From assembly GCF_030758935.1 (NCBI RefSeq), contig NZ_CP132333.1:434001-498000 (forward strand): a stretch of 64,000 nucleotides of DNA. The letters run 5' to 3'. Shown one piece after another: positions 1 through 64,000 of the stretch. This DNA is from Geothrix sp. PMB-07 (GTDB lineage Bacteria > Acidobacteriota > Holophagae > Holophagales > Holophagaceae). The notes beneath the pieces are model-generated. The model was not told where the DNA came from and made no database searches. It saw only the letters and a list, made by a program, of their open reading frames with translations. Each line of letters begins with the position of its first letter. Position 1 is the first letter of the stretch. Made by a program: the position numbers and the translations under genes.

Positions 1-829
1 GGCAGGTGTAGAGGTGGCCGTCGGCGGACAGCCGCGCCCGGTCGCAGTCGCGGCAGAAGGGCATCGTGACCGAGGCGATGAGTCCCACGCCGCCCTTGCC
101 GTCGACGTAGCGCCAATCGCGGGCCACGGCCCCGGCCGAAGCCGGGACGGGCTCCAGGGGCCACTGGCCATGGAGGATGCGGTGCACTTCGTCGGCGGGC
201 ACCACGGCCTCCAGGCGCCAGCCATTGGTGGTGCCCACGTCCATGAATTCGATGAAGCGCAAGGTGTGGCCCGCTTCCCGGGCGAAGGCCGCCAGATCGA
301 GGATCTCGTCCTCGTTGACGCCCCGCTGCAGCACACAGTTGAGCTTGAGGGGGCCGTAGCCTGCGGCGCGGGCGGCTTCGATGCCTGCAAGCACATGGGA
401 CAGTGGCAGCTCCGTGTCGCTGAGGGCGCGGAAGCGATCCGGACGAAGGGTGTCCAGGCTCACGGTCATCCGCTTCAAACCCGCTTCCCGCAGGGCCGGA
501 GCCTGCTCAGGAAGCAGCACGCCGTTGGTGGTGAGGGCCAGATCCTCCAGGCCGGGGAGCGCGGCCAGCATGCGGACAAGGGCTGGCAGCTCCCGGCGGA
601 GCAGGGGCTCGCCGCCGGTGAGGCGCACCTTGCTGACGCCCAGGCCGGTGAAGATCCGCACCAGTCGCGTGAGTTCCTCGAAGGTGAGCAGGGCCTCCCG
701 CGGCAGGAAGGGGTGGTCAGGCCCGAAGACCTCCTTGGGCATGCAGTAGCCGCAGCGGAAGTTGCACCGGTCGGTGACCGAAATGCGGAGGGCCTTGAGG
801 GGCCGGGCCAAGGTGTCGGACGGCTGCAT
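1..829 (-). CDS. moaA: GTP 3',8-cyclase MoaA, C-terminus cut by window edge
   Basis: Radical-SAM enzyme of the first step of molybdenum cofactor synthesis, converting GTP to 3',8-cyclo-GTP in the cytoplasm. The reading frame runs off the left edge, so only about 276 residues are visible. The N-terminal SAM cluster motif is clear (TDRCNFRCGYCMP, cysteines at about residues 22, 26 and 29), followed by the LTGGEPLLR glycine-rich motif. Near the window edge the second 4Fe-4S cluster motif of MoaA is present (FCRDCDRARLSADG, followed by another Cys in LYTC). The double cluster separates MoaA from other radical-SAM enzymes. Start chosen at the ATG before QPSDTLARP. It is divergent from the DUF1444-like gene. 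Missing at most the last 50 or so residues. Confidence 0.93.
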   Translation of the reverse strand, partial: MQPSDTLARPLKALRISVTDRCNFRCGYCMPKEVFGPDHPFLPREALLTFEELTRLVRIFTGLGVSKVRLTGGEPLLRRELPALVRMLAALPGLEDLALTTNGVLLPEQAPALREAGLKRMTVSLDTLRPDRFRALSDTELPLSHVLAGIEAARAAGYGPLKLNCVLQRGVNEDEILDLAAFAREAGHTLRFIEFMDVGTTNGWRLEAVVPADEVHRILHGQWPLEPVPASAGAVARDWRYVDGKGGVGLIASVTMPFCRDCDRARLSADGHLYTC

Positions 830-890
830 ATCCCACAAGCATAATTGCCTCCGAGCGGTCACAATGGATTGTTTGGATGGACTAGCAGAT

Positions 891-2141
891 ATGGGCTTTT
901 TTGACCGATTCCGCTCCCGCGCCGACGAGGCGCCCCTGCCGAGCCTTGCGGCCCTGCTGGAAGCCCGGGGCCTGTCCCCGGATCTGCCGGGCCTGAAGGC
1001 ACTGGAGCCGGGCTTCGAAGCGCACCGCAAAGCGGACGAGCGGGAAGCCTGGGCGGATGCGGTGGCCGAGACCGTGGCCCTGGGGCTGGCACTGCCCGAA
1101 CCCTGGCTTGATGCTCAGGACCATGTGCTGCCGGAGGTCGTGCCCACCTGGCAGTCCGAGCGGGAAGGCCGCTGGAGCCGCGGCTTCATCGATGGTCTGA
1201 ACCAACGCATCCGCGTGGGCCGCGCTGCAGACCAGGCAGGAGACAGCGTGGTGATGCCCGCCGCCTGGCTGAAGCTCTGGGATCAGACCGCCGACGAAGT
1301 GCTGGATCTGGCCCTGGACCATCTGCGCCACCGCAGCGAAGGCGCCTTCGAGCGGTTGCCCTCCGGTGCCTACCGAAGCCCCTGGCGCGATGGGGCCGAC
1401 GCGGCCCGTCTGCTGCTGCCCGAGGTGTGGCAGGGCCTCTTCAAGGACCAGCACCCCTTCCTGGCCATTCCCTCCGCCGACACCCTGCTGGCGGCGCCCC
1501 AGATTCTGCTGCCCAAGCTCATGGAAGAGGTGGGTCGCAGCGTGCAATCCGGTGGACGGCCTCTGCAGCTCGCAGTCATCGAGCGTATCGGCGAGAAGCT
1601 GATGACCGCCCGGCTGCAGGATCCGCATCCCATGGCTGCGCCCCAGAAAGAGATGAAGCACATGGATCTCCTGGAGGCCCTGCGGCATCAGGAGAAGGAC
1701 CTCGATCCCGCCCTTGGCCTCGCCGCCACCGTGAGCCTGGTGAAGACCAACCAGGGCAAGCCGCTGACCCTGGCCCTGTGGACTGAAGGGGCCCCGGTGC
1801 TATTGCCCGAGACGGATCTCATCGCCTTCTCAGCCCGGAATGGCGAGGCCCTGGGCATCTTCGCCCGCCAGACACTGCCCCGCATCCATGAGCTGCGCAG
1901 CGAATCCGTATCCATCTGGGGCCCCCGCCGGGTGCGGTACGACGGCTTCCCCACCGCCGAGCAGTTGTCTCGACTGGAGCGCTTCGCCACGGCAGAGCAG
2001 ATGAAAGCCTTGCAGGCCCCCTCGGCACCTCGGCCCCCGGCCCCCAGGCCTGCCGCGGGCGCGCCCTTCAACGCGCAGGGTGCGGCGCCCCTGCCGCGTC
2101 ACCTTCAGGGCGCGGGATTGGGTGTGCAGGACGCCGAATGA
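891..2141 (+). CDS. DUF1444 (YtpQ)-like protein of unknown function
   Basis: About 416 residues, no signal peptide or membrane segment. The middle (PAAWLKLWDQTADEVLDLAL, then a region with LLAAPQILLPKL) resembles DUF1444/YtpQ proteins, whose function is not established. That family call is from pattern memory and is only moderately sure. The C-terminus is a low-complexity Pro/Ala tail (about the last 45 residues). The start is uncertain: ATG at 891 (MGFFDRF) is preferred, but an in-frame ATG at 864 is possible, and neither has a strong ribosome site. The stop overlaps the start of the next gene by 4 bases (ATGA), so the two are probably translationally coupled. Confidence 0.7.
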   Translation: MGFFDRFRSRADEAPLPSLAALLEARGLSPDLPGLKALEPGFEAHRKADEREAWADAVAETVALGLALPEPWLDAQDHVLPEVVPTWQSEREGRWSRGFIDGLNQRIRVGRAADQAGDSVVMPAAWLKLWDQTADEVLDLALDHLRHRSEGAFERLPSGAYRSPWRDGADAARLLLPEVWQGLFKDQHPFLAIPSADTLLAAPQILLPKLMEEVGRSVQSGGRPLQLAVIERIGEKLMTARLQDPHPMAAPQKEMKHMDLLEALRHQEKDLDPALGLAATVSLVKTNQGKPLTLALWTEGAPVLLPETDLIAFSARNGEALGIFARQTLPRIHELRSESVSIWGPRRVRYDGFPTAEQLSRLERFATAEQMKALQAPSAPRPPAPRPAAGAPFNAQGAAPLPRHLQGAGLGVQDAE

Positions 2142-3481
2142 TTTCCCTGGGATGGTCGCTGCTGCTGATGTTTCAGAGCGCGCCCGCCCAGGAAGCTGTT
2201 TCACCCCTGCCCAGGATCCAGGCCTCCGTGGTCCTGGTGCGCGGCGCCACCGAAGGCCGTCCCGGGCGACAGGGCAGCGGCGTGGTGGTGGCTCCCCGCA
2301 TCGTGGCCACCAACGCCCATGTGATCGAATCCTCCCAGGGCCTTACGGTGCGCCAGGGCGCCACGGTTTGGCCCGCCACCGTGCTGCGCGTGGATCAGAG
2401 TCGGGACCTCTGCCTGTTGTCGGTTCCGGGCCTCATGGTGGCGCCCGTGGTGCTGGCACCGGAGCCCTCTGAACCTGGCCAGCCCGTGGTGGCGGCAGGC
2501 TTCCCTGGTGGCCAGGGTCCCACCCTTTCCAAGGGGCACTTGCGCGGCATTTGGCACCAGGGCGAGAACCTGCTGCTCCAGAGCGATGCGCTCACTTCGC
2601 CGGGGAGCAGTGGTGGCGGACTCTTCGACGAGGAGGGCCGTCTGCTCGGCCTGACCACCATGACCTTCACGCCCGATGTGCGCATGAACTTCTCCATTCC
2701 CGCGGCTTGGGTTGAGGCTCTGGCCCTAGCGCCGCCAGGCGAACCCGTGTCTGCGCTGGGTTGGGACATGGATCTTAACGGCGCGGGGCTGCTGGAAAAG
2801 CTGGCCCGCGATCCCCGCAACTGGCCCGCCTGGGAAGTGGCTTCCCGCCAGTGGGTGCAGGACCTGCCCCAGGACCCCGATGCCTGGTTGGCCCTGGGGC
2901 TGGCCCTGGATCAGGCGGCCCGGAGCGCCAAACTGGATCAGAGCGGCCCCGTGCTGCTGCAGGCGGTGGAGGCCTATCGGCGCTCCTTGGCCCTGAGACG
3001 GGATGCCAAGACCCTCAACAATCTTGGGGTGGCTCTGGATTCGCTTAACCGCTTCGACGAGGCCGAGCAGGTCCTCTCGGAAGCGGTGGAACGGGAACCG
3101 GCCTATGCCGTCGCCTGGTTGAACCGGGCCGCTACCCATTTCAACGCAGGGCGGTTTGATCAGGCGGCCGAAGCCTTCCGGTCGGCCCTCGCCCTGCGTC
3201 CAGATGAAGTGGATGCCTGGGCTCGTCTGGCCTTCTGCCAGAGAAGGCTGGGGCAGGGTGAGGCCGCCGTGGCGTCCTTGCGCATCGCTCTGCGGTACCG
3301 CCCTTTGGCTGCAGAGATGTGGCTGGAACTTGGTTTGCTGCTGGTGGATCTGGTGCGCTTCGAGGACGCCAGGGTGGTGCATGAACGACTCGAGGCTTTG
3401 AATCCGGAGCTGGCCACGCGGCTGCAGGCCGCCCTGAACCGGGACAAGGCTCTGCGGAAGGGCCGGTCCACCAAGGGTTGA
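2138..3481 (+). CDS. Exported trypsin-like serine protease with C-terminal TPR repeats
   Basis: 447 residues with an N-terminal signal peptide (MISLGWSLLLMFQSAPAQ). The N-terminal half is a trypsin/DegP-type protease. His61 (TNAHVIE), Asp90 (SRDLCLL) and Ser158 (SPGSSGGGLFD) give a complete catalytic triad. The C-terminal half, from about residue 240, has TPR helices (for example LNNLGVALDSLNRFDEAEQV, then AYAVAWLNRAATHFNAGRFD). No PDZ domain is visible, unlike DegP, so the TPRs may select substrates or partners. Predicted to act in the periplasm. Coupled to the upstream DUF1444-like gene by an ATGA overlap. Convergent with recA. Substrate unknown. Confidence 0.85.
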   Translation: MISLGWSLLLMFQSAPAQEAVSPLPRIQASVVLVRGATEGRPGRQGSGVVVAPRIVATNAHVIESSQGLTVRQGATVWPATVLRVDQSRDLCLLSVPGLMVAPVVLAPEPSEPGQPVVAAGFPGGQGPTLSKGHLRGIWHQGENLLLQSDALTSPGSSGGGLFDEEGRLLGLTTMTFTPDVRMNFSIPAAWVEALALAPPGEPVSALGWDMDLNGAGLLEKLARDPRNWPAWEVASRQWVQDLPQDPDAWLALGLALDQAARSAKLDQSGPVLLQAVEAYRRSLALRRDAKTLNNLGVALDSLNRFDEAEQVLSEAVEREPAYAVAWLNRAATHFNAGRFDQAAEAFRSALALRPDEVDAWARLAFCQRRLGQGEAAVASLRIALRYRPLAAEMWLELGLLLVDLVRFEDARVVHERLEALNPELATRLQAALNRDKALRKGRSTKG

Positions 3482-3527
3482 TGGCTCTGTGCCATCTTGG
3501 CTCCCCCTTGCTCGTGGCCTCCAGAGC

Positions 3528-3563
3528 AAAAAAAAACGGCGGCGACCCTTTCGGACCGCCGCC
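3528..3563 (-). terminator. Intrinsic terminator of recA
   Basis: Stem GGCGGC/GCCGCC (3538-3543 with 3558-3563, extendable by one G-C pair), followed on the minus strand by nine T residues (the A-run 3528-3536 on the plus strand). It lies about 40 bases beyond the recA stop. Confidence 0.85.
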
Positions 3564-3602
3564 ATCTGCCGACCCCTTCCAAGGGCGCGCAGCTGATGCT
3601 TG

Positions 3603-4661
<1,059 letters not shown>

Positions 4662-4761
4662 GGGTCCTCCAAGGGGGTGCTTTCCAGAATGAGGCAAAAA
4701 GCGAAAAAAACAAGAAATCTTTTTTCACGCTCGGGCCCAGACTGGCCGAAGAAGGAAGGGC

Positions 4762-7185
4762 ATGTCGACCGAGACCCCGGCCTCCCAAACCCCTGCATCC
4801 GCTTCCGAACTGGAGGCGAGATTGGCCGCCGCCCAGGCCGAAGCCGACCGCTATCGCGCCTTGGTAGAGGATTTGAAGGAAGTTATTTTCCAAATCGACC
4901 GTCAGGGGCAATGGTCCTTTCTCAACCCGGCCTGGTCCGAACTCACCGGATTCCCGCTGGAGGAGTGCCTGGGCCGCCCCTTCCTGGAATACCTGCACCC
5001 GGCCGACACGCCCCGCTACCTGAACCTGCTCACCTATGCGGTGGACACGGGACAGGCCGTCTTCGAGGGCGAGTTCCGCATTCCCACCAAGGATGGCGAG
5101 GTGAAATGGGTGGAGGCGCATCAGCGCATCGCTTTTGATGAAGCTGGTGTGGTGCTGGGCGTGTCGGGCACCCTGGGCGACATCACCGAGCGGAAGCACA
5201 CGGAGATCGTTCTCCGGGTGGCCACCAGTCGGCTGCGCGCCCTCATCGAAAACATGCAGGCGGGCATCCTGGTCGAAACCGAAGGCCGCAAGATCGCCCT
5301 GCTGAACGAGACCTTCTGCCGCATGTTCCATGTGCCCGTGCCCGCGCACGTGCTGGTGGAGAGCGACACCCGAGATCTGCTGGAGGAATGCCTGCCCCTG
5401 TTGGTGGATCAGCAGGCCTTCCTTGCGCGGATCGAGGCCATGGCCAAGGCCCGCACGCCGGTTCAGGCCGAGGAATTCACCCTCACCGATGGCCGCATCA
5501 TGGCCATGGATTTCATTCCCATCGTGGTGGGCGAGGAGTATCTGGGCCACCTCTGGCAGTTCCACGACATCACCGAGCGCCGCCGGGCGGAGATCAAGCT
5601 GGAGGAAGCCGCCGAAGAGCTGGAGTGGAAGAACTGGGAACTGGCCGAAGCCCGGGACCGGGCCTTGGAATTGTCGGGCCTCAAGAGCGAATTCCTGGCC
5701 AACATGAGCCACGAGATCCGCACACCCATGAACGGGATCATCGGCATGACGGGCCTGCTGCTGGATACGCCCCTGGGTGAAGAGCAGCGGCAGTACGCGG
5801 AAACCGTCCGCTCCTGCGGCGACGCGCTGCTCACCCTCATCAATGACATTCTGGATTTCTCCAAGATCGAAGCCGGGAAGCTGGTTTTCGAGACTCTGGA
5901 TTTCGATTTGCTGTCGGTGGTGGAGGACGTGCAGGCGGTGCTGGCCGTCAAAGCCGAAGCCAAGAACGTGGAGCTGGGCATCTTTGTGGATCCCGCCACC
6001 CCCCTGGCGGTGGTGGGCGATCCCACGCGGCTGCGTCAGGTGCTCACCAACCTCATGGACAACGCCCTGAAGTTCACGCACCAGGGCTCAGTGGAAGTGC
6101 GCCTGCGGCCGGAATCGGTGGAGGAAGGCCAGGTGCTGCTCCGCGTCGAAATCCAGGACACCGGCATCGGCATGAAGCCCGAAGTGGTGGATCGCCTCTT
6201 CACCTCCTTCTTCCAGGGGGACAGCTCCACCACGCGCAAATACGGCGGAACGGGCCTGGGGCTCACCATCTGCAAGCGGCTGGCCGAGCTCATGGGCGGC
6301 AGCATCGGTGTCACCAGTACGCCAGGAGCGGGCAGCACCTTCTGGTTCACCCTCCGTCTCGCCACGCGGGGAGGCCCAAAGCCCGTGCATCCCGCATCGT
6401 CTTCCATTCTGCTGGTGGGCCTACCCCCGCTGGCGAACCGGCTCATCACGGAGCAGCTGCAGGCCTGGGGGGTGCGACCCGAGGCCCTGCCGCCGGATGC
6501 GGATCCCGTGGCCTGGCTCAAGCAGGCACGTCAGCCCGGCTCCTTGATTCTGGTGGGTCCCGAATGCCTCGGCGAGGCAGTGGTGGGAGAACATGCCGAG
6601 GCCATGGTCCTTGCCAGTCCGCTCTACCGCCCTGAGCTGCGGGAGGATGCGGCCCGCCGCGGCATCCAGGCCTTCCTCACCTTGCCCGCGCGGCCCAGCC
6701 ACCTGCGCAGCCTGCTGGAACCGCGGGGCCTGAGCGCCACCGGCTCCGCCACCGTGGCACCAATGCTGGCCCTGGAAGGACAGGCCAAGGTGCGCGTGCT
6801 GCTGGCGGAAGACAATTTGGTGAATCAGAAAGTGGCGCTGATCATGCTCAAGAAATTCGGCATCGAGGCTGACGTGGTGGCCACGGGCATTGAAGCGTTG
6901 GACGCCCTCGTGGGCGTGTCGTACGATCTGGTGCTGATGGATTGCCAGATGCCGGAGATGGACGGGTTCGAGGCCACGCAGCGCATTCGTGAGCGGGAGC
7001 GGGGCAGCCGCCGCCTGCCGGTGGTGGCCATGACCGCCAACGCCATGGTGGGAGACCGGGAGAAGTGCCTCGAAGCGGGCATGGACGATCACATTCCCAA
7101 GCCCGTGCGCATGGACGAACTGCACCGGACGCTCACCCGCTGGCTTCCTGCGGGGACGCTGCCACCACTCGGCGGAGGGGCCTGA
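4762..7185 (+). CDS. Hybrid sensor histidine kinase (PAS-PAS-HisKA-HATPase-REC)
   Basis: 807 residues with no membrane segment, so a cytoplasmic sensor. After a short coiled start come two PAS domains (about 35-150, with FQIDRQGQWSFLNPAWSELT, and about 155-275). A coiled linker leads to HisKA with the phospho-accepting His317 (NMSHEIRTPMNGIIGMTG). The HATPase domain has an N box (NLMDNALKF), G1 (DTGIGM) and G2 (GTGLGLTICK). An intervening degenerate receiver-like stretch (about 545-665) precedes a full receiver with Asp727 (LMDCQMPEMDG). The downstream gene begins one base after the stop and is the likely output partner. Signal unknown. Confidence 0.93.
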   Translation: MSTETPASQTPASASELEARLAAAQAEADRYRALVEDLKEVIFQIDRQGQWSFLNPAWSELTGFPLEECLGRPFLEYLHPADTPRYLNLLTYAVDTGQAVFEGEFRIPTKDGEVKWVEAHQRIAFDEAGVVLGVSGTLGDITERKHTEIVLRVATSRLRALIENMQAGILVETEGRKIALLNETFCRMFHVPVPAHVLVESDTRDLLEECLPLLVDQQAFLARIEAMAKARTPVQAEEFTLTDGRIMAMDFIPIVVGEEYLGHLWQFHDITERRRAEIKLEEAAEELEWKNWELAEARDRALELSGLKSEFLANMSHEIRTPMNGIIGMTGLLLDTPLGEEQRQYAETVRSCGDALLTLINDILDFSKIEAGKLVFETLDFDLLSVVEDVQAVLAVKAEAKNVELGIFVDPATPLAVVGDPTRLRQVLTNLMDNALKFTHQGSVEVRLRPESVEEGQVLLRVEIQDTGIGMKPEVVDRLFTSFFQGDSSTTRKYGGTGLGLTICKRLAELMGGSIGVTSTPGAGSTFWFTLRLATRGGPKPVHPASSSILLVGLPPLANRLITEQLQAWGVRPEALPPDADPVAWLKQARQPGSLILVGPECLGEAVVGEHAEAMVLASPLYRPELREDAARRGIQAFLTLPARPSHLRSLLEPRGLSATGSATVAPMLALEGQAKVRVLLAEDNLVNQKVALIMLKKFGIEADVVATGIEALDALVGVSYDLVLMDCQMPEMDGFEATQRIRERERGSRRLPVVAMTANAMVGDREKCLEAGMDDHIPKPVRMDELHRTLTRWLPAGTLPPLGGGA

Positions 7186-7186
7186 C

Positions 7187-8383
7187 ATGGGCAAATCCTC
7201 TGCGCTCCTCGAAGACGCCACCGGCATCCGCATGGCCCTGCAGCGGCTTTGCGTCGCCGGCAGCCGCCTGGAAGTGGCCTACAAATCCCAGCGGGCCTCG
7301 TACCCCATCCTCACCGAAGATGGCGAGCGGCTGGCCTTCCGCATGTCCTTCGACGACATCGGCACCTGGGGCCTCAAGCCTGGCGAGAACCTCGCCCTGA
7401 AGCTCAAGGACCGCGGCCTGGAATACGAATGCGTGGTGGCCCATGCGGGGCAGGAGGTCATCGAAGGCGTGGAGACCTGCCTGGCCACCATCCCCCGCGT
7501 GTTGCGCCGCTCGGACTTGCACCGCTTGGCGGATTTCATTCCCGACCGTGCCCCGGCTCAGGCCCACGCGGCCACCTTCACCAACACCCGCAACGCCCTT
7601 CTCGATGGCACGGTGCAGAGCTTTGGCGAAGAAGGGCTGGAACTGGTGCTCCGCAACACCAAGCAGGACATCCGCGAGCTGTTGCGCATGGGAGAGGAAT
7701 CGTTGCTGGACGTGCCCCTGGATGGCGGCCTGCGCCTGCGGGCGCCCACCACGGTGGCCTACTTCGGTGACAACCTGGTGGGCCTGCGCTTCACCAAACA
7801 GGCCGACGCCAAGATGCTGGATCAATACCGCACCTGGATCCAGGATCAGCAGCTGGTCCAGGCCCAGCAGGACCGGGATGAATTCATTCCCAGGGGCTTC
7901 CAGGAAGCCACGGCGCGCATCAACCGGGCCGCGGCCCTGCCCACGGTGAAGGTCATCGTGGACCGCGATCCCATGATCCTGCTGCTGACGGAGAAAGAAG
8001 ACTTCGCCCGGCGCCTGGGCGAGGCGCTGAGCCGCAAGTTCGGCCTGGCCATGCTCGACCACATCAAGGGCCCCGTGAAATCGCAGCTCAAGGGCATCGA
8101 GGCCGAGGGCCAAGCTGGAAGCCCGGATTGGGGACGGGCCCGCATGGTGGTGATCCACAACCAGCTGCGGCTCACCAGCCCCCTGGAACTCTGCCGCCAG
8201 CTGGTGGAGCAGGAGGGCTGCCCCGTGCCCGTGATCCTGGCGGGCACCGAAGAGGACGAAGCCAAAAAGCGCCATCACGCCGTGGCCGCCGGCGGCGTGG
8301 ACTACGTGGTGGTGGAGCCCTTCCGCATCCTGGCCATCCTGCGCCGACTGGATGAAACCCTCAGCCTCTTTGAAGGCGTTTGA
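7187..8383 (+). CDS. PilZ-like protein with degenerate receiver domain
   Basis: 398 residues, soluble. The N-terminal part resembles a YcgR-type PilZN domain followed by a PilZ-like segment (TNTRNALLDGTVQSFGEEGL), a fold that often binds cyclic di-GMP. The canonical RxxxR and (D/N)xSxxG motifs are only partly kept. The last 130 residues look like a response-regulator receiver (LLLTEKEDFARRLGEALS, PVPVILAGT, VDYVVVEPFRILAILRRLDE). At the phospho-acceptor position the strand reads VVIHNQ instead of an Asp, and the conserved Lys before Pro is Glu (VEPF), so it is probably not phosphorylated. It starts one base after the hybrid kinase and is almost certainly co-transcribed. Role inferred: c-di-GMP or motility output of that kinase. 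Confidence 0.65.
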   Translation: MGKSSALLEDATGIRMALQRLCVAGSRLEVAYKSQRASYPILTEDGERLAFRMSFDDIGTWGLKPGENLALKLKDRGLEYECVVAHAGQEVIEGVETCLATIPRVLRRSDLHRLADFIPDRAPAQAHAATFTNTRNALLDGTVQSFGEEGLELVLRNTKQDIRELLRMGEESLLDVPLDGGLRLRAPTTVAYFGDNLVGLRFTKQADAKMLDQYRTWIQDQQLVQAQQDRDEFIPRGFQEATARINRAAALPTVKVIVDRDPMILLLTEKEDFARRLGEALSRKFGLAMLDHIKGPVKSQLKGIEAEGQAGSPDWGRARMVVIHNQLRLTSPLELCRQLVEQEGCPVPVILAGTEEDEAKKRHHAVAAGGVDYVVVEPFRILAILRRLDETLSLFEGV

Positions 8384-8395
8384 GGCACCTGCCCT

Positions 8396-9688
8396 TCAGT
8401 CTGCGCGGGTGCCTTCAAAAGCCGCGACGGTGGCCACGAGAGCTGGCACCACCAGGGCCGCCTGGCCGGTGGTTTCCGCAAGGAAGACCACAGGCACGAG
8501 CAGCGTGCGATGTACCGCGCCCGCGAAGGCGCTGGCGCCCACCAGGGCGAAAAGGCCCGGCTGTCCCAGACCCGCCCAGACATCGAACACCGCGCCCACG
8601 GCGGCGCCCATGGCCACCGAAGGCAGCCAGGTTCCGCCCACGCCGCCCCCGGCGAAGGTCAGCGCCGTGGCCGCGAGCTTGAGGGCGAGGAAGGCCAGCG
8701 CCGCGGAAGGCAGGGTGTCGCCGCGGATGAGGTGGGCCACCAGGTCCAGGCCACTGCCCTGAGTGATCGGAAGGCCCGGCCACAGCCAGGCTCCGGGAAG
8801 CGCCAGGAGCACGAGCCCGAGCCCTGCCAGGGCGCCCCGCGCCGGCAGAGAGAAGCGGCGCAGGTGGTGGCGGCCGAACCGGAGCAGACGGCGGAAGAGG
8901 GAGGCGGCGACGGCGCAGGTCAGGCCCAGGGGCAGGGCCCAGAAGATCTCCCGAACCTGCAGGTGGTACGTGGCTGGAGTGCCGAGCAGGGGGGCGTTCC
9001 CGCGCAAGGCGACGAACGCGAGGTAGCCCGTGGCCGAGGCCACCAGCGCGGGCGCGGCCTGCACTGCGTTGAGTTCGCCTTCGTGCTCCACCGCCAGCAA
9101 CGCGCCCGAAAGCGGGGCCCGGAAGATGGCGGCCAGAGCGGCAGCGGAGCCCGCGGTCACCACGACTCCCGGCTGGGCAAGGAACCGCCGCAGTTGGGGG
9201 AAGCGGCGCGCAAGGCTGCGCATCCAGCGGTGGAACTGGGCCCCCACCGCCGCGCCCAGCCACTTCGCGGGGCCTTCGGTGCCGGCGCTGCCGCCGAAGC
9301 CGATGGTGAGTCCGCAGGCCATCACTTTGGCGAGGCTGGGCCCGAGCTGGAAGGTGGTGAGCGGATGCGTGCGGGCCTGCACGAGGTCCCGGACCAGGGA
9401 GACCTCTCCGACCCGGGTCACCCGCAGCCAGAGGCCCGCCAGCAGGAGCCCCAGAAAAGGCATGCCCACCAGCGCAAGGCCCCGCCAGTGTTGGCCCGAG
9501 AGCAGGTGTTCCAGCCTTTGGAGGCCTGAGAGGGCCAGGGCCGCGACCACGCCGATGACGGCGCCCATGGGCAGCACGGCCAGGGCCAGCCGTCGCGCCT
9601 GGGCCACCATGCGCAGGGCTCGCAGGCGGGAGGGCAGTGCGAGGGGCCGTCCTCCACCCAATGGCTCCAAAGCCGGTTTGTCTGTCAT
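8396..9688 (-). CDS. ClC-family chloride channel/transporter
   Basis: 430 residues with about ten to twelve hydrophobic segments, an integral inner-membrane protein. The selectivity motif GSAGTEGP (about residue 130) matches the GxEGP motif with the gating Glu kept. A later GGVGGTWLPSVAMGA corresponds to the GxFxPxxxxGA anion-site motif, with Trp where Phe is usual. A further motif in the last quarter (GASAFAGAVHRTLLVPVVFL) is family-typical. No CBS domains follow. Keeping the gating Glu favours an anion/proton exchanger, but that is an inference. Divergent from the cation/proton antiporter gene and convergent with the PilZ gene. Confidence 0.88.
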   Translation of the reverse strand: MTDKPALEPLGGGRPLALPSRLRALRMVAQARRLALAVLPMGAVIGVVAALALSGLQRLEHLLSGQHWRGLALVGMPFLGLLLAGLWLRVTRVGEVSLVRDLVQARTHPLTTFQLGPSLAKVMACGLTIGFGGSAGTEGPAKWLGAAVGAQFHRWMRSLARRFPQLRRFLAQPGVVVTAGSAAALAAIFRAPLSGALLAVEHEGELNAVQAAPALVASATGYLAFVALRGNAPLLGTPATYHLQVREIFWALPLGLTCAVAASLFRRLLRFGRHHLRRFSLPARGALAGLGLVLLALPGAWLWPGLPITQGSGLDLVAHLIRGDTLPSAALAFLALKLAATALTFAGGGVGGTWLPSVAMGAAVGAVFDVWAGLGQPGLFALVGASAFAGAVHRTLLVPVVFLAETTGQAALVVPALVATVAAFEGTRAD

Positions 9689-9765
9689 GGCTCCAGTGTG
9701 GGCGTCTCTTGTCGGCTCCGTCTACCTCATCACTGGGATTGGCTTCGGCGGTGGTTTAATGGCCC

Positions 9766-10998
9766 ATGCCCTTCGCCTTCCTGATGCACGATCCCCTGGC
9801 CGGCACCCTCATGCTGCTGGCTCTGCTGTGGCTGTCCGCCAAAGTGGGTGGCGAGTTGGCGGTGCGACTCAAACTGCCAGCCGTCACGGGCGAGCTGGCC
9901 GTGGGACTGGCGCTCACGGCCCTGCACCGGGCCTGGCCCAGACTGCCCGAGGTGGCCGCCTCGCCCGGCGCGGAGCTGCTGGGTGGCCTGGGCGTGGTGG
10001 TGCTCATGTTCGCGGTGGGCCTGGAATCCACCGTGCCGCAGATGCTGAAGGTGGGAATGGCCTCGCTGCGCGTGGCCCTCATCGGCGTGGTGATGCCCAT
10101 GGCCGCAGGCCTCGCGGGCGCGTGGCTGCTGCTGCCCAAGGACGCGCCGTTCGTGCTGGATCTCTTCATCGGCGCCTGCCTGTGTGCCACCAGCATCGGC
10201 ATCTCCGCCCAGGTGCTGCGCGAAAAGGGCGCCTCGGATTCCCTGGAGGGCCGCATCATTGTGGGCGCCGCCGTGGTGGATGATGTGCTGGGCCTGCTGG
10301 TGCTGGTGGCGGTTTCGGGCCTCGTGGGCGCCGCCTCGGGCGGAGCGGCCCTGGGGCCGCAGCTGGCGAAGACCTTGGGCCTGGCCCTGGGTTTCCTGGC
10401 CGCCGCGCTCACCCTGGGCCGCCTCGCCACGCCGAGGCTGTTTCAGCTGGCCAGCCGCTTCCGGGGCGAGCAGGTGCTGCTGCCCCTGGGCCTGGGCTTC
10501 GCCTTCCTGCTGGCCTGGCTGGGCAACCTCGCGGGACTGGCCTCCATTGTGGGCGCCTACGCCGCGGGCCTCATCCTGGAACCGGCCCACATCGTGGATC
10601 TGGAGCGCCGCGAACAGCACACCCTGGAAGAGCTGATCCATCCCCTCGTGACCGTGCTCTCGCCCCTCTTCTTTGTGCTCATGGGTGCCAAGGTGGATCC
10701 TGCCGCCCTCTTCAAGCCCGCGACGCTCGGTTTCGCGGCGCTGCTGGCCCTGCTCGGCATCATCGGGAAATACTTCGCCGGCTACGGCGGCGGCAAAGGC
10801 ACTCGCGTGGCGGTGGTGGGCTGGGGCATGGTGCCCCGGGGTGAAGTGGGCCTCATCTTCGTGGCGGCCGGTGCGCAGCTGCACCTGAACGGCGTGCCCC
10901 TGCTCAGCCCTGACATCCAGGCAGGCATCATCGGCGCCCTGCTGCTCACCACCGTCGCCGGGCCCGTGGGGCTGGGCTGGGTGCTGCGGCGGTCTTGA
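9766..10998 (+). CDS. Cation/proton antiporter (CPA2, KefB/NapA type)
   Basis: 410 residues and about twelve membrane segments. Typical NhaP/KefB-like signatures are visible: PAVTGELAVGLAL near the N-terminus, GVVVLMFAVGLES in the fourth helix, LCATSIGISAQVL, and the ion-binding pair region IIVGAAVVDDVLGLLVL with adjacent Asp-Asp. The NapA/NhaA-type proton site is a double Asp, so an electrogenic Na+/H+ exchanger is plausible. The C-terminal TrkA-N regulatory domain of KefB is absent, so it consists of the transport domain alone. Single gene, divergent from the ClC gene. Ion specificity is not readable from sequence. Confidence 0.9.
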   Translation: MPFAFLMHDPLAGTLMLLALLWLSAKVGGELAVRLKLPAVTGELAVGLALTALHRAWPRLPEVAASPGAELLGGLGVVVLMFAVGLESTVPQMLKVGMASLRVALIGVVMPMAAGLAGAWLLLPKDAPFVLDLFIGACLCATSIGISAQVLREKGASDSLEGRIIVGAAVVDDVLGLLVLVAVSGLVGAASGGAALGPQLAKTLGLALGFLAAALTLGRLATPRLFQLASRFRGEQVLLPLGLGFAFLLAWLGNLAGLASIVGAYAAGLILEPAHIVDLERREQHTLEELIHPLVTVLSPLFFVLMGAKVDPAALFKPATLGFAALLALLGIIGKYFAGYGGGKGTRVAVVGWGMVPRGEVGLIFVAAGAQLHLNGVPLLSPDIQAGIIGALLLTTVAGPVGLGWVLRRS

Positions 10999-11013
10999 GC
11001 TGGACGCGCTGCT

Positions 11014-11697
11014 TCAACCGAGAACCTTCAGCACTGTGATGAAGTGGCTGGCCGTTCCGCCCAGCACAAAGAGGTGCCAGATGCCATGGGCATGGCGCAG
11101 GCGGCGGCCGAGCAGGTAGAACACCAGGCCGATGGAATAGCAGAGGCAGCCGGCCAGCAGCGACAGCGATCCCTGGCTACCGAGTTTCCGGACAAGGGGT
11201 CCAGCCGCGGCGAGGCCACACCAGCCCATGAGAAGGTAGAGGGGCACTGCAGGCAGGGCGTGGCGATCCCACCAGAGTTCCTTGCCGATGCCGAGCGTGG
11301 CGAGACACCAGACGAAGCCAAGCAGGCTCCAGCCCAAGGGCCCATGCAGGGTGACGAGCGTGAAGGGCGTGTAGGTGCCCGCGATCAACACGTAGATGGC
11401 GCAGTGGTCGGCCTTGGCCCAGCGCTCCTTGGCGGGGCCGCGAAGGCCATGGAACACCGTCGAAGCGGCATACAAGGCGATCATGGCGAACCCAAACACG
11501 CTGGCGCTGAGGATCCTGAGGAGCTCTCCCCCCTGGGCCGCGCGGGTGATCAGAAAGGCGGAGGCCCCAAGGGCCAAGGCCAACCCGGCCAGATGAGTCA
11601 GGGTGTTCAGCCGCTCCCCTTCAGGGAGGTCCGAAATCCCAGGTCTAGGTGCGGCGAGCGCCTGCAGGGAAGGATCCGATGTCAGCTGCAGGTCCAT
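11014..11697 (-). CDS. Hemolysin III / PAQR family membrane protein
   Basis: 227 residues with seven predicted membrane helices. Family motifs: LNTLTHLAGLALALGA (His in helix 1), STVFHGLRG, WAKADHCAIYVLIAGTYTPF, and HAHGIWHLFVLGGTASHF at the C-terminus. The conserved Ser-Asp-His set of the CREST/PAQR metal-dependent hydrolase fold is present. Start at the ATG at 11697, seven bases after GGAGG; an upstream in-frame ATG at 11784 has no ribosome site. Function in bacteria is poorly defined; the name hemolysin is historical. Confidence 0.9.
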   Translation of the reverse strand: MDLQLTSDPSLQALAAPRPGISDLPEGERLNTLTHLAGLALALGASAFLITRAAQGGELLRILSASVFGFAMIALYAASTVFHGLRGPAKERWAKADHCAIYVLIAGTYTPFTLVTLHGPLGWSLLGFVWCLATLGIGKELWWDRHALPAVPLYLLMGWCGLAAAGPLVRKLGSQGSLSLLAGCLCYSIGLVFYLLGRRLRHAHGIWHLFVLGGTASHFITVLKVLG

Positions 11698-11817
11698 GCG
11701 CCGCCCTCCTGGTTGTGTCAACTCTAGGGTGGGTGAAGCACATGACAGCCCTGTGAAAGCGCTGCTGATTCGGGGCGGCTTCATACCAAGTTGCGTTCAA
11801 TCCAATCGAAAAGGGGG

Positions 11818-11910
11818 TTCACCACCAAGGCACCAGCGCACCAGGACACCAAGAACTGCATGAAGAGCGGCTCTGGTTTCCCTTGGTGTCTTGGCGCCTT
11901 GGTGGTGTTC
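11818..11910. repeat. Short palindromic repeat element, copy 1
   Basis: Left arm 11820-11859 and right arm 11880-11908 form an imperfect inverted repeat built from an 8-base theme (CACCAAGN, as in CACCAAGG and CCTTGGTG). The same theme and orientation occurs at 56704-56784 and at both ends of the GxxExxY element at 62214-62676. About 20 bases separate the arms. It lies 26 bases after the cobalamin operon stop and may also fold as a transcript-ending hairpin. No gene inside. Confidence 0.8.
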
Positions 11911-11935
11911 CTTATCTTTTGAACTCAAATCCGCA

Positions 11936-12727
11936 TCAGGCCTCTGTTTTGTGTAACTGCCCCTGCAACCACCGCGCCGTGTCGAGAAAACTGGGGCCGT
12001 CGTGGATGATGTTGCGGCCCTTGGTGATGTCGGAGGAGATGATGCGGGGGCCCCAGGACCAGCCGCGTCCGGCCAGCGTGGCGGCGGCATCCACCGGGTA
12101 TTCAGGCTCCTGGAAGAAGAGGATGGCCTGGGGCCGGAGGGCCGCCACCAGTTCCAGATCGGGTACCGGGTAGGCTTCGGAACGCACGGTGGGCACCGCG
12201 ACACCGCCCGCCAGCTCCACCAGGTCGTGGATGAAGGAAAGACCCCCGATGCCGCGCAGGTGGCGACCGCACCACATCTCGATGAACACGGTGGGGCGCA
12301 GCGGTGGGGTGGAAGCGATCAGCTCCGCGAAACCCGCTTCCATGCGGGTGCAGAGGGCCCGAGCCTCGGCCACACAGTGCATGAGGCCGCCCAGGGCGAT
12401 CTGGTTTTCCAGGATGCCGAAGCGGCTGGCAGGCAGGGGCAGGGCGTGGACCGGCAGCCCCGCCTCAGTGAGGCGCTTGGCGAAGGCGGTCTGGATGCCC
12501 GAGGTCACCAGCACCAGGTCCGGCTCCAGGCTGCGCAGGTGGTCGATGTCGGCCTTGAGGTAGTCCCCTGCGATGGGCACGCCGAGGTTGGGTACGTAGC
12601 GGCCGCAGTAGGGCGTGACGCCCACCAGGGCCTCGCCGCAGCCCAGCGCGAAGAGGGTTTCCGTGGCGCTGGAAACGAAGCTGATGACGCGGCGGGGCGC
12701 TTGTAGGGGGATCTGGTTCTGGGTCAA
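11936..12727 (-). CDS. BtuF-like cobalamin-binding protein without signal peptide
   Basis: 263 residues of the periplasmic-binding fold of ABC transporter proteins (PF01497 type). VISFVSSATETLFALGCGE and LVGVTPYCGRYV near the N-terminus, then LEPDLVLVTSGIQTAFAKRL, match cobalamin-binding proteins. There is no signal peptide or lipobox: the protein begins MTQNQIPLQAPRRVISF. It is the last gene of the btu operon and its start overlaps the btuD stop by 4 bases. It may be cytoplasmic or use another export route. A conventional exported binding protein exists earlier in the same operon, so this one probably has a separate corrinoid-related role. That role is inference. Confidence 0.8.
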   Translation of the reverse strand: MTQNQIPLQAPRRVISFVSSATETLFALGCGEALVGVTPYCGRYVPNLGVPIAGDYLKADIDHLRSLEPDLVLVTSGIQTAFAKRLTEAGLPVHALPLPASRFGILENQIALGGLMHCVAEARALCTRMEAGFAELIASTPPLRPTVFIEMWCGRHLRGIGGLSFIHDLVELAGGVAVPTVRSEAYPVPDLELVAALRPQAILFFQEPEYPVDAAATLAGRGWSWGPRIISSDITKGRNIIHDGPSFLDTARWLQGQLHKTEA

Positions 12728-13448
12728 GGCAGCTCCGGGACAAGGCTTTCGACGAAGGTGGCTTCCACCTGGAAGACCTCGCGGATGAGCGCCGCCGTGA
12801 GCACCTCGTGGGGCGGGCCGTTGCCCACCAGGCGCCCCTGATCCAGCACCAGCACCCGATCGAAGCGGTAGGCGGCGCGCAGATCGTGGAGGCTCACCAC
12901 CACGGTGCCGCCGCCATCCGCCAGCCGCCTTGCCAGTCGCAGCACCTCCAGGGCGTGGCGCACATCCAGCTGGGCCACGGGTTCATCCCAGAGCTGGATG
13001 GGAGCCTCCGTGGCCAGGGCCCGCGCCAGACCCACGCGGTGCCGCTCGCCGCCGGAGAGCCGCGTCACGGGGCGTTCCGCGAGGTGGGTGAGATCCAGCT
13101 GCGCCAAGGCTTCATCCACGCCGCCGAGGTCATCGCCCCAGGCGTAGCGACCCTGGGCCACGACCTCGCGCACGGGGAAGGCGAACTCGAACTGGGCTTC
13201 CTGGCCCACCCAGGCCAGCTGGCGGCCGCGCTCCTGGATGGCGATGCGCGACAGCGACTGTCCATTCCAGCGGATGAGCCCCTCGGCGGGAAGCAGGCCC
13301 GCCAGCGCCTGCACCAGGGTGGATTTCCCGGCCCCGTTGGGGCCCACCATGGCCACCAGCTCGCCAGGGCCCAGGCTCAGCGACACGGCCTCCAAACGGC
13401 CGGGCACAGCGAGGTCGAGGGCCTGAAGGGCACTGTTTCCCGAGGCCG

Positions 13449-13452
<4 letters not shown>
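12724..13452 (-). CDS. btuD: Cobalamin ABC transporter ATP-binding protein
   Basis: 242 residues. Walker A GPNGAGKST (about residue 40), Q-loop with VGQEAQFEF, ABC signature LSGGERHRVGLARAL, Walker B IQLWDEPVAQLD and the switch His in VVVSLHDLRAA. This is the energising subunit of a FecCD-type importer. Its ATG overlaps the permease stop by 4 bases (ATGA), and its own stop overlaps the next gene. A longer in-frame ORF upstream is only an alternative frame of the permease. The substrate is assigned from the riboswitch and operon, since the ATPase itself does not distinguish B12 from siderophore systems. Confidence 0.93.
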
Positions 13453-14431
<979 letters not shown>

Positions 14432-14435
<4 letters not shown>

Positions 14436-15283
14436 CGGAAGCGTTCCGGATGCAGGGCCCGCGCGAGCGTCTCATAGGCTTCAACACGGTGGTGCGAGAC
14501 GCTCGACATGACGGAACCGGGGAGGGTCACCACACGGCCGGCCTTGAACGCCGGGAGGGCGCGGTAGTGGGGGATGCCCGCCAGCAGGGCCTTCGTGCCT
14601 TCGTCGCCGGAGCCCACCAGCGCCTCGATGTTCCAGACCAGCAGCTTCTCTGATGGCGTGGGTGCATGGCCCTTGAGTCCGGCCTCGGTGGCCACGTTCA
14701 GGGCCCCGGCGTGATCGCAGAGGTCCTGGAAGGTGGTGCCGGCCCCGGACGTGAAGGGGTAGATGCCGGCGCTGACCACGCGCACGGGCCTGACGCCCTT
14801 CAGCCGCGCGGCGAGGGCTTCGACGCGGCCCTTGGTTTGCGCAATGACAGCCTCGGCCCGGGCCTCCTGGCCCAGTTCTTTGCCGAGCAGGCGCAGGCTG
14901 GCGTAGACATCCTCCATGGTTTCGTAGCGGTCCATCACCACCAGCCGGACCCCGGCCCGCTTGAGCAGGGCCAGGGTCTCGGGGCGGGTGAAGCCCGCGG
15001 CCAGCACCAGGTCGGGGTGGTGGCGCAGCACGCTTTCCGCATCGCTGTCCTTGATGGCGGGATAGCGCTTGGCCTCCTCAGCCACGGGGCTGAAGCGGCC
15101 ATCGCGGCTGATGTGGCTGAGGGCGGCAATCTGGCCGGGATCGGCCAGGGCCAGCAGCAGCTCGTCCGTGCCCACGGCCTGGCTGACCACGCGCTGGGGT
15201 TTGGCTGCCAGCAGGGGCAGGGCGACCACCAGCAGGCAGGGCAGGATGCGGGCCAAGCTGTGGGACAGGAACGAGCGAACCAT
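14432..15283 (-). CDS. btuF: Exported cobalamin-binding periplasmic protein
   Basis: 283 residues. The N-terminus is a signal peptide (a hydrophobic run around LPCLLVVALPLLAA followed by KPQR), with no lipobox Cys. The mature part has the PF01497 fold: VVSQAVGTDELLLALADPGQ, the YPAIKDSDAESVLRHHPDLV segment and LVVWNIEAL-like positions. Start at 15283 (MVRSFLSH), with GGAGGTGG directly upstream; an earlier in-frame ATG at 15385 would lie inside btuB. The btuB stop and this start share one base (TGATG). It captures B12 in the periplasm and delivers it to BtuCD. Confidence 0.87.
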
Positions 15284-17346
15284 CACCACCTCCAGGTTGC
15301 GGCCAGGGACCAGCGGGGGCCCGGGGCGGGGAAGCCGTAGACCAGGGCAGCGTCGCCGTTCTGATCGTAGCGTCCGCTGAGCCAATCCTGGACCGATTGC
15401 TTGGGCTGCAGCAGGTGCTCACCCCGCAGGGCCACCGTGAGGTTCTTCACGGGCTCGTGCGACAGGCCCAGGCTGAGGTTTCGGTAGGGCTTGGCGGCGA
15501 TCACCTTGTAGCTGGTGTCGTTGAGGTCGTAGCGCGAGCCCACGCGGTCGAAGCGCAGGTCGGCGCGCCAGGTCCTGGTCTGGGCGAAGGCAGACAGGGC
15601 ACCGGTGAAGAAGGGATGCCGCACGATGGCGGTGTTCTGCTGGCCGTAGCGCTGGCCGTCGCTGTTGTGGTCGAGGTCGCGGGTGTCCTGGCTGCGCAGG
15701 ATCACATCCCAGCCGCAGGCCACCTCCGATCCGCCGCGCCAGCCCAGGGCCCCTTCGAGGCTCTGTGCCTGGATGGAACCCAGGTTCGAGTAATGGGATG
15801 TGAACAGGGGCGGGAAGGCGAAGCTGGTGTCGTAGACGTAGGCCAGCAGGTCGTTGATGCGGGTGCGCTGGGCTTCCAGCCGGTATTCCCAGTGGCCCGC
15901 CAGCAGGCCCGTGGCGCCTAACTGGAAGGTGCGGCTGCGCTCGGGCAGGATGGCGTAGGCCTTCTTGTCCTGGGCTTCGGCCTGGGCGTTGAGGGCGAAC
16001 TCGGTGGTGTTGGGCATGCGGAACCCCTGGCCCGCGCTGGCGTAGAGGCGCAGCTCCGGCGTCACGGTCCAGTTGAGACCCGAGCGCCAGGTGCCGGCTT
16101 CGGCTTCGCCCGCGCGGCTGCGCTCGCCCGTGCTCAGGCGCGTGAGGTCACGGTGGCCTGCGTCGCGGCGCACGCCCGCCACCCAGTCGAGGCCCTCGAG
16201 AAGGGTCCAGCGGCTTTCCAGAGCGCCCGCCAGGTCCCGGCCTTCGCCCCGGTAGAGCACGGCGGCGTAGGTGGAGGGGTCGTAGTAGTTCTTCGCGTGG
16301 CTGGTGTCTTCGCGGCCTTCAAGGCGGCCCGACAGACGGAAGGCGGTGGAGGGGGTCCAGTGCAGGGTGAGCTGATCCTCCACCCGGCGGAAATCACGGT
16401 CCGTCTGCTGACGCAGCGGCCCGTTGGGATCGCTGGTGTTGCCGGAGAGGGCCTGCAGGGTGTTCTCCAGCACCAGGCCAGGGGCCAGCGGCCACTTCAG
16501 GCTGGCGCCCCAGTTTTCCTGGCGGGCCTTGGTCTCGCGGCCCGGCTGGTAGGCGCGGGTGGTGGCGAAGGTCGGAGGCGGGGCCACAGTGGTGAAAGGC
16601 ACAGAAGCTGTCTGGCCGCTGTTGCGGTAGAAGCCCATGAGATCGGCGCTGCCCAGCTTGGTGCCCAGCCGCAGGAAACCGCCGGCCTGGCGGAAGGCGT
16701 CATTGGGGAAGCCGTTGTCCTGTTTCGTGGCTTCGCCGCCCGCGGCGAGCCAGCCCTGGGCTCCCGCCAGCTGCACCTGGGCCGTGGCGCTTCGCAGGTT
16801 GTCCGTGCCCGCCTTCAGGCCCGTCTGGCCGTGGAAACCGTCGCCGCCGCGACCTGCGCTGGTGAGCGCGATGACGCCGCCGATGGCATCGCTGCCGTAG
16901 AGCACGGAGGATGGGCCCAGCACCAGCTCCACGCGGCTGATGCCCACGAGGCTGAGGGTACCGAGATCGGCGCTCACGGCGGTGGGATCGTTGAGGCGCA
17001 GGCCATCCAGGAGCACCACCACATTGCGGCTGAGGGTGCCATTGAGGAAGGCCGAAGCAGTGGCGCCAGGGCCGCCGCTGGGCATGACCGCGCCGGGCTG
17101 CAGGACTTCCAGCAGCTCCGCCAGGGTGCGGCTGCCCAGACGGGCCAGTTCGTCGGCTTCGACGATGCGCACGGGGGCCGGGGTGCGGGTGACCTCCACC
17201 GGTTGCGCCTCGGCGCTGACGGTGACCGTGGCCTCGCCGGGCTTGCGGTCGGGTTCGGCGCTGGCCCCGGCGCTGACTCCGGCGCCGGCGGCATGGGAAA
17301 GGACAGACAGGGCTGCCAGGGAGAAGAGAACGCGGGAATGACCCAT
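15283..17346 (-). CDS. btuB: TonB-dependent cobalamin receptor
   Basis: About 687 residues, outer-membrane barrel. Signal peptide (HSRVLFSLAALSVLSHAAGA), then a TonB-box-like stretch (EATVTVSAEAQPVEVTRT) and the plug domain (LGSRTLAELLEVLQPGAV; NVVVLLDGLRLNDPT; LVLGPSSVLYGSDAIGGVI). The C-terminus ends in an aromatic residue (LAATWRW), as barrels do. The length is near that of BtuB and shorter than most siderophore receptors. Start is uncertain among ATGs at 17361, 17349 and 17346; GGAGG lies just before the last two. First gene of the operon, behind the riboswitch. Confidence 0.9.
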   Translation of the reverse strand: MGHSRVLFSLAALSVLSHAAGAGVSAGASAEPDRKPGEATVTVSAEAQPVEVTRTPAPVRIVEADELARLGSRTLAELLEVLQPGAVMPSGGPGATASAFLNGTLSRNVVVLLDGLRLNDPTAVSADLGTLSLVGISRVELVLGPSSVLYGSDAIGGVIALTSAGRGGDGFHGQTGLKAGTDNLRSATAQVQLAGAQGWLAAGGEATKQDNGFPNDAFRQAGGFLRLGTKLGSADLMGFYRNSGQTASVPFTTVAPPPTFATTRAYQPGRETKARQENWGASLKWPLAPGLVLENTLQALSGNTSDPNGPLRQQTDRDFRRVEDQLTLHWTPSTAFRLSGRLEGREDTSHAKNYYDPSTYAAVLYRGEGRDLAGALESRWTLLEGLDWVAGVRRDAGHRDLTRLSTGERSRAGEAEAGTWRSGLNWTVTPELRLYASAGQGFRMPNTTEFALNAQAEAQDKKAYAILPERSRTFQLGATGLLAGHWEYRLEAQRTRINDLLAYVYDTSFAFPPLFTSHYSNLGSIQAQSLEGALGWRGGSEVACGWDVILRSQDTRDLDHNSDGQRYGQQNTAIVRHPFFTGALSAFAQTRTWRADLRFDRVGSRYDLNDTSYKVIAAKPYRNLSLGLSHEPVKNLTVALRGEHLLQPKQSVQDWLSGRYDQNGDAALVYGFPAPGPRWSLAATWRW

Positions 17347-17429
17347 CATGCCTCCACGCATGACGTCGCGGCGGCGGGGCGGATCTCCCCGGAGGGGACA
17401 TGGCCCAGCCCGTTCCCGCGACGGGGGGT

Positions 17430-17625
17430 GAGGTGGTGGACCGGTCTCCGGGCTCGCACGCGACAGGGGCCTTGCAGCTCCCCTCGAGCCTTCCCGGGAC
17501 GATTCCCAGTGACTCGAGCTTGAGGTCTCACGCCGGACTGGCTTGGCCTGAAGTTGGCCTGGCGTGGTGCATACCGTTGCGGGGCAGCGCAGGAATCTCA
17601 CCTGCTTCCCGAACATCCAACACGT
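17430..17625 (-). promoter_or_regulatory. Cobalamin riboswitch controlling the btu operon
   Basis: On the minus strand the leader carries the conserved core of the cobalamin riboswitch: GGGAAGCAGGTGAGATTCC and CTGCCCCGCAACGGTA (plus-strand 17572-17611), then the B12 box GAGCCCGGAGACCGGTCC (plus-strand 17439-17456). Between the aptamer and btuB lies a small hairpin (CCCCTCCGGGG) whose CCTCC could pair with the GGAGG before btuB, so control of translation start is plausible. The 339 bases between btuB and the next gene contain this element and little else. Confidence 0.93.
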
Positions 17626-17685
17626 GAATTGTCAGAACCTCAAGGGAAGCACAGCGGAACGGCCTTCGGCAAGTACAATGGCCCC

Positions 17686-18561
17686 ATGCGAGCACCCATC
17701 GGCATCATTGGCGGCAGTGGTCTCTACCGGATGGAGGGCCTGGCCCTCGATCAGGCGGTGGATGTGGATACGCCTTTTGGCGAACCGTCCGGGCCCGTGC
17801 ACCTCGGTACCTTGGATGGCGCACACGTGGCCTTCCTGGCGCGGCATGGTGAGGGGCACCGCTTCACGCCCAGCGAAGTGAACTACCGCGCCAACCTCTG
17901 GGCCCTGAAATCCCTGGGCGTCGAGCGTCTCATCTCGGTCTCCGCCGTGGGCAGCCTGCAGGCCCGCCACAAGCCCGGAGAGCTGCGGCTGGTCGGGCAG
18001 TTCATCGACAAGACCCGGCATCGCAAAGACACCTTTTTCGGCGAGGGGCTGGTGGCCCACGTGAGCTTTGCGGAACCCACCTGCGCCCACACGACGAAGA
18101 CGCTGCTGGACACGGGTCGAGCACTGGCCCTGCCCATCGAGAGCGATGCGCTGTATGTGTGCATGGAAGGCCCCGCCTTTTCCACCCGGGCCGAAAGCCG
18201 TCTGCATCAGAGCTGGGGCGCCGACCTCATCGGCATGACCCAGGTGACCGAGGCGCGCCTGGCCCGCGAGGCGGAGCTTTGCTATGCCTGCATCGCCCTG
18301 GTGACCGACTACGATGCCTGGCGCGAAGAGGAGGAAGGCGTGGACGCGACGTCAGTGCTGGAAGTGATGCACGCCAACGTCGACAAGGCCCAGCGTCTGC
18401 TTCGCAAGGTGGTGCCGCAGCTCTCGGGCTCAGCGCGCTCCTGCGCCTGCGGGCAGGCCCTGAAGGCCGCCCTCTTCTCGGCGCCCGAGGCCGTTACCCC
18501 CGAAGCCCGCCAGCGGCTGGACCTGCTGGTGGCGAAGTATGGATTCGGCGTGGTGGGCTGA
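17686..18561 (+). CDS. mtnP: S-methyl-5'-thioadenosine phosphorylase (MtnP/PNP family)
   Basis: 291 residues. Cleaves 5'-methylthioadenosine (or a related purine nucleoside) with phosphate. Motifs: IGIIGGSGLYRMEGL at the N-terminus, the phosphate site FLARHGEGHRFTPSEVNYRAN, the VSAVGSLQ segment, and the base site MEGPAFSTRAES followed by DLIGMTQVTEARLARE. A Met in IGMT with Thr matches MTA-preferring enzymes better than guanosine-preferring ones, so the MTA assignment is favoured but not certain. Start at the only in-frame ATG near the motif (17686). Its promoter must lie in the region shared with the divergent cobalamin leader. Stop overlaps the next gene by one base (TGATG). Confidence 0.88.
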   Translation: MRAPIGIIGGSGLYRMEGLALDQAVDVDTPFGEPSGPVHLGTLDGAHVAFLARHGEGHRFTPSEVNYRANLWALKSLGVERLISVSAVGSLQARHKPGELRLVGQFIDKTRHRKDTFFGEGLVAHVSFAEPTCAHTTKTLLDTGRALALPIESDALYVCMEGPAFSTRAESRLHQSWGADLIGMTQVTEARLAREAELCYACIALVTDYDAWREEEEGVDATSVLEVMHANVDKAQRLLRKVVPQLSGSARSCACGQALKAALFSAPEAVTPEARQRLDLLVAKYGFGVVG

Positions 18562-19070
18562 TGGCCAAGCCCCAGGGGCCCGCACAGCCCAGCGCCAAGC
18601 TGCAGGCGCTGCTGAAGGACTTCCAGCAGATCGCCAGCATGTCGGGTTACCTCAACCATTCTTTTGATCCGCCGCAGCTGCGCCTCTTCTTCACGCTCTA
18701 CGGCCGGGTGATGCTGGAATCCCCAGTGGAGGGCCTGGTCCTCACGCCGCAGCTGCAGGCCTGGTGCGAGGCCCTTTCCAACCGTCTGCGTGAGGGCAGT
18801 TCCGGCACCATCATGCAGCCCCAGGTGCAGGTGAGCGCCCCGCAGGTCATGCCCGATGGCCGTGACTACCTGGTGGCCACCCTCACCTTCAACACGAAGG
18901 TCACCGAAACCTCGTACCTCCGCATCCGCACAGCCATCCTGGCGGCCTACAAGGATGCGGTGCGGATGCGGGAGGTGGGATTTTCCGCACTGGCCGAAGG
19001 CGATGAACCCATCCCCAACGAGGAACCCCCAACTGAGTACCCGGGCGCTTCGGCGGAGTCGGAGCCGTAA
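18561..19070 (+). CDS. Conserved hypothetical protein downstream of mtnP
   Basis: 169 residues, soluble, not recognised. The middle contains FNTKVTETSYLRIRTAILAA and the C-terminus is a short acidic/Pro tail. No signal peptide or membrane segment. The ATG shares a base with the mtnP stop, indicating a two-gene operon, so a role tied to methylthioadenosine salvage or polyamine/SAM metabolism is possible but unproven. Composition matches its neighbours. Confidence 0.7.
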   Translation: MAKPQGPAQPSAKLQALLKDFQQIASMSGYLNHSFDPPQLRLFFTLYGRVMLESPVEGLVLTPQLQAWCEALSNRLREGSSGTIMQPQVQVSAPQVMPDGRDYLVATLTFNTKVTETSYLRIRTAILAAYKDAVRMREVGFSALAEGDEPIPNEEPPTEYPGASAESEP

Positions 19071-19106
19071 GATCCTTCCGGGTTCGCAGCGCGGGATCCC
19101 TGAAGC

Positions 19107-19445
19107 CTAAATGGCCTGGTTCAGTGAAAGATGCTCGACGCCCCAGGTGCGCAGTGCCCGCAGAATGGGCTCCAGCGTGCGTCCGCGAGGCGTGAGGGAA
19201 TACTCCACCTTGGGAGGAACCACCGGGTACACCTCGCGGTGGATGAGGCCATCTGCTTCGAGTTCCCGCAGCTGCAAGGTGAGCATCCGCTGAGTGACAC
19301 CGTGGAGCCGACGCTGCACCTCGTTGAATCGCAGCGGGCCTTCCAGCAGGTGGAAGAGCACAAGGCCCTTCCATTTGCCTCCGATGAGATCGAGGGCGGC
19401 GCGCACCGGACAGATCGCTTCGCGGTCGGCAGGTGGCAGGTCCAT
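19107..19445 (-). CDS. HxlR-family transcriptional regulator
   Basis: 112 residues, a winged-helix dimer of the HxlR/YodB type. Diagnostic order: [20 protein letters not shown] at the N-terminus, [19 protein letters not shown] in the recognition helix, LREL and the wing [21 protein letters not shown] single Cys (CPVRA) at the HxlR redox/aldehyde-sensing position is present. Start at 19445 with GGAG five bases upstream. Divergent from the DoxX gene across 161 bases, so that gene is the likely target. Inducer not known. Confidence 0.92.
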
Positions 19446-19606
19446 GGCGACTCCAGTGGAAGCCCTCAGTATACAAATGGGAACCACCTATCAAAAATGT
19501 GCGTACTTGTTCAGTTGCCTGGGCCTTCGCAAGCTTCCAGAACCGCGCATCCGGGGCTTTCCGCCCCGTCCCCATTCCGGGGAGCGCGATTTGCTGAGGA
19601 GCTCTC

Positions 19607-20044
19607 ATGTCCCGGGAATCCACCCTGCCAGCGGCGGCGAAAGAACGGAGGGCGGCCTATGCCATCCTCCGTCTGAGCCTCGGCGTGAATATCCTGTTGC
19701 ACGGTTTGGTCAGGCTTCCCCACCCGCAGGCCTTCGCTCGAACCATCGCTTCACAATTCGCCGGCACACCGGTTCCAGAATTCGCGGCCCTGGGGTTCAG
19801 TCTGGCCCTTCCGTTTCTGGAGAGCGGCATCGGGCTGCTGCTGGTGCTTGGTTGGCAGACCCGGTGGGCCCTGAGGGCAGGTTCGCTGGTGATGGTCGCG
19901 CTTGTGGCGGGGACCGCTCTGCGCAGCGATTGGCACACCCTGGGTGTCCAAGTGGTCTATTCGATCTTCTACTACCTGCTGCACCGAGACATCTCGGACA
20001 ACGGCTATGCCCTTGACGTCTCGCGCCGCCGCAAAGCGGTCTGA
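19607..20044 (+). CDS. DoxX-family membrane protein
   Basis: 145 residues, four membrane helices. AILRLSLGVNILLHGLVRL in the first helix and LPFLESGIGLLLVLGWQTRW in the second are typical of DoxX/YphA proteins, which are often linked to quinone or thiol stress responses. A strong ribosome site (GAGG) precedes the ATG. Lies divergently from hxlR, the usual arrangement of a regulator and its DoxX target. Physiological role inferred from the pairing only. Confidence 0.82.
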   Translation: MSRESTLPAAAKERRAAYAILRLSLGVNILLHGLVRLPHPQAFARTIASQFAGTPVPEFAALGFSLALPFLESGIGLLLVLGWQTRWALRAGSLVMVALVAGTALRSDWHTLGVQVVYSIFYYLLHRDISDNGYALDVSRRRKAV

Positions 20045-20097
20045 CGGTTCGCAGCAGCCGTCCAACTCCCACCACCACTCGCATGAGGAGCTTTTCC

Positions 20098-21075
20098 ATG
20101 GCCTTGTCTCTGCGCGCCCTGGCGCGTCCCTTCCAATCCGCCACCCTGGCCCTTTCCGCATTCCTGCCCCTCGTCGCCGGTGCCGTTCCCGCGGGACCTG
20201 AACGCCCCTGGCCCAACGGCGCCCGGCTGGTCATTTCCTTCTCCATGCAGTTTGAATCGGGAGGCCAACCCGAAGGCGCAGAGAGCCCCTTTCCGAAGGT
20301 GCAGATGCCACCCGGGCAATCCGATCTGGTGGCCCGCAGCTGGTATGCCTATGGGTACAAGCAGGGCATTGCCCGGATGCTGGATCTGTGGGACGAGCAC
20401 CAGATCAAGGTGACCTCCCATGTGGTGGGAGAGGCCGCCGTGCAGCATCCGGAAGTCGCCCGAGCCATCGCGGAGCGGGGCCACGAAATTGCCGCGCATG
20501 GCATGCGCTGGGATAGCCAATTCAACATGCCCTACGAGGAGGAGAAGAGGTTCGTGGAGGATGGGGTGGTCGCCGTGGCCAAGGCGACTGGACAGCGGGC
20601 GGTGGGGTACAACTGCAATTGGCTTCGCCGTGGACCGAACACCCTGAAGGTGCTTCAAGATCTGGGCTTCACCTATCACATCGATGACCTCAGCCGCGAT
20701 GAGCCTTTCGTGACCTTGGTGCGGGGAAAGAAATTCGCCGTGGTTCCCTACACCCTGCGCTGCAACGACATCATGCTCGTGGAAGGAAGGCATTTCTCCG
20801 CGGACCAGTTTCTGGCCCAGCTGACATTGGAATTCGACCGCCTCTACCGCGAAGGGGCATCCGCGCGGCGGATGATGTCCGTGAGCCTCCATGACCGGAT
20901 CGGGGGCAGCCCCGCCATGGTGCAGGCGGTGGATCAATTCATCCGGTACGCCAAGGCGCACGCCGGAGTGCGGTTCATGCGCAAGGACGAGATTGCCAAG
21001 GTCGTCCTGGAAGAACCGCATCCACTGATCGACACGACTGAAGCCCCGTTCAATGAAGGCAGCGGGCGCCCCTGA
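20098..21075 (+). CDS. Exported polysaccharide deacetylase (NodB-like)
   Basis: 325 residues with a signal peptide (SATLALSAFLPLVAGAVPAG). NodB fold: the segment IKVTSHVVGEAAVQHPEVAR followed by RGHEIAAHGMRWD gives the metal-binding HxxxH-like motif, and MMSVSLHDRIGGSP near the C-terminus gives the catalytic His. The pattern is nearest to the PuuE/allantoinase-like branch of carbohydrate esterase 4, but a signal peptide is unusual there. Start at 20098 because GAGGAG is seven bases upstream; an ATG at 20083 is in the same frame. Acts outside the cytoplasm on an unknown N-acetylated or cyclic-amide substrate. Confidence 0.8.
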   Translation: MALSLRALARPFQSATLALSAFLPLVAGAVPAGPERPWPNGARLVISFSMQFESGGQPEGAESPFPKVQMPPGQSDLVARSWYAYGYKQGIARMLDLWDEHQIKVTSHVVGEAAVQHPEVARAIAERGHEIAAHGMRWDSQFNMPYEEEKRFVEDGVVAVAKATGQRAVGYNCNWLRRGPNTLKVLQDLGFTYHIDDLSRDEPFVTLVRGKKFAVVPYTLRCNDIMLVEGRHFSADQFLAQLTLEFDRLYREGASARRMMSVSLHDRIGGSPAMVQAVDQFIRYAKAHAGVRFMRKDEIAKVVLEEPHPLIDTTEAPFNEGSGRP

Positions 21076-21134
21076 CGGGATGGGAAAGGCGGATGACGTC
21101 TTAAGCCGCATGGCCAGGCGTGCGTAGTCTGGCC

Positions 21135-22049
21135 ATGCGCTCCCGTTGGATCCGACTCCCGCTTCTGGTGCTGGCCGCCTGGGCGGTGGCCAGTGTGGCC
21201 CTTGGCTGGTGGGTGCTGCCGGGTCTGTTGCTGAACCCACCGCTGCCCCAGCGCACGGAAGCGCAACGCGCTTCGATTCGCCAGATGCTTCAGGGAAAGG
21301 ATGGATCCTTCACCTCGGTCCGAGTGCCGGGAGGTCAAGGGGCGCCGCTGGAACTCTGGCACCTGCGTCGGGCCGCGCCTCGTGGGGCGGTGATCTACCT
21401 GCACGGCTTCGGGGACGATGTGTGGGGAACCCTGGGTAGAGCGCGTTCGTTGCCTGAGTGGGACGCCGTGGGCTTCACCTTCCGAGGTCGGGATCGGAAC
21501 CCTTCAACTCCATGCACCATGGGTGGCTGGGAGCGGCAGGATGTGGTCGCCGCCTTCCGCTACCTGGAGGCCGCTGGATTCCCGGCTGAACGGATCGTCA
21601 TCGCCGGCTGGAGCATGGGTGCCGGGGTGGGGCTGCTGGCCCTTGAGGATCTGGAACGCGAGGGAAAGCGGCCCGGCGGGGCTTTGCTGGAGTGCCCCTT
21701 CCAGGATCTCCATCGCGCCGCCCGGGATCATATTCGGGGAACCCTGGGACACCTCGAGCCTCTCGCCACCCTCGCCGAGCGGGTCGCCCTTTGGGCTTCC
21801 GCGCGGCAGGCGCACTTCGATCCCGCGTCGGTCTCGCCACTGCGTTCAGCAGAGCGGATCGGGTGCCGAATCGCCTTGATCACAGGCGATGCGGATCCGG
21901 AAACGCCTGTGGACGGGGTGCGGGGCATCGCACGCTTCCATCCGGATCTGACGATCATCCACGGTGCCGGTCACTGCGAAGCCAGCAACCGCTTCGAGGG
22001 TGGGTGGGGAGGCTGGGCCCAAAGCCGGATAAAGACCTGGGGTTTATGA
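21135..22049 (+). CDS. Membrane-anchored alpha/beta hydrolase
   Basis: 304 residues. An N-terminal membrane anchor (LPLLVLAAWAVASVALGWWV) is followed by a hydrolase domain. The oxyanion region is VIYLHGFGDD. The nucleophile elbow is GWSMG, the acid is in ITGDADPETPVDG and the base is in HGAGHCEASN. Together they make the Ser-Asp-His triad of the BEM46/FrsA-type hydrolases. Start at ATG 21135; a GTG at 21120 in the same frame is possible. Follows the deacetylase by a short gap. Substrate unknown. Confidence 0.82.
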   Translation: MRSRWIRLPLLVLAAWAVASVALGWWVLPGLLLNPPLPQRTEAQRASIRQMLQGKDGSFTSVRVPGGQGAPLELWHLRRAAPRGAVIYLHGFGDDVWGTLGRARSLPEWDAVGFTFRGRDRNPSTPCTMGGWERQDVVAAFRYLEAAGFPAERIVIAGWSMGAGVGLLALEDLEREGKRPGGALLECPFQDLHRAARDHIRGTLGHLEPLATLAERVALWASARQAHFDPASVSPLRSAERIGCRIALITGDADPETPVDGVRGIARFHPDLTIIHGAGHCEASNRFEGGWGGWAQSRIKTWGL

Positions 22050-22130
22050 GACATGACTTCGGGGCAGACTTATACTCTTTATGGATCTCATTCGATGGTT
22101 GAACGCCCCTCTTGTGATGGAGGAACGCCC

Positions 22131-22961
22131 ATGGGTCAGTCTGAAGATTCACTGGTTCCACCGGAATGGCGTTCCGGAGAGTTGAAGTGCTCCCGGTTAG
22201 GGAAGTGGTTGTGGCTTCCCCTGTACGGCGCTGTGGTCCTCGGGCTTCTGTGCTGGCGGGTGGACCTGTCGGTGCCACCCTCGTTGCCTGCGGTGGTGGG
22301 GGTGTCCCTGGCCTCCTTCGAGCCGCCGGAGTTCCGCCCCCTTCCTGGCCCCGCGCCCGGACCGCCTGGTGGAAGCAACCGGAAGGGAAATGACGCCATT
22401 GATGCGCGCCTGCTGACGCTCCCGGCCCTGGACGTGATCGAGGCGCCTCCCACGCGGGTTCTTCCAGTCGTTGAGCCCGAGTTCCAGCCCTCAGCTCCAC
22501 CCCTCATCGTGGATAAGAGCCTGCCGGTCGTACCCGGTGGCAATGGGGTTCCTCGCGGAGATGGATTGGGTTTCGGGCGGGGGCATGGCGATGGGGTGGG
22601 AAACGGTACGGGACAGGGGGGCCGAGGAATCCTGAAGCTGGTTAAATCGGTCGCACCGGACTACAGCCATGACCCCGCCTTGTCACCCATCGATGGGCAG
22701 CGCGTGAAAGTCTGCCTCCAGGTGGGGAAGGATGGGGTTCCCTTCGATGCACGGGTGGTGTCCGCGGCGGGTTATGAGCCCAGCTTCCCAGCGACCCTGA
22801 AGGTGGCTCTGGCATGGCGGTTCCAGGTACCCAAGGGGTTTGCAAGCCGCGCCCCCTTTGAAGTATTCGTGGACTTTACCTACCGGCAAGATCAGGCCAA
22901 AGCCAAACGCCCTGGGCGCAGCACCCAGGTGTCCGAGGTCGCGCCCATTGTGGTTGAGTGA
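22131..22961 (+). CDS. TonB-like energy-transducing protein
   Basis: 276 residues. One membrane helix near the N-terminus (LWLPLYGAVVLGLLCWRV), then a Pro-rich periplasmic spacer and a Gly-rich linker (GLGFGRGHGDGVGNGTGQGG). The C-terminal 90 residues look like a TonB fold (VKVCLQVGKDGVPFDARVVS, then LKVALAWRFQVPKG). Start at 22131, with GGAGG seven bases upstream. No exbB or exbD neighbours, so it must use partners encoded elsewhere. It could serve the btuB receptor in this window, but nothing ties them directly. Confidence 0.72.
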   Translation: MGQSEDSLVPPEWRSGELKCSRLGKWLWLPLYGAVVLGLLCWRVDLSVPPSLPAVVGVSLASFEPPEFRPLPGPAPGPPGGSNRKGNDAIDARLLTLPALDVIEAPPTRVLPVVEPEFQPSAPPLIVDKSLPVVPGGNGVPRGDGLGFGRGHGDGVGNGTGQGGRGILKLVKSVAPDYSHDPALSPIDGQRVKVCLQVGKDGVPFDARVVSAAGYEPSFPATLKVALAWRFQVPKGFASRAPFEVFVDFTYRQDQAKAKRPGRSTQVSEVAPIVVE

Positions 22962-23052
22962 GGCCGTCTGCCGCAGGCAGCGCGCCTGAACGCGGAGAGG
23001 TGAAGGCTTCACGTCGATGGACGTGCACGCCACTTCCGGGTAAGAGTTCTTC

Positions 23053-23871
23053 ATGAATCGAATTGCCGCGAAGCTTGGCTTGTTCTCCTTGGGGGTCATC
23101 GGATCCGCTTCGGCTTGGGCGGGGGTGGCTTCTCTCCCCTTCAAGCCCTCCCCCGTCCCCGGCGGCGTGGCGGTGGTGGCTGTCGCCGGAAAGGAGGCGC
23201 CGCCGAAGGTCACCTACCGTGGTGAGCCGGTGCTGACGCGAAAAGGTGACCGAGGTTGGGTGGCCGTGGTGGGGATTCCCCTCAGCGCGAAGGCGGGTCA
23301 GGACACGATCGAGGTGGATGGCCGACCCGTGCCCTTCACCATCAAGCCCAAGCAGTATCCCGAGCAGCGGGTGAAATTGAAGAATCAGCGCCAGGTCACT
23401 CCGAGCGAGGAGGACGAAGCGCGCATCGCCAAAGAGCAGCTGCTCATGGGGCCAGCCTGGAAGGCCTGGCCCGAGGGACTGACCGCCTCACTGAACCTGC
23501 GCCAGCCCACGCCGGGCAGCCTCACGGCCTCCTTTGGGATGCGGCGCATCTTCAACGGCGTGCCCCGTTCGCCGCACTCGGGCCTGGATATTCGCTCGCC
23601 TCAAGGCCAGGCGGTGCGGGCGCCTGCGGGCGGGGTGGTGGTGCTGACGGGCGATTTCTTCTACAGCGGCAACGCGGTGTTCGTGGCCCACGGCGAAGGC
23701 GTGGTGAGCCTGCTCTGCCACCTCTCGAAGATCACGGTGAAGGAAGGCCAGAAGGTCCAGGCTGGTGATCTGCTGGGCGAGGTGGGCATGACGGGGCGGG
23801 CGACGGGGCCGCACCTGCACTGGTCCCTCAGTCTCAACAATGCGCGGGTGGATCCGCGGCTGTTCCTGTAG
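23053..23871 (+). CDS. M23-family (LytM) peptidase, exported
   Basis: 272 residues with a signal peptide (IAAKLGLFSLGVIGSASAWA). An N-terminal beta-rich region precedes the M23 domain. The zinc motif HSGLDIRSPQGQAVRAPAGG gives the first His and Asp, CHLSKI the third ligand region and GPHLHWSLSLN the catalytic HxH. All residues needed for an active zinc endopeptidase are present, so a peptidoglycan cross-link hydrolase is likely. It is convergent with the chemoreceptor gene. Confidence 0.9.
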   Translation: MNRIAAKLGLFSLGVIGSASAWAGVASLPFKPSPVPGGVAVVAVAGKEAPPKVTYRGEPVLTRKGDRGWVAVVGIPLSAKAGQDTIEVDGRPVPFTIKPKQYPEQRVKLKNQRQVTPSEEDEARIAKEQLLMGPAWKAWPEGLTASLNLRQPTPGSLTASFGMRRIFNGVPRSPHSGLDIRSPQGQAVRAPAGGVVVLTGDFFYSGNAVFVAHGEGVVSLLCHLSKITVKEGQKVQAGDLLGEVGMTGRATGPHLHWSLSLNNARVDPRLFL

Positions 23872-23902
23872 CGGCACAGGGCATCGCCCTGAAAGCTGGC
23901 CA

Positions 23903-25447
23903 TCAGACCTGGAATTGTTCGGATTCGGTGCGCAGATCCTCCGAGATCCGGGCGAGCTCACTGGCGGTTCGGGCCACTTCCCGGCTGGTGGCGGCCAGCT
24001 GGGTGCTGGCCGACGCGGTTCGCGCATTCTCTTCCGCGACCTGGGTGACCACCCGCGCCACCTCATCGGCGGTGCGGGCCTGTTCGGTGCTGGCCTGGGC
24101 GATCTGAAGCACCGTTTCCGCAGCGCGCTCGGCCTGCGTCTTGATTCCCTCCAGGTGCGCGACGACCGCGCTGACGCTGCGTTCACCTTCGGCGACCGCA
24201 GATTGGGACGTTGCGATGAAATCCTCGATTTCCCTGGCGGAGGCCTGGGAACGCTCGGCGAGTTTCCGCACTTCTTCGGCGACAACGGCAAAGCCCTTGC
24301 CCAGGCTTCCAGCCGTGGCTGCTTCGATCGCCGCATTGAGAGAGAGCAGGTTGGTCTGGTTCGCAATGTCCCGAATGACGCCGATGGCTTCAACCATCCG
24401 GTGCGTGCTTTCCCGGACTGCGGACATGGCCTGGGCGGTTTCCTCGCCCACGCGGGTGCCCGCCGTGGCGGCCTCTGCTGTGAGTTGCGACACTTCCCGA
24501 GAACTGTTGGCGTTCTGAGAAACCGTTTCGATGGAAGCTGTCAGCTCGGTGATGGCGCTGGCCATCTGCTCCGTGCGGCTGCGCTGCACTTCGATGCCGC
24601 GGTCCAGTTCATCGGTCGTCGCGGAGAGCTGATCTGAGGTGGCCGAAAGCTCGGTGCTGCCGCTGGCCACCTGAAGGGACTGGTCGCGGAATTGCCGCAA
24701 GGCCCCGCGGAGTTGCCCGTTGTAGCGGTTGAACGCCTTGGCGAGGGCCCGGATTTCGTCATCCCCTTGTTCTTCCAGGACCAGGGTGAGATCCGAACGC
24801 TCCATCCCCGCCACCATCCGGGCGAGGGGCAGGCTGATCTTGTTGGCCAGGTACAACATCGTGAAGTAGGCCGCCAGCAGGGCCAGGAGCGTGATTCCGG
24901 CAGCGACCCAGAGAAGGGTGTAGAAGGTGCTGAAATACTCACTCTTCTTGACGCCGACATAGAAGACGCCGATCACGTTTCCGGTCGCATCCCGGATCGG
25001 GTCATAGGCGGTGAAGTAGGCTTCGCCGAGGATGGTCGCCTCGCCCCGGTAGCCCAGGCCCTTTCCGAGGACTGCGTCCCGGGCTGGGCCTTGCAGCTTG
25101 GTGCCTATGGCCCGCTTTCCGTTGGCTCCCATCACATTGGTAGAGATGCGTGTATCACCCAGGAAGACGGTCGCCGTGCCTCCGCACAGCTCCTTCACTT
25201 TGTCGGGGATTTCAAAGTTGTCGTTGAAGGCGTAATCGCCGACGAACAGCTGGTTGTTGGCCACCCTGAACCCACTTCCCTTGTGGTTGGCCAACTCCCA
25301 GAGGGTCTTGATGCGACTCTCCTGCATCGTGATCGCCTGTTTCTCTAGGGAGGCGTAGACCATCAGCAGGCAGACGGCCGTCACCATCACGGTGGTGAGG
25401 GCGATCAGGGCCCCGCTTGATAGTGAGATTTTCTTGCCGATCTTCAT
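23903..25447 (-). CDS. Methyl-accepting chemotaxis protein with single Cache domain
   Basis: 514 residues. Helix 1 (about 10-32), a periplasmic sCache-type sensor of about 150 residues ([40 protein letters not shown]), helix 2 (about 187-210), a HAMP domain and a cytoplasmic signalling domain. The hairpin tip that contacts CheA/CheW is intact ([20 protein letters not shown], then [14 protein letters not shown]). No NWETF-type CheR tail. Divergent from the cupin gene. Ligand not predictable; the sCache class often binds small carboxylates. Confidence 0.93.
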
Positions 25448-25631
25448 GGCGCCCTCGAAAGCTTTGTGACTGCTTCTTTTCGGGAGGCCGGCTGGGTATC
25501 AGTACTTTTACTCCGCCGGTGGCGTGGGCCGTCGGGCTGCTTACAGGCGATGGGGTCCGGCTCTGATTCAACGGGGGCTGGCGGAGGTGGGCCAAACCCA
25601 GGCCCTTGGTATGCTCACCGTGGAGCAACCC

Positions 25632-25988
25632 ATGATTCGAAGGCACGCCGAATTCATCGAAGAACCCAAGCAGAACATCCGCGGCGGGCTGGGAACCGGG
25701 CGCAGTGTGGAGCTGCTGAAGAACGGCGACATGGCGCACATCCTGAGCCTTGGACGCACCACGCTGGAGCCCGGGGCCTCCATCGGGGAGCACGCCCATC
25801 CCAACACGGAGGATCTCTATCTGATTCTGGAGGGCCGCGGCACGGGCATCCTCAATGGCGAGCGCTTCCCCGTGGAGGCGGGGGATCTGTTCCTGGTGAA
25901 GGCCGGTGGCGATCACGGCCTCATCAACGATTCAGACAGCCCGCTCACGTTCCTGGGCGTGCTCACGCGGGAGGCGGGGAGCCTCTAG
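25632..25988 (+). CDS. Small cupin-domain protein
   Basis: 118 residues, one cupin barrel. Motif 1 GEHAHPNTEDLYLILEGRG carries the metal-binding His, His and Glu; motif 2 is VEAGDLFLVKAGGDHGL. Start at 25632, with GGAG seven bases upstream; in-frame ATGs exist at 25611 and earlier. Its last 57 bases overlap the 3' end of the convergent EamA gene. Function is not predictable beyond metal and small-molecule binding. Confidence 0.82.
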   Translation: MIRRHAEFIEEPKQNIRGGLGTGRSVELLKNGDMAHILSLGRTTLEPGASIGEHAHPNTEDLYLILEGRGTGILNGERFPVEAGDLFLVKAGGDHGLINDSDSPLTFLGVLTREAGSL

Positions 25989-26888
25989 GTGCTGCCCCCG
26001 GGTCTGCACGAGGATCACGCCGAGGATGGCGATGGCGCCGCCCACGAGGGTGAGAAAGGCGGGGACTTCCCCCAGCCACACCCAGGCAATGAAGCAGGCG
26101 ATGACCGGCGAGAGATACAGAAAGCTCGAGAGCAGCGACGCAGGCATGCGCGAGAGGGCGTAGTTCCACAGCACGTAGGCGATGGCTGCCGGGAAGATGC
26201 CCAGATACATCACGGCGAAGGTGGCCGCCGGGGCGGCGGTGGGAGCGCGGTGGAGCAGGCCCGGCAGGAAGACCAGCATGGGCAGGGTCCCGGCCCAGAT
26301 GGAGTAGCAGGTGAATTCGATGGCCCGGTAGCGCCGCAGGCTCTGCTTGGACAGGATGGAATAGATGGCCGCCACCGCCGCTGATAGCAGGATGAGCAGG
26401 GCCCCTGGTGTGAAGCGCAGTCCCTTGCCGCCACTGAGCGCGATGAGCGAAACGCCGACGAAGGCCAGGAAGATGCCGCTCCAGCCCAGGCGGGTGAGGC
26501 GCTCGTTCAGGAACAGCGCGGAGAGCAGGGCCGTGAAGACGGGTCCCGCGGAGATGAGCATGGAAGCGGCGCCTGCATTGACCGTGACCTCGCCGAAATT
26601 GAGGGCCACATGGTAGACGCTGATGCCCAGGAAGCCCGCGAGGCCGATGCGGGGCAGATCCGCGCGCTCGGGCAGTCGCATGCGGGTGGCCATGGCGAAG
26701 ATGCCGAGGGCGATGGAAGCGGTTCCGAATCGCAGCAGGGCGAGTTCGCCTGGGCCGTAGCCATCAGCTCCGGGGGTTCCCGTTGAAGAGAGGCGCAACC
26801 CGGCGCGAATGCCTGCAAAGGCCGAGGCCCACAGCAGCAGCACGCCCGCGATGGCCAGCCAGGTTCGGGGTTCCCGTTTCCACGTCAT
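25932..26888 (-). CDS. EamA/DMT-family transporter
   Basis: 318 residues with ten membrane helices in two EamA repeats. The first repeat has LLLWASAFAGIRAGLRL and the ELALLRFGTASIALG segment; the second begins around GALLILLSAAVAAIYSIL and holds FLYLSPVIACFIAWVWLGE, a typical RhaT/EamA motif. Start at ATG 26888 (MTWKREPR); ATG 26900 is a close alternative. Shares 57 bases of 3' coding sequence with the cupin gene on the other strand. Likely exports a metabolite such as an amino acid; substrate unknown. Confidence 0.87.
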   Translation of the reverse strand: MTWKREPRTWLAIAGVLLLWASAFAGIRAGLRLSSTGTPGADGYGPGELALLRFGTASIALGIFAMATRMRLPERADLPRIGLAGFLGISVYHVALNFGEVTVNAGAASMLISAGPVFTALLSALFLNERLTRLGWSGIFLAFVGVSLIALSGGKGLRFTPGALLILLSAAVAAIYSILSKQSLRRYRAIEFTCYSIWAGTLPMLVFLPGLLHRAPTAAPAATFAVMYLGIFPAAIAYVLWNYALSRMPASLLSSFLYLSPVIACFIAWVWLGEVPAFLTLVGGAIAILGVILVQTRGQHLEAPRLPREHAQERERAV

Positions 26889-27012
26889 GGCTTCCAACAT
26901 ACCAGCGGCCATCTGCGGGCTTCGTCGCCAGGGGCCGCCTGTTCGGGATTCCGGCCCTTGGATAGCATGTCTGACCGTTCCGCCCGCTGCGGAGGGTTTT
27001 GGGGGATATGCC

Positions 27013-27876
27013 TTGAACACCGAGTCCAGACCTCTTGTCATCACGGGTTCTGACGGATTTCTGGCCTCCCGGCTGGTCCGGCATTTGGAGCGGCGCTTTC
27101 CCGTGGTGGGACTGGGCCGCCGCGAGCTGGACATCACTTCCGAAGGTGCGGTCCAGAACACCTTGGAGAGGCTCCAGCCGCGCCTCGTGATCCATGCGGC
27201 GGCGGTGTCGGATACCGGAGCCTGCGAGCGGGATCCGGCGGGAACCCACCTTGTCAACGTGGAGGGTTCTCGTCACGTGGCCAGGGCCTGCGGCGGGGTT
27301 GGCGCCAAGCTGATCTTCCTCAGCTCAGATCAAGTGTTCAACGGCAACCCCGAGCCCGGCGCCTACCCCGAGGACCGCCAACCCGTGCCCAACACGGCCT
27401 ATGGCCGCCAGAAGCGGGAGGCCGAGGGGGTGGTGCAGACATTGGCTCCGGATGCGGTGGTGCTGCGCCTCACGTGGCTCTTCGACTGTCCACAGCGGCT
27501 TCTGCGAACCAATGCCAACCTGGTTTGGAACGTGCTCCGGGCTGCGCTGCGGAACCAGCCGCTGACCCTGCCGACTCGGGAGTTCCGGGGCCTGACCTAT
27601 GTCCACGATCTGGTGGAGCGCTTCGATGGGTTGCTCGACCTGCCCGGAGGAACCTATCACGCGGGCAGCGAGAATGACCTTTCCACCTATGAGGCAGGTG
27701 CCCTCGTTCTGGAGGAACTGGGGCTGAGCCATCGCCTTTCCGAGCTGCTGGTGGCGGATGATGAGCGCTTCCGGAACGCGCCCCGCGACTTGCGGATCTC
27801 CAGTGAGCGATTGGCCTTCCCCACGGCAGCCGAAGGCATCCGCCGTTGCGTTCAGGAGCATCTGGGGCGGTTGTAG
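27013..27876 (+). CDS. SDR-family dTDP-4-dehydrorhamnose reductase-like protein
   Basis: 287 residues of the extended SDR/RmlD type. Nucleotide-binding GSDGFLAS at the N-terminus, a DIT segment (RRELDITSEGAV), the Ser of LIFLSSDQVFNG and the catalytic YGRQKREAE give the Ser-Tyr-Lys set of an NAD(P)H reductase. Comparison with RmlD favours dTDP-4-keto-sugar reduction, but no rml partners are nearby. The frame has no ATG close to the motif; a TTG at 27013 preceded by GGGGGA is the best start. Confidence 0.78.
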   Translation: MNTESRPLVITGSDGFLASRLVRHLERRFPVVGLGRRELDITSEGAVQNTLERLQPRLVIHAAAVSDTGACERDPAGTHLVNVEGSRHVARACGGVGAKLIFLSSDQVFNGNPEPGAYPEDRQPVPNTAYGRQKREAEGVVQTLAPDAVVLRLTWLFDCPQRLLRTNANLVWNVLRAALRNQPLTLPTREFRGLTYVHDLVERFDGLLDLPGGTYHAGSENDLSTYEAGALVLEELGLSHRLSELLVADDERFRNAPRDLRISSERLAFPTAAEGIRRCVQEHLGRL

Positions 27877-27884
27877 CGGGAGGG

Positions 27885-28472
27885 CTAAGCCAGGCGCTCT
27901 TTCAGCGCAGCGCAGGCACGGGCGCGGTGGCTGAGGCTGTGCTTGATGTCCGAGGGCAGCTCGCCGAAGGTGCGGGTGTGGCCTTGGGGGATGAAGATGG
28001 GATCGTAACCGAAGCCGCCTTCGCCCCGGTGTTCCTGGGCCAGGCTCCCTTCCACCGAGCCGCTGACGGTGAAGGGCGGACCGCTGCTGGGCAGGTAGGC
28101 CAGCACGCACACGAAGCGTGCCCCGCGGTCGGCCACCTCGGGCAGCAGGCTCAGCAGGCGTTGGTTCTTGAGGCGGTAGTCGGACAGATCCGGCGCGAAG
28201 CGCGCACTGAGCACGCCCGGGCCACCCCAGAGGGCATCTACGCAGAGGCCTGAATCATCCGCCAACACGCCGTCTACGGGTTCCGTGCCGTGCTCGTTCC
28301 ACCAGGCGCGTGCACCCTCAGCCTTCTGCAAGGCATTGTCCTGAAAAAAGGCGCCGGTCTCCGGAAGCTCCGGCGCGTCCTTGGGCCAGAGCACGAACTG
28401 GAGGTGAGGCAGCAACTCGGAGAACTCCCGGAGCTTGCCGGCGTTGCGGGAGGCGAGCAGAACTTTCAACAT
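27885..28472 (-). CDS. rdgB: Non-canonical purine NTP pyrophosphatase (HAM1/RdgB)
   Basis: 195 residues. House-cleaning enzyme that hydrolyses dITP, XTP and similar triphosphates to monophosphates. Signatures: LLASRNAGKLREFSELL (SxNxxK motif), ADDSGLCVDALWGGPGVLSA (catalytic Asp), GEGGFGYDPIF and the C-terminal SHRARA. The usual length is about 195-200. Convergent with the SDR gene, leaving only 8 bases between the stops. Confidence 0.96.
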   Translation of the reverse strand: MLKVLLASRNAGKLREFSELLPHLQFVLWPKDAPELPETGAFFQDNALQKAEGARAWWNEHGTEPVDGVLADDSGLCVDALWGGPGVLSARFAPDLSDYRLKNQRLLSLLPEVADRGARFVCVLAYLPSSGPPFTVSGSVEGSLAQEHRGEGGFGYDPIFIPQGHTRTFGELPSDIKHSLSHRARACAALKERLA

Positions 28473-28554
28473 GAAGGCATCACCTGTGCGTCAGAGATCA
28501 GGAATTCTGAAAGCTGAGGAAAGCGGAGGGGCGGAGGATAGCGGAAAAATCAGT

Positions 28555-28595
28555 CCTCAGCATCCCACCACCTCGGTGTACCAGCTGCGGGCGCG
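28555..28595. repeat. 41-bp direct repeat, left copy
   Basis: Identical over 41 bases to 29514-29554. The copy at 29514 is the last 12 codons and stop of the moeB-like gene on the minus strand (SWYTEVVGC then TGA). This left copy sits 34 bases beyond the XRE gene stop. It would read in frame as a short peptide ending in the same residues after an ATG at 28616, but with no gene body. Confidence 0.95.
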
Positions 28596-28628
28596 TGTTT
28601 CGATGTTGACCCTCATGAGCTCAAGATC

Positions 28629-28847
28629 TCATGGCTGGAGGTTTTCGGCCTCGAAGGCCAGCAAGTCACCCGGCTGGCAATTGAGGGCCTTGCAGAGGGA
28701 CTCTAGCGTCGAGAAGCGGATGGCCTTCGCCTTGCCCGTTTTAAGGATGGAGAGGTTGGCCAGCGTGAGATCCACGCGCCCTGCGAGTTCAGTGAGGCGC
28801 ATCTTTCGGCGCGCCAGCATCACGTCGAGGTTCACAGTGATTGGCAT
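28629..28847 (-). CDS. XRE-family helix-turn-helix regulator (YozG-like)
   Basis: 72 residues, a Cro/CI-type HTH domain and nothing else. LARRKMRLTELAGRVDLTL and FSTLESLCKALNCQPGDLL match the small XRE regulators that accompany DUF2975 genes (the YozG type). Two bases follow the DUF2975 stop, so the two form an operon. It probably represses its own promoter; an inverted repeat ATTG-N5-CAAT lies in the upstream AT-rich promoter region (29405-29417). Confidence 0.88.
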   Translation of the reverse strand: MPITVNLDVMLARRKMRLTELAGRVDLTLANLSILKTGKAKAIRFSTLESLCKALNCQPGDLLAFEAENLQP

Positions 28848-28849
28848 GG

Positions 28850-29368
28850 CTAGACCACCAGATCCTGTTCGTCCTGCAATTGCCGGGCGTCGTCCATGAT
28901 CCTGGCGAGCACCAGGAGAGCGAGCCCAACCAGCAGGTAAAGCAACTTCGGACCCAGATGGACAATCATTGTCGGCACGATAGCCAGAATTGAGTGCTTA
29001 GGAGCATAGGCAAGTATGCACCCCACGGGAAAGGCCCCCATCCACACTGCCGCTAGGAGTCGAAAACTCCGTAGGGAGGCGGTTCGGAAGGCTTCGCCTC
29101 GTGCGTGGGCCCTGAAGATGCCACGGCAAGCCCAGAACCCCAGCAACCAGAGGGTGCCCCAAAGCGTTAGGGCCAGCAGGAGCAAGGGGTGTCCGTTCAT
29201 GCCCGTCAGGCGTGCCAGCCAGGATCGGTCGTAGCGCGTAAAGATGAGGATCCGAGCCACCTTGTATGGCTCGGCAAAAGCGACCAAGCAAATGATCAGG
29301 ACGACGATTGTTTGTCCTGCTGTGCAGAGATGCTGGAGCCAGCGGCTGAGGGCCTGGAGACGGGACAT
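28850..29368 (-). CDS. DUF2975-family four-helix membrane protein
   Basis: 172 residues with four predicted helices (about 17-40, 57-82, 100-118, 130-155). The C-terminus (ARIMDDARQLQDEQDLVV) is typical of DUF2975 proteins, which carry a conserved acidic/Gln end and are usually paired with a small XRE protein. Start at ATG 29368, preceded by GGAGG. GC is visibly lower than in neighbours and the leader is very AT-rich (29390-29445), hinting at transfer. It lies wholly between the two 41-bp repeats. The physiological role is unknown; pairing and membrane location suggest a stress-sensing or toxin-antitoxin-like unit, which is inference. Confidence 0.85.
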   Translation of the reverse strand: MSRLQALSRWLQHLCTAGQTIVVLIICLVAFAEPYKVARILIFTRYDRSWLARLTGMNGHPLLLLALTLWGTLWLLGFWACRGIFRAHARGEAFRTASLRSFRLLAAVWMGAFPVGCILAYAPKHSILAIVPTMIVHLGPKLLYLLVGLALLVLARIMDDARQLQDEQDLVV

Positions 29369-29404
29369 GAGACCTCCGGAGAGGTATCCAGTATTGCATA
29401 TTTT

Positions 29405-29417
29405 ATTGTTTATCAAT
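29405..29417. promoter_or_regulatory. Candidate operator in the DUF2975/XRE promoter
   Basis: Palindrome ATTG-N5-CAAT in an AT-rich stretch upstream of the DUF2975 start, next to the minus-strand sequence TTGATA that could be a -35 element. It is the only clear dyad there and is the natural site for the small XRE regulator. Sequence evidence alone; a weak call. Confidence 0.35.
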
Positions 29418-29513
29418 GTTTTTTTATCGAGTATAGGCGAAAAACCCTGATGGCCCCGCAATGCCAACCCCTCACCGAATCACCAGCGATTGGATATCTG
29501 CGGTTCAATTTCC

Positions 29514-29554
29514 CCTCAGCATCCCACCACCTCGGTGTACCAGCTGCGGGCGCG
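29514..29554. repeat. 41-bp direct repeat, right copy (3' end of moeB-like gene)
   Basis: Same 41 bases as 28555-28595, offset by 959 bases. Here it is functional coding sequence, the C-terminus of the ThiF/MoeB-family gene. The two copies bracket the DUF2975/XRE cassette, as attachment-site copies bracket an integrated element. Confidence 0.95.
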
Positions 29555-30517
29555 CTCGGGTGTCATGGGGCCGTGCACGAGGGCGCGGCCATCGGCGAAG
29601 AGGGTGATTTCGTCATCGCCTTCGCGGCCCTTGAGCATGAGACCCGCTTGTTTCCAGGGGCTGCGGGTGCGGGTTTCGAGGCGTTGCTTCAGGGTGGCGA
29701 GATCCAGCTTGCCGGGCGGGTTGACGCGGATCTGCACACCCTCCAGCCCGCAGAGGGCGCTGGCCTTGATGCTCCAGCGGGCATCCAGGAATTCGGTGAT
29801 CTTTTCCGTGCAGAAGCGGCAGCGGGACTTGGGGGATTTGAGGAACTGGCGTTCGTTGTTCCAGAAATCGAAGCGGGCCAGGTCACCGTGGGGGGGCTTG
29901 CCCGTGAGCACCTTGAGGGCCTCCATGGCCGCCCAGCTGCCGATGATGCCCACGGTGGGACCCAGCACGCCCGCGCTGTCGCAGGTGTCCACGTCGCCGC
30001 CTGCCGGGGGTTCTTCGATGAGGCAGCGCAGGCAGGGAGTGTGAGGCGGGTTCAGGGGCCAGATGACGCCTTCACCGCCGATGGCGCCCGCGTAGATCCA
30101 GGGCGTGCCGGTGAGGATGGCCACATCGTTGATGAGGAAGCGGGCCTCGAAGTTGTCGGTGCCGTCGCAGATGAGATCGAAGCCGGAGAGCAGCTCCCGG
30201 GCGTTGCCGCTGGTGAGATCGGCCACCACGGGTTCCAATTCGATGCTCGAATTGGCGTCGGCAAGGCGTTCCCTGGCCACTTCGGCCTTGGGCCGTCCCA
30301 GGTCGGATTCGCCGTAGAGGATCTGGCGCTGGAGGTTGGAGGCTTCCACCAGGTCGCGGTCGATGAGGGTGAGATGCCCCACCCCGGCCCGGGCCAGCCA
30401 GGGCGCGATGACCGAACCCGTTGCGCCCAGGCCCAGGACGGCCACCCGCTTGGCGCGCAAGGATTCATCGGCGTCGCGGCCGAGAAAGATGCGTTGCTTG
30501 GCATAGCGGTTGAACAT
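29516..30517 (-). CDS. ThiF/MoeB-family adenylyltransferase
   Basis: 333 residues. Activates the C-terminus of a sulfur-carrier protein (MoaD or ThiS) by adenylation. ATP site VLGLGATGSVIAPWLARAGV, DRDLVEASNLQRQ, and the DGTDNFEARFLINDVAI segment. Two Cys pairs for the structural zinc (CLRC and CRFC) and a possible thiol-acceptor Cys in DTCDSAGVLGP. A C-terminal extension of about 60 residues (ITLFADGRALVHGPMTPERA) goes beyond the minimal MoeB. Start at 30517 with AGGGGA upstream. moaA lies at the left edge of the window but is not adjacent. Confidence 0.88.
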   Translation of the reverse strand: MFNRYAKQRIFLGRDADESLRAKRVAVLGLGATGSVIAPWLARAGVGHLTLIDRDLVEASNLQRQILYGESDLGRPKAEVARERLADANSSIELEPVVADLTSGNARELLSGFDLICDGTDNFEARFLINDVAILTGTPWIYAGAIGGEGVIWPLNPPHTPCLRCLIEEPPAGGDVDTCDSAGVLGPTVGIIGSWAAMEALKVLTGKPPHGDLARFDFWNNERQFLKSPKSRCRFCTEKITEFLDARWSIKASALCGLEGVQIRVNPPGKLDLATLKQRLETRTRSPWKQAGLMLKGREGDDEITLFADGRALVHGPMTPERARSWYTEVVGC

Positions 30518-30647
30518 GGACCGTCCCCTGACTTTCAGCCCCCAGTCTAAGCCGCGGTCGCAAAACCATTCATGCCTGCCTCCCGAGGGCGGCATAAGGG
30601 GCCGTCACGGAAGGGGTTCACGGGCACGGGCATTCCGTAACGGGCCC

Positions 30648-30680
30648 AAAAAGCAACGCGGCGCCCGGGTGGGCGCCGCG
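30648..30680 (-). terminator. Intrinsic terminator after the DUF6941-like gene
   Basis: Perfect 10-bp stem (CGCGGCGCCC with GGGCGCCGCG, 30657-30666 and 30671-30680) with a 4-base loop. On the minus strand it is followed by a T-rich run (AAAAAG at 30648-30653 on the plus strand). It lies about 20 bases beyond the stop of the gene at 30702. Confidence 0.9.
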
Positions 30681-30701
30681 CACAGAAAAGAAAGGGAAGC
30701 C

Positions 30702-31166
30702 TTAGTTGCCGCCCTGACCGGCCTCGGCCATGGCCTTCTCGTATTCGGCCTGGAGGCGGCTGGCATCGGAGATGGCGAACTTGTAGACGTACTCGAAGCG
30801 GTCGGCACCCTTGGTCAGGGCGATGATCACTTCGTAGACGCCCTCGGCGGTCACTTCAAAGGGGCTGGCGATGACGTTGAAGGTGCCTTCCTTGGCGCCG
30901 TCGGGAATCTGCACGTCGCTGTCGCGGATCACGTCCTTGCGGTCGCCGGTGGGGCTCACGATGGAGAAGCCGAACTTGAACTGGCCATCCATGCGGGAGA
31001 AGCGGGTGTAGAAACACACCTTGGGCAGGGTGAAGGGCACCTGGGGCACCACGATGTGATGGTCGTAGAGGCCCATCAGCGAGGTCTTGCCACCCATTTC
31101 CTGGCGGATGTCGTCGCACAGCAGCGTGAATTCGTGCTTGGGGGCCTTGATCTGGACTTCTTGCAT
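30702..31166 (-). CDS. DUF6941-like conserved protein
   Basis: 154 residues, soluble. APKHEFTLLCDDIRQEMGGK and TSLMGLYDHHIVVPQVPFTL near the N-terminus resemble a DUF6941-type family in which a short cytoplasmic protein begins with a conserved CD(D)xxRxExxGK pattern. The family name comes from pattern memory. Start at 31166, GGAG seven bases upstream; an in-frame ATG at 31235 has no ribosome site. A Gly/Asn C-terminus and a strong terminator complete the unit. Function unknown. Confidence 0.72.
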   Translation of the reverse strand: MQEVQIKAPKHEFTLLCDDIRQEMGGKTSLMGLYDHHIVVPQVPFTLPKVCFYTRFSRMDGQFKFGFSIVSPTGDRKDVIRDSDVQIPDGAKEGTFNVIASPFEVTAEGVYEVIIALTKGADRFEYVYKFAISDASRLQAEYEKAMAEAGQGGN

Positions 31167-31267
31167 GGGGGCTCCAAAAAGAGGGGGCATCCTTGGGTGA
31201 AGGGAAAGTTTACCCTTGAACTGCCCCCCTTCCAACCACGGGTTGGCCGGGACACCTTGGAGTCCGC

Positions 31268-32875
31268 ATGCGGCATTGGTTCTGGATCCTGTTGATCACC
31301 TTGGGGCTGCAGGCCCAAGACGCCCGGATTCAGATCCTTGGAACCACAGACATGCACGGCCATGTCATGGATGAGGACACCTTCAGCCTCCAGCCCGCGA
31401 ACCAGGGTTGGGCAAAGATCACAACCCTGATTCGTCGCCAGAAGGCGCTGAACCCCAACACCATCCTGGTGGATTGTGGCGACACCCTGCAGGGGGAGCC
31501 CATCAACTACGTGCGCAGCGCGCTCCGGCGGGACCTGCCGGAGCCCAGCGTGGCCATCATGAACGCCTTGGGCTTTTCCGCCATGGCCATGGGCAACCAC
31601 GATTTCGATTTCGGCGGCGAGGTTTTGCGCGAGGTGGAGAAGCAGGCCGCCTTCCCCTTCCTCTCTGCGAACACGGTGGATGCGAAGGGCCATGCTGCCT
31701 TCACCACCCATGCCTTCGTCACGGTGGCGGGGGTCCGCGTGGCACTGGTGGGCTTCACCACGCCAGGCGTCCCTTCGATGACCGAGCCGGGGAACTACGC
31801 GGGGCTGTCCTTTCAGGACATCGTGGAGAGCGCCAAGGCCCTGATCCCCCGCCTGCGGGAGAAAGAGAAGGCCGACCTGGTGATCGTGCTCATGCATTCC
31901 GGGCTGGGGGCCCTCACGGGCCGTGTGGGCGACGAGAACGCCGCCCTTAGGCTGGCGGACCAGGTGCCGGGCATCGATGCCATCTTCACGGGACATACGC
32001 ACCAGGCGATCCAGACGGAGTACAAGGGCATCCCCATCTTCCAGGCGCAGTGTTTTGGCCGGGCCCTGGCCGTGCTGGAACTGGATGTGCATCAGGACAA
32101 GGGGCGCTGGCGGGTGATCGCCAGCACCGGGCGCTTGATCAAGCCTGACGAATCGACCGCCTCCGATGCGGAGGTGCTGAAGCTCACAACAGACCTGCGC
32201 GCCATCACGGATCAGTACCTCGACACGGCCGCCACCAACCTCCTGGTGGACCTCGACAGCCGCTGGTCGCGCATGGAAGATACGCCGCTCATGCAGCTCA
32301 TCCATCAGATGCAGCGGCAGGCGACGGGCGCCCAGTTGTCGGCGGCGGCTTCACCCGGTCCCAAACTCTTCATCCCCAAGGGACCCACCAGCGTGCGCCA
32401 GTTCTACGCGCTGGCACCCTATGAAAGCCAGCTGGCGAAGATCCGCATCAACGGCGATCAGTTGAGGCGCTACCTGGAGCACGGGGCGCGGCACTACACC
32501 CGCAGCTGGGAGCCGGAGCTGTACAACCGCGACGTGCCCTTCTACAACTACGACATGGTGGATGGCGTGTCCTACGCCCTCGACTTGGGCAAGCCCGCGG
32601 GCAGCCGCATCATGAATCTCAGCTTCCAGGGGCAGCCTGTGAAACCCGAGCAGACCTTCACCCTGGCCCTCAGCACCTACCGGTTGCGGGGCGGCGGTGG
32701 CTACATGGCGGCCATCGGATTTACCGGCGCGCCGGAGTTGATCACGAAGGCTTCACAGCGGAACCTACTCTTGGATTGGGTGCTGACCCATCCCAGCCTG
32801 AATCCCGCTCCGACCCACACCTGGCGAACCATTCCCTACCTGGACCGGGAGCGGGTGATGAGCCTGGCCCGCTAA
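31268..32875 (+). CDS. Exported 5'-nucleotidase/metallophosphatase (UshA-like)
   Basis: 535 residues. Signal peptide (HWFWILLITLGLQAQ), then a metallophosphatase domain with TTDMHGH, VDCGDTLQG, MGNHDFDFG, HSGLG and TGHTHQ, the full set of dinuclear metal ligands. The C-terminal 5'-nucleotidase domain (from about 330) carries the substrate-closing motif with KIRINGDQLRRYLEHG and YRLRGGGGYMAAI. Predicted to work in the periplasm on nucleotides or related phosphate esters. Size and order fit UshA/CpdB relatives; CpdB has a 2',3'-cyclic activity, which cannot be excluded. Confidence 0.9.
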   Translation: MRHWFWILLITLGLQAQDARIQILGTTDMHGHVMDEDTFSLQPANQGWAKITTLIRRQKALNPNTILVDCGDTLQGEPINYVRSALRRDLPEPSVAIMNALGFSAMAMGNHDFDFGGEVLREVEKQAAFPFLSANTVDAKGHAAFTTHAFVTVAGVRVALVGFTTPGVPSMTEPGNYAGLSFQDIVESAKALIPRLREKEKADLVIVLMHSGLGALTGRVGDENAALRLADQVPGIDAIFTGHTHQAIQTEYKGIPIFQAQCFGRALAVLELDVHQDKGRWRVIASTGRLIKPDESTASDAEVLKLTTDLRAITDQYLDTAATNLLVDLDSRWSRMEDTPLMQLIHQMQRQATGAQLSAAASPGPKLFIPKGPTSVRQFYALAPYESQLAKIRINGDQLRRYLEHGARHYTRSWEPELYNRDVPFYNYDMVDGVSYALDLGKPAGSRIMNLSFQGQPVKPEQTFTLALSTYRLRGGGGYMAAIGFTGAPELITKASQRNLLLDWVLTHPSLNPAPTHTWRTIPYLDRERVMSLAR

Positions 32876-32890
32876 GGCAAACCCGCCTGA

Positions 32891-33787
32891 TTACTTGATT
32901 CTCACCAGCAGCAGCCCGCCCTTGGGGCTGGAGAAGATGGCATCGGTGTCCAGCAGGCCCACCAGCAGGTGGCCTTCGTCGAGGCCCGTGGGGAGGAACT
33001 CCAGGCGAGATTGGGCGAACTCAATGCGGGCGAGGACGAGGCCCTGCAAGTCAGCCCTCTGCGCCGCGGGAAGCTGCGAGGCTTTCACCGCCACGAAGAT
33101 GACGCCCTTACCTGGCCAGATGGCCAGGGGGCCGCGATCCGTGGCGACGCCTTCCAGTGCGGGGGCGGGCTGCCCGTTGGCGAGGCGGAGGGTTGTCTCC
33201 GTGAGCTTCCGGCCAGTGTTGCCATCGAGAATGGATAGGTTCAGCGAATTGCCATCTGCCATCAGGAGGTTGCCCGAGTCGTCCACCACAAGGGTGCGGC
33301 GGTATTGAGGGGCGGCATCCTCCCGGCTGGGCTTGGCTCCGAAGGCCCAGATCACGGCGCCTTTGTAATCCCGTTTCTCGAGGTAGGGCTCACGCGTGCG
33401 GTAGGAGATGGTGAAGCCCTTGGCGTCCCAGCAGATATCACCGGCTTCCGCGGGCAGTTTGAAGTTGGTGGTGATGCGACCTGTGCGGTCGATCTGGGAT
33501 AGCGTGGTGCCGTGGGCGACCCAGGCGCTGTTCCGCGGATCCAGCACCCAGCGGTCAGGCGAATCCTCCAGCTTGCCGAGAGGGACGCTGCCGAGGAGGC
33601 CGCCCTCGCGCATCCAGGTGAGGAGTGATCGCGTGCCCGGGTCAAAGAAGGTGAAGGAATCATCCTTGTCCTGCTTGGCCCAGCCCCGGGCCTGGCTCGC
33701 GGCATCCCAGGCCTGGGCGTTCAGTACCATGGCCGAGCAGCCGATCAGGACCGTTAGCAGGGTTGAGCGGATGCGGCCGTTCCTCAC
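32891..33787 (-). CDS. Exported beta-propeller-like protein, function unknown
   Basis: 298 residues with a signal peptide (STLLTVLIGCSAMVLNAQA). The rest looks like repeated beta-rich blades (WVLDPRNSAWVAHGTTLSQI, LVVDDSGNLLMADGNSLNLS, LDGNTGRKLTETTLRLANGQ), as in NHL or WD-type propellers. No catalytic motif found. Convergent with the 5'-nucleotidase gene, 15 bases apart. A binding or scaffolding role outside the cytoplasm is plausible, but unproven. Confidence 0.68.
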   Translation of the reverse strand: MRNGRIRSTLLTVLIGCSAMVLNAQAWDAASQARGWAKQDKDDSFTFFDPGTRSLLTWMREGGLLGSVPLGKLEDSPDRWVLDPRNSAWVAHGTTLSQIDRTGRITTNFKLPAEAGDICWDAKGFTISYRTREPYLEKRDYKGAVIWAFGAKPSREDAAPQYRRTLVVDDSGNLLMADGNSLNLSILDGNTGRKLTETTLRLANGQPAPALEGVATDRGPLAIWPGKGVIFVAVKASQLPAAQRADLQGLVLARIEFAQSRLEFLPTGLDEGHLLVGLLDTDAIFSSPKGGLLLVRIK

Positions 33788-33865
33788 GAAATGTCCTCGG
33801 GGCGTGATTCACCAATGGGGGGTACCCAACCATAGGAAATCCCGGGAAGGTTCGCAAGTTTTTAC

Positions 33866-35791
33866 TTAGATTTGCTTGGCAAAACCCCGAAGGCGTTGCA
33901 AGAGGATGGCCGGGCTGAGGCCCTCTTCTTCCAACAATCGCTTTGGATCACCATGGTGGACGAGGTGGTCCGGTACGGCGCAACGGAGCAGCGGTTTGAG
34001 GATGCCCGCGTCCGCCAGCGATTCAGCCACGGCGCCGCTGAAACCGCCGGGATCGCAGCCTTCCTCCAGGGTGACCACGCCCCTGCAGCGCTTGGCCCAG
34101 GGATGGATGAGGGCCTCGTCCAGCGGCTTGACGAAGCGGGCGTTGATGACGGCGCAGGAGAGGCCCTCCTCGGCCAGGGACTCGGCCAAGGCCTGGGCCG
34201 GTGCCACCATGGCGCCCAGGGCGCAAAGCAGCAGATCCTCGCCTTCCCGCAGCAGCTCGCCCTTGCCGATGGGCAGGGCCGTGACGGGCCCGTCGAGGGA
34301 CACGCCCAGGCCGTTGCCGCGGGGGTAGCGCAGCGCGGCCGGGTGGCCGCAGTAGATGGAGGTCATGAGCATCTGGCGCAGCTCGTTCTCATCCTTGGGG
34401 GCCATCAGCAGGATGTTGGGCAGGCAGCGCAGGTAGGCCAGGTCGTAGAGGCCGTGGTGGGTGGGGCCGTCGGCGCCGACGATGCCTGCGCGATCCAGAG
34501 CGAAGGTCACCGGCAGATCCTGGATGCACACGTCGTGGGCCACCTGGTCGAAGCCGCGCTGCAGGAAGGTGCTGTAGATGGCGCAGACGGGCCGCATGCC
34601 CTGGGCCGCGAGGCCCGCGGCGAAGGTCACCGCGTGCTGTTCGGCGATGCCCACATCAAAGCAGCGGTCCGGGAAGGCCTTCTGGAAGAGGTTCATGCCG
34701 GTGCCATCCAGCATGGCTGCGGTGATGCCCACGATCTTGGCGTCGGTCTTCGCCAGTTCCACCAGGCTTTTGCCGAAGACGCTGGTATAGCTGGGCGGGG
34801 CGGGCTTGTTGGGATCGGCGGTGACCTTGATGATCTCGCCGGCTTCCGCATCAAAGGCGGTGACGCCGTGCCATTTCAGGGGATCCTGCACCGCGGGCTC
34901 GTAGCCGTAGCCCTTCTTGGTCTGCACGTGCAGCAGCACCGGGCCGTCCTTCATCTTCTCCTTGGCCTCGGCCAGGGCCTTGGAGGTGGCGTTCACATCG
35001 TGGCCGTTGACAGGGCCCATGTAGCGGAAGCCCAGATCCTCGAAGAGCAGCCCCGGCACCATGAGGCGCTTGAAGCTCTCTTCGCTCCACTTGGCGGCCT
35101 TGGCCACGCCCTTGCTGAGGCCTTCGAGGGGGATGGCCTTGATGGCGTGCTCGATGCGGTCGCGCCAGCGGTGGTAGTACTGCCCCGACATGATCTGGTT
35201 CAGGTAGCCCTGCAGCGATCCCACATTGGGATTGATGCTCATGTCGTTGTCGTTGAGGATCACCAGGAAGTTCTTCGTCTCCAGGTAGCCCGCCTGGTTC
35301 AGGGCCTCGAAGGCCATGCCCGCGGTCATGGAGCCATCGCCGATCACGGCGATGCAGGTGTGATCCTGCTTCTGGAGATCCCGCGCCTTGGCCATGCCCA
35401 GGGCTGCGGAGATGCTGGTGCTGGCGTGCCCGGCGCCAAAGTGATCGTAGGGGCTTTCATCGCGCTTGAGGAAGCCCGAGAGGCCGTGATGCTGGCGCAG
35501 GGTGGGGAAACGGTCCTTGCGGCCCGTGAGGATCTTGTGGGGGTAGGACTGGTGGCCCACGTCCCAGACGATGCGGTCCTGCAGGAAATCGAAGTGATGG
35601 AACAAGGCCACCGTGAGTTCCACCGTGCCCAGGTTGGAGCTGAAGTGGCCACCGGTTTCCGACACGGAAGCGATGAGGAAGGCGCGCACTTCGGAGGCCA
35701 GTTGTTCCAGTTGAGCTGGCGTGAAGTGGCGTACCTGCTGAGGCGAAGCCAGGGAGTCGAGCAGAGGGTAGGGGCTGGTGGGCGCTGTCAC
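33866..35791 (-). CDS. dxs: 1-deoxy-D-xylulose-5-phosphate synthase
   Basis: 641 residues. Makes DXP from pyruvate and glyceraldehyde-3-phosphate using thiamine diphosphate, the first step of the MEP isoprenoid pathway. Diagnostic segments: [35 protein letters not shown], the TPP site [20 protein letters not shown], and the transketolase-type [20 protein letters not shown]. The start is GTG at 35791, just after the ispA stop with an AGG upstream; an in-frame ATG at 35875 would overlap ispA. Follows ispA and xseB, a common isoprenoid cluster. Product feeds quinone and undecaprenyl synthesis. Confidence 0.95.
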
Positions 35792-35799
35792 GCGGGAAC

Positions 35800-36687
35800 C
35801 TACTTGGCCCGCTGGGCCAGGTAGTGAGCCCAGGCTGCCAAGGAATTCCGGTTGGGAAGGGATGCTAGATGACATAGGGCAGTCTCGGTGGCTTCACTCA
35901 GGGCTTTGCGGGCGCCTTCCAGGCCCAGGAGGGAGGGGTAGGTGATCTTACCCCTGCCCGCATCCTTTCCGGCGCGTTTGCCCAGTTCAGCGTCGGTGGC
36001 GGTGGCATCCAGGATGTCGTCCTGGATCTGGAAGGCCAGGCCGATGGCCTCGCCGTAGGCCCGCAGGGCCGCCCGCTCGGCGGGGCTGGCACCGCCCAGT
36101 ACGGCGCCGATCTCGAGGGATGTCCGCAGCAGGGCGCCGGTCTTCAGGCGGTGGATGAGCTGCAGGTGTGCCAGGTCATAGGTGGCGAGCTTCTCCCCTT
36201 CCAGGTCGAGGGCCTGGCCACCGGCCATGCCGCGCCAACCGGCGCCTTCGGCCAGCAGGGACAGCGCCTCGGCCCTGCGGGCTGGATCCAGATCCGCCGA
36301 GGCCAGCACGGCGAAGGCCTCGGTCAACAGTCCATCGCCGGCCAGGATGGCGTGCCCTTCGCCGTAGACTTTGTGATTGGTGGGGCGGCCGCGCCGGAGG
36401 TCGTCATCGTCCATGGCGGGCAGGTCGTCATGGATCAGCGAATAGGTGTGGACATATTCCAGGGCCAGGGCGCCCGGCAGGGCCTGGGCCACGGTCCCGC
36501 CCACGGCTTCGCAGGCCAGAAGGCAAAGCACGGGTCGCACGCGCTTGCCGCCGGCCTCCAGGCTGTAGCGCATGGCCTCGCCCAGCCGTTGGGCTTCACC
36601 CTGCTGAAACGGCGTGGTGAGCGCAACATCCAGCACCGGAATGAGCCGGTCCAGGTCGGCCTTGACCTGCGCGGAGGAATCGCTCAT
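35800..36687 (-). CDS. ispA: Polyprenyl/farnesyl diphosphate synthase
   Basis: 295 residues, the short-chain prenyltransferase length. First Asp-rich motif YSLIHDDLPAMDDDDLRRGR with the family pattern DDxxxxD, second motif FQIQDDILD. Bulky residues before the first motif (HTYSLIHDD) suggest C15 (farnesyl) or C20 product, not long chains. Overlaps xseB by 4 bases and is 8 bases before dxs, giving the familiar xseB-ispA-dxs operon. Confidence 0.94.
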   Translation of the reverse strand: MSDSSAQVKADLDRLIPVLDVALTTPFQQGEAQRLGEAMRYSLEAGGKRVRPVLCLLACEAVGGTVAQALPGALALEYVHTYSLIHDDLPAMDDDDLRRGRPTNHKVYGEGHAILAGDGLLTEAFAVLASADLDPARRAEALSLLAEGAGWRGMAGGQALDLEGEKLATYDLAHLQLIHRLKTGALLRTSLEIGAVLGGASPAERAALRAYGEAIGLAFQIQDDILDATATDAELGKRAGKDAGRGKITYPSLLGLEGARKALSEATETALCHLASLPNRNSLAAWAHYLAQRAK

Positions 36688-36923
36688 CGGGACCCCTTGG
36701 CATCATCCAGGGGCTCGGCGCGGTACTCGCCGCCCAGGCCGGCCTTGAGGACTTCCACCCGTCGCTGGGCTTCGGCCAGCTGTTTCTGAAGGGCCTGGCT
36801 CAGTTGCACGCCCTCTTCAAAGCGGGCCAGGGCCTCCTCCAGGCTGAGGTTGCCGGATTCGAGTTGCTGCACCAGCGACTCCAGCCGGTCGAGGCCATCA
36901 TCGAAGGAAGGTTGGGCGCTCAT
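36684..36923 (-). CDS. xseB: Exodeoxyribonuclease VII small subunit
   Basis: 79 residues, a coiled helix pair. FDDGLDRLESLVQQLESGNL and LEEALARFEEGVQLSQALQK are the family signature. Forms the many-copy small subunit around XseA. Start at ATG 36923 (MSAQPS). The stop overlaps the ispA start by 4 bases (ATGA). xseA is not next to it in this window. Confidence 0.95.
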   Translation of the reverse strand: MSAQPSFDDGLDRLESLVQQLESGNLSLEEALARFEEGVQLSQALQKQLAEAQRRVEVLKAGLGGEYRAEPLDDAKGSR

Positions 36924-36939
36924 GGGGAATCCAAGGGAA

Positions 36940-36957
36940 GGGGCCCCGAAGGGCCCC
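36940..36957 (-). terminator. Hairpin between DUF4412-like gene and xseB
   Basis: Perfect 7-bp GGGGCCC stem with a UUCG-type tetraloop on the minus strand, between the stop at 37003 and the xseB start at 36923. The tail is only weakly T-rich, so it may act as a partial terminator or an RNA-stability element. Confidence 0.5.
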
Positions 36958-37002
36958 AACCAGTCTAGGTGAAATGACAGGGTAGTGCTTGATTCCCGGG
37001 TC

Positions 37003-37740
37003 TCAGCGGCCTTTGGCCATGCTCTCCCGCATCTTCTTCCCCGTGTCTTCCACCTTGTAGTCGGCCGGAAGGTCGAAGGTGGAAGCGGGGATGGGGCCTT
37101 CCTTGATCGCGGTGGCCACGGTTGTGAAATCGCCCACGATGGGCAGGACTGTGTGGGTCCTCAGCGCGAGGCCCTGCACTTTGGCGAGTTCCTCCCCCAC
37201 CTTCAGCGCAGAGGAGGCGCCGGGGCCCATCTGGCCCAGGGCGTTCTGGAGCCGGAGGAAGCGCTTGTAGGAACCCTGGGGCGTGGGCGGTTTGAGGCTG
37301 GGATCGTTGCTGGTCTCGAGAACCATCTTGCCCATGGTGATCTTCCACTTTTTACAGGTGCGGCCAAGGATGGTTTCGGTCCCTTGCGGTTCGGCGGTGA
37401 CGGTGTTGTCCCCGCCGCCCATCATCTTCTGGGCGAAGAGGGGCAGATCCTTCATCTTGTCTGCCATGGCCTCCAGGGAGGCTTCGAGGTCGTCCCAGCT
37501 GATCTGCTGGATGAGCTTCTTCTTGTGGTTGATGGTGTACGACACGCCCTTCTCGAAATCCACCATGGAGTCGATCTGGCTGGCGCCGTGATTGGTCCGC
37601 ATGAATTTGGAAGACCAGTACTGGGTCTGCTCACCCTCATGGCCCTTGCCGGTGCCTGACATGGTGATGCTGAGATCGCCAGCAAGCAGGGTGGCGCTGT
37701 AGAAAACAAGGGCAAGGGCTGTTGCCAAAAGCGTTCGCAT
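37003..37740 (-). CDS. Exported DUF4412-like protein
   Basis: 245 residues with a signal peptide (LLATALALVFYSATLLAGD). A beta-rich middle (FEKGVSYTINHKKKLIQQIS; GTETILGRTCKKWKITMGK) is the pattern of DUF4412 proteins, which have no firm function. Start at ATG 37740. Divergent from the sigma-54 regulator, with about 78 bases between. Family call is by pattern and moderately sure. Confidence 0.7.
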   Translation of the reverse strand: MRTLLATALALVFYSATLLAGDLSITMSGTGKGHEGEQTQYWSSKFMRTNHGASQIDSMVDFEKGVSYTINHKKKLIQQISWDDLEASLEAMADKMKDLPLFAQKMMGGGDNTVTAEPQGTETILGRTCKKWKITMGKMVLETSNDPSLKPPTPQGSYKRFLRLQNALGQMGPGASSALKVGEELAKVQGLALRTHTVLPIVGDFTTVATAIKEGPIPASTFDLPADYKVEDTGKKMRESMAKGR

Positions 37741-37818
37741 GGGAATTCTCCGTGATGGTTGCCCCAGAGCATACGCCTGATGGTCGCGGTTTGGGATACC
37801 TTCAGATGAGGGGGACCC

Positions 37819-39189
37819 ATGGCCCGTGTTCTGGTGGTGGATGACAGCAAGGAGACCTGCGAGTTCCTGGAGGAGCTGCTGGGAGGGATGGGTTTGGAAG
37901 TCACCAAGGCCACCCACCCGGACAAGGCCATTGATCTGCTCCACAAGGAAGCTTTCGATCTGCTGCTCTCGGACATCAATCTGGAGGCGAAGAAGGACGG
38001 CCTGGATCTGCTGCGCGAGGCCAAACCCCTGGGTGTCGACACCATCCTGCTGTCCGGGTTCGGCACGCTCGAGACGGCCATCGAGGCCGTGCGTGAAGGC
38101 GCCTTCGACTTCCTGAGCAAGCCCTGGAACAACGAGGAGCTGAAGGCCCTGGTGACACGGGCTCTGGCACGGCGCCAATCCGCCGGGCATGGCGCCGCCC
38201 AGAGCGCCTCACCCAAGGGGAAGCGGAGCCTGATGATCGGCTCCAGCCCGAAGATGATGGCGGTCTACAAGACCATTGCCAGCCTTCAGAACAGTCGCGC
38301 CACGGTGCTCATCACCGGGGAGAGCGGCACGGGCAAGGAGCTGGTGGCTCGCAGCATCCACCTTTCCAGCGACCGCCGCGACCGGGCGTTCGTGGCCGTG
38401 AACTGCGGCGCCCTCACGGAGACGCTGCTGGAATCCGAACTTTTCGGGCACGTGAAGGGCTCCTTCACCGGCGCCATCGGCGAGAAACCCGGCCTCTTCG
38501 AAGAGGCCTCCGGCGGCACCATCTTCCTCGACGAAATCGGGGAAACCAGCCCGAGTTTCCAGGTGCGCCTGCTGCGGGTGCTGCAGGAGCAGGAAATCCG
38601 CCGGGTGGGCGGCAACAAGACCATCAAGGTGGATTCCCGCGTCATCGCCGCCACGAACCGCGATCTGCAGGTGATGGTCAAGGCGGGCACCTTCCGGGAG
38701 GACCTCTACTACCGTTTGGGTGTGGTGGAACTGGCCGTGCCATCCCTGCGGGAGCGCCGGGAGGACATACCGGCCCTGCTGGATCATTTCCTTTCGGAGT
38801 TCGGGCAGAAGGATGGCCAGAGCTACCAGCTGCACCCCGAGGCCCGGCGGGTGCTCGAAGCCTACTCCTGGCCGGGCAACGTGCGGGAGCTGAGCAATGT
38901 GGTGGAGAACCTGACCCAGCTCAGTCGGGGCCTGGAGATCACCGTGGATGATCTGCCGACCAAAATCCAGGCGGACGTGCTCAAGAAGGCCCTGCGCCGA
39001 CCCGAAGCCGGGGATGACCTTCCGGCCCTGATCGAGGATTGGCCTTCGCTGGATGAGCTGGAGCGTCGGTACATCCAGGTGCTGATTGGTCGCCACAAAG
39101 AAAAACAGCGCATCGCGGAAATCCTCGAAGTGGACCGGACCACGCTCTATCGCAAGCTCAAGCGCTATGGTTTCCACGACGGTGATTAG
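37819..39189 (+). CDS. Sigma-54-dependent response regulator (NtrC family)
   Basis: 456 residues. Receiver domain (about 1-120) with the phospho-accepting Asp in LLLSDINLEAKKDG. AAA+ domain with Walker A TGESGTGKELVAR, the sigma-54 contact loop GSFTGAIGE (GAFTGA motif with a Ser, a common variant), Walker B GGTIFLDEIGE and the R-finger NVRELSN. C-terminal Fis-type HTH (IAEILEVDRTTLYRKLKRYG). No kinase gene is adjacent, so its sensor is elsewhere. Directly downstream is a sigma-54-like promoter. Confidence 0.95.
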   Translation: MARVLVVDDSKETCEFLEELLGGMGLEVTKATHPDKAIDLLHKEAFDLLLSDINLEAKKDGLDLLREAKPLGVDTILLSGFGTLETAIEAVREGAFDFLSKPWNNEELKALVTRALARRQSAGHGAAQSASPKGKRSLMIGSSPKMMAVYKTIASLQNSRATVLITGESGTGKELVARSIHLSSDRRDRAFVAVNCGALTETLLESELFGHVKGSFTGAIGEKPGLFEEASGGTIFLDEIGETSPSFQVRLLRVLQEQEIRRVGGNKTIKVDSRVIAATNRDLQVMVKAGTFREDLYYRLGVVELAVPSLRERREDIPALLDHFLSEFGQKDGQSYQLHPEARRVLEAYSWPGNVRELSNVVENLTQLSRGLEITVDDLPTKIQADVLKKALRRPEAGDDLPALIEDWPSLDELERRYIQVLIGRHKEKQRIAEILEVDRTTLYRKLKRYGFHDGD

Positions 39190-39296
39190 GAGACCCGCGA
39201 GGGGGCAATTCGTCGCAGGCTGCCACAAGTTGCAGAACGCAACGCTTGTTTGAGAAGTCGAATTAATTTAAATATATTTATTTCAATATTTAAAAT

Positions 39297-39312
39297 TTGG
39301 CCCAAAGCCTGC
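39297..39312 (+). promoter_or_regulatory. Candidate sigma-54 promoter (-24/-12)
   Basis: TTGGCCCAAAGCCTGC fits the sigma-54 consensus: a GG pair at 39299-39300, ten bases, then GC at 39311-39312. It lies 50 bases before the start of the repeat protein gene, preceded by a very AT-rich stretch (39260-39296) that could be an activator or bending site. It follows the sigma-54 activator gene. Sequence match only; TSS expected near 39323. Confidence 0.6.
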
Positions 39313-39362
39313 TTAATGACCTGCACTTCCGGCCGTGCCGGATCACCCCAGGGAGAACCCCC

Positions 39363-39989
39363 ATGAAGAAGCTTGCTGCGCTGCTCGTCGCCGCCGCTCT
39401 GATCAGCCCCGTCTTCGCCGACGAAGCCAAGAAGCCCGAGGCCCCCAAGGTCGAGAAGAAGGCCGAGAAGAAGGCTGAGAAGAAGGCCGAGCCCAAGAAG
39501 GAAGAGGCCAAGAAGGCCCTGACCGCCGAGGAGAAGAAGGCCGAGCCCAAGAAGGAAGAGAAGAAGGTCGAGAAGAAGGCCGAGAAGAAGGCCGAGAAGA
39601 AGGCTGAGCCCAAGAAGGAAGAGGCCAAGAAGGCCCTGACCGCCGAAGAGAAGAAGGCTGAAGCTGCCCCCAAGGCCGAGAAGAAGGCCAAGAAGGCGAA
39701 GAAGGCTGCCAAGGCTGAGAAGGCCGAGCCCAAGAAGGAAGAGGCCAAGAAGGCCCTGACCGCCGAAGAGAAGAAGGCTGAAGCTGCCCCCAAGGCCGAG
39801 AAGAAGGCCAAGAAGGCGAAGAAGGCTGCCAAGGCTGAAAAGGCCGAGAAGAAGGAAGAGGCCAAGAAGGCCCTGACCGCCGAAGAAAAGAAGGCCGAAG
39901 CTGCCCCCAAGGCCGAGAAGAAGGCCAAGAAGGCGAAGAAGGCTGCCAAGGCTGAGAAGGCCGAGAAGAAGGAAGAAGCCAAGAAGTAG
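39363..39989 (+). CDS. Exported Lys/Glu/Ala-rich repeat protein
   Basis: 208 residues. Signal peptide (KKLAALLVAAALISPVFADE). The mature part is almost entirely Lys, Glu and Ala in tandem units. KKEEAKKALTAEEKKAE recurs four times, and in the last three copies is followed by AAPKAEKKAKKAKK. The chain is highly helical and charged, with no catalytic motif. Start at ATG 39363. Ends in a strong hairpin terminator. The long charged helix could be a spacer or an envelope nucleic-acid or polyanion binder, but that is a guess. It lies directly after the sigma-54 regulator and a sigma-54-like promoter. Confidence 0.75.
   Translation: MKKLAALLVAAALISPVFADEAKKPEAPKVEKKAEKKAEKKAEPKKEEAKKALTAEEKKAEPKKEEKKVEKKAEKKAEKKAEPKKEEAKKALTAEEKKAEAAPKAEKKAKKAKKAAKAEKAEPKKEEAKKALTAEEKKAEAAPKAEKKAKKAKKAAKAEKAEKKEEAKKALTAEEKKAEAAPKAEKKAKKAKKAAKAEKAEKKEEAKK
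39492..39965 (+). repeat. In-frame tandem repeat in the Lys/Glu/Ala protein
   Basis: DNA unit of about 117-120 bases repeated about four times, starting near 39492, 39609, 39729 and 39849. Copies are nearly identical, so recombination or slippage can change copy number without breaking the frame. Confidence 0.85.
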
Positions 39990-40006
39990 TCGGCTTCGTG
40001 GATTCA

Positions 40007-40034
40007 GAAAAAGCGGGCTTCGGCCCGCTTTTTC
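40007..40034 (+). terminator. Intrinsic terminator of the Lys/Glu/Ala repeat gene
   Basis: Stem GAAAAAGCGGGC with GCCCGCTTTTTC and a TTCG loop, directly after the stop. The T-run at the 3' side makes it a strong Rho-independent terminator on the plus strand; the mirror on the minus strand is also A/T-rich. Confidence 0.92.
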
Positions 40035-40078
40035 GTGTCTGCCTTTTCGTGCAACCCCAGCGCGGCCATGATGGAACC

Positions 40079-40915
40079 ATGATCGATCCACTGCTTGACC
40101 TCACCTCGGAGATCCGCACCCGGGCTCCCCAATCCCCCAAGGAGGGTGTGACCCAGCTGCTGGGGTGTACCGAGGGCTATGGCCTCTTCCGGGATGCCCA
40201 CGGCCTCCATCACCGCGCCCTTGCCCAGATCGCCCCGACCGAGGGTCCCTGGGATTTGTCCCCCCTTATCGACCACACCCTTCTCAAGGCGGACGCCAAG
40301 GGGTCCCAGGTGGAGGTCCTGTGTTCCGAGGCCCTCGCCCATGGATTTGCCTCGGTGTGCGTGAACCCCCTCTGGGTGCCCCTGGCGGCCTCCCTGCTCA
40401 AGGGGAGCTCCGTGCGTACCTGCACCGTGGTGGGCTTCCCCCTCGGTGCCATGGCCTTTCGGGCCAAAGCCCTGGAAGCTGAGCTGGCCCTGAAAGAAGG
40501 TGCCCAGGAAGTGGACATGGTGCTGGCCGTGGGCTGCGCCAAGGCCGGGGATTGGGATGCGGTTCGCAGGGACATGGAAGGCCTGCGGGCTGCCGTTCCG
40601 GCTCCGGCCACGCTCAAGGTGATTCTGGAAACCTGCCTTCTTGACGATGCCGAGAAGCGCCGTGTCTGTGAATTGGCGGCGGAGGTCGGCCTGGATTTCG
40701 TGAAAACATCCACGGGTTTCTCCACCGGCGGGGCCACCGAGGCGGACGTGGCGCTCATGCGCCGCATCGCGGGTTCCTCCATGGGGGTGAAAGCCTCTGG
40801 CGGCATCCGGACCTATGAGGTTGCCCTGCAGATGGTCTTGGCCGGGGCCACGCGGTTGGGCCTATCCGCCTCCGTGGCCGTGGTCCAGGGCCGCACGGGC
40901 TCCGGTGCCTACTGA
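40079..40915 (+). CDS. deoC: Deoxyribose-phosphate aldolase
   Basis: 278 residues. Converts 2-deoxyribose-5-phosphate to glyceraldehyde-3-phosphate and acetaldehyde. The barrel begins at PLIDHTLLKADAKGSQVEVL. GAQEVDMVLAVGCAKAGDWD and the Schiff-base Lys in DFVKTSTGFSTGGAT are intact, as is the C-terminal VKASGGIRTYEVALQM. The N-terminal 60 residues before the barrel are longer than the E. coli enzyme. Start at ATG 40079. Followed by mglB and mglA on the same strand, so probably one transcript. Confidence 0.93.
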   Translation: MIDPLLDLTSEIRTRAPQSPKEGVTQLLGCTEGYGLFRDAHGLHHRALAQIAPTEGPWDLSPLIDHTLLKADAKGSQVEVLCSEALAHGFASVCVNPLWVPLAASLLKGSSVRTCTVVGFPLGAMAFRAKALEAELALKEGAQEVDMVLAVGCAKAGDWDAVRRDMEGLRAAVPAPATLKVILETCLLDDAEKRRVCELAAEVGLDFVKTSTGFSTGGATEADVALMRRIAGSSMGVKASGGIRTYEVALQMVLAGATRLGLSASVAVVQGRTGSGAY

Positions 40916-40958
40916 AAAGTGCGGTATCCTCCAGCATTGAGTCCTCCCGGAGGCGGTC

Positions 40959-41456
40959 GTGGCGAAGCTTGATCTCATGTTGTTTGAGGAGGAGTACAAG
41001 CTCCTCCAGGAGATCATTGGCCGCTTGGAAAAGGACGCTTCCGCCAAGGTGGTTTTCCTGGTGGACAAGAACGGTCAGCAGATTGCAGCCGCCGGAGATG
41101 TAAAGAGCATCGATGCCACCAGCCTGGCCTCGCTCACGGCGGGTAACGTGGCCGCCACGGATGGGCTGGCGAAGCTCATCGGCGAGAAGGAATTCAGCCT
41201 GCTCTTCCATGAAGGCGAGAAGGACAACCTGCACATCTCCATCGTGGGCAAGCGCGGCATCCTGGTGGTGATATTCGACCAGAACTCCAGCCTCGCGCTG
41301 GTGCGGCTCCGAGTGAAGAAGGCCAGCAAGGAACTCCAGGAGATCTTCGATCAGGTGGAACAGCGCGCGCAGAAAGAATCTGACGCAGGCAGCCGCTTCG
41401 AGAGCCCCTTCTCGGAGATCACCGACGAAGACATCGACCGCCTCTTCGGCGATTGA
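40959..41456 (+). CDS. mglB: Roadblock/LC7 protein MglB
   Basis: 165 residues. GTPase-activating partner of MglA in cell polarity and gliding or type IV pilus switching. The Roadblock/LC7 fold is seen in AKVVFLVDKNGQQIAAAGDV, IDATSLASLTAGNVAATDGL and KRGILVVIFDQNSSLALVRL. The acidic C-terminus (FSEITDEDIDRLFGD) is typical. Translation starts at a GTG at 40959 with GGAGG upstream. 15 bases before mglA. Confidence 0.9.
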   Translation: MAKLDLMLFEEEYKLLQEIIGRLEKDASAKVVFLVDKNGQQIAAAGDVKSIDATSLASLTAGNVAATDGLAKLIGEKEFSLLFHEGEKDNLHISIVGKRGILVVIFDQNSSLALVRLRVKKASKELQEIFDQVEQRAQKESDAGSRFESPFSEITDEDIDRLFGD

Positions 41457-41471
41457 GCCACAGGGCGCGCC

Positions 41472-42056
41472 ATGACCTTCATCAACTACGCGTCCCGCGA
41501 GATCAACTGCAAGATCGTCTATTACGGTCCGGGTCTTTGCGGCAAGACCACGAACATCCAGTGGATCTACGAGCAGGCCAACCCCGACAAGCGGGGCAAG
41601 CTCGTCAGCCTCGCCACGGAAACCGACCGCACCCTGTTCTTCGACTTCCTGCCGCTGGATATGGGCACCGTCAAGGGCTTCAAGGTCCGCTTCCACCTCT
41701 ACACCGTGCCTGGGCAGGTCTTCTACGACGCCAGCCGGAAGCTGATCCTGCGTGGCTGCGACGGCATCATCTTCGTGGCCGATAGTCAGAAGGCGCGCAT
41801 GGAAGCCAACATCGAATCCATTGCGAACCTGGCCACCAACCTCAAGGAGAACGGTTTCGACATCCGTTCCATTCCCTACGTTCTGCAGTTGAATAAGCGG
41901 GACATGCCCTCCGCGGCGACCGTGGGTGAAATGGAACGCCTCCTCCGTTTCCGCAGCGAACCGATGATCGAAGCCGTGGCCAACAAGGGCACCGGCGTCA
42001 TCGAAACCCTCAAGGCCTCCGCGCGGCAGATCCTCATGGAGCTGCAGCGGGCCTGA
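41472..42056 (+). CDS. mglA: Small Ras-like GTPase MglA
   Basis: 194 residues. Polarity GTPase. P-loop YYGPGLCGKTTNIQWI, switch and G3 region RFHLYTVPGQVFYDASRKLI, G4 LQLNKRDM. The G3 Thr-Val-Pro-Gly-Gln variant is characteristic of MglA rather than other small GTPases. In known systems MglA-GTP marks the leading pole and MglB stimulates its hydrolysis. Direct neighbour of mglB. Confidence 0.95.
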   Translation: MTFINYASREINCKIVYYGPGLCGKTTNIQWIYEQANPDKRGKLVSLATETDRTLFFDFLPLDMGTVKGFKVRFHLYTVPGQVFYDASRKLILRGCDGIIFVADSQKARMEANIESIANLATNLKENGFDIRSIPYVLQLNKRDMPSAATVGEMERLLRFRSEPMIEAVANKGTGVIETLKASARQILMELQRA

Positions 42057-42146
42057 GGGCCGCATGGGTGGGGCGACGGGGATCACAGGTGTGAGAGCCT
42101 CCCGCTTGAATCCTCCGCGCCATCCGGTAGAATGGACCTTCGCCCT

Positions 42147-42222
42147 TCCGGAGTAGCTCAGGGGTCAGAGCGGGTGACTGTTAATCACTAGGTCGGGGGT
42201 TCAAATCCCTCCTCCGGAGCCA
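42147..42222 (+). tRNA. tRNA-Asn (anticodon GTT)
   Basis: 76 bases folding as a full cloverleaf: acceptor TCCGGAG/CTCCGGA, the anticodon stem GGTGA/TCACT around loop CTGTTAA (GTT at 42180-42182) and a T-arm with GGTTCAAATCC. The 3' CCA is encoded. The small antisense peptides seen here are artefacts of the tRNA sequence. Confidence 0.97.
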
Positions 42223-42229
42223 AAAGAAC

Positions 42230-42254
42230 GCCCCGCGCATGCGGGGCTTTTTTT
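42230..42254 (+). terminator. Intrinsic terminator after tRNA-Asn
   Basis: Stem GCCCCGC with GCGGGGC, loop GCAT, then seven T. It ends the tRNA transcript before the monooxygenase gene. Confidence 0.93.
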
Positions 42255-42277
42255 CGGGTAGGGCCAAGGGAGGCAAC

Positions 42278-42586
42278 ATGGGCAGGATCAGTCTCGTGGC
42301 GACCATCGGATTTGAGGCGGAGTCGAAAGAGGCCATCCTCCGGGCCCTCATCGACCACCGGGCGCGCTGCCTGCGAGATGAACCCGGCACCCTTCAATTT
42401 GAAGTGATGGTTCCTTCAGAAGACCCCTGCAAGCTGGTGCTCTTCGAGCTGTACGAGGATGCAGCGGCCCTGGCGGCACACGCCCAGGGGGAAAGCATCG
42501 GGCAGTACCGAAAAGAAGTCGCAGGCAAAATCACAACATCGCTCAAATACACCTGCACAATGGGAGCTGAATCCGTTCCGAGGTGA
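42278..42586 (+). CDS. Antibiotic biosynthesis monooxygenase (ABM) domain protein
   Basis: 102 residues, a single ABM ferredoxin-like fold. VATIGFEAESKEAILRALID and LRDEPGTLQFEVMVPSEDPC then LFELYEDAAALAAHAQGES follow the ABM pattern. Often annotated as quinol monooxygenase-like. Start at ATG 42278, with GGGAGG five bases upstream. Forms a tight pair with the FKBP gene 3 bases later, though a functional link is not clear. Confidence 0.82.
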   Translation: MGRISLVATIGFEAESKEAILRALIDHRARCLRDEPGTLQFEVMVPSEDPCKLVLFELYEDAAALAAHAQGESIGQYRKEVAGKITTSLKYTCTMGAESVPR

Positions 42587-42589
42587 GAC

Positions 42590-43093
42590 ATGCAGCGAAG
42601 AGCCCTGGGCCTGGCCATTCTGATCGCGAGTCTTCCGCTTGTAGGCGCCGATGGCCCGCAGCCTGTCCCTGGCGCGAAGCAGGCTTCCAAGAAAAAGACT
42701 TCCAAGAAGGCGGCCGAGCCCGCACCGAAGGGACCCGACATGATCACGACCCCCTCTGGACTGAAATACGTGGACACGGTGGTGGGCACCGGTGACACGC
42801 CTCAGAAAGGGCAGAAGTGCCTGGTCCACTACACCGGCTGGCTGGACAACGGCAAGGGCGAGCGCGGCAAGAAGTTCGACAGTTCCGTGGATCGCGGCGA
42901 GCCCCTGCCCATTCCCATCGGTGTGGGCCGCGTGATCAAGGGTTGGGACGAGGGCGTCATCAGCATGAAGGTCGGCGGCAAGCGCACCCTCTACATCCCG
43001 GCACCCCTGGGCTACGGCGCGAGGGGCGCGGGCGGAGACATCCCGCCCAACGCCAACCTGATCTTTGATGTGGAACTGATCAGCATCAAGTAA
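42590..43093 (+). CDS. Exported FKBP-type peptidyl-prolyl isomerase
   Basis: 167 residues. Signal peptide (ALGLAILIASLPLVGADG), a Lys-rich spacer (ASKKKTSKKAAEPAPKGP), then an FKBP domain: TPSGLKYVDTVVGTGDTPQK, VHYTGWLDNG, FDSSVDRGEPLPIPIGVGRV, IKGWDEGVISMKVGGKRTLY and IPAPLGYGARG. The active-site Asp, Phe, Trp and Tyr positions are present, so catalysis is expected in the periplasm. Confidence 0.92.
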   Translation: MQRRALGLAILIASLPLVGADGPQPVPGAKQASKKKTSKKAAEPAPKGPDMITTPSGLKYVDTVVGTGDTPQKGQKCLVHYTGWLDNGKGERGKKFDSSVDRGEPLPIPIGVGRVIKGWDEGVISMKVGGKRTLYIPAPLGYGARGAGGDIPPNANLIFDVELISIK

Positions 43094-43131
43094 CGGCCAA
43101 CGGTTTTCAGCAGACAAACCAACGGCGAATT

Positions 43132-43215
43132 GGCCACAAAGAACACAAACAACGCAGAGCGGTCAGGCGTGGATCGTTGACTTTTCTCTGTGTCTTTTGC
43201 GTTCTTTGTTGCTGG
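43132..43215. repeat. Imperfect palindrome between converging genes
   Basis: Left arm 43132-43159 (GGCCACAAAGAACACAAAC) pairs imperfectly with the right arm 43186-43215 (GTTCTTTGTTGCTGG). It has the same design as the CACCAAGN repeats (short AC-rich words, about 25 bases between arms) but a different sequence. Lies between FKBP and metB 3' ends, so it may serve as a shared transcription end. Confidence 0.65.
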
Positions 43216-43229
43216 TTTTCATTCCGGAC

Positions 43230-44498
43230 CTAACTCAGGGCCTGCGCCAGATCCGCACGCAGATCCTGCACGTCCTCCAGGCCAATGGAGAGGCGGATGA
43301 GGCCGTCGCTGATGCCTGCGTTCTTGCGGGCTTCCGGCGTCATGGAGGCGTGGGTCATGGAGGCGGGATGCGCCACCAGGGATTCCACGCCGCCCAGACT
43401 TTCGGCCAGGGTGAACCAGCGCAGCCGCCGCAGCACGTGGTTCAGGCGCTCGCTGCCGCCCTCCTTCAGCTCGAAGCTGAGCATGGCGCCGAAGCCCCGC
43501 TGCTGGCGCTTGGCCAGCTCGTGCTGGGGATGGCTGGGCAGGCCCGGGAAGTGCACTTTGCCCACGGCGGGATGGGCCGCCAGGTATTCGGCCAGCACCT
43601 GGGCCGTGGCCTCGTGCTGCCGCATGCGCAGGGGCAGCGTCTTCAGGCCCCGCAGCACCAGGAAGCAGTCGTGAGGCGACTGGGAGGTGCCCAGCAGGTT
43701 GTTGACGCTCTGGATCTGCTGGGCGAGGGGCTGGCGGCCAGGGCCGGCCACCACCACGCCTCCCACCACGTCGCTGTGGCCGTTGAGATACTTCGTGGTG
43801 GAGTGGATGACCAGGTCGGCGCCCAGATCGAAGGGCCGCTGCAGGTAGGGCGAGAGGAAGGTGTTGTCCACGGCCACCAGGCAGTTGGGTTGGCGGTGGC
43901 CGATCTCCGTCACCGCGGCGATGTCCGTCAGCCGCAGCAGGGGGTTGGAGGGCGTCTCCACCCAGATCATGCGGGTGTTGGGCCGGATGGCGGCCTTCAG
44001 GGCCTCGAGGTCGGCCAGGTTCAGGTAGGTGACCTCCAGGCCGTAGAACTTCTTGGCGTGCTCCAGCAGGCGGAAGGTGCCACCGTAGCAATCCACGGTG
44101 GCGATGAGGTGGCTGCCGTGCTCCAGCAGGTTCAGGGCCACCAGGATGGCGCTCATGCCGGTGCTGGTGCAGGTGGCGCCTTGGCCGCCTTCCAGCAACG
44201 CGATGGCCTCCTCCAGCGCCGCGCGGGTGGGGTTGCCGCTGCGGGTGTAGTCGTAGCCCGCGTTGGTGCAGATGTCCTTGAAGGCGAAGGTCGATGACAG
44301 GTAGAGCGGCGGCATCACGGCGCCGTAGGCCGGATCGGGCTGCACGCCCGCGTGCACGCACTGGGTGGACACGGCGGCATCGGGCACCAGCTCGGGCCGA
44401 TGGATCCACCCGGCGTTGCCCTCCCGCACCGGCGGCTGGATGGTGAAGTGGTAGGCGGGATTGCCCGGCACGTTGGTGTCTAGGAACTGCTCGCTCAT
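43230..44498 (-). CDS. metB: Cystathionine gamma-synthase/lyase family enzyme
   Basis: 422 residues, PLP enzyme of the Cys/Met metabolism family. STQCVHAGVQPDPAYGAVMP near the N-terminus, YTRSGNPTRAALEEAIALLE, VETPSNPLLRLTDI and the PLP Lys in DLVIHSTTKYLNGHSDVVGG. The best fit is a MetB-like gamma-synthase, but the sequence alone does not exclude a lyase or O-acetylhomoserine sulfhydrylase. The SAM-I riboswitch upstream supports methionine biosynthesis. Start at ATG 44498 with GGAGG five bases upstream. Confidence 0.87.
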   Translation of the reverse strand: MSEQFLDTNVPGNPAYHFTIQPPVREGNAGWIHRPELVPDAAVSTQCVHAGVQPDPAYGAVMPPLYLSSTFAFKDICTNAGYDYTRSGNPTRAALEEAIALLEGGQGATCTSTGMSAILVALNLLEHGSHLIATVDCYGGTFRLLEHAKKFYGLEVTYLNLADLEALKAAIRPNTRMIWVETPSNPLLRLTDIAAVTEIGHRQPNCLVAVDNTFLSPYLQRPFDLGADLVIHSTTKYLNGHSDVVGGVVVAGPGRQPLAQQIQSVNNLLGTSQSPHDCFLVLRGLKTLPLRMRQHEATAQVLAEYLAAHPAVGKVHFPGLPSHPQHELAKRQQRGFGAMLSFELKEGGSERLNHVLRRLRWFTLAESLGGVESLVAHPASMTHASMTPEARKNAGISDGLIRLSIGLEDVQDLRADLAQALS

Positions 44499-44543
44499 CA
44501 GAGCCTCCAAAAATGGAGGATCCTCATCGTTTCATGGCGATCC

Positions 44544-44580
44544 AAAAAGAGAAGGGGCCCGATCTCTCGGGCCCCTTCTC
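44544..44580 (-). terminator. Riboswitch-controlled terminator before metB
   Basis: Perfect 14-bp stem (GAGAAGGGGCCCGA with TCGGGCCCCTTCTC) followed by five T on the minus strand, ending 46 bases before the metB start. It directly follows the SAM-I aptamer, so it is the off-switch of that riboswitch: SAM binding should favour termination. Confidence 0.9.
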
Positions 44581-44599
44581 ATGTCAGTCCATGACACTT

Positions 44600-44706
44600 C
44601 AGCATCTCTCCGCAATGACTTGCGGCAGGAATTGGCACCTTGCTTTCGCAGGTTGCCAAGGTTTCATAGGGCCCGTCCCTCCACCTTTCTGGATATCGCG
44701 TGATGA
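44600..44706 (-). promoter_or_regulatory. SAM-I (S-box) riboswitch upstream of metB
   Basis: On the minus strand the leader contains the S-box core: GGTGGAGGGACGGGCCCTAT, GAAACCTTGGCAACC, AAGGTGCCAATTCCTGC, then a closing helix. These match the SAM-binding three- and four-way junction residues. A terminator follows it. No other gene lies between here and metB, so this is its regulator. Confidence 0.95.
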
Positions 44707-44776
44707 AACTGACAAAGATCCTGCTGCCCTTCCAGTATCCGATGGATCCATTGAGCTGCCAAGGAAATTCAATGCC

Positions 44777-45832
44777 TCAGATGGTGTAATCCTGGCCCTG
44801 GGGGCGATCCAGGATGGTCCGCGCCAGGTCCAGGTACTGCTGGGCTCCCGCCACGGCATCCGCCAGGTCGAGGAACTCGCCTTCGGTGTGGGCCACCCGG
44901 ATGGAACCGGGCCCGGTCATCACCACGAAGCGATCGCGCACCAGGTTTCTCAGGGTGTGCGCATCGGAGCCGAAGGGAACCGGCGCCATGGGAAAGCCCT
45001 CCAGGCGGGGAAACACCTCGGGGCCCTTCTCGAAGAGCACGTCCACCTCGCCCAGCTCAGGCCGCAGCCTCAGCACGTCCTGCACGAAGGTGCTGCCGGC
45101 CACGGTGCGCGCAAAGAGACGCGCCTCGGCTTCATCGGGCACCACGTTGATGGCGCGGCCCGCTTGCAGGGTGCCCAGGTTCCAGACCTCGGGCCCGAGG
45201 ATGGGGTCGAGGCGTTCCGGCAGGCGCCGCAGCTCGCCGATCCAATCGAACATGGGGAAGGCGGCGTTGATGCCTTCCTCCGGCGTGCCGCTGTGGGCGG
45301 CTTTGCCGCGGCAGCGCAGGCAGAGGTGGGCAGATCCCCGTTGGCCCGTGGCCAGGATGTTGCCGGTGGGCTCGCCGTTGATGACGCCCTGCAGGTTCGG
45401 CAGGTTGGCCTTCAGATCCAGGGCGATGCGGGCGCCGAGGCTGTCGGTTTCTTCGCCCACCACGCCCAGAAAGGCCAGGTCGCGGCGGCCTTCCGCCAGC
45501 AGCAGGCGGATGGTTTCCATCATGGTGGCCAGGATGCCTTTGGCGTCGCAGGTGCCGCGGCCCCAGAGACGGCCGCCCTCCAGCCGGGGCGGAAGGTAGG
45601 GGGGCACCGTGTCGAGGTGGGTGGTGAAGAGCAGTCGCGGCTGACCCCAGGTGGCCAGCAGGTTGCAGCGGCCGCCTTCGACGCTCTGCCACTGCAGGCG
45701 GGCACCAAGGTTGCGGAACATCCCGGTGAGCAGGGGGATCATGCGGGCTTCGTGCCCGGTGGTGGAATCCACCTGGCAGAGCTGGAGGGTCCATTGGGCG
45801 ATGCGCTCGGCGTCCGGCGTCGGCTGCGTCAT
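44777..45832 (-). CDS. dapE: M20-family deacylase, probable succinyl-diaminopimelate desuccinylase
   Basis: 351 residues. Zinc-dependent hydrolase with the M20 motifs: TTHLDTVPP (first metal His and Asp), GRGTCDAKGILATMM, GVVGEETDSLGA (catalytic Glu), INGEPTGN and a dimerisation domain with GKAAHSGTPEEGINA. Its place just after dapF and the lysine/mDAP context favour DapE, but ArgE or a peptidase cannot be ruled out by motif. Stop is downstream of the SAM leader of metB. Overlaps dapF by 4 bases (ATGA). Confidence 0.83.
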   Translation of the reverse strand: MTQPTPDAERIAQWTLQLCQVDSTTGHEARMIPLLTGMFRNLGARLQWQSVEGGRCNLLATWGQPRLLFTTHLDTVPPYLPPRLEGGRLWGRGTCDAKGILATMMETIRLLLAEGRRDLAFLGVVGEETDSLGARIALDLKANLPNLQGVINGEPTGNILATGQRGSAHLCLRCRGKAAHSGTPEEGINAAFPMFDWIGELRRLPERLDPILGPEVWNLGTLQAGRAINVVPDEAEARLFARTVAGSTFVQDVLRLRPELGEVDVLFEKGPEVFPRLEGFPMAPVPFGSDAHTLRNLVRDRFVVMTGPGSIRVAHTEGEFLDLADAVAGAQQYLDLARTILDRPQGQDYTI

Positions 45833-46692
45833 GGCACCCAGCCTGCGTTGAGGCGGCCTTCATAAACCGACAGCACGGGGCCGGTCATGAGGATGCGTCC
45901 CTGCTCCGTGAAAACGATGTCGATGGCGCCGCCAGGCATGAGCACCTGGAGTTGGTCGTCCACCAGGCCCAGGCGTCGGCTGGCCGCCGCGGCGGCACAG
46001 CTGCTGCTGCCGGAGGCCAAGGTGTAGCCCGCGCCCCGTTCCCAGATTTCGAGGCGGATGCGCTTGCGGTCGAGCACCTCGACGAATTGCACATTCACCC
46101 GATTGGGGAAATCGGGGTGTTTCTCGATGCGGGGCCCGAGGCGCTGGGCCTCCGCGGGTGACACGATCCCGGGGAACACCACGCAGTGGGGGTTCCCGAC
46201 GCTGAGGGCCGTGATGGTCACCGGGCCCGAGGGGAGGAAGAGGGGCGTCTCGATCACTTCCTGCTGGGGCGGAATCGCCGTGAAGGGGATGTCTCCGGCC
46301 AGGAAGCTGGGTTTGCCCATGTCCACCTGCACCTTGCTTCCATCCGCCGCCAGGTACGAGATCTCAGCGAGGCCGCCGGTGGTCTTGATGCGGCAGCGCT
46401 CCCTCTTCACGTGCCCCGCTTCCAGGAGGTAGCGGGCGAAGATGCGCAGGCCGTTGCCGCTCTTCTCGGATTCGCTGCCGTCCGGATTGAAGACGCGCAG
46501 GCCAAAGGCCTCGGCATCGCCGGGAACGGGGAAGGGTCCCAGGAGGATGCCGTCGGAGCCGATGCCGCGATGGCGGTCACAGAGCGACTGGACGAGCTTG
46601 GGCGTGGGGTCGAAGACGGTCCGCGTGGGGTCGATGACGATGTAGTCATTCCCGAGCGCTTGGAATTTGAAAAAGGCGAAGTCATTCGACAT
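45829..46692 (-). CDS. dapF: Diaminopimelate epimerase
   Basis: 287 residues. Interconverts LL- and meso-diaminopimelate for cell wall and lysine. FFKFQALGNDYIVID, the first catalytic region with the NPDGSESEKSGNGLRIFARY stretch, and VGNPHCVVFPG and YTLASGSSSCAAAAAS. One catalytic Cys is clear in SGSSSC; in the SGNG segment the usual first Cys appears as Lys-Ser (SEKSGNG), where family members normally have MCGNG or AS. This looks like a natural variant of the family (SGNG), and the catalytic base there should be checked. Confidence 0.85.
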   Translation of the reverse strand: MSNDFAFFKFQALGNDYIVIDPTRTVFDPTPKLVQSLCDRHRGIGSDGILLGPFPVPGDAEAFGLRVFNPDGSESEKSGNGLRIFARYLLEAGHVKRERCRIKTTGGLAEISYLAADGSKVQVDMGKPSFLAGDIPFTAIPPQQEVIETPLFLPSGPVTITALSVGNPHCVVFPGIVSPAEAQRLGPRIEKHPDFPNRVNVQFVEVLDRKRIRLEIWERGAGYTLASGSSSCAAAAASRRLGLVDDQLQVLMPGGAIDIVFTEQGRILMTGPVLSVYEGRLNAGWVP

Positions 46693-46790
46693 GGGGTCTC
46701 GTCCTGAAGCTCATGCACGGTGTGAAAGCTGACATCCAGAGGGCCTCAGGCCCCCCGACGGCATCAGCGACAACACATCCGACAAGTCAT

Positions 46791-46838
46791 GCGAGCCCTT
46801 CCCAAGATGAAGCAGGCTATCACTGGGACGGGCTCGCA
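46791..46838. repeat. Long-loop inverted repeat after the PfpI gene
   Basis: GCGAGCCC at 46791-46798 pairs with GGGCTCGC at 46831-46838 across about 32 bases. It lies between dapF and the DJ-1/PfpI stop and lacks a T-run. It could be a weak transcript end or a binding site; no more can be said. Confidence 0.4.
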
Positions 46839-46857
46839 GCAACCGGTGGGAGGGAAA

Positions 46858-47439
46858 TCAGAGGGTGATGCGCGTGCCCAGCACCTGCAGGAACTGCGCG
46901 ATCCAGGCCGGGTGGGCGGGCCAGGCGGGCGCGGTCACCAGGTTGCCATCGGTGACCGCGCCATCGATGGCGATCTCCGCGTACTTGCCATGGGCCACTT
47001 CCACTTCAGCGCGGCAGGCGGGATAGGCCGAGCAGGTGCGGCCCTCCAGCACGCCCGCCGCCGCCAGCAGCTGGGCGCCGTGGCAGATGGCCGCCACGGG
47101 CTTTTTTACGGTGAAGAAATGGCGCACCAGCTCCAGCACCCTGGGGTTGAGGCGCAGATACTCCGGCGCCCGGCCGCCGGGGATCACCAGGGCGTCATAG
47201 TCCTCGGCCTTGATGTCGGCGAAGCTGGCGTTGAGGGTGAAGCGATGACCGGGCTTTTCGGAGTAGGTCTGGTGCCCCTCGAAGTCATGGATGGCCGTGG
47301 CGACGTAATCGCCCGCCTGCTTGTCGGGGCAGACCGCGTGGACCGTGTGCCCCACGGCCAGCAGGGCCTGGAAGGGCACCATGATTTCGTAGTCCTCGCC
47401 GAAATCCCCGACGAGCATGAGGATGCGCTTCGCGGCCAT
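46858..47439 (-). CDS. DJ-1/PfpI-family protein
   Basis: 193 residues. Begins [20 protein letters not shown], has the nucleophile elbow [15 protein letters not shown] with the conserved Cys, and the ligand segment [13 protein letters not shown]. Belongs to the glyoxalase III/YhbO/PfpI set (cysteine glycosylase or protease-like), where the exact reaction varies. Start at ATG 47439, AGGAGG five bases upstream; a longer frame upstream overlaps thiC and is not used. Its stop is followed by a long-loop inverted repeat. Confidence 0.88.
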
Positions 47440-47511
47440 GTCTGCCTCCTGAGGGTGGATGGAACCGCCCCGATGATACGCGCCTCCTGAGCCCAAATGC
47501 CGGCCGTCACG

Positions 47512-47538
47512 AAAAAGTCCCGCCGGAGCGGGACTTTT
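47512..47538 (-). terminator. Intrinsic terminator of thiC
   Basis: Stem AAAAGTCCCGC/GCGGGACTTTT (47513-47523 and 47528-47538) with a 4-base loop. It lies between the thiC stop and the PfpI start. The T-rich sides make it work in either direction, but thiC is the natural user. Confidence 0.88.
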
Positions 47539-47555
47539 CAGCGGGCAGAGAGGCC

Positions 47556-49475
<1,920 letters not shown>

Positions 49476-49523
49476 TCAAAGATTGTTCGCGACTGGCCGA
49501 TAGAAGGTTCACGGAGCCCACCC

Positions 49524-50051
49524 ATGCCGGAAAAGCCCCAAGACAATAGCCAAGCCATCCCCGATCAGCTGATGCAGATCGCCCAGGAACAAGAGGGCGG
49601 CGCCGAGCGGGTGCTTGGCCAGATCGAGGTGGTGCAGCACAGCTTCGAGGAAATCCAGTCGCTGGCCAAGGAGTGCCAGGAGATCCTGCGGAATATCGAG
49701 GTTCCGTCCGAGCACCTCGAAACCCTTACCTCCAAGTTGGAAGAGATCGGCTTCCACGCCGACAACGGGGCCTACAACATCCAAGGGGCTTTCGACCTGT
49801 ACCAGTACCAGGATGTGGTGCGGCAGAAACTGGAACGGGTGGGACGGAGCCTCATTGAGGTGTCCCACTACGTGTTGATGCGTCTGCAGCCGACCGAGGA
49901 CCATCTGCCGAAGATGGCGCCTTCGGGTCGGGACATCCTTCACCGCGAGCCGCAGATGGCGGACGTGACCAAGGCGGATGCGGATTCGGTGGTGGCCGAA
50001 TTCTTTGCCAAAGCCTTGAAGGAAAAGGCTGCGAAGAAGACCGAGGGCTGA
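49524..50051 (+). CDS. CheZ-like chemotaxis phosphatase
   Basis: 175 residues, nearly all helical. The segment FDLYQYQDVVRQKLERVGRS has the DxxxQ pattern (Asp-Val-Val-Arg-Gln) that CheZ uses to remove phosphate from CheY-P. The position in a long helix and the Lys-rich C-terminus (ALKEKAAKKTEG) agree with the CheZ fold; proteobacterial CheZ reads FQDLTGQ. Assigned as CheZ-like with moderate confidence. Not next to other che genes here, though motAB and a chemoreceptor are elsewhere in the window. Divergent from thiC. Confidence 0.65.
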   Translation: MPEKPQDNSQAIPDQLMQIAQEQEGGAERVLGQIEVVQHSFEEIQSLAKECQEILRNIEVPSEHLETLTSKLEEIGFHADNGAYNIQGAFDLYQYQDVVRQKLERVGRSLIEVSHYVLMRLQPTEDHLPKMAPSGRDILHREPQMADVTKADADSVVAEFFAKALKEKAAKKTEG

Positions 50052-50093
50052 AACGCGCGCTGTAACTGTGGATAATCGATCCCTGGAGGGATC

Positions 50094-50402
50094 ATGTCCC
50101 GTCGCGTCCTGATCATCAGCAGCCTGGCTTTGGGCTTGGCTGCATCGAGTCTGCCCCAGGAAGATCCGGTTCTGCGGGCCCGGGCCCAGCGGGCCGCGGC
50201 CCAGGGCGTTGCGGACGGGGACCTGCCTCCGGTGCCCAAAGGAATCGTGGAGCCGCCGCCGCTCCCCCCTCCCGAGGCCCACGTGAAGGACACCCGCAAG
50301 GGGCGGAAAGTCAAAGGCAAGGCCAAGGCGGGAAAGCCGGGCACCAAGAAAAAAAGCGCGAAGGCCGGTTCAAAGAAGCAGGCCAAGGGGAAAGCCAAAT
50401 GA
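50094..50402 (+). CDS. Small exported Lys-rich protein
   Basis: 102 residues. Signal peptide (SRRVLIISSLALGLAASSLP), a Pro-rich middle (PPPLPPPEAHV) and a Lys/Gly/Ala tail (GRKVKGKAKAGKPGTKKKSA). No recognised domain. Overlaps the pfkA start by 4 bases (ATGA), so it is coupled to the glycolytic enzyme. Function unknown; a basic tail in the envelope could bind nucleic acid or polyanions. Confidence 0.65.
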   Translation: MSRRVLIISSLALGLAASSLPQEDPVLRARAQRAAAQGVADGDLPPVPKGIVEPPPLPPPEAHVKDTRKGRKVKGKAKAGKPGTKKKSAKAGSKKQAKGKAK

Positions 50403-51370
50403 AAATCGGAATCCTGACTTCCGGCGGCGACGCGCCGGGCATGAATGCGGCCATCCGCGCAGCGGTGCGGCAGGCCGACGCCCAGGGCCATGAGGCCTGG
50501 GGCATCTACCGCGGCTACCAGGGCCTGCTGGAAGGGGATATGGAGCCGCTGCCCAGCCGCTCCTGCGCCAACATCCTGCAGCGGGGCGGCACCATCCTGC
50601 ACACCGCCCGCTGCCTCGAATTCCACGATCCGGTCTATCGCGCCAAGGCAGCCGCGAACCTGAAGGCTGCGGGCATCGAAGCCCTGGTGGTGATCGGCGG
50701 TGACGGCAGCTTCCACGCGGCCGAGCTGCTGCTCCGTGAGCACGACGTGGCCTGCGCGGGCATTCCGGGAACCATCGACAACGACCTGCCCGGCACCGAG
50801 CGGACCCTGGGCTTCGACACGGCCCTCAACACCGCGGTGGAAGCCATCGACCGCATCCGCGACACCGCCTCCAGCCACGGCCGCCTCTTCCTGGTGGAAG
50901 TCATGGGCCGCAGTTCCGGCATGCTGGCCGTGCACACGGCCATCGCCTGCGGGGCCGAGGCAGTGCTCTATCCCGAATCCCCCGATGACAGCTATGAAGC
51001 CCTGGTCACCCAGTTGAACGCCAACTGGCTGCGCGGCAAGCGCAGCTCCGTGGTGGTGGTGGCTGAAGGCGACGCCACCGGCGGCCGGGCCATGGCGGTG
51101 GGCGAGCGCTTGAAGCGGGACCACACATTGGATCTGCGGGTGGTGGTATTGGGGCATGTGCAGCGGGGCGGCAGCCCCTCGGCCCTCGACCGCATCTGGG
51201 GCAGCCGCTGGGGTGCCGAGGCCGTGCGCCGCCTCGACCGTGGCGAGCGGGGCTTCTACCTCGGCGAAGTGGCCGGTGCCCTCGTGGCCCAGCCCCTGTC
51301 TCGCATCCTCGAGCCTCAGCCAGTTCCGCCCAGTGACCTGGGTCGGCTGGTATCCATCCTGGCCCGTTAA
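50399..51370 (+). CDS. pfkA: ATP-dependent 6-phosphofructokinase
   Basis: 323 residues. GILTSGGDAPGMNAAIRAAV (ATP site), VIGGDGSFHAAELL, IPGTIDNDLPGTERTLGFDT (catalytic Asp region), VEVMGRSSGMLAVHTAI and the LGHVQRGGSPSALDRI sugar-phosphate site. The Gly at GGDG and the ATP-type residues in the PGTERTLGFDTA loop favour the ATP enzyme over the PPi type. Standard length for a bacterial PfkA. Confidence 0.95.
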   Translation: MKIGILTSGGDAPGMNAAIRAAVRQADAQGHEAWGIYRGYQGLLEGDMEPLPSRSCANILQRGGTILHTARCLEFHDPVYRAKAAANLKAAGIEALVVIGGDGSFHAAELLLREHDVACAGIPGTIDNDLPGTERTLGFDTALNTAVEAIDRIRDTASSHGRLFLVEVMGRSSGMLAVHTAIACGAEAVLYPESPDDSYEALVTQLNANWLRGKRSSVVVVAEGDATGGRAMAVGERLKRDHTLDLRVVVLGHVQRGGSPSALDRIWGSRWGAEAVRRLDRGERGFYLGEVAGALVAQPLSRILEPQPVPPSDLGRLVSILAR

Positions 51371-51396
51371 GATTCGGTGCGTGAGTGAACAGAATG

Positions 51397-51418
51397 GGCC
51401 CAGGCCTTCACCTGGGCC
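51397..51418. repeat. Small inverted repeat before manC
   Basis: Perfect 8-bp stem GGCCCAGG/CCTGGGCC with loop CCTTCA, between the pfkA stop and the manC ribosome site. There is no T-run, so it is not a typical terminator; it may modulate manC mRNA. Low weight. Confidence 0.4.
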
Positions 51419-51438
51419 AACCGGCACGGAGGTGCGCG

Positions 51439-52506
51439 ATGTCTGACAATCACAAGGATTCCCTGGTCGCCGTGGTGATGGCCGGCGGCCGTGGCACCCG
51501 CTTCTGGCCCCGCAGCCGCAACGCCCGGCCCAAGCAGTTCCTCTCCATCGTGGGCACCGAAACCCTGCTGCACCAGACCGTGCGCCGCCTGGACGGCCAC
51601 GTGGCCCCCGACCGCATCTTCGTGGTGACCACGGAGGATCTGGCAGAGGAAACCCGCAACATGTTGCCGGAGCTTCCCCCGGAGAACGTGCTCGTCGAGC
51701 CCGAGGGGCGCAACACCGCGCCCTGCCTGGCCCTGGCCCTGGTGCAGATCGAGAAGAAGTTCCCCCATGGGGTCATGGCGGTGCTCTCCGCGGACCACTG
51801 GATCGGTGACCGTGAGATCTTCCTGGAGGATCTGGATCTGGCCGTGAAGCATGCCGCCTGGGCCCATGAACTGGTCACCTTCGGCATCCGGCCCACCTAT
51901 CCCGAAACAGGCTATGGCTACATCGAATCCGAAGGCCACGGTCCCGTGCTCCAGGTGAAGGCCTTCCGGGAGAAACCGCCGGTGGAAGTGGCCGTGCGGT
52001 ACCTCGAATCGGGCCGCCACTACTGGAATGCCGGCATGTTCGTGTGGACCTTGGCGGATTTCCGCGAAGGCCTCCACAAACATGCGCCCGAGGTGCTGGC
52101 GCCCCTGGATGCCTGGGTCAAGGCTGGTTCCCAGCCTTCCGCCCTGGCCGGGGCCTACCGCCAGCTGCCCAAGCTGGCCATCGACGTGGCCCTCATGGAG
52201 AAGGCGGAAACAGTGGCCGTGGTGCCGACGCGGTTCCGCTGGTCCGATGTGGGTTCCTGGCCTGCCGCCATTGAATTCCAGGAGACGGACGCCGAAGGCA
52301 ATGTCAGCGTGGGTGAAACCCTGTTGCTGGACACCCGCAACAGCGCCTTCTTCGGAGGCAAGCGGCTCATCGCCGCCAGCGGCGTGGACGACCTCATTGT
52401 GGTAGATTCCGACGATGCCCTGCTCGTCTGCCGCCGGGACCGCGCCCAGACCGTCAAGCAGATCGTTGAACGCCTCAAGGCCGAGGGCCGTGAGGATTTG
52501 CTCTAA
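51439..52506 (+). CDS. manC: Mannose-1-phosphate guanylyltransferase
   Basis: 355 residues. Makes GDP-mannose from mannose-1-phosphate and GTP. Nucleotide-site signature VMAGGRGTRFWPRSRNARPK, then LVEPEGRNTAPCLALA, VLSADHWIGD, ETGYGYIES, RYLESGRHYWNAGMFVW and the metal-site FRWSDVGSW. Only the transferase domain is present; the isomerase half of bifunctional ManC is the next gene. Start at ATG 51439, GGAGG six bases upstream. Confidence 0.94.
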   Translation: MSDNHKDSLVAVVMAGGRGTRFWPRSRNARPKQFLSIVGTETLLHQTVRRLDGHVAPDRIFVVTTEDLAEETRNMLPELPPENVLVEPEGRNTAPCLALALVQIEKKFPHGVMAVLSADHWIGDREIFLEDLDLAVKHAAWAHELVTFGIRPTYPETGYGYIESEGHGPVLQVKAFREKPPVEVAVRYLESGRHYWNAGMFVWTLADFREGLHKHAPEVLAPLDAWVKAGSQPSALAGAYRQLPKLAIDVALMEKAETVAVVPTRFRWSDVGSWPAAIEFQETDAEGNVSVGETLLLDTRNSAFFGGKRLIAASGVDDLIVVDSDDALLVCRRDRAQTVKQIVERLKAEGREDLL

Positions 52507-52547
52507 CCAATCCCCAATCCCGAAGCTTGAAAGGCTGAGACCCCATC

Positions 52548-52907
52548 ATGCAAAAACCCGAAACCCTCCACGTCGAAAAACCCTGGGGCTCCTTCGATCA
52601 GTACGCCCTGAACACGAATTGCACGGTGAAGATCCTGACCTGCAACCCGGGCCAGAAGCTCAGTCTGCAGCGCCACAGCCACCGCGGGGAACTCTGGGTG
52701 GCTCTGGATCCCGGCGTGGTGGTGGATCGCGATGGCGCCGAACTCCGTCCCGCCGTAGGCGAGGAAATCTGGCTGCCTCTGGGCAGCACCCATCGCCTTC
52801 GCTGCGATGCGACTACGGCCCACCCCGTGCGCGTGCTGGAAGTGAGCCTGGGCATCTTCGACGAGGCCGACATCGAGCGGCTGCAGGATGACTACGGCCG
52901 GAACTGA
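52548..52907 (+). CDS. Mannose-6-phosphate isomerase (cupin type)
   Basis: 119 residues, a single cupin. KPWGSFDQYALNTNCTVKIL then KLSLQRHSHRGELWVALDPG (metal His and Glu), VGEEIWLPLGSTHRL and the VRVLEVSLGIFDEADIERLQ tail. This is the C-terminal isomerase domain of bifunctional ManC as a separate protein, directly after manC. It likely provides mannose-6-phosphate for the pathway. Confidence 0.88.
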   Translation: MQKPETLHVEKPWGSFDQYALNTNCTVKILTCNPGQKLSLQRHSHRGELWVALDPGVVVDRDGAELRPAVGEEIWLPLGSTHRLRCDATTAHPVRVLEVSLGIFDEADIERLQDDYGRN

Positions 52908-53602
52908 TGCGGCTCGATCTGCGCTTCGCTTGGCTGCTGCCTGGGCTTTCTCTGATGGCCCAGAGCGGCGAGGAGATCCTGGCCCGCGTGGATCGGCTGC
53001 GGCATCCCTGGCCCGCCTTCACGGTGGAGCTGAGCCTCAAGGCGGGATCGACTTCTCAGCAGTGGCGGGTCTCGGCACGGGAGAACGGCGATGCCCGTTT
53101 GGACGGTCTGTCGCCCAAGGAGAAGGGCCGATCGGTGCTCATGAAGGGGGACCAGATGTGGCTGCTGGTTCCGGGTTCTAAGCGTCCGGTCAAGGTGACG
53201 CCCCAGCAGCGCATGATGGGACCCGCCGCAGGGGGAGACGTGGCCCGCACGCGGTTTCGGGAGGATTACACCGTGACCTCGCTCGGGGAAGAGAGCCTCG
53301 ATGGACGCGACTGCTGGAAGCTGGAACTCGCTGCCAAACGTCCGGTCACGAGCGCCCGCCAGGTGCTGCTGTGGGTGGCGCGGGAAGGCTCTCTGCCGCT
53401 TCGGGCGGAGTTCCGTTTGGCTTCGGGTAAGTTGGCCCGCACGGCGAGCTTTGGCCCGCCGATCCAAGCCCAGGGACAGGCGGTGCTGTCGCGCATGAGC
53501 CTGGAGGAGCCGGGCGGCGCCACCGCGGAGCTGCTGTTCAGTCACTGGGCCAAGGGCGGGGTGGAGGCCAGCGCCTTTGACTTGCCGAATGGGGATCGGT
53601 GA
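52907..53602 (+). CDS. LolA-like outer-membrane lipoprotein-sorting protein
   Basis: 231 residues with a short signal peptide (FAWLLPGLSLMAQ). Domain with WPAFTVELSLKAGSTSQQWR and ENGDARLDGLSPKEKGRSVL and MKGDQMWLLVPGSKRPVKVT, typical of the LolA/TP_0789-type beta-barrel that carries lipids or lipoproteins. Its start shares a base with the previous stop (TGATG). Exact role uncertain. Confidence 0.78.
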   Translation: MRLDLRFAWLLPGLSLMAQSGEEILARVDRLRHPWPAFTVELSLKAGSTSQQWRVSARENGDARLDGLSPKEKGRSVLMKGDQMWLLVPGSKRPVKVTPQQRMMGPAAGGDVARTRFREDYTVTSLGEESLDGRDCWKLELAAKRPVTSARQVLLWVAREGSLPLRAEFRLASGKLARTASFGPPIQAQGQAVLSRMSLEEPGGATAELLFSHWAKGGVEASAFDLPNGDR

Positions 53603-53763
53603 TAGACTCGACGGCGAGGTACCCGCAAGGGCTTCCCGCCACCACTCATCCCACCACTTGACACCAGTCCCTCTGCGGGACTCCCGCTTTCAAGCCCCAC
53701 CACTCGAAACCCTGCCAAACCTACCCTCTCGAAGCGCCCGCACCTCCGGGCGCTTCTTTTTTG
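53603..53763 (+). ncRNA. Candidate C-rich 3' RNA ending in a terminator
   Basis: Between the LolA-like stop and the terminator there is no ORF. The stretch is C-rich and holds three copies of CCACCACT (53639, 53651, 53697). A 3'-UTR small RNA with C-rich loops is one reading; it may also be just an untranslated tail. Confidence 0.35.
53731..53763 (+). terminator. Intrinsic terminator after the LolA-like gene
   Basis: Stem GAAGCGCCCG with CGGGCGCTTC around a short loop, followed by a run of six T. A strong plus-strand Rho-independent terminator; ends the pfkA/manC/LolA-like transcript. Confidence 0.93.
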
Positions 53764-53824
53764 GGCGTTCAGGAGTGAAGGGAGACGGCCGGTTTTTCTC
53801 CGTGCCCCCTGTGTTCCAGCCTTT

Positions 53825-54730
53825 TCAGTGCTTCGGAGCCTCGGCCTCAGCCTTCTTGTCCTTCTCTCGGGGCTGGGCCTTCTGGTGCTTGGATTCGGCG
53901 GCTTCGGTGGCGGCGGAGATCACCACGATGGAGATGCGGCGATTCTGGGGGTCCATGGGGTCCTTGCCTTCGAGTGGAATGGTGTCGGCATAGCCCGTGA
54001 TTCGCCGCACCTGGCCTGGGCGAAGGCCGCCGGCGGCGCCCTCCATCACCCGGCGGGCTGCATTGGCCCGCTCTGCGCTGAGTTCCCAGTTCGTGCGGGC
54101 CTTGCCGGGGTATTGCTGGCTGTCGGTGTGGCCGCCGATGACCACACGGTTGGGCAGCTTGCCCAGCTCCTTGGCGATCTCCTTGAGGATCGACATGGTG
54201 TAGCTCTTCAGGGTGGCGCTGCCCGAATCGAAGAGCACCTGGGCGGCCTTGTCCTGGATCTGCACGCGCAGGCCTTCATCGGTGAAGTCCATGCTGATCT
54301 GGTCCTGGAAGGCCTGGAGCAGTTCATCCTGCTGGAAGGCCTTCTCGATGGCCTCGGCGGTGGCCTCCATGACCTTGTGTTCTTCCTGTGCCGCACCGGG
54401 ATTCTCGGCGGCGGTGTCCACGCCACCATCCCCATCGGGGCCCGGTGCCATGCCCCGGCCTCCGGGGAGAATGCCCTTGCCGTGATTGGCGAGGATCTCC
54501 TTGCCGCGCTCAGTGTTGAAGAAATTCGCATCCTGGAACATGCCCGCGATGCCTGCCTTGGTGTTGGCGTTGGCGCTGCTGAGCAGCCACATCAAAAGGA
54601 AGAAGGCCATCATGGCCGTCACCAGATCGGCGTAGGCCACCTTCCAGGCCCCGCCGTGGGCGGCCGCGTGGCCGCCCTTTTTCTTGACGAACTTGACCTT
54701 GACCTCGGGCTGTTGCTGTTGCTCGGCCAT
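53825..54730 (-). CDS. motB: Flagellar motor stator protein MotB
   Basis: 301 residues. Short basic N-terminus, then the membrane helix AYADLVTAMMAFFLLMWLLS whose Asp is the proton-carrying residue. A plug/linker, then an OmpA-like peptidoglycan-binding domain (LFDSGSATLKSYTMSILKEI, VIGGHTDSQQYPGKARTNWE, LSAERANAARRVM, ITGYADTIPLEG). Ends in a Lys/Glu/Ala-rich tail. 6 bases after motA. Confidence 0.93.
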   Translation of the reverse strand: MAEQQQQPEVKVKFVKKKGGHAAAHGGAWKVAYADLVTAMMAFFLLMWLLSSANANTKAGIAGMFQDANFFNTERGKEILANHGKGILPGGRGMAPGPDGDGGVDTAAENPGAAQEEHKVMEATAEAIEKAFQQDELLQAFQDQISMDFTDEGLRVQIQDKAAQVLFDSGSATLKSYTMSILKEIAKELGKLPNRVVIGGHTDSQQYPGKARTNWELSAERANAARRVMEGAAGGLRPGQVRRITGYADTIPLEGKDPMDPQNRRISIVVISAATEAAESKHQKAQPREKDKKAEAEAPKH

Positions 54731-54736
54731 TCCCCA

Positions 54737-55603
54737 TTACCTCGGCTTGATCTGCCGTACCACTTCTTCCAATTCTCCGGATCCGGGTCGCTCGGTGGAG
54801 GGGATGTTGCGCCGGGCGAATTCCACGGCGGTGATGGGGGCCGCGCCGTTGCCGAAGCTGGTGAGGCCGGAGCGGATGCAGTTGAAGTAGTAGGCCTCGA
54901 CGGCGTTCACGGCATCAATGTTCTTGGCCAGGGGCTGGAACACGCCGTAGGCCAGCAGGATGCCGAGGAAGGTTCCCACCAGGGCCGCGCCCACCTTGGC
55001 GCCGATGATGTTGGGCGGCTGGTCCAGGAAGCCCATGGTGATCACCACGCCCATGACGCAGGCCACGATGCCGAAGGCGGGGAAGGCGTCGGCGAGGTTG
55101 CCCATGGCCGTGCCCGGCGCGGCGTTCTCCGCGTGGTGCACATCCAGTTCCGCGTCCATCACCAGGTCGATCTCATCCATCTTGGCGCTGCCGTTGATGA
55201 GCAGCTTCATCGAATCGCAGAAGAAATCCATGGCGTGGTGGTTGTGGGTGAAGGTGGGGTATTTCTTGAAGATGGCGGAATTGTGGGGGTCGTTGACGTC
55301 CTGCTCCAGGGCCAGCAGGCCGCCCTTCTTGATGTTCACGTAGACCTCGTACTGCATCATGAGGACTTCCATGTACACGGCCTTGGTGTAGGGGCTGCCC
55401 TTGAGCGGCTTGGCGATGTCGCCCGCCACCCGCTTGATCACGTTCATGGGGTTCGCGGCCAGGAAGGAACCGACACCCGCCCCGAAGATGATGAGACCTT
55501 CCGCGGGCAGAGGATGGAGCAGCGTGGGTATGCTTCCGCCCTCCATCAGGTAGCCCCCGATGACCGCGCCAAAGACCACCACCAAGCCGATGATGAAGAA
55601 CAT
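54737..55603 (-). CDS. motA: Flagellar motor stator protein MotA
   Basis: 288 residues, four membrane helices. GLVVVFGAVIGGYLMEGGSI (helix 1), the cytoplasmic loop with charged residues, and LPAEGLIIFGAGVGSFLAAN then AFPAFGIVACVMGVVITMGF (helix 3) and VGAALVGTFLGILLAYGVFQ (helix 4). Start at ATG 55603 with AGGAG eight bases upstream. Forms the proton-driven stator with MotB, so the organism swims or swarms by flagella. Confidence 0.94.
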   Translation of the reverse strand: MFFIIGLVVVFGAVIGGYLMEGGSIPTLLHPLPAEGLIIFGAGVGSFLAANPMNVIKRVAGDIAKPLKGSPYTKAVYMEVLMMQYEVYVNIKKGGLLALEQDVNDPHNSAIFKKYPTFTHNHHAMDFFCDSMKLLINGSAKMDEIDLVMDAELDVHHAENAAPGTAMGNLADAFPAFGIVACVMGVVITMGFLDQPPNIIGAKVGAALVGTFLGILLAYGVFQPLAKNIDAVNAVEAYYFNCIRSGLTSFGNGAAPITAVEFARRNIPSTERPGSGELEEVVRQIKPR

Positions 55604-55706
55604 GCTGCAACTCCTGCCGTTTTCATCGGTCCGGAAACGCCTGGGCTGAATTCTGGACTCGGACCGGGCCCAGGGCGCTGTCACAATGAAAGGATTCGGA
55701 GGATTT

Positions 55707-56699
55707 ATGGCACCTTCCACTCCTACTCTCGGGCCTGTCGGCAGCTATGTGAAGCACCATTTCAGGCATTTCAATGCCGCGGCCCTGGTGGACGCCGCCG
55801 AAGGCTACCGGGCCTACTTGGCCCAGGGCGGCAAGATGATGGTGACCCTGGCGGGGGCCATGAGCACGGCGGAATTGGGCCTTTCCTTCGCCGAGATGAT
55901 CCGGCAGGACAAGGTGCATCTCATCGTGTGTACCGGCGCCAACCTGGAAGAGGACATCTTCAATCTGGTGGCCCACGATTTCTATGAGCGGGTGCCCCAC
56001 TACCGCGACCTCACCCCCCAGGACGAGGCGGAGCTCCTTGGTCGCCACATGAACCGGGTGACGGACACCTGCATCCCCGAGATGGAAGCCATGCGTCGCA
56101 TGGAGAAGGCCATGCTCGAGGTGTGGATGGAGGCCGATGCCAAGGGTGAGCGCTACTTCCCCCACGAGTTCTTCCAGAAGGTGCTCAAGAGCGGGAAATA
56201 CAAGGAGCACTACCAGATCGACCCCAAGCATTCCTGGATGCTGGCCGCCCTTGAAAAGAACGTGCCCATCGTCGTTCCCGGCTGGGAGGACAGCACCCTG
56301 GGCAACATGTACGCCGCCGCCGTCATCCGGGGCGACGTGAAGAATGTCCATACCGTGCGCACGGGCATCGAGTACATGACCTGGCTGGCCAAGCACTACC
56401 AGGAAGTGACCAAGACCTCGACCCTGGGCATGTTCCAGATCGGCGGCGGCATCGCCGGCGATTTCCCCATCTGCGTGGTGCCCATGCTGCACCAGGATCT
56501 GGAACTGACCGACGTGCCGCTCTGGGGCTACTTCTGCCAGATCAGCGACAGCACCACCAGCTACGGGTCCTACTCCGGCGCCGTGCCCAACGAAAAGATC
56601 ACCTGGGGCAAGCTGGGCATCGACACGCCCAAGTTCATCGTGGAAAGTGATGCCACCATCGTCGCCCCGCTGATTTTTGCTTACCTGTTGGGTTGGTAG
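55707..56699 (+). CDS. Deoxyhypusine synthase-like protein
   Basis: 330 residues. NAD-dependent deoxyhypusine synthase family. MVTLAGAMSTAELGLSFAEM, the GANLEEDIFNLVAHDFYE site, GWEDSTLGNMYAAAVIRGDV and FQIGGGIAGDFPICVVPM. The catalytic Lys is kept in NEKITWGKLGID, matching the eukaryotic motif with Trp-Gly-Lys. Bacteria lack eIF5A, so the product is probably a polyamine conjugate such as homospermidine, or unknown. Start at ATG 55707, with GGAGG just upstream; an ATG at 55686 is in frame. Divergent from motA. Confidence 0.88.
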   Translation: MAPSTPTLGPVGSYVKHHFRHFNAAALVDAAEGYRAYLAQGGKMMVTLAGAMSTAELGLSFAEMIRQDKVHLIVCTGANLEEDIFNLVAHDFYERVPHYRDLTPQDEAELLGRHMNRVTDTCIPEMEAMRRMEKAMLEVWMEADAKGERYFPHEFFQKVLKSGKYKEHYQIDPKHSWMLAALEKNVPIVVPGWEDSTLGNMYAAAVIRGDVKNVHTVRTGIEYMTWLAKHYQEVTKTSTLGMFQIGGGIAGDFPICVVPMLHQDLELTDVPLWGYFCQISDSTTSYGSYSGAVPNEKITWGKLGIDTPKFIVESDATIVAPLIFAYLLGW

Positions 56700-56703
56700 A
56701 AAA

Positions 56704-56784
56704 GATCACCACCAAGGCACCAAGACACCAAGAACTGCAAAGCCAAGTTCCTTGGTTTTTCTTGGTGTCTTGGTGGTAAATCAG
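56704..56784. repeat. Short palindromic repeat element, copy 2
   Basis: Same CACCAAGN/CTTGGTGN design as copy 1. Left arm GATCACCACCAAGGCACC-type, right arm CTTGGTGTCTTGGTGG. About 25 bases between the arms, containing TTCCTTGG. No gene. Lies between the DHS-like stop and the stop of the convergent methyltransferase gene. Confidence 0.82.
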
Positions 56785-56795
56785 TTTCTTTGTCT

Positions 56796-57545
56796 TCAGA
56801 GATCAAACACCAGTAGCTTCGCCCCATCGCGCCCCGCCACGGGGACCACGCGGTGGGGCGTTTCAAAGGGTACCTCGAAGCTGTGGCTGATGAAGCGTGA
56901 GCCGGGCTTCATCTCGCGGCGCGCCTTGGCCCAGAGGCCGGGCATGGGCACCGGCGACAGAAAGGCGTAAGCCACGTCGACATCGGCCAAGTTCGCGCGC
57001 CAGAGGCTGCCCAGGCGGATGTGTGCGTTGGCATGGGGCAGGCAGCGCAGCCAGGCCACCAGCCAGGTGAGGGGAGAGGCTTCGATGCCCAGGAAGGTGC
57101 CGTCCGGGCGCGCCTTGGCAAGGTGCGCCACGGGTCCGCCGAAGCCGCAGCCCAGATCCACGAAATGCAAGCCCGGCTGCGCCGGCAGCAGCCCTGCCAG
57201 CTTCTCCCAGGCGTCCTGGCTGGCGTGGTACAGCGGCACCCGCGTGAAGAGCCCACCTCCGAAGACCAGGGCCAAGCCCAGGAAGAGGGCGAGGTAGACC
57301 CAACCCGGGATGGGCGCGTTCCAAAGGGCCCGCACCAGGAAGGGGAGGGCGGCCTGCATGAACACCCAGCGGGGGCCAAGGTCCATCCATCGGGAGAGGA
57401 ACACCGCCAGCACCGCCTGCAGCAGCACCCAGATCAACGGCGTGAAGCGCAGTCCCAGTCGCGCCAGGGCCACCAGAATCGTGAAAGCCAGGGCCTGCGC
57501 CAGCAGGGCGCGCAGCACCGGGGGCAGGCGGCGGATCAGCGACAT
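56796..57545 (-). CDS. FAM173-like membrane-anchored SAM methyltransferase
   Basis: 249 residues. N-terminal helices (about 10-95, for example AFTILVALARLGLRFTPLIW and VYLALFLGLALVFGGGLFTR), then a class I methyltransferase domain starting VPLYHASQDAWEKLAGLLPA. Motif I VDLGCGFGGPVAHLAKA and the acidic site LGIEASPLTWLVAWLRC. Resembles the FAM173 lysine methyltransferases, which sit in membranes. Target unknown. Confidence 0.8.
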   Translation of the reverse strand: MSLIRRLPPVLRALLAQALAFTILVALARLGLRFTPLIWVLLQAVLAVFLSRWMDLGPRWVFMQAALPFLVRALWNAPIPGWVYLALFLGLALVFGGGLFTRVPLYHASQDAWEKLAGLLPAQPGLHFVDLGCGFGGPVAHLAKARPDGTFLGIEASPLTWLVAWLRCLPHANAHIRLGSLWRANLADVDVAYAFLSPVPMPGLWAKARREMKPGSRFISHSFEVPFETPHRVVPVAGRDGAKLLVFDL

Positions 57546-57563
57546 GCTCTTATGCTAGTGCGA

Positions 57564-58466
57564 ATGAGCATCACGGGCCGCTTCGCCCCTTCACCCACCG
57601 GCATCCTGCACCTGGGGAACCTGCGCACGGCGCTGGCCTCCTGGCTTTCCGTCCGCAAGGCGGGGGGCCGTTGGCTCATCCGCGTGGAGGATGTGGACGG
57701 TCCCCGCTGCCATCGCGATCTGGGCGACGCCCAGCTGAGGGATCTCGAACGCCTGGGGCTGGTCTCCGATGAACCCGTGGTTTGGCAGTCCGAACGGAGC
57801 GCCCACTACCGTGAGGCCCTGGCCTCGCTCCATCGGGCCCACCTTCTGTATCCCTGCGCATGCACGCGCAAGGACCTGCAGCTGCTGGCTTCGGCCCCCC
57901 ATGCGGAGGACGGCCTGCGTCCATATCCGGGGCGCTGCCGATTCAGGGCCTGGGAGGGTTTCGAGAGGGCCCTGCGCTTCCAGCTTTCCGATGGGGTCAT
58001 CCTCTGGGAGGACCGCTTGTTGGGGGCGCAATCAGATGATCCGGCCCTCCTCACGGGCGATCCGCTGCTCTTCCGCCGCGATGGCTGCTTCGCCTACCAC
58101 TTGGCGGTGGTGGTGGATGACGGCGCCCAGGGTGTGGACGAGGTGGTGCGGGGGGCGGACCTTCGCCCCGTGACGGCCACTCAGATCCGGTTGCAGGAAG
58201 CTCTGGGCCTCCCAACACCGGCCTACGCCCATCTGGGCATGGTGCTGGCGCCGGATGGGGGCCGCCTGGGGAAACGGGCTGGGGCCTTGGGCATCGAAGC
58301 CTTGGCTGACAGGGGTGTGGCTGTGCCGGATCTGCTCGGCTGGCTGGGCTGGAGCCTGGGTTGTTTGAGCGAGGCGAAGCCCTGCCAGGTGGAAGAACTC
58401 ATTGCCGGTTTCGATTGGAGCCGGGTCCCGAAGGGCGACGTGCGGGTGCCGCCGGTCTGGGGTTAG
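57564..58466 (+). CDS. gluQ: Glutamyl-Q tRNA(Asp) synthetase
   Basis: 300 residues. Attaches glutamate to queuosine in tRNA-Asp. GRFAPSPTGILHLGNLRTAL (HIGH motif as HLGN) and GGRLGKRAGALGIEAL (KMSKS-like site LGKR). The zinc-binding Cys set (YPCACTRKDLQLLA) is present and the anticodon domain of GltX is missing, which marks GluQ. Start at ATG 57564; an in-frame ATG at 57552 is possible. Divergent from the methyltransferase gene. Confidence 0.93.
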   Translation: MSITGRFAPSPTGILHLGNLRTALASWLSVRKAGGRWLIRVEDVDGPRCHRDLGDAQLRDLERLGLVSDEPVVWQSERSAHYREALASLHRAHLLYPCACTRKDLQLLASAPHAEDGLRPYPGRCRFRAWEGFERALRFQLSDGVILWEDRLLGAQSDDPALLTGDPLLFRRDGCFAYHLAVVVDDGAQGVDEVVRGADLRPVTATQIRLQEALGLPTPAYAHLGMVLAPDGGRLGKRAGALGIEALADRGVAVPDLLGWLGWSLGCLSEAKPCQVEELIAGFDWSRVPKGDVRVPPVWG

Positions 58467-58469
58467 CGC

Positions 58470-58886
58470 TCAGTGCTCGTCCATCACCCAGGCGAAGAGC
58501 ACGCCTTCCTGGAACTCCCAGAGCAGGCTCCGCTTCACCTGGGCGCCGCCCTTGTTCCAAAGGAAGCTGATGCGGCCCTTGCCTTTGGCGCGCGCATCCA
58601 GAGCTTCCTTGATGAAGGCACGGCCAGTGGCGTCCTTGACGTTGCTCATGTTGGCCCCGATGTACTTGGAGGATTCTCCGTGGATGAGCGTCTTGCCGGA
58701 CTCATCCAGCACCATCAGGTAGCCCGCGGGGGAATCGTGGAATTTACCGGAATTGGCTTCCTTGATGAGGGCCATGGCGCCGTTGGCGTAGTAGTAGGCC
58801 ATGGCGTCTTTCAGCATGGCCGCGCCATCGGCGGACAAAGGCAGCCCGAGCATCAGGCAGGGAAGGGCTCGAAGAAACAACCGCAT
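58470..58886 (-). CDS. Exported single-Cache-domain protein
   Basis: 138 residues. Signal peptide (FLRALPCLMLGLPLSADGA), then an sCache_2-like fold: AYYYANGAMALIKEANSGKF, GYLMVLDESGKTLIHGESSK, YIGANMSNVKDATGRAFIKE and GKGRISFLWNKGGAQVKRSL. No transmitter domain, so a stand-alone ligand-binding protein in the periplasm. Convergent with gluQ. Confidence 0.82.
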   Translation of the reverse strand: MRLFLRALPCLMLGLPLSADGAAMLKDAMAYYYANGAMALIKEANSGKFHDSPAGYLMVLDESGKTLIHGESSKYIGANMSNVKDATGRAFIKEALDARAKGKGRISFLWNKGGAQVKRSLLWEFQEGVLFAWVMDEH

Positions 58887-59054
58887 GAAACCTCCAAGAC
58901 TCTGCTCTATCGGGGCGGGGGCGTGAGGTCTTGATCACAGCTCAGATCAGGGGCCGCACGCGGGAAATGCTACCAATTAGAGCAAAGCCCATCCAACGCG
59001 AAAATCTTCTGATCCATCAATGGAATGCCCCGGGACCGGCCGAAAAGGGGCAAC

Positions 59055-59084
59055 GCAAAGGACCCGGTTGCCCGGGTCCTTTGC
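59055..59084 (-). terminator. Intrinsic terminator of rpsT
   Basis: 13-bp perfect stem GCAAAGGACCCGG with CCGGGTCCTTTGC, 4-base loop, 18 bases beyond the rpsT stop on the minus strand. The trailing T-run is weak, but the stem is strong. Confidence 0.82.
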
Positions 59085-59101
59085 ATGAGAGAGAGGCCGA
59101 A

Positions 59102-59365
59102 CTAGGCCAGCTTGTTGACCTTGGCGGCCAGGCGGGACTTGGTGCGGTCCGCAGCATTCTTGTGCATGACGCCCTTGCGGCAGGCCTTGTCGACCAGACC
59201 CTGGGTGGCGGGCAGGAGCTTGGCGGCCTCATCCTTCTTGCCACCGGCGATCAGGGCCAGGAAGCTCTTGACGGCGGTCTTCAGGGTCGAGCGATTGCTG
59301 CGGTTGCGCAGGCGCGCCTCGGCATCGCGACGGGCCTTCTTGGCAGCGGACTTGTGATTGGCCAT
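59102..59365 (-). CDS. rpsT: 30S ribosomal protein S20
   Basis: 87 residues, all helical and basic. ANHKSAAKKARRDAEARLRN, RSNRSTLKTAVKSFLALIAG and VDKACRKGVMHKNAADRTKS then RLAAKVNKLA match S20. Single gene with its own terminator, as in most bacteria. Confidence 0.97.
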   Translation of the reverse strand: MANHKSAAKKARRDAEARLRNRSNRSTLKTAVKSFLALIAGGKKDEAAKLLPATQGLVDKACRKGVMHKNAADRTKSRLAAKVNKLA

Positions 59366-59556
59366 GTTCGATTCTCCAGCTTCCGGAGCAGTCCCCCGTA
59401 CAGGGGCATGGGGAAGCGCGAAAGACCATCCTATCGCAAACAGCCTTTAGGTCAAGGGCAAAAGCCTGGGCCCAAGGCTGATTCGACCCCTTCCTGCGGG
59501 GGCCTCGCCAGGGCATCCTAGTCGGAGGCGATGGGCCTCCCGGGAAGGATGGGGTC

Positions 59557-60387
59557 ATGCCGCAGCAGAAATTGGAGTCCGTCGTGGATTTGGCGGCGAA
59601 GGCGAAAGCCCTTCGCAAGGATGTGCTGCTGCAGGTCTACAAGGCCCAGAGCGGCCACCCCGGCGGCAGCCTGAGCTGGATCGACCTCGGCGTGGCGCTC
59701 TACTACCACGAAATGAGGGTGTTCCCGGAGGATCCAACCAATCCCAAACGGGATCGCTTCGTGCTCTCCAAGGGCCATGCCTGCCCCAGCCAGTACGCCA
59801 TCCTCGCCGACCAGGGCTTTTTCCCCCATGCCTGGCTGGAGACCTTCCGCCAGTACCCCACCAAGCTCCAGGGCCATGCCGAAAACCACTACACCCCGGG
59901 CGTGGAAGTGACCACCGGCAGCCTGGGCCAGGGCCTGCCCCAGGCCGTGGGCATCGCCATCGGTCTGAAGGTGCAGAAATCCGACAGCCGCGTCTACTGT
60001 GTGGTGGGCGATGGCGAAAGCCAGGAAGGCATCATCTGGGAAGCGGCCATGGCGGCGCCCCACCACAAGCTCGACAACCTGTGCGTGTTCCATGACCTCA
60101 ATGGCCTGCAGATCGACGGCGACGTGAAGAAAGTGATGAACATCAACCCCATCACCGACAAGTGGAAAGCCTTCGGTTGGGCCGTGAAGGAAATCGACGG
60201 CCACGACTTCACCCAGATCCTGGAGGCCCTGGCCTGGGCCCGCACGATCAAAGGGCAACCTGCGATGATCTGCGCCCGCACCGTGAAGGGCAAGGGCGTG
60301 AGCTTCATGGAGAACCAGGCCGGCTGGCACGGCGTTCCGCCCAAGACCGAAGACTACGAAAAGGCCCTGGCCGAGCTGGCGAATTAA
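59557..60387 (+). CDS. Transketolase N-terminal subunit
   Basis: 276 residues, half of a transketolase. The TPP part SGHPGGSLSWIDLGVALYYH, FVLSKGHACPSQYAILADQG, YTPGVEVTTGSLGQGLPQAV and the metal/TPP motif CVVGDGESQEGIIWEAAMAA with LHDLNGLQ-type residues (FHDLNGLQIDGDV). Split transketolases need a C-terminal subunit with the pyrimidine-binding site; it is not next to this gene, where argS follows after 11 bases. Ribosome site GGATGGGG-like before ATG 59557. Confidence 0.9.
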   Translation: MPQQKLESVVDLAAKAKALRKDVLLQVYKAQSGHPGGSLSWIDLGVALYYHEMRVFPEDPTNPKRDRFVLSKGHACPSQYAILADQGFFPHAWLETFRQYPTKLQGHAENHYTPGVEVTTGSLGQGLPQAVGIAIGLKVQKSDSRVYCVVGDGESQEGIIWEAAMAAPHHKLDNLCVFHDLNGLQIDGDVKKVMNINPITDKWKAFGWAVKEIDGHDFTQILEALAWARTIKGQPAMICARTVKGKGVSFMENQAGWHGVPPKTEDYEKALAELAN

Positions 60388-60398
60388 GGATTGATGGA

Positions 60399-62198
60399 AT
60401 GGATGCCCTGCGACACACCTTCGAACAGCGGCTGGCGGCGGCCCTGCCTGGCGTGGACATCGCGCTGGAGCGGCCCAAGTCCGGCGAGCTGGGCGACCTG
60501 GCCTACCCCTGTTTCCGTGCGGCCAAGCAGCTGGGCAAGAATCCGGCGCAGCTTGCGCAGGAACTGGCCGGTGCCATTGCCATCGAGGGCGCCACGCTGG
60601 TGGCCGCCGGTCCGTACCTGAACCTGAAACTGGCGCCGGAGACCCGCGCCCAGGCGGTGCTGGGCGCCATTCTCGCGGCGCCTGAAGGGCGGCCCTTTGG
60701 CTTCCGCCCGGCCAACGGCAAGAAGGTGATCGTCGAGTACAGTTCACCGAACATCGCCAAGCTCTTCACCATCGGCCACCTTCGTTCCACCATGATCGGC
60801 CACGCCCTGGCCCAGACCCACCAGGCCCTGGGTTACGACGTGATCCGCCTCAACCACCTGGGCGATTGGGGCACCCAGTTCGGCACGCTGCTGGCGGCCT
60901 ACACCCGCTGGGCTCAGGACGGAAACGCCGACCTGGAGCAGGATTTCGACTGGGCTGAGCCGGCTCCTGACAAGCGCCGCACACCCCTCTTCCGTCTGTT
61001 CCAGCTGTATGTGCGGTTCCATGCTGAAGAAGAGAACGATCCGGCCATGCGCGACGAGGCCCGCGGCTGGTTCAAGCGGCTGGAAGCCGGTGACGCCGAG
61101 GCCCGCCGCCTCTGGAGCTGGTTCCGCGAGATCTCGCTGAAGGAATTCCAGCGCATCTACGACCGTCTCGGCGTCAGCTTCGACACGCTATCCCAGGGCG
61201 AAGCGTTTTACGAGGACCGCCTCGTCCCCACCATGGATCGGCTCGCGACCGCGGGGCTGCTGGTGGAAGGCGACAAGGGCGCCCGCATCATCAACCTGGA
61301 GGACGTGGGCATCAGCACGCCCTGCCTCGTGCAGAAGGGCGATGGCACCAGCATCTACGCCACCCGCGATCTCGCTGCGGCGCTGTATCGCAAAGAAGCC
61401 TACGCCTTCGACCGCTGCCTCTACGTGGTGGGCACGGATCAGGTGCTGCACTTCCAGCAGATCTTCGCGGTGCTCGACAAGCTGGATCCCTGGTTCAAGG
61501 GCCGCATGCTGCACACGCCCTTCGGCATGGTGAAGCTGCCCGAAGGCAAGATGAGCACCCGCAAGGGCAATGTCATCTTCCTCGAGGATGTGCTCGACGA
61601 GGCCCGTGAGCGCGTGGCCGCCATCATCGACGAGAAGAACCCCGACCTGGCGAACAAGGCCGAGGTGGCCGAGATGCTGGGCATGGGCGCCGTGGTGTTC
61701 TTCGACGCCATGAACGACCGCGTGAAGCCCATCACCTTCACCTGGGACCGCGTGATCGCCCTCGATGGCGACACGGGCCCCTACGTGCAGTACGCCCACG
61801 CCCGCATCATGAGCGTGCTGAGAAAAGCCGGTGGCGATTGGGCGGCCAAGGCCCAGGCTGGAACGCCGGTGGGCCCCGTGGTGCCCTTCGCTTCTGCGCC
61901 ACCGCCTGCGGATCTGGGCGGTCTTCAGGCGCCTGAAGCACAAGCCCTGCTCTTCGAGTTGGCCGGTTTGCCCGGTGCCATCGCCGCCGTGGCGGAAGGC
62001 TGCATGGCCACCCCGCTGGCGCGTCAGCTGGTGTCGGTCGCCAGGTCGTTCAGCGGCTACTACACGAACTGTCCCATTCTTGCCCCAGAGAACACGCCCG
62101 CCGTGCGCGACGCCCGCCTCGCCCTGTGCGTGGCGACGGCCCGCGCGCTGCGCCAGGGCCTGTTCCTCATGGGCATCCAGGCCCCGGAGGAGATGTGA
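60399..62198 (+). CDS. argS: Arginyl-tRNA synthetase
   Basis: 599 residues. VEYSSPNIAKLFTIGHLRST has the ArgRS HIGH motif, then LNHLGDWGTQFG, the LPEGKMSTRKGNVIFLEDVL KMSK-type region and ALDGDTGPYVQYAHARIMSV. The C-terminal anticodon domain ends in the usual LCVATARALRQGLFLMGI. Start at ATG 60399, AAGGA upstream. The stop shares bases with a GTG that may start the GxxExxY gene. Confidence 0.97.
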   Translation: MDALRHTFEQRLAAALPGVDIALERPKSGELGDLAYPCFRAAKQLGKNPAQLAQELAGAIAIEGATLVAAGPYLNLKLAPETRAQAVLGAILAAPEGRPFGFRPANGKKVIVEYSSPNIAKLFTIGHLRSTMIGHALAQTHQALGYDVIRLNHLGDWGTQFGTLLAAYTRWAQDGNADLEQDFDWAEPAPDKRRTPLFRLFQLYVRFHAEEENDPAMRDEARGWFKRLEAGDAEARRLWSWFREISLKEFQRIYDRLGVSFDTLSQGEAFYEDRLVPTMDRLATAGLLVEGDKGARIINLEDVGISTPCLVQKGDGTSIYATRDLAAALYRKEAYAFDRCLYVVGTDQVLHFQQIFAVLDKLDPWFKGRMLHTPFGMVKLPEGKMSTRKGNVIFLEDVLDEARERVAAIIDEKNPDLANKAEVAEMLGMGAVVFFDAMNDRVKPITFTWDRVIALDGDTGPYVQYAHARIMSVLRKAGGDWAAKAQAGTPVGPVVPFASAPPPADLGGLQAPEAQALLFELAGLPGAIAAVAEGCMATPLARQLVSVARSFSGYYTNCPILAPENTPAVRDARLALCVATARALRQGLFLMGIQAPEEM

Positions 62199-62629
62199 AT
62201 CCGGAACCCGGAAAAGATCACCACCAAGACACGAAGACACCAAGAAAGAACCTCTCACCTCAAGAAGAGAGGATTGCCTCCTTGATTGTGGATGCCGCCA
62301 TTAAGGTTCATCCCGCCTTGGGTCCCGGGCTATTAGAAAGCGTGTACGAAACGTGTCTTTCGCATGAGCTTCGTCATCGTGGGCTGCAAGTGGAAGCGCA
62401 AGTCCCAGTGCCGATCCGTTATGAAGGATTGACCCTGGATGGCGGATTCCGCCTCGACCTCCTTGTGGAAGGGCTCGCGGTCATTGAGCTCAAGGCTTTG
62501 GAGAAACTCCTGCCGGTCCATGACGCCCAACTTCTTACCTGCTTGAAGCTGTCCGGCCGAAGGCTCGGCTTTCTCCTCAATTTCAATGTCCCCGTTATGA
62601 AGAACGGAATTTCAAGATTCGTTCTCTAA
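62195..62629 (+). CDS. GxxExxY protein (PD-(D/E)XK nuclease-like)
   Basis: 144 residues if started at GTG 62195, where GGAGGAG lies upstream; a start further inside (ATT or TTG near 62277) is possible. The family signature GPGLLESVYETCLSHEL has the GxxExxY core. RLDLLVEGLAVIELKALEKL gives a D...ExK arrangement as in PD-(D/E)XK nucleases. The left repeat itself is translated as DHHQDTKTPRKN. The gene lies wholly inside an element with inverted repeat ends and its stop is just before the right repeat. The GxxExxY family is known; its function is not established. Confidence 0.8.
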   Translation: MNPEPGKDHHQDTKTPRKNLSPQEERIASLIVDAAIKVHPALGPGLLESVYETCLSHELRHRGLQVEAQVPVPIRYEGLTLDGGFRLDLLVEGLAVIELKALEKLLPVHDAQLLTCLKLSGRRLGFLLNFNVPVMKNGISRFVL

Positions 62630-62676
62630 GCCTTTTTGCAGTTCTTGGTGCCTTGGTGTCTTGGTGGTGATCAGTT
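62214..62676. mobile_element. Inverted-repeat element carrying the GxxExxY gene (copy 3)
   Basis: Left end 62214-62246 (GATCACCACCAAGACAC, then GAAGACACCAAGAA) is the inverted copy of the right end 62635-62676 (TTGGTGTCTTGGTGGTGATC). The full pair reads as the same CACCAAGN words as the short copies at 11818-11910 and 56704-56784. Here about 390 bases with a nuclease-like gene lie between the arms. No transposase, no obvious target-site duplication. Confidence 0.72.
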
Positions 62677-62689
62677 CAAGGAGTAGGCG

Positions 62690-64000
62690 ATGACTAAGTA
62701 TGTGTTCGTCACCGGCGGTGTGCTTTCGAGCCTGGGCAAGGGCATTGCCGCGGCGAGCCTGGGCGCCCTGCTGGAGGCCCGCGGGCTGAAGGTGACGCTC
62801 ATGAAGATGGATCCCTACCTGAACGTGGATCCGGGCACCATGTCGCCCTTCCAGCACGGCGAGGTGTTCGTCACCGATGACGGTGCCGAGACCGATCTGG
62901 ACCTGGGCCACTACGAGCGCTTCACCTCGGTGCCCACCACCCAGAACCACACCATCACCACGGGCCGCATCTACAACACCGTGATCCAGAAGGAGCGCCG
63001 CGGCGACTACCTGGGCAAGACCGTGCAGGTGATCCCCCACATCACGGACGAGATCAAGGGCGTGATGAAGAAGGTGGCCAAGGACATGGACGTGGTGATC
63101 GTGGAGATCGGCGGCACCGTGGGCGACATCGAGAGCCAGCCCTTCCTCGAGGCCATCCGGCAGTTCAAGCTGGAAGCGGGCCTCGGCAACGCCATCAACA
63201 TGCACCTCACCTACGTGCCCTTCATCAAGGCCGCGGGCGAGCTGAAATCCAAGCCCACCCAGCACAGCGTCAAGGAACTGCGCGCCCTGGGCATCCAGCC
63301 CGACGTCCTGCTCTGCCGCGCCGAGCAGGACATCCCCCGCGACTTGAAGGACAAGATCGCCTTGTTCTGCTCCGTGACCCAGGACGCGGTCTTCAGCGCC
63401 CGCGATGCCCACTCCATCTACGAGGTGCCCCTCAACCTGCACCAGGAGGGCCTCGATGCCAAGGTGGCCGTGCTGCTGGGGCTGGGCGAAAAGCAGCCGG
63501 ATCTCAGCGCCTGGCAGAACCTGTTGCACCGCATCCGCAACCCCAAGGGCAGCGTGCGCATCGGCGTGGTGGGCAAGTACGTGGAGTTCAAGGAGAGCTA
63601 CAAGAGCCTCATCGAGGCCCTGCACCACGCAGGCTACGGACTGGAAACCCACGTGGACCTCAAGTGGATCGAGGCAGAAGAACTGGAGAACCAGGATCCT
63701 GCCGCCTTCCTGCAGGATTGCCACGGCGTGCTGGTGCCCGGCGGCTTCGGCGTGCGCGGCACCCGCGGCATGATCAAGTCCATCCAGTACGCCCGCGAGC
63801 ACAAGATCCCCTTCTTCGGCATCTGCCTCGGCATGCAGATGGCCTCCGTGGAGTTCGCCCGCAACGTGGTGGGTCTGGAAGGCGCCGATTCCACCGAGTT
63901 CGACGACGCCCCCAAGCATCGCGTGATCTTCAAGCTGCGCGAACTGGTCGATGTGGAAGAACTGGGCGGGACCATGCGACTGGGCGCCTATCCCTGCCGC
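62690..64000 (+). CDS. pyrG: CTP synthase, C-terminus cut by window edge
   Basis: 437 residues visible, running off the right edge. Makes CTP from UTP and glutamine. [20 protein letters not shown] (synthase start), [57 protein letters not shown]. The glutaminase domain starts near [15 protein letters not shown] and reaches the nucleophile in [16 protein letters not shown]; the final His/Glu of the triad is beyond the window. Start ATG 62690 with GGAG upstream, directly after the right end of the inverted-repeat element. Confidence 0.97.

Follow-up and report, generated by a model that had tools for sequence, protein, structure and literature searches.

A small gene of the GxxExxY family lies between argS and pyrG in the window, the whole stretch of 64,000 nucleotides that was analysed here, and is bracketed there by inverted arrays of the word CACCAAGN, while array pairs of the same kind are dispersed through the genome without a gene. 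We propose that gene, arrays and gene-less pairs probably make up a REPIN/RAYT-like (REPtron-like) unit, in which an unrelated nuclease of the PD-(D/E)XK fold recognises its own word and spreads the gene-less pairs in trans.

The GxxExxY gene and its arrays between argS and pyrG

The GxxExxY gene is situated between the argS stop codon (62196-62198) and the pyrG start (62690); both neighbours are complete and the element is intergenic. Its product matches TIGR04256 with 133.4 bits (cut-off 35) and PF13366 with 129.1 bits (cut-off 22), and it matches only these two profiles; no transposase is encoded in the unit, as the initial annotation had said. The two arms are 36 nt each and 89% complementary, which together with the profile scores upholds the original description of a GxxExxY gene bounded by inverted repeats between argS and pyrG. 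The features of this locus are as follows.

62195..62629, plus strand: GxxExxY (PDDEXK_3) open reading frame of 144 amino acids, matching TIGR04256 and PF13366, with a probable GTG start, the frame from which is kept in orthologues
62276-62623, plus strand: conserved GxxExxY domain, in which the residues invariant across 23 diverse members include E21, D61, E71-x-K73 and Q85 (domain numbering)
62211..62246, plus strand: left word array, CACCAAG, CACGAAG and CACCAAG separated by single A residues, with outer GATCAC
62642..62677, minus strand: right word array, inverted, three CTTGGTG words separated by C and T, with outer GTGATC

The window contains 32 occurrences of CACCAAG, against 10.1 expected and a maximum of 17 in 100 shuffles. 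The gene start needs revision, as the frame most likely begins at the GTG at 62195, overlapping the argS stop codon as GTGA. Because translation starting at this GTG would stay in frame across the left repeat and as far as the domain in 11 of 11 intact orthologues, the left array is probably translated as DHHQDTKTPRK, as had been suspected; linker-length differences among the argS-pyrG orthologues are multiples of three. Expression of the gene is probably coupled to argS translation.

An AlphaFold2 model of the window protein had a pLDDT of 96.2, and its best structural match was SSO0001 (Cas4; Z 9.9), with Holliday-junction resolvases (Hjc), MGME1, LHK-Exo and restriction enzymes among the others; a sequence search of the PDB with the GxxExxY protein gave no match. 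The model and its fold matches bear out the PD-(D/E)XK nuclease fold that had been read from a D...ExK pattern, and the protein is confidently modelled with an alpha-beta core in which D and ExK are placed. Y89 is nearly invariant, and the resulting series E ... D ... ExK ... QxxxY is the one that marks the branch to which Cas4, RecB and lambda exonuclease belong. Values of dN/dS between 0.06 and 0.13, calculated only where dS was unsaturated, indicate that the protein is maintained by purifying selection. The dS of the GxxExxY gene exceeded that of argS and pyrG, in a comparison where some argS/pyrG alignments had slipped and codon bias differs.

Gene-less copies in the genome

Two gene-less copies of the repeat pair had been reported in the window, and both were recovered.

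56705..56777, no strand assigned: gene-less CACCAAG hairpin unit (pair at 56708-56777; genome C1:490710-490775)
11783..11936, minus strand: gene-less unit of about 154 bp belonging to a 9-copy subfamily, with arms at 11820-11907 and conserved outer flanks GGATTTGA.TTCAAAAGATAAGGAACAC ... GGATTGAACGCAACTTGGTAT

In the whole genome, pattern searches, from which all genome counts of word arrays are taken, found the three-word pattern (at most three mismatches) 48 times in 4.24 Mb and the reversed control pattern 0 times. These 48 matches group into about 30 units, and besides the gene-bearing copy the genome has some 30 that are gene-less. Most gene-less units are 60-95 bp long, with three words in one arm and three inverted words in the other, on either side of a loop that measures about 15-45 bases; the arms are able to form hairpins and have A-rich and T-rich flanks. 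Copies of the 9-copy subfamily align over about 150-170 bp, with unrelated DNA beyond, and nine copies in unrelated outer DNA are direct evidence of dispersal as units. The subfamily looks recently amplified. Its other eight copies are L044, L045, L046, L050, L052, L053, L065 and L071, and its ends are weakly inverted (ATAC..ATTTGAATTCAA / GGATTGAACGCAACTTGGTAT).

The gene-less copies had been described as short derivatives of the gene-bearing element. Gene-less relatives do exist, but for their origin by deletion we found no clear intermediates: long-loop gene-less copies (of G014, G017, G004 and others), read for gene remnants, revealed no clear internal-deletion stages, and have a common subterminal sequence, often with other repeats nested inside. 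Two near-identical direct CACCAAGCCACCAAG sites (L069 and L070, at C1:3442684 and 3449868), which have the flanks CCCATGAAAAAAGCCACG...GAACACAACACGACCCTCGTGTTGA in common, are probably a repeated gene start and not elements.

Presence and absence in relatives

Orthologous junctions were sought in six relatives for 21 of 28 sites of this genome, providing 52 usable site-by-relative comparisons. CACCAAG arms were absent in 37 of these, present in 8 and partial in 7; some of the 37 junctions without arms contain different sequence, in part elements built on another word. A gap of just 0-34 bp was found at the junction in 20 comparisons, covering 11 sites. At C1:1783510, for example, five species have a gap of 2-3 bp and G016 is occupied; at C1:804039 the gap is 0 bp in two species, with G016 again occupied; and the unit of the window at C1:490710 is absent from G016 (30 bp gap) and G006 (10 bp gap). 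With presence varying between relatives and clean empty sites, the repeats are not fixed at one conserved site. Neither of the two outcomes that the initial annotation had named as refuting it was observed, the other being a lack of the D...ExK fold in a structure prediction.

The argS-pyrG locus itself is occupied in 12 of the congeners examined, the empty ones having a gap of 11-34 bp and G006 a decayed remnant. Gene-bearing copies generally are found mostly at the same locus across species (the largest locus group being partly a chaining artefact), and they are mostly inherited vertically in place and hardly mobile within the genus. The mobile element of the initial annotation survives in part: the gene-less copies vary by site, but the gene-bearing unit, present at argS-pyrG in 12 congeners, is mostly inherited in place. 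A gene-repeat unit with gene-less relatives likewise stands, whereas pure selfishness is set against the low dN/dS and the long retention of the gene.

In several cases the empty junction is an ATGA in which the stop codon of one gene overlaps the start codon of the next; in the occupied genomes the unit lies between these two codons, both of which are present, and this hints at a short target duplication. No duplication had been seen originally, and none is clear here either, although there are possible ones of 3-8 bp at ATGA junctions, where flank identity is only 80-90%. Two observations concern other words at the same places: the C1:490710 site in G045 and G037 (L295, L296) holds an element of another word family (GCGGAGG/GCAGAGG), and argS-pyrG in G038, G045 and G040 (L089, L090, L095) holds a gene-less hairpin of this GCGGAGG/GCAGAGG family. 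Such recurrence suggests an insertion-site preference common to word families.

Framing of GxxExxY genes across phyla

Inverted word arrays frame GxxExxY genes generally, and gene and repeats are one unit, as the initial annotation had maintained. The present genome has five GxxExxY genes, each lying between two arrays in which a short word is repeated in tandem and which are inverted relative to each other; every gene has a word of its own (CACGGAGn, CACAGATTn, CACGGATGAA, CACCAAGn and GCGGAGGAn). A GxxExxY match is found in 40 of 47 congeneric genomes, with 1-10 genes apiece. Among the 127 genus genes with both flanks, the left-right inverted match had a median score of 24, compared with 9 for mismatched gene flanks, and 110 of the 127 scored above the maximum (12.5) of a control displaced by 900 bp in the upstream direction, computed on genes of other phyla.

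At least 579 further GxxExxY loci were reached by scanning named genomes, and the best 80, which were taken for flank analysis, belong to Bacteroidota, Cyanobacteria, Planctomycetota, Verrucomicrobiota, Chloroflexota, Pseudomonadota, Gemmatimonadota, Ignavibacteria and others. For the loci of other phyla with full flanks, 42 of 57 scored above every displaced control, versus 0 of 57 for the control (p 8e-16), and words of the form C-A/G-C-N-A/G-A-G/T averaged 8.0 in the flanks and 2.4 in the control.

At six loci (L035, L122, L019, L142, L165, L174) the words are on the strand opposite to the gene (left ATCCCCG..., CATCACCG...), and arm orientation can be inverted as a whole in some gene clades. 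Four other GxxExxY genes (L082, L120, L127, L153) have a different, longer and G+C-rich inverted repeat (GGGGGGCGCCAGGGCCGCG...), and a sequence resembling the latter is nested in gene-less CGCCAAG units of G014 (L273, L274, L277). A phage or plasmid vehicle was considered and dropped: viral contig matches encode no relative, phages gave 0 matches, and the 7 plasmid records were all predicted to be non-mobilizable.

Words change together with the protein

When the genus genes are ordered by the protein tree, their words group accordingly, each gene clade having its own word. Protein identity and word similarity are correlated (Mantel r 0.65; at most 0.06 in 500 permutations). Word similarity jumps at about 70% protein identity: words resemble each other above this value and differ below 60%, and the words of genes within one genome are unlike (mean cosine 0.08). 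At argS-pyrG, the arrays consist of CACCAAG in six genomes. In six others, one of which has a broken gene, both arms are made of CGCCAAG, and the proteins of these form a clade separate from the CACCAAG clade. As read from these genomes, the change from CACCAAG to CGCCAAG is one of both arms together with the protein at a single locus.

The number of words in a genome also follows the type of gene. Counts of CACCAAGnCACCAAG were 36-102 in the six CACCAAG-gene genomes (median 73.5), with a median of 4 elsewhere; median CGCCAAG counts were 32.5 with the cognate gene versus 2 without it, and for ACAGGATT the medians were 20 versus 0. One-sided rank tests for CACCAAG, CGCCAAG and ACAGGATT gave p values of 2.0e-4, 1.7e-4 and 4.8e-5, which are optimistic since the genomes are related. 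All three words nevertheless point the same way, and the genomes with a CACC gene and those with a CGCC gene mostly differ as expected. Both CACCAAG and CGCCAAG are abundant in G017 and G014, and four genomes are rich in CACCAAG without a typed CACCAAG gene (G005, 49; G027, 40; G034, 47; and G024, 88, with 58% completeness); in these the gene may have been lost or missed.

A second family in similar arrays

The TIGR02436 genes encode four-helix-bundle proteins related to S23, which is known from the intervening sequences of 23S rRNA; a search of this genome found none, but they are common in the phylum. In the TIGR02436 loci examined (L363-L392 and L401-L420, from other genomes of the phylum), the best inverted match exceeded the 95th percentile of the null in 26 of 26, and 20 more genes had inverted matches of at least 16. 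In nearly all of the flanks the words are plainly arranged in tandem. They do not follow the CRCnRAK style (GGGACCT, CAGGATT, ATTAGGC, AGTTTC) and differ between genes of one genome; GGGACCT is present in 9-31 copies in three genomes of its carrier genus and absent from five others. This parallel suggests a wider class. We tentatively raise the idea, toward which we lean somewhat less than half-way, of an unrecognised multi-phylum class of elements that would comprise at least two unrelated folds (GxxExxY and S23-like), with private words, inverted arrays, gene-less dispersal and co-diversification of word and protein.

Proposed mechanism and alternatives

In the mechanism that we propose, the GxxExxY protein would recognise the short word of its own flanking arrays (here CACCAAG, with a period of 8), bind three spaced words, and nick or cut at or beside the array, after which host repair or some partner would do the copying or re-joining. 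To our knowledge PD-(D/E)XK enzymes do not join strands, and a partner or host repair must therefore be assumed. Acting in trans on gene-less pairs, which in most copies are about 60-100 bp long, the protein would spread these to other intergenic positions, in many cases where the stop codon of one gene meets the start codon of a closely packed neighbour. The gene-less copies would thereby constitute the mobile population, and the gene-bearing copy, translationally coupled to the upstream gene, would stay put and be inherited vertically with occasional loss, in the manner of a RAYT. We infer that word binding, DNA cleavage and dispersal are all performed by the GxxExxY protein itself.

The arrays might instead be operator or RNA sites through which the protein regulates itself and a regulon, with gene-less copies kept as regulators or terminators and dispersed by other machinery. 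Such a role would be compatible with the intergenic position of the arrays, the co-evolution of gene and word, the purifying selection on the protein and the terminator-like appearance of hairpin-capable arms with A-rich and T-rich flanks. We nevertheless regard a regulatory system as unlikely, since the gene-less copies shift site between species, with many orthologous junctions lacking them, are related to one another as dispersed units, and accompany a protein whose nuclease active site is invariant.

It is more doubtful still that the transcribed array pair is the substrate, with the protein serving as an RNase or the hairpin RNA moving by means of a reverse transcriptase. Inverted arms around a small gene do resemble the 23S rRNA intervening sequences with their S23 protein (PMC4990558), and the S23-like four-helix family has the same word-array architecture. 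On the other hand, the fold points to DNA-processing nucleases, an Rfam search of 18 element loci found no match, and compensatory change between the arms is weak: 7 co-variant cells were counted against 4.35 expected (p 0.06; 19 elements), with most variation in the middle word. Hairpin pairing is not supported as a selected property by this covariation, and word identity is kept more than pairing. Because arm pairing is not strongly selected, this small sample would favour recognition of the word over recognition of a hairpin or RNA. A further reading would make the gene-less copies ordinary MITEs that belong to some unrelated transposon, with the GxxExxY gene as a passenger that landed between two of them. 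It fits the conserved sequence outside the arms and weakly inverted ends of the 9-copy subfamily and the lack of an observed target duplication or strand-transfer enzyme. We consider it highly improbable, because most GxxExxY genes of the sampled phyla are framed by arrays whose words track the protein, and those of passengers would not.

If a nuclease that disperses its own word is indeed at work, a large and so far functionless nuclease family would gain a role, conspicuous intergenic repeats of many phyla (CACAGAG, CACGGAG, CACGGATGAA and similar) would be explained, and there would be a natural set of dozens of small proteins, each specific for a different short DNA sequence, whose recognition rules could be read by comparison. 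In the open-access literature we found no paper describing GxxExxY genes with such repeats, and an earlier mention elsewhere, in subscription papers or NCBI family notes, is possible; the sole match to 18 word strings was an unrelated fish eDNA paper. That literature has GxxExxY in passing as a gene adjoining an RT, and PF13366 in a paper on microalgae.

Comparison with known systems

The GxxExxY gene differs from homing endonuclease genes in that it is not located in an intron, an intein or a coding gene, and its flanking genes are complete. Gene-less units resemble MITEs in being short, in having inverted ends and, on our proposal, in being dispersed in trans; unlike MITEs, their ends are repeated words and not transposase-type terminal repeats, and the unit contains no transposase and is accompanied by no clear target duplication. 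Among 23S rRNA genes, intervening sequences are selfish units with a small ORF for an S23/four-helix-bundle protein (PMC4990558), and S23 relatives (TIGR02436) in this phylum are also found inside inverted word arrays. The GxxExxY unit differs from these in being intergenic and not in rRNA, in its unrelated fold and other style of word, and in having no Rfam match. With the Cas4/lambda-exonuclease/MGME1 branch the protein shares its fold and motif set; unlike Cas4, it is without conserved Fe-S cysteines (no cysteine is invariant across the 23 diverse members), and the gene is found not with CRISPR, cas1 and cas2 or in a recombination operon but inside its own repeat unit, here with argS and pyrG as neighbours.

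The closest parallel is the RAYT/REPIN system, in which a maintained and mostly immobile gene is framed by its own repeat, with gene-less copies dispersed and repeat and protein co-evolving (PMC3116915, PMC8266576). The GxxExxY gene similarly lies inside inverted short repeats of which gene-less palindromic copies are dispersed between genes, and it appears to be inherited vertically and to co-evolve with its repeat, several gene/word pairs occurring per genome. In both systems the gene is usually single-copy, and several gene/repeat pairs may coexist in one genome. The GxxExxY system is nonetheless not a RAYT, because the enzyme is unrelated: a RAYT is an HUH Y1 transposase, whereas the GxxExxY protein has a predicted PD-(D/E)XK fold and matched only PF13366/TIGR04256. 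REPINs are palindromes tagged with GTAG/CGTC, whereas the GxxExxY arms are tandem 7-letter words with spacers of 1-3 bases; in the gene-less units, whose arms read CACCACCAAG...CTTGGTGGTG, the GTAG/CGTC tag is not a constant part. The GxxExxY system also differs from RAYT/REPIN in being spread over many phyla, and it would, if our proposal is correct, be a second way, with a non-homologous enzyme, of achieving what RAYTs achieve with REPINs.
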